From a virus, in the IMG/VR virus record IMGVR_UViG_3300032224_000142, positions 1 to 20,386 of that record: a stretch of DNA of 20,386 nt. The stretch is one strand, 5' to 3'. Both the position numbers and the translations under genes were made by a program. Positions 1 to 20,386 of the stretch are shown piece by piece. Numbering within the stretch: position 1 is the stretch's first letter; every line of letters starts with the position of its first letter. The notes under the pieces were generated by a model that saw nothing but the letters and a program-made list of their open reading frames with translations, was not told where the DNA came from and did not search any database.

Positions 1-25
1 ACTTCGGATTGTTTTCCGAGTTCAT
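1..25 (-). CDS. Start of the next gene (5' fragment only)
   Basis: Only eight codons are in the window, beginning ATG and reading MNSENNPK before the edge. The ATG overlaps the TGA of the HTH gene in an ATGA arrangement, the same coupling used throughout this operon, which is the only reason to call it. AAAGGATG lies at the start but is too close to be a good ribosome binding site. Because the preceding gene could be a terminase small subunit, this could be the terminase large subunit, but nothing in eight codons can show that. Confidence 0.35.
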
Positions 26-282
26 CCTTTAGTGACATGAGCGAATTCCCCTCGTCGATACTTGTTGATTGAAGATGAATCTAAGTCTATTCCGCGTCTT
101 TCTAATACCCTGCTGATTGTCGGCGCAGGGATGGTGTAATCGTCTAACGCTTCAATAAGTTCTTTGCGATCTGTCTCATCCATTCCGTCCAATACACGCT
201 TAATCTTTGGTGTGCGGCCAGACGGTACATATTTTTCGGATCGTATTTCATTTAGCAGACTTTGTTTTACGGGCTTGCTCAA
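22..282 (-). CDS. Small HTH DNA-binding protein, possible terminase small subunit
   Basis: An 86-residue basic protein. The stretch from about residue 40 to 79 (ALDDYTIPAPTISRVL, then RRGIDLDSSSINKYRRGEF) looks like a helix-turn-helix: one helix choosing a partner, a turn at RRGIDL, and a recognition helix ending in YRRGE. Small phage proteins of actinobacterial phages carry the same pattern (a VLxxRG segment, then a serine-rich helix ending H/YRRGE) and are usually annotated as HTH proteins or terminase small subunits. The start is TTG, chosen because GAGGGAG lies seven bases before it. It overlaps the preceding 56-aa gene by 35 bases in another frame. The DNA-binding role is a fair inference from the motif. 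The terminase role rests only on family resemblance and on its place at the edge of the late genes. Confidence 0.7.
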   Translation of the reverse strand: MSKPVKQSLLNEIRSEKYVPSGRTPKIKRVLDGMDETDRKELIEALDDYTIPAPTISRVLERRGIDLDSSSINKYRRGEFAHVTKG

Positions 283-418
283 TTCTTGCTCCCTCTATGA
301 GTTTGTTTATCTTTTCGATAACTTCCCATAGTGCGTCAGCTTGATCCCTCCCAGGATTAGATTTCAAGAGACAGTCACGCACCAAAGTTAACTCAACCGT
401 AGTTAATCCTTTTGCCAT
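248..418 (-). CDS. 56-aa hypothetical protein
   Basis: A short open frame of 56 residues beginning MAKGLTTVELTLVRD and ending KTKSAK. It is mostly helical in appearance, with one cysteine at residue 16 and a central helix around LWEVIEKINKLIEG. It fills the space between the membrane protein gene and the HTH gene, which would otherwise be a 167-base gap in a region with none. AAAGG lies nine bases before the ATG but inside a perfect 7-bp hairpin. It overlaps the next gene by 35 bases. I do not recognise a family. A small regulator or packaging accessory is possible from its position, but that is a guess. Confidence 0.6.
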   Translation of the reverse strand: MAKGLTTVELTLVRDCLLKSNPGRDQADALWEVIEKINKLIEGARIEQARKTKSAK

Positions 419-422
419 TTGC

Positions 423-444
423 AAGCACCTTTCTTTGGGTGCTT
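423..444 (-). promoter_or_regulatory. Hairpin covering the ribosome binding site of the 56-aa gene
   Basis: AAGCACC and GGTGCTT form a perfect 7-bp stem around an 8-base loop, immediately after the TAG of the membrane protein gene. The AAAGG that would serve the 56-aa gene spans the loop and the second arm. No T-run follows, so it is not an intrinsic terminator. It may limit translation of the downstream gene or mark an RNA processing site. Function is inferred from position only. Confidence 0.4.
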
Positions 445-448
445 CAGA

Positions 449-661
449 CTAGTGCTTGGTGATGTGTTCCGTCAACCGCTCAGAAACCTTATCCACCTTG
501 TCCTCTGTGCGGTCTTGTGCGCGTCGCATTAAACGCAACATAGCCATAACAGTGTCATGGTCTTTACGGTTTTCAGTTTTGAAACGTTGAATGATTACGG
601 TCAGCAGACCGAAAGCACCAGTAACAGCAGCAGCAAGAATGAGAGCGATCCCACTATCCAC
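449..661 (-). CDS. Membrane-anchored helical protein, lysis-cassette accessory
   Basis: A 70-residue protein with one strong transmembrane segment (about residues 5-24, IALILAAAVTGAFGLLTVII) followed by a charged, helical, probably coiled-coil tail rich in Arg, Lys, Asp and Glu (residues 26-70, ending RLTEHITKH). Actinobacterial phages often have such an N-terminally anchored protein with a helical tail next to the endolysin, usually annotated as membrane protein or holin. Here it follows the endolysin directly. The GTG start at 661 lies one base after the endolysin TGA. An ATG two bases upstream is in a different frame and gives no comparable product. It could be an accessory holin or a spanin-like protein, and the sequence does not decide between these. 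No lipobox or second membrane segment is present. Confidence 0.75.
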   Translation of the reverse strand: MDSGIALILAAAVTGAFGLLTVIIQRFKTENRKDHDTVMAMLRLMRRAQDRTEDKVDKVSERLTEHITKH

Positions 662-662
662 A

Positions 663-1208
663 TCAAGCAGGCTTCCCTACGAAACGGATATGCCACGGCT
701 CTGCGCCTTTGCCGTTAGCGTCACCAAGAACTTCATGTGAGAAACCAAACTTCACTTCGTTAGCAAGAAGCCAATCAAGAACTTTCCCTGAAGCATTAGC
801 AACGTCGACAGCAATACCATAAAGATGCCTAGACCCACGCGCTTTGTCGTTCGCTGGATCATCATACGGTGTAGCCAAGATAGCCATACCAGGCTTCAGA
901 TACCACGTTTCGCCATTCCAAGTTTTCGTGGAAGTATTTGGCAAAACTTCTTTTGTGTAGCGGGAACGGAAGCCAGCCTCTTGCTGTGAAACTGATCGCA
1001 GTGTGTCACCGGCGCTAGTCGCGTGAAGAACTATGCCTTCTGCTTTCGCAGCGACAACCATTTCTTCCCACGCTGCAGCAGCACATTTTTCCAACTTGCC
1101 TCCACCCGTGATGGGGGCGACCATAACTAGGGTAATCTCAGAAGGTTTCTTGCCTTTAAGATGTTCACACCAATGAATCGGCTTGACAGGCCAGTTCGGT
1201 TTTGGCAC
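663..1208 (-). CDS. Endolysin, M15 family (VanY-type) peptidase
   Basis: A 181-residue peptidoglycan peptidase that should cut the peptide part of the host cell wall at the end of infection. The zinc site of the M15/VanY family is complete: the SRHLYGIAVDV motif gives His128 and Asp135 as ligands, and EPWHIRF gives catalytic Glu170 and third ligand His173. Upstream, TSAGDTLRS (residues 64-72) and the FRSRYT stretch match the substrate-side region of the family. There is no signal peptide and no separate wall-binding domain, so export would need the neighbouring holin-like proteins. The start is GTG, overlapping the TAG of the holin-like gene by one base (TAGTG), with AAGG about seven bases before it. 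The peptidase family is clear. Whether it cleaves a cross-link or acts as a D,D-carboxypeptidase cannot be told from sequence. Confidence 0.9.
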   Translation of the reverse strand: MPKPNWPVKPIHWCEHLKGKKPSEITLVMVAPITGGGKLEKCAAAAWEEMVVAAKAEGIVLHATSAGDTLRSVSQQEAGFRSRYTKEVLPNTSTKTWNGETWYLKPGMAILATPYDDPANDKARGSRHLYGIAVDVANASGKVLDWLLANEVKFGFSHEVLGDANGKGAEPWHIRFVGKPA

Positions 1209-1453
1209 TACTCTGCCTTGGTCTTAGGTGCTGCTGAACCTGAGAACGCAATTTCGATTTCTTCTTTGGTGAGTGAACCGTCAACACTGAAGCGCAAAAG
1301 CTTTTCTACTACTTGGGCAGTTGCCATTAGTCCGGCTAAAGCTGCAGACTTCCAAAGATCAACACCGATTAAAGCACCACCAGCAATAGCTGCCAATGCA
1401 GATGAACCAAATAGTGCGAAGATGCGGAAGATGATGTTTTGAAGTTTTGCCAT
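1208..1453 (-). CDS. Class II holin-like membrane protein
   Basis: An 81-residue protein with two hydrophobic helices (about residues 7-30 and 34-50) joined by a very short turn (GVDLWK) and a polar C-terminal tail (DGSLTKEEIEIAFS, then AAPKTKAE). This two-helix hairpin with a charged tail is the class II holin layout, and the wording of the second helix (VDLWKSAALAGLMATAQVVEKL) matches small phage membrane proteins of actinobacterial phages. It directly precedes the endolysin, with which it overlaps by one base. Its own ATG lies one base after the TGA of the 53-aa membrane protein. By family and position it would permeabilise the inner membrane and release the endolysin. The 53-aa or 70-aa neighbours could instead be the main holin or modulate it. 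Confidence 0.8.
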   Translation of the reverse strand: MAKLQNIIFRIFALFGSSALAAIAGGALIGVDLWKSAALAGLMATAQVVEKLLRFSVDGSLTKEEIEIAFSGSAAPKTKAE

Positions 1454-1454
1454 G

Positions 1455-1616
1455 TCAGTCTTTCTTGGAGAGGGTTAGTGCAGAGTGTACCAAAACGGCT
1501 ATTCCTGTTATCAAAGTTGCTTGTCGAAGGGTGGGTCCCGAGAGGGTGATGAGAACCATGCCGGTTCCAGCCCATGTCCAAGAGTTATCTAGTAGGTAAT
1601 CCAATATCTTTCTCAT
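1455..1616 (-). CDS. Tiny two-helix membrane protein, holin or holin partner
   Basis: A 53-residue frame starting MRKILDYLLDNSWTWAG and ending SALTLSKKD. It has two probable membrane segments (about residues 13-26 and 33-49) separated by GPTLRQA, and short charged ends. Both boundaries fit the operon: its ATG overlaps the stop of the secreted protein gene (ATGA), and its TGA is followed after one base by the ATG of the holin-like gene. An overlapping 70-codon frame at 1369-1581 is rejected because it ignores both junctions. With the next gene it gives two consecutive small membrane proteins before the endolysin, the usual arrangement of a holin pair or a holin and its regulator. No family is recognised, so the function is inferred from size, topology and place. 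Confidence 0.7.
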   Translation of the reverse strand: MRKILDYLLDNSWTWAGTGMVLITLSGPTLRQATLITGIAVLVHSALTLSKKD

Positions 1617-3046
1617 TTGCGTCTAATTCTACTACCTGCTGTTGCGAGGGTTATCCCCGCTGTGATGGCGATGAGAGTACGTCGTGTCCCTACCGGAATG
1701 TTTGATCCGATTGGCACGTAGGTGTCTAGTGCGTTCTTGAAAATGTCAATGGTTGATTCAAATGCTGCGCGGATTTTGGTTGGCGCGGTCTGCACTGCTG
1801 CAATCAGTTCTTCGGTTTGTGCGTCGGACAGTTCGGCCACGTCTAGGGCTTCAAAGATTTGGGTGGCTTGTTCTTGGGTAATGACAGCAAGGACTTCAGG
1901 GCTAGAAGCGAGGGCGGTTGCCTGGGCTTGGGTTGGTTCGTCAGCGAGCAGGGCTTCGACGACCTGTGCGACTTGTTCGGGGGCTAGGTCGGCTAGGGCT
2001 TCTATAAGGGCTTCTGTGGTTTCAGCCTCTACAAGTATGTTCTCCACCTCCTCGTCGCTTAGAGGGGCTTCTAGAGGGGTATCCGTGGCTTCTGGCAGGG
2101 TTGTGTTCACGACTGGTTCTTCTGTAGTGTCGGGGGATGGCTCAGGACTTGGTTCAGTTGTCGTGGTTGTTTCTTCGGGAAGCGTTGTTTCTGGCGTGGA
2201 TTCCTCTATTGATATGCTTGTGGTGCCTGTCTCGGTTGGTTCAGGCTCTTCAGGAACGACGGTATCAACGGATTCTGGCTCAGATATTTGAGGGACGGTA
2301 ACAGGTGTTGGAACTGCTGGTGGTTCTGTTGTGGTCGACGTTGATTCTGTTGATGTTGTTTGGGGTACGGAAGTACTGGTAGTGCTAGTTGAGTTCTCCA
2401 CAGAAGTTGTTGTCTGAGGAATAGTTGTTGAGGTTGTCGTTGTTGTCGTTGATGACGTTGTTGTTGTTGAGGTCGTAGAAGTAGTAGTTGTTTCTGGAAC
2501 TGTCGTAGTAGTCGGGACTGTGGCAGGGACAGTCGATGGTGGGACAGTAGTAGTAGTGGTCGTCGTTGTTGTCGTGGATGTTGTTGTAGATACCCATAAA
2601 GACAGGTTACTAATAGTTAGGTTGCCTGGCTGACAACAAGTATCAATCGAGTATTGCCTAAATGTGAACACATCGCCTTCGTGGACAGGGATGGATGCCG
2701 AACCGTTTTGGGTTTGTTGCCACAAATTTCCGAGGGGTTTATACACACCATTTACCGCATACTGTGGTGGGTCATACCATGCACCATCGTTGGTTTGGTA
2801 TGCCCAAGTAAAATCAATTGTGTCCACATTGGTGGGGATTGTGGTCTCAATCTTGACCCAATTCGGACCGCAACATTCACCGTCAGGTCCATGGAGGACG
2901 ATGCTGTTGTTAATTACTTCTACTGAGCCAGTGGTTCCTGATTGGCTGAATATCCAGTTGCCGAGAACGTCTGCTTTAGCGGGCTTTGCAAATAGTGCAA
3001 AGAGTATCGCGGGGATAATTATTAGCCAGCGTTTAGTGCGACCCAT
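1613..3046 (-). CDS. Secreted Thr-rich surface protein with N-terminal beta domain and C-terminal membrane anchor
   Basis: A 477-residue protein built like a bacterial cell-surface protein. Residues 1-25 are a signal peptide (basic start, hydrophobic core, AKA before Asp26). Residues 27-152 are a beta-sandwich-like domain with two Cys-Cys pairs (58-59 in GECCGPN and 137-138 in DTCCQPG) and a YAVNGVY motif resembling a domain of secreted and PEP-CTERM proteins. Residues 153-328 are a Thr/Ser/Pro/Glu linker. Residues 329-427 are acidic helices with a repeating 'PEQVAQVVEALLADE' pattern. A hydrophobic segment (458-470) and the basic end RIRRK close it. Thr-runs with VPP and TTTTVP are common in secreted proteins of Acidimicrobiia. 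It overlaps the 121-aa gene by 25 bases. It sits just before the lysis genes, so it may coat infected cells, block superinfection or aid lysis, or it may be a virion fibre. The function is unknown. Confidence 0.85.
   Translation of the reverse strand: MGRTKRWLIIIPAILFALFAKPAKADVLGNWIFSQSGTTGSVEVINNSIVLHGPDGECCGPNWVKIETTIPTNVDTIDFTWAYQTNDGAWYDPPQYAVNGVYKPLGNLWQQTQNGSASIPVHEGDVFTFRQYSIDTCCQPGNLTISNLSLWVSTTTSTTTTTTTTTTVPPSTVPATVPTTTTVPETTTTSTTSTTTTSSTTTTTTSTTIPQTTTSVENSTSTTSTSVPQTTSTESTSTTTEPPAVPTPVTVPQISEPESVDTVVPEEPEPTETGTTSISIEESTPETTLPEETTTTTEPSPEPSPDTTEEPVVNTTLPEATDTPLEAPLSDEEVENILVEAETTEALIEALADLAPEQVAQVVEALLADEPTQAQATALASSPEVLAVITQEQATQIFEALDVAELSDAQTEELIAAVQTAPTKIRAAFESTIDIFKNALDTYVPIGSNIPVGTRRTLIAITAGITLATAGSRIRRK
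2063..2590 (-). repeat. Low-complexity Thr/Ser/Pro/Glu coding region
   Basis: This DNA encodes residues 153-328 of the secreted protein. The densest part (about 2321-2590) is long runs of threonine with VPP or TVP interruptions. On the plus strand it appears as gttgttgtcgttgt-like simple sequence. Different threonine codons are mixed (ACT, ACA, ACG, ACC), which argues for selection on the protein rather than recent slippage of one triplet. Such linkers are often glycosylated stalks, which is inference here. Confidence 0.8.
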
Positions 3047-3372
3047 GCCAAAGTTTCTTCATCCCAATAGAAAAACCCCTCTGGTTTTGGTGTTGGTGCT
3101 TGCCAATCGTTGTTGCTGTCAAGCGTCCATGATGCGAATGGTTGTGGTGCTACAAACTGGTCAGCGTCAGCATCATAGGTAAAACCGATGCCTGCATATT
3201 GTTTGCGGATATTGCCGTTGTAACTAGTTTGCAACCAGGTGCCGCCAAGTAAATCGTGAAGAAAGTCAATTCCTTTTTGTTCAACCTCAACATCGCCAAC
3301 AAGAAGTTCGCTGTTATTTACAACGAGTACTCGTGTGACAATTCCATCTGAAATTTCTGCAAAATGTGCCAT
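3022..3372 (-). CDS. Conserved small phage tail-region protein (MAHFA family)
   Basis: A 116-residue protein starting MAHFAEISDGIVTRVLVVNN. The pattern of a MAHFA start, VTxVxVVNN, GTWLQTSYNGNIRKQYAGIG, a YDADADQFVAPQPFASW segment and a closing YWDEETLAWV is one I know from many cyanophages and other aquatic phages, where it is a conserved hypothetical often found near tail-fibre genes. Its molecular role is not established. The ATG at 3372 overlaps the TAA of the glycine-rich fibre gene (TAATG); an upstream in-frame ATG ten codons earlier adds only out-of-family residues. Its neighbours are fibres, so a tail-tip or adhesin-associated part is likely. The family recognition is confident, the role is not. 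Confidence 0.85.
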   Translation of the reverse strand: MAHFAEISDGIVTRVLVVNNSELLVGDVEVEQKGIDFLHDLLGGTWLQTSYNGNIRKQYAGIGFTYDADADQFVAPQPFASWTLDSNNDWQAPTPKPEGFFYWDEETLAWVALNAG

Positions 3373-4463
3373 TAGAAAGTAATGCTTCCCGAACCAGTCC
3401 ATGTGTAACGCTTATATGTGCCATCATCACTGAATGTTGGCGAACCTGTTGTTGAGGCTGCTGTTGGTTGCGTTGAGGCGTATCTAATAATAACGATTCC
3501 GCTACCGCCAGTTCCACCAGCACTACCAGAAGCACCAGCACCACCGCCACCGCCACCCTTGCCGTTGGTACCAGGCTGACCACTGTCAGACCCACCACCA
3601 CCGTCAGCACCACCCCAAGCAGTATTTCCGCTTCCTGGAATATAGCCAGAGTTAGAACCACCACCGCCACCGCCAGCATAATTTACAGACGAACCACTAA
3701 TGCTGGATGCGATACCAATACCACCATCTTTGCTCGATGTTCCACCTGCACCAGCACCGCCACCACCACCTGCCCTGTTTCCATCAAGATAAGTTTGACC
3801 GTTGTAACCCTGACCTGAAGTTCCAGCACCACCACTATTTAAGCCACCGCCACCACCGCCAGAACCACCACTGTTACCTGTTGTATTATTTCCACCCTTG
3901 CCACCACCAGTTGAGGAAACAGTGTGGAAAACAGATGCGTTGCCGTTACTTGCACTGCCGCCACCACCAACCGTGACCGTATAAGTATTTCCACCTGAAG
4001 TAACGCTAATTGGTGATTCTGCCGAAGAGTTACCACCAGATGTTCCAGCAGATGTTCTAAAACCTCCAGCACCACCACCGCCACCACGGTTTCCAACACC
4101 ACCTGATCCGCCACCAGCAACAACAAGGAAGTCAACATTGAACTGAGCAAGAGTCGTAAATGAAGTCCCAGAAGAAGCAGGACCAGAACCAACAATGTTT
4201 ACTGCCCGTAAATAAACTGTATATGCAGTGTAAGTTGATAAGCCACTAATAGTTATCGGGCTGATTGCATTAGCTGGACTTAATGCAGTCCATGAAGAAC
4301 CATTGAACGAATACTCATAGTTCGTAATAGCCGAACCACCATCATTTGTTGGTGCAGTAAACGAAACAACTACAGACGATGTAGTTATAGAAGAAGTGCT
4401 TAACGATGTTGGAGCGTTAACAGGGGCAGAAGCATACGAATTCGGTATGCCAAGAATTTGCAT
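3372..4463 (-). CDS. Tail-tip or fibre protein: fibronectin type III domain plus glycine-rich adhesin
   Basis: A 363-residue protein. Residues 16-105 form one fibronectin type III domain (opening APTSLSTSSITTSSVVVSF, closing YTVYLRAVNIVGSGPAS). A joining strand, FNVDFLVVAGGG (about 108-119), leads into a roughly 200-residue glycine-rich region, with Gly runs broken by Ser, Ala and Asn, ending in GGSGIVIIRY at about 319-328. The end (TYKRYTWTGSGSITF) is the short beta motif that often closes such proteins. Glycine-rich regions of this type form packed polyglycine helices in the tip adhesins of some phages, so a receptor-binding role is likely. The ATG at 4463 is preferred because it lies two bases after the previous stop; an ATG 11 codons upstream lies inside the preceding gene. 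The ribosome binding site is weak, suggesting coupling. Confidence 0.8.
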   Translation of the reverse strand: MQILGIPNSYASAPVNAPTSLSTSSITTSSVVVSFTAPTNDGGSAITNYEYSFNGSSWTALSPANAISPITISGLSTYTAYTVYLRAVNIVGSGPASSGTSFTTLAQFNVDFLVVAGGGSGGVGNRGGGGGAGGFRTSAGTSGGNSSAESPISVTSGGNTYTVTVGGGGSASNGNASVFHTVSSTGGGKGGNNTTGNSGGSGGGGGGLNSGGAGTSGQGYNGQTYLDGNRAGGGGGAGAGGTSSKDGGIGIASSISGSSVNYAGGGGGGSNSGYIPGSGNTAWGGADGGGGSDSGQPGTNGKGGGGGGAGASGSAGGTGGSGIVIIRYASTQPTAASTTGSPTFSDDGTYKRYTWTGSGSITF

Positions 4464-4465
4464 AA

Positions 4466-5263
4466 CTATGCCGCCGTGTTGCCGACTAAAACCCACTCAT
4501 CAGTAGCAATTTTTATCAACGTAGCCGCCGAATACCGTCCGTTAAGTTTCAATTTTGAACCCTGTGAATTTATAGTTGGCGTTCCACCAACGGTTACCTG
4601 ACCTGCACCGAGTTGGACAATGTTCACTTGGTCGCCAATAGTAAAAGCAACAGAAGCGTTAGTCGGAACAGTCAAAGAAATTGCGGAAGCATTATTTAAC
4701 GTCACCAAATTGTGAGCATCCGAAAGCACAAGCGTATAAGTAGTTCCAGTCTGAGCGTTCAAAGTCAAGCCAGTCAACTTTGTAGAACCAACAGACCTAT
4801 CAGCCAAGCCAGCAGCAGGAACCTGTTTCCAAGACACACCATTTGTCGCTGCGGAATCAGCATGCAACGAGTAGTCGTTTGTTCCAACAGCCAAACGGTT
4901 TAAAGCCGAACCGGTGGTAACCAGCAAGTCACCCTTAGTTGTCAACTTGCTTACAAGTTCGTTTGCCTCGTCCGCATCATTAGCGGTAAACACCGGATAG
5001 ATCGTCGCACCCGCAGAATGGCTACTTGCACTCGTATCATCTTGCGCCCTAGTAAGAGTAAGAGTCGAACCCGAAATAGTTGCACTGCACTTCTCCTCAG
5101 CCGAAGTACCTGGATCAATAACAACGTAAAATGGAACACCAGCAGTAGATGGCCAGCCAGTAGTAGCAGTCAGGGAACAGGTCGTATCGCTAGTGTTGAT
5201 ACCAGCGGTGATCGTTGTTGCTGCCGCTGCGCCGTTGTATTGTCTGCGTGTAAAAGCTGCCAT
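4466..5263 (-). CDS. Tail fibre protein
   Basis: A 265-residue beta-rich protein. The first 100 residues form a small domain ending in a TRAQDDTSASSHSAGATIY motif and a FTANDADEAN helix, followed by KLTTKGDLLVTTG and RLAVGTNDYSLHADSAA. Both patterns are widespread in tail fibres of phages, where the first is an attachment module and the second starts the shaft. The C-terminal half (SDAHNLVTLNNASAISLTVP through VLVGNTAA) reads as a beta-helix or trimeric end domain. AAGGA lies seven bases before the ATG, and the preceding nozzle-like gene ends eight bases upstream. It should be a virion tail appendage; the receptor is unknown. The first domain shares its HxAGAxI motif with the tail adaptor-like protein at 7131. 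Confidence 0.8.
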   Translation of the reverse strand: MAAFTRRQYNGAAAATTITAGINTSDTTCSLTATTGWPSTAGVPFYVVIDPGTSAEEKCSATISGSTLTLTRAQDDTSASSHSAGATIYPVFTANDADEANELVSKLTTKGDLLVTTGSALNRLAVGTNDYSLHADSAATNGVSWKQVPAAGLADRSVGSTKLTGLTLNAQTGTTYTLVLSDAHNLVTLNNASAISLTVPTNASVAFTIGDQVNIVQLGAGQVTVGGTPTINSQGSKLKLNGRYSAATLIKIATDEWVLVGNTAA

Positions 5264-5271
5264 AACCGTCC

Positions 5272-7128
5272 TTATCTTACACTACGCATAATAACGGTAC
5301 AGGTTCCGTTCCAATCCCATGCGTTGTGGTTATTAGCTGAGTCAACTGGTTGCCAGCGGACATCTTCCACGATCACCGAATAGGTATCAGCGTTCTCTTG
5401 ATAGGTGATTACGCGAGGGTTTTCTACAAGGTCACGCAAATAAGAAAGTTCTAGGTCTACGTCCACTGAGTATTCAAATCCACGAAGGTTCAACTTGTGG
5501 TGTAGGAGTAGGGGTACGGAGAAAATCTGGGAACGCAACGGTGCAGCATAGGCTCGACCAAGCCAGCGGGTAACAACAGGGCCAGATGTAGCATCCGTTG
5601 CAGAACGTGTCATGGCGAGTCGGGCTTCAGCTTCAAATACCTTGTTCTCAAACCCATCAAACGTGGACTCCAACGAATCAGATACCGATTGTGTACCGAC
5701 GGTTCTGAAACTGCCTGAATCAGAAGCAACGGATATAGACACAGTGCCATCCAACGGTTCGGTACGCAAGTCCCATTTAGGAATAAACTTTGCGTCCGGT
5801 ACACCCCAACGGTAGATACCTGAGTCAATGGTCCCTGATGCCACAAGGTTTGTTGAGTGTGGACGATACGCACCCAAGCCAGCAACAGTGAACACCACCT
5901 TGTTACCGAACTCATGGATGTCGGTGACAGCGCCCTGCCCTGTGACCATCAAATCTGAGGCGTAAGCAGGTTGGTTGACAGCAATCTGCGTACCAATATC
6001 CAACCGACCAATGCCTGTTGAGGTGGTGTCATAGTTCGTCCAACCGAAGTACACATACTGCCCAATAGCAGCGAAAGCATTGACAGATGTACCAGTCTCG
6101 ATCAGTGGACCAACGACAAGGTTGCCGTCGCCGTCCGACGAGCAGAACCGCAACCCTGTCGTTAACCCAATAACTACGTAACCAAGGTATGCATCGATTG
6201 TAGTCACAATTTCACCCAATGGCAACTCGGCTGCAACCGTAGGAATATCCAATGCTGTACCGTCAGGTTTAACAGCGGTCTTATAGATCAGCGACTTGTT
6301 ACCCGCATAACCTGCACAATAGATTTGGTTCTGTCCACCAGCAAAACCAACCCAGTTAAAATCGTCGTTAGGGTGAGTGTATAAAGCTGACGGGTTATTT
6401 GCCGACGAACCTGGGGTTGTGGTGATATTCCAAATCTTGCGTTTATCTACACCTTGACCAGCGACCATCAAACGGCCACGAACATAAGCCATAACGCCAG
6501 CCTCAATGCCGGTGATGTAGTTAGATGCAGCAGAAGTACCAGCGTTGGTTTGATCTATGTCACCGTCAACGTAAGAGAAAAACACGTTGTAGCCATCAGA
6601 GGTGATGCTGTAAAGGTTTGACGCATTAGTGCTAGTCACGGTTGTGAAAGTTGACCAGTCAGTTGTGTAACGAACTGTTTGCCCGTCAGTTCCATAAATC
6701 CTACTACTAGCCGTAGCCATATATAAGTTGGTGTTGGCAGACGAATAAGCCTGCGTAGTGTCAGATAGCAACGACAATTTTCCACGGGTCCAAACGTTCA
6801 CACCCTTGCTAGAACGGAAACGGTATGCCTCAGCATCAGCAGTATCCGAATAGGTTTGTCCTGCACCATAATGCCAAGACGACTGCGATCTACGCCACAA
6901 ACCCTGCGGGTTAATAGCCGACTCACCAGGTTCAGCAGACTGGTCTACCGAGTCACGAACACGCGCATCAAACTGTCGACCGAACGCATTTGATTTCGTA
7001 TCAATCATGTACGGTCTGCCGTTAATGGCGACAGGGTAAATGTATGGAACTACTTGTGTGGAGCCTGTACCCGTGAAATACGCAGGGCCACCCTTGTATC
7101 CCCGCTTAAAGTTAATCAGTGTTGCCAC
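5272..7128 (-). CDS. Beta-rich tail protein, candidate nozzle or tail hub
   Basis: A 618-residue protein that is almost entirely beta strands and short turns. The sequence between about residues 90 and 430 repeats a loose pattern of four strands with aromatic endings (NLYSITSDGYNVFFSYVDG, NQIYCAGYAGNKSLIY, YLGYVVIGLTTGLRFC), as a beta-propeller would. A C-terminal 120 residues looks like a separate domain (LNLRGFEYSVDVDLELSY to VIMRSVR). In podoviruses the long beta-rich protein encoded directly after the tail adaptor forms the nozzle (T7 gp12 type), and this gene follows the adaptor-like gene with two bases between. The start is GTG at 7128. Size and order support the assignment, but no diagnostic motif does. 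A minor tail protein of another tail type is the main alternative. Confidence 0.65.
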   Translation of the reverse strand: MATLINFKRGYKGGPAYFTGTGSTQVVPYIYPVAINGRPYMIDTKSNAFGRQFDARVRDSVDQSAEPGESAINPQGLWRRSQSSWHYGAGQTYSDTADAEAYRFRSSKGVNVWTRGKLSLLSDTTQAYSSANTNLYMATASSRIYGTDGQTVRYTTDWSTFTTVTSTNASNLYSITSDGYNVFFSYVDGDIDQTNAGTSAASNYITGIEAGVMAYVRGRLMVAGQGVDKRKIWNITTTPGSSANNPSALYTHPNDDFNWVGFAGGQNQIYCAGYAGNKSLIYKTAVKPDGTALDIPTVAAELPLGEIVTTIDAYLGYVVIGLTTGLRFCSSDGDGNLVVGPLIETGTSVNAFAAIGQYVYFGWTNYDTTSTGIGRLDIGTQIAVNQPAYASDLMVTGQGAVTDIHEFGNKVVFTVAGLGAYRPHSTNLVASGTIDSGIYRWGVPDAKFIPKWDLRTEPLDGTVSISVASDSGSFRTVGTQSVSDSLESTFDGFENKVFEAEARLAMTRSATDATSGPVVTRWLGRAYAAPLRSQIFSVPLLLHHKLNLRGFEYSVDVDLELSYLRDLVENPRVITYQENADTYSVIVEDVRWQPVDSANNHNAWDWNGTCTVIMRSVR

Positions 7129-7130
7129 TG

Positions 7131-8015
7131 TTACGCCCTAATAGTTAACGGGTATTGTCTCGCAAGTTTCGCAGCTTCAGCAATAATGCGATCACGACGC
7201 AGACGCAAAATGTTGCTGAATGAGTCACGCATCGCACCAGCACCAACCTCATCAGAACGACGAGTATCACCCTGCGACTCAATGAAGTTGCGTTTCACTT
7301 CACGCACCGACAACACACGGGACATCACACCAAGTTCAAGAATGTCCTCCATCGTGGTAGGGATATTTGCTACCGACTGGATACTGTCACTGATCGTAGA
7401 TACTCGACTGAATGGGGCTTTGTAACGAACACGCAAACTGCCAGCCATCACAGACTCATCAAACACAATGGCAAATCCTGAAGCAAAATCTGTTGTAGGC
7501 AGATCACGTTGTAAACGGGTCATGCGTATCACCGGATAGTCGCTGTCCAAATAACGCAAACGAACATCAATCAAATCCAACACCGATGTCGCGCCAGTCA
7601 AATCTATCTGACGGTCAGAACCGTTGTAGTTCAAATCTGTTGACACAATACGAAATAAACCGTTCAACGGGCTGGACAAGTCATCAATGTCCTGGTTCAA
7701 CGCTTCTAACATTTGTGCTTTAGGGAAACGAGGATTCAAAGTGATAACAGCACCAGCAGTATGAGCAGCCGCAGTAGTTCCCATGTAGCCACGTTCAACC
7801 GTGACAGTCTTAGAACCACTAACAGCTTCCCAAATATAAATCAGTTCAGAATCAATCTCAAATGCTGTTCCAGCGCGAAGCCCACCCAAGTCATAGGACA
7901 TAACAAAAGAAGTGTCCGAAGAAGATACGGTTGTCGCTAACTTGTTTCGTTCCTCAATGGTTCCCGAAAGAAGCTGGCGATTAACACGATCCAGTAGTGC
8001 GCTGGCTGTGGACAT
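7131..8015 (-). CDS. Tail adaptor or head-tail connector-like protein
   Basis: A 294-residue protein. Residues 25-100 are a beta module (AFEIDSELIYIWEAVSGS, then VTVERGYMGTTAAAHTAG), followed by NPRFPKAQMLEALNQDIDDL (about 101-120), a motif I associate with phage adaptor or tail-tubular proteins where a helix docks on the portal ring. The C-terminal third is charged helices (SVREVKRNFIESQGDTRRSDE, ILRLRRDRIIAEAAKLARQY). It lies directly before the 618-residue nozzle candidate, as T7 gene 11 lies before gene 12. The ATG follows the preceding TAA without a gap (TAAATG). The role in joining capsid and tail is inferred from motif, size and order. Confidence 0.65.
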   Translation of the reverse strand: MSTASALLDRVNRQLLSGTIEERNKLATTVSSSDTSFVMSYDLGGLRAGTAFEIDSELIYIWEAVSGSKTVTVERGYMGTTAAAHTAGAVITLNPRFPKAQMLEALNQDIDDLSSPLNGLFRIVSTDLNYNGSDRQIDLTGATSVLDLIDVRLRYLDSDYPVIRMTRLQRDLPTTDFASGFAIVFDESVMAGSLRVRYKAPFSRVSTISDSIQSVANIPTTMEDILELGVMSRVLSVREVKRNFIESQGDTRRSDEVGAGAMRDSFSNILRLRRDRIIAEAAKLARQYPLTIRA

Positions 8016-8132
8016 TTACTTCTTTTTCTTAGGCTTCTTGCCGTACTCAGCCATCTTCATCTTAGGGCTTTCCTTCTTTTCGTGTTTCATCTTGGCAGCC
8101 TTTGACTTGTACATTTCGCCTTTAGCTGACAT
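8016..8132 (-). CDS. 38-aa lysine-rich protein
   Basis: A 38-residue frame, MSAKGEMYKSKAAKMKHEKK to the end KKPKKKK, with 15 lysines. The KHEKKESPKMKMAEYGKK part resembles very small lysine-rich proteins found in many phages with a 'HEKxESPxMKxAEYG' signature. Its ATG overlaps the TGA of the preceding gene by one base (TGATG), and its TAA is directly followed by the ATG of the adaptor gene. The tight fit on both sides is the main evidence that it is translated. Nucleic acid binding is plausible from charge alone; no function is known to me. Confidence 0.7.
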   Translation of the reverse strand: MSAKGEMYKSKAAKMKHEKKESPKMKMAEYGKKPKKKK

Positions 8133-8308
8133 CACTTACTCTTTTTCTTTCCAGCTTTAGCCATAGCAGTCATCTTTTTTGCGCCATATTTTTTGCGACC
8201 AATAGAAGCAGCAACAGCAGCAGGATTATCCACCTTGCCTTTGAGAGACTTCTCTAGTTTGGCGAAACGACCACCACCACCTAGTTTCATGGACTTCTTT
8301 GCTGCCAT
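8132..8308 (-). CDS. 58-aa lysine-rich protein (GGGGRFAKLE type)
   Basis: A 58-residue basic protein with 16 lysines: MAAKKSMKLGGGGRFAKLEK, then a NPAAVAASIGRKKYGAKKM segment and a KKKSK end. The combination of a glycine run, RFAKL, a NPxAxAAxIGRKKYG block and a short basic end is a pattern I know from small conserved phage proteins of unknown function. AAAGGA lies seven bases before the ATG, and TAATG couples it to the preceding gene. This clear ribosome binding site and the family pattern make it a real gene. It may bind DNA or be carried in the virion, but that is inference. Confidence 0.8.
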   Translation of the reverse strand: MAAKKSMKLGGGGRFAKLEKSLKGKVDNPAAVAASIGRKKYGAKKMTAMAKAGKKKSK

Positions 8309-8610
8309 TATTTTTTCCTTTTGTTGCGTTCGGAAATTGCTTTAGCCTTAGATTTTGCATCAGTCTTAGATGATGCACCCCAGGCTTGTAGAGATAATAG
8401 CAGTCTCGTAGGTTCACCATTTGGCTTACGTTCTGGACCTGGCATATTTCCCATGCGAGCAAGGAATGATGCTCGACGAGGATTATCACCAGATTTGACA
8501 GGTGCTTTAAGGTTCATGCCCTCTGCTTTCGCTGATGCACGACCTTTAGCGTTCAAACCACCAGTAGGACTCTTGCCTTCTTTGCGTTGCCAAGCAGGAG
8601 TTTTAGGCAC
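8308..8610 (-). CDS. Conserved basic phage protein (DUF6321-like)
   Basis: A 100-residue basic protein. The segments PAWQRKEGKSPTGGLNAKGR (about 5-24), NLKAPVKSGDNPRRASFLARMGNMPGP and GEPTRLLLSLQAWGAS match, from memory, a domain of unknown function (I believe DUF6321) seen in many aquatic phages. The order AWQRKEGK, GGLNxKGR, RRxSFxARM, LxxWGAS is distinctive. The start is GTG and overlaps the end of the cysteine-rich gene by eight bases; the ribosome binding site is poor, so it is probably coupled. Its molecular role is unknown. It lies in a run of tiny basic genes between a glycosyltransferase and the tail connector genes. The family number should be checked; the conservation is what I am confident of. 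Confidence 0.8.
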   Translation of the reverse strand: MPKTPAWQRKEGKSPTGGLNAKGRASAKAEGMNLKAPVKSGDNPRRASFLARMGNMPGPERKPNGEPTRLLLSLQAWGASSKTDAKSKAKAISERNKRKK

Positions 8611-8992
8611 GTGTGATCGGACCGTTCATAACCCAAGCATCACAAGTACGATCACCGGCACACTTGAAGTCAAAGATTTCGCAATACCCCAAATTGGCTT
8701 TAGCGATCACCTGCTTGGACATATTGCCTGGCTCATCGCCCAAACCCTTCTCAATGCAGGACTTCATCTGTGGTGTTTGAATAAACGCTGCACAGTTTTT
8801 GCAACGGGCTTCTTTAGCCATCTCAACAGTCGTATTAAATAGGCTTGCTTTCTTGCTCCAAAAATCTGTGTTAGAAAACGCAGGATCAAGCGGACCGTAG
8901 TTTGCTTTGTCAACCGCAATCTTGCGATTCTTTAGATTGATTGAAATATCTTGGGTTGCTGGAGGACAACCGTTAACCAGTTTTTCAGCCAC
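8603..8992 (-). CDS. Cysteine-rich phage protein, possible iron-sulfur (HiPIP-like) protein
   Basis: A 129-residue protein with seven cysteines, six in a cluster: Cys64-x2-Cys67, Cys79, Cys104, Cys111 and Cys117, within RCKNCAAFIQTPQMKSC and GYCEIFDFKCAGDRTCDAWV. This spacing and the words NCAAF, GYC and RTCDAW are a pattern I know from small proteins of aquatic phages, often annotated as HiPIP-like (high-potential iron-sulfur protein). Four of the cysteines could hold a 4Fe-4S cluster or a zinc ion. The N-terminal 60 residues lack recognisable features (QDISINLKNRKIAVDKANYG, PLDPAFSNTDFW). It starts with GTG, overlapping the previous gene by eight bases. Redox or structural metal binding is inferred; the phage role is unknown. 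Confidence 0.8.
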   Translation of the reverse strand: MAEKLVNGCPPATQDISINLKNRKIAVDKANYGPLDPAFSNTDFWSKKASLFNTTVEMAKEARCKNCAAFIQTPQMKSCIEKGLGDEPGNMSKQVIAKANLGYCEIFDFKCAGDRTCDAWVMNGPITRA

Positions 8993-9143
8993 GCTTCTTT
9001 GACGCTTTCATGTTGTCAATCAAATTTGGGTAAGGACGGCCAGCCTTCTTTGCTGATTCCTTAGCCATAGCCTTCTTTTTAGGAGAAAGTTTTGTTGACT
9101 TCTTCTTGGGATTTGGCTGATCCCAAACAGGCTTACTTTGCAC
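8985..9143 (-). CDS. 52-aa lysine-rich protein
   Basis: A 52-residue frame beginning with GTG: MQSKPVWDQPNPKKKSTKLS, then PKKKAMAKESAKKAGRPYPN and LIDNMKASKKRG. It holds 14 lysines. The NPKKKSxKLSPxxKAxAKxxAKKAGRPYPNLIDN pattern is one I have seen in small conserved phage proteins. The start overlaps the DUF6496-type gene by 11 bases, and the stop overlaps the cysteine-rich gene by eight. There is only a weak AGAAG before the start. The family pattern and the exact fit between its neighbours argue that it is real. The function is unknown. Confidence 0.7.
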   Translation of the reverse strand: MQSKPVWDQPNPKKKSTKLSPKKKAMAKESAKKAGRPYPNLIDNMKASKKRG

Positions 9144-9300
9144 GTTTCTTCTGTTTCATACCGGCTTCGCTCATCGCAATAGCAACAGCCTGCTTACGAG
9201 ACTTAACAACAGGGCCTTTCTTGGAACCTGAGTGCAGTTTCCCTGCACCAAATTCCTTCATAACCTTGCCAACTTTTTTCTGTGCTTTAGTCTTTTTCAT
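9133..9300 (-). CDS. 55-aa DUF6496-like basic protein
   Basis: A 55-residue protein with 16 lysines: MKKTKAQKKVGKVMKEFGAG, then KLHSGSKKGPVVKSRKQAVA and IAMSEAGMKQKKRAK. The core VMKEFGAGKLHSGSKKGPVV followed by KSRKQAVAIAMSEA matches, to my memory, DUF6496, a short domain found both in bacteria and in phages. Its ATG overlaps the TGA of the glycosyltransferase gene (ATGA). Its role is not known to me; the very basic composition would allow binding to nucleic acid or to an acidic virion surface. The family recognition is strong because nearly the whole protein is the conserved core. Confidence 0.85.
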   Translation of the reverse strand: MKKTKAQKKVGKVMKEFGAGKLHSGSKKGPVVKSRKQAVAIAMSEAGMKQKKRAK

Positions 9301-10421
9301 ACAAGTAATCCTGCTTCTTTTAGAACGTCACGTACATTCAACACTACACGGTGTTTAACACCTGGCATAAGTTCCACTCGATGCCCACCAATATCGGCTT
9401 GCACCCGTCGTTTCACCTCAATCTCGCACTCAGGTTCCAATGCTTTCCATTTACCAGTAACCCTGTTGCCTGTCGGCTTAACCACCTGTAGTAACTGGTC
9501 GGCTGCCGTGTTCCAGTTGAACGCGCTTGTCTCGCCAGCATGGGTTTCTGCTTGCTGTCGGTAACGGTCACGGTTGTCATACAAGTCTTTGATCGCACTA
9601 AATATTGCATCAAATTCAGGTTCATCCCAATCACCCATGTTCTGCCACACACCCTCATTTGTTGGCACAGAACGGGTAGGGATTCGGTGTGTTGCTAGAT
9701 CGGAGAACTCTCGATGACCATGCGCGTCAGACAAAATGGTGGGTACACCAGCAGAGATTGCTTGTAAAGGCATCAGTCCGAAACCTTCACCACGGGACAC
9801 CGAGATGAAGCAGTCAGCAGAGCGCACTAGATCAGCTTCGGCTTCTACGGTCATCCACTTGTCATGCACCACCACATTTGGGTAAACAAGGTTGTTGGGG
9901 GCTGACAGGTGTGGGGGAACGATCTTGATGTGCAGTTCAGCGTCAGGCAGGTTCATCTCTAGGAATACTTTGAGAACAACATCTAATCCTTTGCGATACC
10001 ACTCTGACCCGCCACACAAAATCTTGAACTTCTTGTTCTCAGGTCGAGCCTTCGGGTACCAAATATCACGGTCAACCCCTAAAGGTATTACACGCACATT
10101 GTCATGGAACTGTGAGAACAACTCCCAGTTATGCAGGGATGGCACAACCACCGTGTCAAACAGGTGCAGATATTCTGAGAACTGTGGTGGCAACCAGTTC
10201 GTTTCCCACATAGTCAGCAACGCAGGGTTCTGTCCTGTAGTCCAACCTTTAATCAGGTTAGGTCTGAGAGCAAACACAACCCGTTCAGCGTTATCACACA
10301 GTTCAACTTTGGTTGATAGCGCGTCCCGCAAACCGGACACCATTTTGCCGTACCCCACATGAGGCAGGTTCACACCGACAAGGCTCAGGTATTGGGAAGT
10401 ATTCCCGTTTCGACTTGCCAT
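9297..10421 (-). CDS. GT-B glycosyltransferase (GT4-like) with extra C-terminal domain
   Basis: A 374-residue sugar transferase of the GT-B fold. The N-terminal half begins with a strand and glycine loop (LVGVNLPHVGYGKMVSG, 14-30) and holds MWETNWLP (71-78), VPSLHNWELF (93-102) and IPLGVD (112-117). The C-terminal nucleotide-sugar half carries SRGEGFGLMPLQAISAGVPT (209-228), the E-x7-E type motif region of Glycos_transf_1, here with Glu211 and Gln220 in place of the usual second Glu. Residues 330-374 (EVKRRVQADIGGHRVELMPG onward) are a beta-rich addition outside the GT fold. The ATG lies inside the end of the previous gene (37-base overlap), with a weak ribosome binding site. Glycosylated capsids and tails are known in some mycobacteriophages, so modification of virion proteins is the likely role. 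The acceptor cannot be told. Confidence 0.85.
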   Translation of the reverse strand: MASRNGNTSQYLSLVGVNLPHVGYGKMVSGLRDALSTKVELCDNAERVVFALRPNLIKGWTTGQNPALLTMWETNWLPPQFSEYLHLFDTVVVPSLHNWELFSQFHDNVRVIPLGVDRDIWYPKARPENKKFKILCGGSEWYRKGLDVVLKVFLEMNLPDAELHIKIVPPHLSAPNNLVYPNVVVHDKWMTVEAEADLVRSADCFISVSRGEGFGLMPLQAISAGVPTILSDAHGHREFSDLATHRIPTRSVPTNEGVWQNMGDWDEPEFDAIFSAIKDLYDNRDRYRQQAETHAGETSAFNWNTAADQLLQVVKPTGNRVTGKWKALEPECEIEVKRRVQADIGGHRVELMPGVKHRVVLNVRDVLKEAGLLV

Positions 10422-10669
10422 TTTTCTTTTGCTCGTTTCTCAACTTTGGCTGCACCGTCAATCTTGCGAGGTTGCACCCCGTTACGACGTAAACGCTGGT
10501 ATGCGTCTAGGTCCTTGTCTAGCACACGGTCCTTATCGTTGATCGTTGCGACACGGGCCTTGCCACCACGCGACGGCATAGCGTCAGCACCAATACCAAC
10601 ATAAGCAATCTTGCAACCGAAGCATCCCTCAACATCTAAATGGGGGTGCGTTTCTTGATGTTTAACCAC
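10385..10669 (-). CDS. Conserved small phage protein with GCFGC motif
   Basis: A 94-residue protein opening MVKHQETHPHLDVEGCFGCK, then VGIGADAMPSRGG and RVLDKDLDAYQRLRRNGVQP with KIDGAAKVEKRA. The HPHxxVEGCFGCK start, an AMPxR segment and a KDLDAYxRLRxxGxQPxxIDGxA block are a pattern I know from many actinobacterial phages, always as a conserved protein of unknown function, often placed between tail genes. Cys16 and Cys19 with nearby histidines (4, 8, 10) could bind a metal ion. The start is GTG with GGGAG nine bases before it, overlapping the preceding gene by eight bases. The protein was not linked by me to any reaction. Confidence 0.85.
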   Translation of the reverse strand: MVKHQETHPHLDVEGCFGCKIAYVGIGADAMPSRGGKARVATINDKDRVLDKDLDAYQRLRRNGVQPRKIDGAAKVEKRAKEKWQVETGILPNT

Positions 10670-10961
10670 TGATATAACTCCCGTATCCTGCTGCTGTTAG
10701 CGATGCTACCTCAGTAGCGTTCACCACGTTCTCATGCCCACCGTAGTAGGTCTTTGTAACCGTTGCCATGTCACCAGGCTGGTTCTCGGTATATGCACCA
10801 GTATTTAACAGGTACACGTTTCTTCCTCTAGCAGTTGGGGCAACATGGGACGCTAAACGGTTAGCAAGCCGTTCCTCTTGCGATAGCACAATTCCTTTAG
10901 TGAACATCTCTGGGAGTGTTTTACGGGAGTAGTTGTCTGTTGGTGTGCGAAAGATAGCCAT
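10662..10961 (-). CDS. Small tail protein, paralogue of the C-terminal domain of the repeat fibre
   Basis: A 99-residue protein, MAIFRTPTDNYSRKTLPEMF to GYGSYISG. It aligns with the last 90 residues of the upstream 420-aa fibre: IFRxP near the start, ANRL, a RGRNVYLLNTGAYT stretch against VRNLYKLTSGDYT, YYGGHENVVNATEV against WLGGHDHYLSDAEV, and LTAAGYG against LTAAGFG. This module is one I associate with tail proteins of actinobacterial phages. The ATG at 10961 overlaps the fibre gene's TAA (TAATG). A longer in-frame start 28 codons upstream would read into the fibre gene and is rejected. It probably joins or caps the fibre; the exact role is unknown. Confidence 0.8.
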   Translation of the reverse strand: MAIFRTPTDNYSRKTLPEMFTKGIVLSQEERLANRLASHVAPTARGRNVYLLNTGAYTENQPGDMATVTKTYYGGHENVVNATEVASLTAAGYGSYISG

Positions 10962-12223
10962 TAGGTGATGCTTGCTCCAAATCCTGCTGCGGTTAACTCT
11001 ACAACTTCTGCGTCGCTCAGATAATGGTCGTGTCCACCTAGCCACAGTTTTGCTACTTGGCCTTGATCGCGTTGATCGATTGTTGTGTAGTCCCCACTGG
11101 TCAATTTGTATAAGTTGCGGACACGGATGTTTGTGCGGTTGTAGCGTTGCAAACGGTTAGCAGCATCATTAGCACCGAAGTATCCACCAGGATATGTCTT
11201 TGTGTATGGCACACGGAAAATATGGGATTTCATCCACTGAGCAAAAGTATCCACAGATGAACCGGACGCTGTTGCTGTACGCAAAATAACCCTTGCCCCT
11301 ACTCCTGAAGCTGATCCTGCTCCACTACCTGTAGCCGAACGTCGAATGGTGATGTAGGCGATTCCTGTCGATGTTCCTTGACCGGATCCTGTGCTGCTTC
11401 TAATAACTACACGGATGGCTGTACTTGATGCTGTTCCCTGTCCGCTTCCTGAAGCGGTTTTGAGTTTGGTGATGACACGGTTGGCGGCTGATGAGCCTGT
11501 TCCTGTTGATGCTGTTCCTGTTCGAATAACTGTGAGCAGTTTGATAGCAGTCTGTGTTCCTACACCTGTGCCTGTTGCTGTGCGTGGGGCTATGTGTAGT
11601 CCTGTAGCGGCTTGTGTGCCTGTACCTGACCCTGTGGCAGTGCGTGGGGCTACATGAAGCCCTGTAGCGGTCTGTGTGGCTGCTCCTGAACCTGTAGCGA
11701 TGCGTGAGCGTGTGATGAGTCTTGTGGTGGTTGCTGTTCCTGTACCTGAACCTGTAGCGGTTCTGAAACGTGTGATAAGACCTATTGCCCCACCGTTGGT
11801 AGAGCCGACACCTGAACCTGTGGCAGTTCGTGGGAGTATTTCTATTGCTGCTGCGCTTTGTGAACCTGTGCCTGAGCCTGTGGCGGTTCGTGCGCGGGTA
11901 ACGGATGCTGTGGCGGTTTGTGTGCCTGTACCTGACCCTGTGGCGGTTTGGGTGGTTATTGCTGCGCCGAGATAGAAACGTCCACCAAAGCGATAAGGGA
12001 AACTGAAGTCGGTTAATGCACCTAGTCGAAGTTGGGTGACTTTGGTGGCTGCAACTGCGGTTCCAGTGCCTGAACCTGTGGCATCGCGTTTTGCTTGGAG
12101 AAGTTTTGTGGCGGTTTGTGTGCCAGTTCCTGAACCTGTAGCAGTTCTTGCTACAGCGGTTTGGTTATAGATTAAATCTGTTTGGCTGTAGGTATATTCA
12201 GATTGGTTGTATGAGATAGGCAT
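10961..12223 (-). CDS. Tail fibre with about 14 tandem 20-residue TATGSGTGT repeats
   Basis: A 420-residue protein. A 25-residue head (MPISYNQSEYTYSQTDLIYN) is followed by about 14 units (residues 26-327) of the pattern R-T-A-T-G-S-G-T-G-T-Q-T-A-T-x6, mostly 20 residues long (19 to 22). Units 2 and 3 are separated by a 27-residue non-repeat segment (RLGALTDFSFPYRFGGRFYL). Residues 328-420 form a compact domain shared with the next gene (IFRVPYTKTYPGG to LTAAGFGASIT). A Thr/Gly/Ser repeat of fixed length with alternating hydrophobic endings suits a beta-stranded fibre shaft. Many Thr and Ser could be sugar acceptors for the glycosyltransferase three genes on. AGG lies seven bases before the ATG. 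The virion role is inferred; host receptor binding is likely but unshown. Confidence 0.8.
   Translation of the reverse strand: MPISYNQSEYTYSQTDLIYNQTAVARTATGSGTGTQTATKLLQAKRDATGSGTGTAVAATKVTQLRLGALTDFSFPYRFGGRFYLGAAITTQTATGSGTGTQTATASVTRARTATGSGTGSQSAAAIEILPRTATGSGVGSTNGGAIGLITRFRTATGSGTGTATTTRLITRSRIATGSGAATQTATGLHVAPRTATGSGTGTQAATGLHIAPRTATGTGVGTQTAIKLLTVIRTGTASTGTGSSAANRVITKLKTASGSGQGTASSTAIRVVIRSSTGSGQGTSTGIAYITIRRSATGSGAGSASGVGARVILRTATASGSSVDTFAQWMKSHIFRVPYTKTYPGGYFGANDAANRLQRYNRTNIRVRNLYKLTSGDYTTIDQRDQGQVAKLWLGGHDHYLSDAEVVELTAAGFGASIT
11243..12148 (-). repeat. Tandem 60-base coding repeats in the fibre gene
   Basis: About 14 diverged units of roughly 60 bases, encoding the 20-residue TATGSGTGT repeat, in two blocks split by the 27-residue insert. 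The most alike neighbours are units 7 and 8 (about 11645-11704 and 11585-11644), which share the GLHxAP ending and long stretches of identical DNA, as expected of a recent duplication. Others have drifted to SGTAS- or SGQGT-like forms near the C-terminal end. The repeats create long false open frames on the plus strand. Confidence 0.85.
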
Positions 12224-12230
12224 TTTTTAC

Positions 12231-12395
12231 CTACTCTTGTTGCCATTCTTCGGCGGTGTTACCTTCAGCAACCCATGCTAGGTATTGCTGGTAGTCAGAG
12301 TTCTGCTCGTCCACAGGGATGATGTGGGTTATTCCATCCTGTTCATCTTTACGAATAAACTTATTGCCCATTGGTGAAAAATAAAATGTATACAT
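12231..12395 (-). CDS. 54-aa tail-fibre-associated protein
   Basis: A 54-residue protein, MYTFYFSPMGNKFIRKDEQD to the end NTAEEWQQE. The DGITHIIPVDEQNSDYQQYL segment followed by AWVAEGNTAEEW matches a short motif (xxIPxDxxNxDYQxYLxWVAEGNTPxP) that is common in small proteins and fibre tails of phages and is usually linked to tail fibres. The ATG at 12395 shares its A with the TGA of the fibre gene before it (TGATG). An upstream in-frame ATG at 12413 adds six residues but overlaps more. It may be a fibre chaperone or a small structural part; the family role is not firmly established. Confidence 0.75.
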   Translation of the reverse strand: MYTFYFSPMGNKFIRKDEQDGITHIIPVDEQNSDYQQYLAWVAEGNTAEEWQQE

Positions 12396-13528
12396 CACAG
12401 TTCTGCGCTCCATGCGAACCAGGTGTAGTTAGAAGAAATAAGACTCAGATTCTGTCCAGCAGTTCCAGTCCATCCAGTAAAATAAAATGAGCGTTGCTCC
12501 GTATCCCCACCATCATCGCCAATTGATGTTGCACCAGTGCCTGTATACCAACCATTTCCATAAAACCCAATTTCTCCTGCGGCGGTTGGAGCCAATGCTG
12601 GTGCCCTAGTAGTGTAATTAGATGAAAATGTCCCAGATATTCTCATACTAGTTGGAAATTGTTTTGTAAAATATGGCAAGTTTGTGTCTCGGACTGCGCC
12701 AAGCAGGGAATTACAATATGTTCGGTAGTAATACCGTTGGCATTTTGCAAGTGTTACCTGTGCATCCTCAAACTCAAATGGTGTAGCAACAGCACCTTCT
12801 TCAAGTTGGACACCCGTAATCATAAAAAAATCTGCCGATGTATATGATTGACTGTCCTGAAACCCTATATCCACAAAACATCCACTGGTATTATCTGCAC
12901 CAGTCCATGCAGTTATTGCACTAAAGGCTGTTGAAGTAAAACTAATTTTTGTCCAAGTGGATGCAACAACCGTAAGGTTGGAAGTGGTATCTGTTCCACC
13001 AGTTGACTGATAAGCAGAGACACGGCATTTCAAAGAAGTTTTAGATGATTTAATCCAAAAAGACAAAGTAACCGATTTTCCAACAAATCTTTTAACATTT
13101 TGTATTTCCAACCAATGCCTTAAAACATACTCCGTAGTAGAAAAAGTTGATGGTGCGGCAAACTTAAAAGAATACGAAAAGTCTTTTGATGGAACATCCG
13201 TATCCCTTGTTATGTTGGATGTGACCCCACCATAAGAGTTTGTCCATCTATCGGCAGTGTATGCACCAGGTGTTACAGCAGAAAAGGATGTTCCTCGTTG
13301 CCAAACATTAAATCCACCGTTAATAATGCCGTTCCTGCCAGCAATCAACCCAACCTTGTAATCCAACGAAGAAGTCACCGCAGAACTATTAACACCAACC
13401 TTTGCCTGCAACGCCTGAATAGCATCATTAGCGTTAGCGTGTTGACCAGCATGGTCAGGACTAGCAAGCGAATTAGAACTAGTTGGATTAGTTAGCGAAT
13501 CAAGAGAAGTAGGAAAGTTAGTTGCCAC
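12395..13528 (-). CDS. Tail fibre with jelly-roll carbohydrate-binding-like domain
   Basis: A 377-residue protein. Residues 1-65 are a fibre attachment segment (MATNFPTSLDSLTNPTSSNS, then DHAGQHANANDAIQALQAKV), a widely shared start of phage fibres. From NGIINGGFNVWQRGTSF and AYTADRWTN (about 66-95) to FFMITGVQLEEGAVATPFEF (about 233-252) lies a jelly-roll domain of the type found in many phage tail fibres and carbohydrate-binding proteins. The remaining 120 residues, starting LAKCQRYYYRTYC, form the tip, ending FAWSAEL. A GTG start at 13528 is preceded by GGAAGG eight bases upstream. It should bind a glycan on the host surface; which one is unknown. Confidence 0.85.
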   Translation of the reverse strand: MATNFPTSLDSLTNPTSSNSLASPDHAGQHANANDAIQALQAKVGVNSSAVTSSLDYKVGLIAGRNGIINGGFNVWQRGTSFSAVTPGAYTADRWTNSYGGVTSNITRDTDVPSKDFSYSFKFAAPSTFSTTEYVLRHWLEIQNVKRFVGKSVTLSFWIKSSKTSLKCRVSAYQSTGGTDTTSNLTVVASTWTKISFTSTAFSAITAWTGADNTSGCFVDIGFQDSQSYTSADFFMITGVQLEEGAVATPFEFEDAQVTLAKCQRYYYRTYCNSLLGAVRDTNLPYFTKQFPTSMRISGTFSSNYTTRAPALAPTAAGEIGFYGNGWYTGTGATSIGDDGGDTEQRSFYFTGWTGTAGQNLSLISSNYTWFAWSAEL

Positions 13529-13542
13529 TAGGGGCTACCTTC

Positions 13543-13911
13543 CTAGTCTAGCGACAAAGTAAGCGAAGTAATTTGGAAAGTATCGCCAGCAGTCACAGCA
13601 GCAGACGAAGCCAAAGCACCAGTCCACAAACAGTTACCAGCAGTAGACGCATCCCACAACGACCAATGCGAATATGTTTCAGTAGTAGAAACGTTCGTCC
13701 AAGTAATCGTTGCGTTAGTAGCAATCGAGCCAGAAGCAGCAGTAGCCCAAGCAGCCGACTGACGAGTAGCGTTAGTCGCAGCAGCCGTAGTTCCATCTTC
13801 ACCAGCGTCAGCAGTATGCAGTTTTACATACACAGTCGTTGGCATAGTCCACGCGGTCTTACCCGTGGTGTGCTCCAAAATCTTTAATTCTGCATAGTTA
13901 GAAATCGACAT
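13543..13911 (-). CDS. Small virion structural protein (SNYAE family)
   Basis: A 122-residue beta-rich protein. It opens MSISNYAELKILEHTTGKTA, has PTTVYVKLHTADAGEDGTTA and HWSLWDASTAGNCLWTGALA, and closes DTFQITSLTLSLD. The pattern of SNYxExKxL, a VYVxLHTADPGEDG segment and an SxWDAxTxGNxLWTGAL segment is very common in phages, mostly as a protein near capsid or fibre genes, and is often annotated as a tail fibre or structural protein. Its position right after the capsid gene might point to a capsid decoration protein, and its position before a fibre to a tail part. AAAGG lies six bases before the ATG. The family recognition is strong; the location in the virion is open. Confidence 0.75.
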   Translation of the reverse strand: MSISNYAELKILEHTTGKTAWTMPTTVYVKLHTADAGEDGTTAAATNATRQSAAWATAASGSIATNATITWTNVSTTETYSHWSLWDASTAGNCLWTGALASSAAVTAGDTFQITSLTLSLD

Positions 13912-13931
13912 ACAAACCTTTCGTTCAACAT

Positions 13932-13959
13932 ACTATACCAAAAGCAAAAAGTGGGGCAA
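13932..13959 (-). promoter_or_regulatory. Candidate promoter for the tail-fibre genes
   Basis: A TATAGT -10 box at 13932-13937 preceded by TGG makes an extended -10 (TGnTATAGT). TTGCCC, 16 bases upstream at 13954-13959, is a fair -35 box that lies in the descending arm of the capsid terminator. It would restart transcription for the genes to the left, about 20 bases before the ATG of the 122-aa gene. It is a sigma-70-type match by eye only. Confidence 0.45.
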
Positions 13960-13986
13960 CCGAGCGAGGGGACCCGGCTACCCCAC
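13940..13986 (-). terminator. Intrinsic terminator after the major capsid gene
   Basis: GTGGGGTAGCC and GGTTGCCCCAC form an 11-bp stem, with one G-T wobble at the seventh pair and another at the ninth, around a 14-base loop. TTTTTGCTTTT follows at once. It sits 24 bases after the capsid stop codon. The strength of the stem and the T-run make it the clearest regulatory element in the window. It would end a scaffold-capsid transcript, with read-through giving some tail-gene expression. Confidence 0.85.
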
Positions 13987-14010
13987 ATCTTGTGGAGGAC
14001 TAACTAACTA

Positions 14011-14973
14011 CTAGTTAGCACCAATGCTGGATGACGACTCAACACGACGCAACGAAGCTTCGCGGAAGCGGCCGTAGCCACCGAGCCAATACCAACCGAT
14101 TGGATTGAAACGCATAAGCGAGTCAACCACAGGGCCGCGAACGACCTTCGGTACAACACCATTTCCGTCAATCTGGCTGTAAGCCTTAGCCAAAGCCTGA
14201 CGACCCATGATGTGTGTGCAATACACGTCAATCGAACCAGTTGTGCTGGTTCCGTTTGAAGCATCAGTGAACACCTTGGCGCGAGGGGTTTCGATGAATC
14301 GTACTGATTCAAAGGTTCCGATTTCGCCGTTGTAGATGTTGGCTGTGTCAACGTTGACGTGAGGTGCGTTCCATGATGCGTTGCCGGTTTCACGACGCAA
14401 GTCGTACGACACGTCAGGGTGGATGTAGCCCATGTAGTAACCGTTGAAGGTTGCAACGTTTGCAGCACGTAGAGCAGCGGTCTGCTTACGGATGTCGTTG
14501 GCTTCAATGATGTCTTCTGCCTGAACCGTTACACGGCTTGAAGGATCAGTTGATCCGCCACCGCCGTAAGCAACGTTGGTTCCTGCTGCAAGCACGTCAC
14601 GAACAACCTGGTCCATTGAGTCACCAGCGTTGTAACCAATAAGGTTCGCTGCTGCTGCATCAACATCAAGGAACGAAGTTCCACGAAGTTTGGCGGTGGT
14701 TGATACGGTGTTGCCGTATTCAGCAAGAGTTACAGTGACCTGTGCATCACCCATTGTTGCAGGTGTGAGGTCAGCAGTTTCGCTGAGGGTTGAAGTCGCT
14801 GCTGCAAGTTCGCTGAAAATCGTGAAGATTACAGCCGATCCTGGCATTGACTGGTTGGTTGCTTGAACGTCAGCTGCCTGATCGAACAGCATCTCTGAAC
14901 GAAGGGCGAAATACGCCAAACGATCATAAGCAGACTGGTCGGTTGACAACGAACTAGCTTGGCTGATTGCCAT
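14011..14973 (-). CDS. Major capsid protein (N4-gp56-like, HK97 fold)
   Basis: A 320-residue protein. The start MAISQASSLSTDQSAYDRLA, with FALRSEMLFDQAADV, GSAVIFTIFSELAAATSTL and ADLTPATMGDAQVTVTLAEY, follows the N4-gp56 family of major capsid proteins: a helical N-arm then the HK97 A and P domains. The C-terminal third holds PDVSYDLRRE (about 199-208), FESVRFIETPRAKVF and FNPIGWYWLGGYGRFREASL, the last a conserved ending in this family among actinobacterial phages. The ATG at 14973 has AAAGGA eight bases upstream; an in-frame ATG nine codons earlier lacks one and is rejected. The scaffold gene precedes it and a terminator follows. The protein should build the procapsid and mature icosahedral shell. 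Confidence 0.9.
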   Translation of the reverse strand: MAISQASSLSTDQSAYDRLAYFALRSEMLFDQAADVQATNQSMPGSAVIFTIFSELAAATSTLSETADLTPATMGDAQVTVTLAEYGNTVSTTAKLRGTSFLDVDAAAANLIGYNAGDSMDQVVRDVLAAGTNVAYGGGGSTDPSSRVTVQAEDIIEANDIRKQTAALRAANVATFNGYYMGYIHPDVSYDLRRETGNASWNAPHVNVDTANIYNGEIGTFESVRFIETPRAKVFTDASNGTSTTGSIDVYCTHIMGRQALAKAYSQIDGNGVVPKVVRGPVVDSLMRFNPIGWYWLGGYGRFREASLRRVESSSSIGAN

Positions 14974-14994
14974 GTTGTTTTCCTTTGAGGGTAG

Positions 14995-15020
14995 CCCCAA
15001 AGGATGTGAATCCTAAGGGG
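14995..15020 (-). promoter_or_regulatory. Hairpin between the scaffold and capsid genes
   Basis: CCCC, TT, AGGAT, loop TCAC, ATCCT, TT, GGGG: a 4-bp and a 5-bp stem joined by a symmetric two-by-two T-T mismatch. It begins five bases after the scaffold stop codon and ends about nine bases before the capsid ribosome binding site, which remains free. No T-run follows. It could stabilise the capsid messenger or be a processing site that sets the capsid-to-scaffold ratio. The function is inferred. Confidence 0.5.
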
Positions 15021-15024
15021 GTGA

Positions 15025-15480
15025 TTAGTATTTTTCTGCTTCGGCTCGCGCCTGGGCCAGCAGTTGCATCACTTCATCAGGGGATTTTGCATTAGCAATA
15101 CGTTGAGCGTAATCAACAGGAGGTTCGCTAGTCTCACCAGCTCGCGCTGCTTGTGCCACACGATTCCATGATTGCTGTTCAGCAACCACTTCCTTGTTCT
15201 GACTTGGTATGAGACTTGCTTCTTCTGCCGCTTGTCGAATCGCCTCCGGTGTTAATTCACCGTCGTAGCCTTTAACGAAATACTTGTACTTCGGATCGTT
15301 CGGGTCCATGCCCGCTTTCACGAAGTTAAGTTCTCGTTGGGCTGCCTGTGCGCTTGCTGCCTGCTCTTTCAAAGCCTTATTTTCGGCTTCAAGTTTCCGC
15401 AAGTGCGCTCGCACAGGGTCCTTCGATTGCTGCTGGTCTTGTATTGCATCATCCTCAAACTCGTAGTTTGCATCTGACAT
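15025..15480 (-). CDS. Capsid scaffolding protein
   Basis: A 151-residue acidic, helical protein directly before the major capsid gene. An acidic start (MSDANYEFEDDAIQ) leads to a coiled-coil (about 22-52, VRAHLRKLEAENKALKEQAA). Next comes NFVKAGMDPNDPKYKYFVKG and YDGELTPEAIRQAAEEA (52-88), a pattern typical of phage scaffolding proteins with a helical C-terminal half. The end is rich in Ala, Arg and Glu. The start at 15480 is chosen because AAGGAG is six bases before it. A frame extending 30 codons upstream to 15570 has no ribosome binding site and an unrelated composition. It is expected to direct capsid assembly and leave the shell. Confidence 0.85.
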   Translation of the reverse strand: MSDANYEFEDDAIQDQQQSKDPVRAHLRKLEAENKALKEQAASAQAAQRELNFVKAGMDPNDPKYKYFVKGYDGELTPEAIRQAAEEASLIPSQNKEVVAEQQSWNRVAQAARAGETSEPPVDYAQRIANAKSPDEVMQLLAQARAEAEKY

Positions 15481-15486
15481 GACCCA

Positions 15487-15523
15487 CTCCTTCTGCCCAC
15501 ATTCGGCTGGAGGTTCCCGAATG
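15487..15523 (-). promoter_or_regulatory. Leader hairpin and ribosome binding site of the scaffold gene
   Basis: CATTCGG and CCGAATG make a perfect 7-bp stem with a 10-base loop (15500-15523). The loop contains ACCTCC, and CTCC in it is complementary to GGAG of the AAGGAG ribosome binding site at 15487-15492, only seven bases beyond the stem. A loop-to-binding-site pairing could hide the site until it is displaced. The pairing is a paper prediction. Confidence 0.45.
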
Positions 15524-15594
15524 GCTGCAAGTCTCACCCCTTTTGCACATTGAAAGCGGGGGATTTCCAATGGTGTCCGTTACCGAACATTAAC

Positions 15595-15625
15595 AGTATA
15601 CACACACCTACCTTGACAGTGTCAA
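15595..15625 (-). promoter_or_regulatory. Promoter of the scaffold-capsid unit with a palindrome on the -35 box
   Basis: A perfect -35 TTGACA (15620-15625) and a -10 TATACT (15595-15600) are separated by 19 bases, longer than the usual 17. The -35 box is one half of the palindrome TTGACAcTGTCAA (15613-15625). That could be an operator for a dimeric repressor or activator, or it could offset the long spacer. It lies in the 150-base gap between the 362-aa gene and the scaffold, the longest non-coding stretch in the window. Transcription would begin about 105 bases before the scaffold ATG. Confidence 0.65.
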
Positions 15626-15630
15626 GTATG

Positions 15631-16719
15631 CTATTGCGCTTTACCCACCGAAGTAGAAATTGAGCCTGATGTTTCACCAGTTGTTCGAGCAAATGATCCG
15701 CCACCAGCGAACTCACCAGTACGAAGGCGACGTTTACGCTCCAACTCTTGTTGCGCGGCGACATCAATCCCGAACGCCGCACCTGCCAGTTGTTCACTCG
15801 ATAGTGCAGTCTCCCCAGCAAAGGTCTGTTTTAGTTCGCCTAAAGCACCGACTTCACCGAAGCCTGCGCGAGCCTGCTGATCGCTAATCCCACGGGAGGC
15901 CAGGTTCTCAGCGAAAGAACCTGACAACTGGATGCCACCTTGTTCCAGTCCACGGGCTGCGATGCTAGCAGCTTGTGCCTGACGGGTGAGCAGTGGGGCT
16001 GTGCGCTGTGGGTCAAGGAAGTATGCGGCTAATTCACCTTCACCAACACCGTACAAAGTTTTCATCTGTTCTTTAACCATCGGGTCAGCATCAGCCACAG
16101 CACGATAGCCCTGTTCAACACGGGTTTGTAGTTCCGCTGGAGAAACGTCACCCTCAATCAATGCTTGAAAATCTTCTGGTTGGTCATAGAAGTTTGCTGG
16201 CAAACCGTTCGATTGGAGGGTTTGACGGAACTGGTTTTCAAGACCAATGTATGAAGCAGGGTCAAGTTCAGGTAGTCCCTTCTTTAGCCGAGCAGCATTA
16301 CCGGCAAATCGTTTTTGGTATGCAGGTTGCTCACGCAGAGTGAAAATAATTTGGTCAGGATTAGTTATGTCCTGCGTAATAATGTTTTGATACACGTAGT
16401 CCGTCAGATCACCTAAACCATAGGTATTCAAAACATCTGCCATTGTCCGACGGGCATCCTTTTGACGCTGTTCAGCCATCATTGTCATTTGATCTTGCTG
16501 GAACTGCCGATCCAATTCCATCTGTTGTGCAATAGGATCAACAGGGGTAGTCGCAGAAGAATTGCCAGTTGGTGTTTGATATGGGCTATCAGTAATACCC
16601 ATGTCAATGAGATATTGCTGACCTTCTGGTGTAGCAAAGTAGTTAGTTAGATCAGTTGTTAACTGTGTTTGATCCATATTCAAATTAAGATCAACGCCAC
16701 CCAAACCTGTATCACTCAT
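15631..16719 (-). CDS. Helical virion protein upstream of the capsid genes, candidate internal protein
   Basis: A 362-residue protein, acidic at the start (MSDTGLGGVDLNLNMDQTQL), then Gln-rich helices (60-95) with PIAQQMELDRQFQQDQMTMM. A central block (about 120-230) carries LREQPAYQKRFAGNAARLKK, LPANFYDQPEDFQALIEGDV and YGVGEGELAAYFLDPQRTAP. I recognise the block from conserved structural proteins of aquatic phages, where it is found near scaffold and capsid genes. The C-terminal part is Ala/Gly-rich and basic (LERKRRLRTG) and then low complexity. TAATG couples it to the 705-aa gene, and GGAAGG lies seven bases before the ATG. I infer an internal or ejected virion protein, or a second assembly factor; neither is proven. 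Confidence 0.7.
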   Translation of the reverse strand: MSDTGLGGVDLNLNMDQTQLTTDLTNYFATPEGQQYLIDMGITDSPYQTPTGNSSATTPVDPIAQQMELDRQFQQDQMTMMAEQRQKDARRTMADVLNTYGLGDLTDYVYQNIITQDITNPDQIIFTLREQPAYQKRFAGNAARLKKGLPELDPASYIGLENQFRQTLQSNGLPANFYDQPEDFQALIEGDVSPAELQTRVEQGYRAVADADPMVKEQMKTLYGVGEGELAAYFLDPQRTAPLLTRQAQAASIAARGLEQGGIQLSGSFAENLASRGISDQQARAGFGEVGALGELKQTFAGETALSSEQLAGAAFGIDVAAQQELERKRRLRTGEFAGGGSFARTTGETSGSISTSVGKAQ

Positions 16720-18836
16720 TACGCAACCTTCCCAAACGCTCTAGCCAAAGTCAACGCAACATCCGCAGCCTGCTGATTAGCCTGCTTCGTATACTGCCAA
16801 CCAAACTTAGGATCAGACTTAACCTTCTGAACCCACTGAGACAATGACAACTGTCCACCCTGACCATTATCAAATGCCTGCAAATACGGGCCTTCAAACA
16901 TATTGATTTGATCCTCGGGCTTTTCCAATAACTGCGAAGCATACTGTCGATACGAAGAACCGATCTGATCCAACGTCAAACCAGCATCAAACTGATCTTT
17001 AAGGTGAGGCATCGCACCCTTCCACTTAGCCTGCAACTGTTCACGCAAACCATCCTCAGTCAAAACAAGTCCAGTAGCAGGATCAGCCTTGCCAGTCAAA
17101 ATCGCTTGCACTTGACCATCAGTGATTTTTGTATTCCAAGCTTTGCCGATACCACGGATACGGTCAGCGTCAGCACCCTGCAACACTCGACCAGCCAAAG
17201 CAGTCTGTGAGCCACCAGCACCAGGCTTCAACGCACCAGCGTAAACAGCCTGTTGTAAACCAAGTCCAGTCAAAGCCAAACGTGCTGCATTAGTTGCAAG
17301 CTGTGTAAGAGTCGCATCATCAAACGAAACATCACCGTACGAGTTAGCGATTTCTAGTTTTTTATTGTTGATTAAACGGTCACGATCAGGACCTACTGCT
17401 TGGTCAAAATTCTTTGCAGCAGTTTCAGTTGTCTGCCAATAAACAGTCTGTTTAATTGCTTTCTGAAAAGCAGCCACCGAAGCATCTGTAGTTAAACCCA
17501 TGAACCTGCCGTTTGGCTTTGCAGCCTCGATCATTAGGTTAATCATGTCCTGACCAAAATGATCTGTAGCGTTAGCAGCTAACCAGTCTTTTGAATAACC
17601 AGGGAACTGTTCTTGTAATACCGCTTGCCAATCACCAACCTTGAATTTGGCTGTATCTGCTGTGCCACCACCGATAGTTCCACCAGTACCAACACGACCA
17701 ACACCACCACCTGCGCCAGCAGCAACGGGTGCAGTAGCAGGGGCTACGGCAGGAGCGATCTGTCCAACCATATATGAACTTGTAGGTGTTCTAACACCAT
17801 TGACAACTGCTGGAGCAACAGCGGGGCTTGTGGTGCCTGTGGCGGGGGCTTTAGCGTTATTCCCCGCAGGAACATTTGACTGTTTTCCACCGGACACGCT
17901 AGTCGGCATCGCACCATACGGGCTTACCTGATAGTCAACACCAGCTTTAGTTGTTGCTGATGGAGCAAACTGTGCTGCCTGCTCTGGAGTTGCGGTCTTA
18001 ATGCTATTTGCTCGATCCAAATATGCAGCAAGATTGCGAGTTTGTTCTTCGTCACGGATAGTAGTTAAACCGTATGTGCGCCCCCACTTGTCAATAGTGG
18101 TTGGTTTCTGCGTCCCATACACGCGTTCCGCAACGCGAGTCCCTTCCTCAATAGCACGATTTATTAGTGGGTCAATTTCTGTTACTAATGCAAAACTTGT
18201 TGAGGCAAGTGTTCGACCATTCTTATCAATTTGTGTTGGAATGTTCTGTGAACGAAGTTTTTGGACACGGGGAGTGATAAACGTTTGAACTTTTTTAAGT
18301 TCAGCAGCAATCAATAACTGTTGATCCATAGGAGAAAGTTTTGACTCTTTGCTACCAGGTGTGTTGATCTTATTGCGAAGGTCATTAACTGCTTTTACAG
18401 CAGTGTCGTATGCTTTTAGTTCGGGATCACTTGGGTTGGTAGCTGCTTTGTAGGTCTGTTGATATTGGTAAACATCATCAGCAGAAAGCACTGTGTATTC
18501 ATTAACTCCGGTGCCAAAAAGACCTGAAACTTTTACGCGGTATTTATTATCCCAGGTTTTACGCTGCTTTAACTCGGCAGGCAACGTTTCATTTATCAGC
18601 GTATAAGCCTCATTCTTTGCTGATTCAAATGACGTTAAAGTTGGGAACGAAACAGTCGTTGTTTTGCCAAAACCTTTTTCAAGGTCCTTAAACAAATCTT
18701 TCATTTGTTTGATGTCTATTTCAATTTCAGCAACAGTACGTTCTGTTGGTGGGGCAGGTACTTGATTGCCTGAAGAAATTAGGTCTACGCCGTACTCAGA
18801 ACCGCCAATAGATAGATCAGAAGGTTTCTTGGACAT
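16719..18836 (-). CDS. Large two-domain helical virion protein, candidate internal (ejection) protein
   Basis: A 705-residue protein. Residues 30-290 are charged helices with short coiled-coils (IEIDIKQMKDLFKDLEKGFG; ELKAYDTAVKAVNDLRNKIN). Residues 313-393 are a Pro/Ala/Gly linker (PAVAPAVVNG; GAGGGVGRVGTGGTIGGG). Residues 400-705 are a second helical domain with KQTVYWQTTETAAKNFDQAV and, near its end, MPHLKDQFDAGLTLDQIGSS, LEKPEDQINMFEG, LSLSQWVQKVKSDPKFGWQY and ALARAFG-like residues. The latter words are a pattern I know from large structural proteins of aquatic phages. TAATG couples it to the 258-aa gene, and AAGGA is ten bases upstream. No enzyme motif is seen. A protein ejected with the DNA into the host, like the internal core proteins of T7, is the most likely role, from size, composition and position. 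Confidence 0.7.
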   Translation of the reverse strand: MSKKPSDLSIGGSEYGVDLISSGNQVPAPPTERTVAEIEIDIKQMKDLFKDLEKGFGKTTTVSFPTLTSFESAKNEAYTLINETLPAELKQRKTWDNKYRVKVSGLFGTGVNEYTVLSADDVYQYQQTYKAATNPSDPELKAYDTAVKAVNDLRNKINTPGSKESKLSPMDQQLLIAAELKKVQTFITPRVQKLRSQNIPTQIDKNGRTLASTSFALVTEIDPLINRAIEEGTRVAERVYGTQKPTTIDKWGRTYGLTTIRDEEQTRNLAAYLDRANSIKTATPEQAAQFAPSATTKAGVDYQVSPYGAMPTSVSGGKQSNVPAGNNAKAPATGTTSPAVAPAVVNGVRTPTSSYMVGQIAPAVAPATAPVAAGAGGGVGRVGTGGTIGGGTADTAKFKVGDWQAVLQEQFPGYSKDWLAANATDHFGQDMINLMIEAAKPNGRFMGLTTDASVAAFQKAIKQTVYWQTTETAAKNFDQAVGPDRDRLINNKKLEIANSYGDVSFDDATLTQLATNAARLALTGLGLQQAVYAGALKPGAGGSQTALAGRVLQGADADRIRGIGKAWNTKITDGQVQAILTGKADPATGLVLTEDGLREQLQAKWKGAMPHLKDQFDAGLTLDQIGSSYRQYASQLLEKPEDQINMFEGPYLQAFDNGQGGQLSLSQWVQKVKSDPKFGWQYTKQANQQAADVALTLARAFGKVA

Positions 18837-19612
18837 TATCCACCATTCCTTAACATTTGTGAAACGATGTCAGCAGCGCGAGTGAACCCATAAGCCTGTG
18901 CCTGTGTAGGGTCTGCTTGCTGTGGGGCCATCTGAACAAGAGTACTCGTAGAAGTATTCGTGGAAGTCTCTTTAGATTGCACAGAACTGATTGCCTGTTG
19001 CAATTCTTCTTTGCTGAGTTTGCGACCTAACATGGTAAACGATTCATCCTGCAACGCTTTACCTAAATCAACAGCAGAGGTAGCTTTGCGCCCAGAACCG
19101 CCAGAACCAGTAATGGGGTATTCCTGTCGAATAAAGTTCAGTGATGTCTGCCAATCATAACCGTAGGTATTTGCTGTAAGCAGAAACTCTTGCCATGCTT
19201 TAACGTCTTGTGGGGTTACTGCCTCGCCACTTGGTCTAGCTTTTCCGTCATAAAAACCACGCTGATATAACTCTGTACGTAGCGCAAGACTTCTTGTTGG
19301 ATCAAGTTTTGATAGTTCAATAATTGGATCTTTTTGTGGGTCATAAGCTGCACGATAAACTTGACCTTGCGCGTTAGCAAGATATGAACCGGCATATAGG
19401 TACTTTCCTGTAGTTGTTCTTTGTGTCAAAGGAACTTGCGTTCTTAGATCAGGAGTGACACCTGTGACCTCACGTGGAATTGGTTGTTTGCTGCCACCAC
19501 CAGCAATAACGACGGGGGCTGTTGTTGGTATCGGTTGACCAGTTTTAGGGTCCACCAATGGGGGTAATGGTTGTTGCGATGCCGGTTGTATTGGGTTTGG
19601 TGTCATGCTCAT
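18836..19612 (-). CDS. Virion protein with Pro-rich head and helical domain
   Basis: A 258-residue protein. Residues 1-65 are Pro/Gln/Thr-rich and probably disordered. Residues 66-97 are beta (GKYLYAGSYLANAQGQVYRA). Residues 101-165 (DPTRSLALRTELYQRGFYDG, PSGEAVTPQDVKAWQEFLLT) resemble, only loosely, the helical bundle of peptidoglycan-binding domains, which pair L-x-LYxxGFYxG with a TxxAxxxF segment. Residues 180-212 (DLGKALQDESFTMLGRKLSK) and the AYGFTRAADIVSQML end are patterns I know from aquatic phage internal proteins. ATGA joins it to the previous gene, with GAGG seven bases before the ATG. It forms an operon block with the 251-, 705- and 362-aa proteins, so a shared internal-virion role is inferred. 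The cell-wall-binding idea is weak. Confidence 0.65.
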   Translation of the reverse strand: MSMTPNPIQPASQQPLPPLVDPKTGQPIPTTAPVVIAGGGSKQPIPREVTGVTPDLRTQVPLTQRTTTGKYLYAGSYLANAQGQVYRAAYDPQKDPIIELSKLDPTRSLALRTELYQRGFYDGKARPSGEAVTPQDVKAWQEFLLTANTYGYDWQTSLNFIRQEYPITGSGGSGRKATSAVDLGKALQDESFTMLGRKLSKEELQQAISSVQSKETSTNTSTSTLVQMAPQQADPTQAQAYGFTRAADIVSQMLRNGG

Positions 19613-20386
19613 TGGTCTACCTCAGATAATAATTCACGTTCCCAAACACGCCCAAAATCGGGAACTTGTAAAGCGAGCGCATCACCAATGCTAGTCAAGT
19701 AGCCTCGTAATGGTTCAGCACCCTTAGATGTAGCCAAACCTTGCGCTGAACCACCAGATTGAATCCACTGTGAAAGCACTTGATCTCGATAAGTGAAATA
19801 AGTATTGATTGCTTTAGCCACATCATTGTCTTTCAAACGCGGGTCGGCAACAGCTTGTTTCATTTGACCAATCTTCTTTTCAAACTCACCAACTGTGAAC
19901 ACAGGAACAACAGGGAAACCAGGGTATTTGGCATTTAATCCCTCACGAACAGTTTTTAGCCATGCTCGTTGATCCGCTGTTGGATATGCCCCGACCTGTG
20001 CGCGATAAGCCTTATATTGGCTTGCAGCAACACGATACTGGGCTTGGTCAATAACCTGCTTATCAGTCAAACGAACACGTTTACCGTTATTAAGTTGGCG
20101 TTGCCAAACTTGGAAATCAAAATCTGACCCACCTGGGGCAAAGTATGCGGCCACATCAGGGAAAGATTTGATTACATCACCATTGTTGCGTTCCCAGTTA
20201 CCGAACTCTTTGGTTGCTTCAAGGCCGCCAACAGTTGCCTGTGATTTAGAGGACAGATACAGTATCGCATCCTCACCATAAATCCGCAAGAATTCGCTAA
20301 CAGCAGTGTCATAGTTATTTGACTGCAACTTATAGAACTCTTTGATGAGTTGAGAAGCCATCATGTCACCATCTTTTGTTGGTATC
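19609..20386 (-). CDS. C-terminal part of a larger phage structural protein (5' end outside the window)
   Basis: The frame stays open from 20364 to the window edge (codons IPTKDGD before the ATG ATG at 20364), and no good ribosome binding site precedes that ATG. So this is probably the end of a larger gene, of which at least 258 residues are visible. QLIKEFYKLQSNNYDTAVSE, FLRIYGEDAILYLSSKSQAT, FGNWERNNGDVIKSFPDVAA and YFAPGGSDFDFQVWQRQLNN are a run I associate with the C-terminal end of very large structural proteins of aquatic phages, followed by a helical region (RQLNNGKRVRLTDKQVIDQA to TYFTYRDQVLSQWIQ). It couples by ATGA to the 258-aa gene. An internal virion or tape-measure-like role is possible. 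A separate 251-residue gene starting at 20364 is the alternative. Confidence 0.7.
   Translation of the reverse strand, partial: IPTKDGDMMASQLIKEFYKLQSNNYDTAVSEFLRIYGEDAILYLSSKSQATVGGLEATKEFGNWERNNGDVIKSFPDVAAYFAPGGSDFDFQVWQRQLNNGKRVRLTDKQVIDQAQYRVAASQYKAYRAQVGAYPTADQRAWLKTVREGLNAKYPGFPVVPVFTVGEFEKKIGQMKQAVADPRLKDNDVAKAINTYFTYRDQVLSQWIQSGGSAQGLATSKGAEPLRGYLTSIGDALALQVPDFGRVWERELLSEVDQ

Follow-up and report, generated by a model that had tools for sequence, protein, structure and literature searches.

Little is understood of the final step of lysis by phages of Gram-positive actinobacteria, for which a spanin-like step directed at glycopolymers is only a recent proposal. For phages of Corynebacterium glutamicum, two secondary sources describe a holin with two transmembrane domains (2-TMD) together with LysZ, a 1-TMD protein proposed to act on a membrane-anchored glycopolymer or lipoglycan (PMC13056207, PMC13148394), and both cite the LysZ proteins of Corynebacterium phages CL31 and Cog (McKitterick, Lyerly and Bernhardt). 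F1 mycobacteriophages encode the holin-like pairs LysF1a/LysF1b in cassettes that are described without a lectin-headed protein (PMC13056207). The u-spanins of the T1 gp11 type combine an N-terminal export signal, a beta-rich outer domain and a C-terminal transmembrane segment, and they require a lipobox (PMC6139136).

The DNA analysed here (the window, i.e., the whole 20,386-base viral fragment) carries a lysis gene block headed by gene E (Table 1). A preliminary description had assigned to the E product a secretion layout comprising a signal peptide, a beta head, a Thr/Ser/Pro stalk, a helical region and a hydrophobic end with RIRRK, and hydropathy, composition and structure models bore this out. 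Signal peptide and membrane anchor were called by hydropathy and motif tests: a positive n-region and a hydrophobic core (KD15 maximum of 2.27 at residue 7) precede a cut between AKA and D after residue 25, and the second and last strongly hydrophobic segment (residues 457-472, KD15 of 1.65) is followed by RIRRK. This C-terminal segment is short and of moderate hydrophobicity, and a conserved motif, [IV]-[PD]-V-G-[TE]-R-[RK]-[TS]-L, stands before it with a basic tail behind. Nearly every intact E relative examined has the h-region, an [AVT]xA cut before [DE] and a hydrophobic, basic C-terminus, and the layout as a whole is repeated in more than 60 viral loci. The term "wall-anchored", applied to E previously, fails in the sortase sense, no LPXTG-type motif having been found ahead of the C-terminal hydrophobic segment, where IPVG[TE]RRTL places arginines directly before the segment. 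Likewise, the two Cys-Cys pairs noted earlier are present in the window E (CC58-59 and CC137-138) but are not a family trait, since only C58, C137 and C138 are invariant among the head cysteines; in most relatives C59 is absent and a Cys lies near residue 37 instead. The C-region (residues 326-449) was modelled as helical, and a fold search of the PDB with this domain gave no match below E = 0.17. Pfam matches to MgtE_N/FliG in some large E relatives were taken merely as helical repeats. The stalk (residues 153-325) contains 72 Thr, 25 Pro and 23 Ser among 173 residues. An alternate-frame ORF beginning MGIYNNIH lies within it (2385-2597, minus strand) and is present in many relatives; it is probably a shadow of Thr-codon repeats rather than an overlapping gene. 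In one relative (L022, 2639-3998) E is frameshifted inside the ACN-repeat stalk, the remainder being readable in another frame, which may reflect assembly error, decay or slippage-based variation.

Table 1. Gene E, its parts and its neighbours in the window, with the basis for each assignment
Feature	Position	Strand	Basis or remark
Gene B, 70 aa, one N-terminal hydrophobic segment and long charged tail	449..661	-	layout like LysF1b
VanY-type endolysin (PF02557), no obvious signal peptide	663..1208	-	Pfam match, gene order
Gene D1, 81-aa holin-like, hydrophobic N-terminal half, PHROG 26427	1208..1453	-	constant neighbour of E-X
Gene X, 53 aa (MRKILDYLLDNSWTWAGTGMVLITLSGPTLRQATLITGIAVLVHSALTLSKKD), two hydrophobic segments, phrog_29041	1455..1616	-	ATG overlaps E stop codon
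Gene E, 477-aa lectin-headed protein with signal peptide and C-terminal anchor	1613..3046	-	ATG at 3046
E anchor, residues 450-477: IPVGTRRTL, hydrophobic segment, RIRRK	1616..1699	-	invariant columns; variants in relatives
E helical C-domain, residues 326-449	1700..2071	-	structure model
E Thr/Ser/Pro stalk then acidic linker, residues 152-325	2072..2593	-	length varies among relatives
E head, residues 26-151, beta-sandwich	2594..2971	-	structure model, fold searches, swaps
E signal peptide, residues 1-25 (MGRTKRWLIIIPAILFALFAKPAKA), cut before D26, no lipobox Cys	2972..3046	-	hydropathy; cut site kept in relatives
Gene F (phrog_7759), upstream of E	3022..3402	-	overlaps E by 25 nt

The order tail/fibre genes, E, D1, VanY endolysin and gene B is kept across relatives (>25 loci), and from the 25-nt overlap of F and E it follows that E shares a late operon with F. 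Export signal, anchor and gene order thus support the earlier view of E as phage-encoded, secreted, surface-exposed, membrane-associated and adjoining the lysis genes. For the major capsid protein and a large virion protein, the closest counterparts are in Streptomyces phages of the Beephvirinae; no counterpart of E is listed at the corresponding position in Streptomyces phages whose virion genes are homologous. WhiB, a regulator of actinobacteria and actinophages, is encoded in 11 of 12 larger related records, and an Actinomycetota host for the E-carrying phages is therefore very likely, the Streptomyces-phage-like virion genes pointing the same way. A scan of GTDB genomes with short exact peptide patterns for the phage WhiB, which has limited sensitivity, matched no relative.

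Compared with the described systems, E can be grouped with the membrane-anchored auxiliary lysis proteins (spanin- or LysZ-like in function) as a member of neither family. As LysZ is described, E shares with it a place in an actinophage lysis cassette, one predicted transmembrane segment and a partner resembling a 2-TMD holin (gene X, so read from hydropathy and position). LysZ, however, has 177 aa and lies downstream of the lysins and holin, whereas E, usually 400-1160 aa long, has a signal peptide, lectin-type heads and a Thr stalk, precedes X, D1 and VanY in the gene order, and is in some phages fused to X; set beside LysZ by description, E would be functionally comparable to it. The likeness to u-spanins is one of layout (export signal, beta-rich outer domain, C-terminal hydrophobic segment by hydropathy, location in a lysis cassette), and the conserved hydrophobic residues 457-472 with RIRRK correspond by hydropathy to the u-spanin C-terminal transmembrane segment. 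Unlike u-spanins, E has a lectin head in place of a lipid anchor: no Cys occupies position +1 of the cut between AKA and D in the window E or of the cut in the relatives examined. Moreover, WhiB and the Streptomyces-phage-like virion genes point to an actinobacterial host and not to the Gram-negative host of u-spanins. The cassettes of E phages and F1 mycobacteriophages each hold several small transmembrane proteins of differing topology, and gene B resembles LysF1b in its single N-terminal transmembrane segment and charged tail. Similarity among E C-domains correlates more with gene B (Spearman 0.53) than with the nearer VanY (0.19).

Gene X, the immediate neighbour of E, was missed in the preliminary description and is absent from the ORF list on which it drew. 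Hydropathy gives X two hydrophobic segments, the second clear and the first weaker, and the family phrog_29041, of unknown function, matches the window X at 1.4e-33 and a protein of Actinomycetia phage DSL-LC01 at 1.8e-5. Of 146 loci with X (counted without deduplication), 143 have its start exactly at the E stop codon. A conserved "DMGWNRHG" frame after E, first taken as a leader or RNA element, proved to be an out-of-frame reading of X. The DSL-LC01 protein (WJZ48438.1, in OQ999401.1) has a C-domain and anchor homologous to those of E, Thr linkers, and X fused at its C-terminus (X HMM E = 1.7e-8 among the ORFs of that locus); it differs from the window E in its length (944 aa) and in having several heads, and is annotated merely as hypothetical. 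Two further scans with divergent X proteins yielded 100 non-redundant X loci, in 29 of which E and X are fused, some in records of more than 100 kb; an acidic linker connects the two in fused forms, and at nearly all unfused X loci whose upstream sequence is long enough, a separate E immediately precedes X. At one locus (L377) X lies near a VanY-like endolysin with no E, which fits X as a lysis protein in its own right. By hydropathy and position, with no curated holin annotation, X is a candidate holin and partner of E.

The linkage extends to D1, itself a candidate holin-like protein from its sequence features, with no curated holin annotation. PHROG 26427, to which this small protein with a hydrophobic N-terminal half belongs, is labelled "nuclease"; the label is probably an error that could propagate through annotations. 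E-X stands upstream of D1 at every one of the 85 non-redundant D1 loci that include 1.3 kb or more of upstream sequence. E was recognized by the strict anchor motif in about 70 of these (69-71), including one 83-aa form, and by reading ORFs in the other 14-16, where E has a signal peptide and a variant anchor; X was located by reading at some D1 loci where the profile missed it. Apparent absences of E at some D1 loci in the motif count were motif misses, and every locus inspected has E. Loci with D2, an unrelated small membrane protein in place of D1, are without E and X, and four of five (L130, L161, L164 and L209) retain decayed E fragments, most of them interrupted by stop codons. In these four, D2 (MQKIKAFTYNNP...) replaces X-D1 and the end of E. 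A weak tblastn E "remnant" in L137 was antisense low-complexity sequence and was not counted. Lineages without D1 (L212, L179/L184/L186) are also without E, and some related phages evidently do without it. A single recombination event that brought in D2 probably displaced X, D1 and the end of E at once, so that the co-loss of E and D1 is confounded by their adjacency and represents few independent losses (perhaps three lineages). D2 in related loci is accompanied by two different VanY types.

The beta domain noted earlier was confirmed as a confident beta-sandwich head (pLDDT mostly 86-95 over the head, with a mean of 78 for the whole construct). Pfam, PHROG and NCBIfam searches of the window E matched no family, and PDB sequence searches gave merely weak, unrelated matches. 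The best fold match of the head was the C-terminal domain of VesC (VIA Z 11.5); CBM70/16/29/35 modules (several CBMs at VIA Z 8-9) and phage tailspike domains (5w6h and 8iqe, Z 8-9) also resemble it, and matches in a viral structure library include tail proteins; the two entries that score best there, both long phage proteins that are uncharacterised, are 58% identical across the head. The modelled topology is that of a CBM-like beta-sandwich at moderate Z, a match to a fold and not to a family, and the CBM resemblance is suggestive only, because beta-sandwich matches at Z 8-9 are common. Judged by its fold, the window head may bind a glycan.

Among relatives, different heads are exchanged on the E-type anchor: the CBM-like jelly roll, PA14 (4e-8 to 5e-11; above the Pfam cut-off in L032, L144, L287 and L364), L-type (legume) lectin (6e-43 and 7e-44 in L354 and L403, above the Pfam cut-off) and SUEL lectin (1.5e-7 in the E relatives of L354/L403), while L214 and L347 bear short Cys/Trp-rich heads. 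The exchange is visible in the DNA of one pair, L095 and L098, which are 88% identical over 68 nt in the signal peptide region, show no detectable similarity through the head, and are again 85% identical from the distal stalk and last part of E through the lysis genes; identity on both sides of a dissimilar head indicates that the head was swapped. At the extreme, the 83-aa E of L148 consists of signal peptide and anchor without head or stalk, and X and D1 still follow, so the head is not always needed. Over hundreds of pairs, dN/dS was about 0.10 for heads and 0.09 for C-domains. E is under strong purifying selection, and this ratio together with the recurring layout identifies it as a maintained protein and not a compositional accident.

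From these results we propose that E supplies the sugar-binding part, outside the cell, of a lysis module, E-X-D1-VanY-B, in phages of freshwater Actinomycetota, a reading to which we give a probability of about 0.5. The signal peptide would export E late in infection; the head and Thr-rich stalk would reach out through the wall while the C-terminal segment stayed in the membrane, where the anchor would lie beside, or be fused to, the two-helix X. The head would bind an envelope glycan (a membrane- or wall-attached glycopolymer), X/D1 would open the membrane and the VanY endolysin would cut peptidoglycan, after which the E-X complex may help to disrupt or detach the glycan-rich outer layer in a manner comparable to spanin or LysZ. 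Of the roles suggested in the preliminary description, help in cell-wall disruption is the best supported, with the part in lysis itself a matter of inference, and that of a virion spike is disfavoured.

More tentatively, E may represent an undescribed class of lysis factor in monoderm actinobacteria, defined by exchangeable lectin heads, a membrane-anchored stalk and obligate pairing or fusion with a two-helix holin-like protein, which would grip envelope glycans and link the opening of the membrane to stripping of the glycan layer. The limited open-access literature searched contained no account of a lysis protein that is lectin-headed and holin-coupled, although E-related sequences are already in databases without a described function. 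The architecture of the E family in these freshwater viruses predicts a glycopolymer-directed lysis step and makes such a step testable, aided by the modular lectin heads, the identified partner gene X and the natural headless and fused versions of E; the heads would also offer lectins that probably recognise sugars of the actinobacterial envelope.

A secreted, surface-exposed protein whose sugar-binding-type heads are swapped between phages could alternatively form a late-displayed coat, its lectin head occupying receptor glycans and thereby blocking other phages, or keeping progeny from sticking to the dying cell and its debris. There is a precedent of sorts in CwpV, which is, like E, a surface protein and is reported to act on phage infection and protect its host but which, unlike E, is a host-encoded defence protein of a firmicute, Clostridioides difficile (PMC4737114). 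We consider such a coat unlikely for E, whose position is late and coupled to lysis genes, whose heads are under purifying selection and conserved within type, and whose obligate linkage to a two-helix holin-like protein, in some phages as a fusion, is something that a coat would not require. If E masked receptors, its head might be expected to co-vary with the virion fibre tip; with the anchor controlled, no such co-variation was found (partial Mantel r = -0.13, p = 0.92).

The same coupling lends itself to a reading of E as a lysis-timing sensor, in which the head would respond to a ligand of the envelope or from outside and, via X/D1, hold back or set off holin opening; T4 RI, which acts in lysis inhibition, offers a comparison. 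A small two-helix membrane protein that is directly linked or fused to an extracellular binding domain resembles a receptor-effector unit, and both the obligate D1 linkage and the acidic linker between E and X in fused forms would suit one. Sensing nevertheless appears quite unlikely, given that no evidence of regulation emerged, that the long stalk exceeds what a sensor needs and that the headless L148 form would have no sensor at all.

An origin of E by capture from the host had been raised in the preliminary description. One scan recovered 220 E relatives; relatives were seen only in viral contigs and phage DSL-LC01, and none was found in plasmids. The C-terminal module had no relative in about 85,000 bacterial and archaeal GTDB genomes when searched with short exact peptide patterns of limited sensitivity. 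Recent capture is therefore not supported, and the E family, which is large and widespread in actinophage contigs, is apparently phage-restricted. On the same evidence, together with the obligate linkage of E to X and D1, we regard as highly unlikely that E is a captured wall protein (a moron) unrelated to lysis and sitting in the late operon by chance, despite its host-style layout and the Thr-rich stalks that actinobacterial surface proteins are said often to carry. That E is a virion spike or fibre with an unused signal peptide is extremely improbable. In favour of a spike, E comes straight after the tail fibre genes, and phage tailspikes (5w6h, 8iqe) and tail proteins share the fold of its head. 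Against one, relatives keep the signal peptide and anchor even where the head differs or is missing, E adjoins a two-helix membrane protein or is fused with it, and no PHROG tail family matched E.

Three other genes of the window, all on the minus strand, were recorded. Directly upstream of the E region, an adhesin-like tail protein with FN3 and glycine-rich (Gly_rich_2) parts is encoded at 3372-4496 and differs strongly even between close relatives. Positions 9297-10421, amid virion genes, encode a GT4-type glycosyltransferase, and 10961-12223 encodes a protein made of repeated RTATGSGTGTQTA units.
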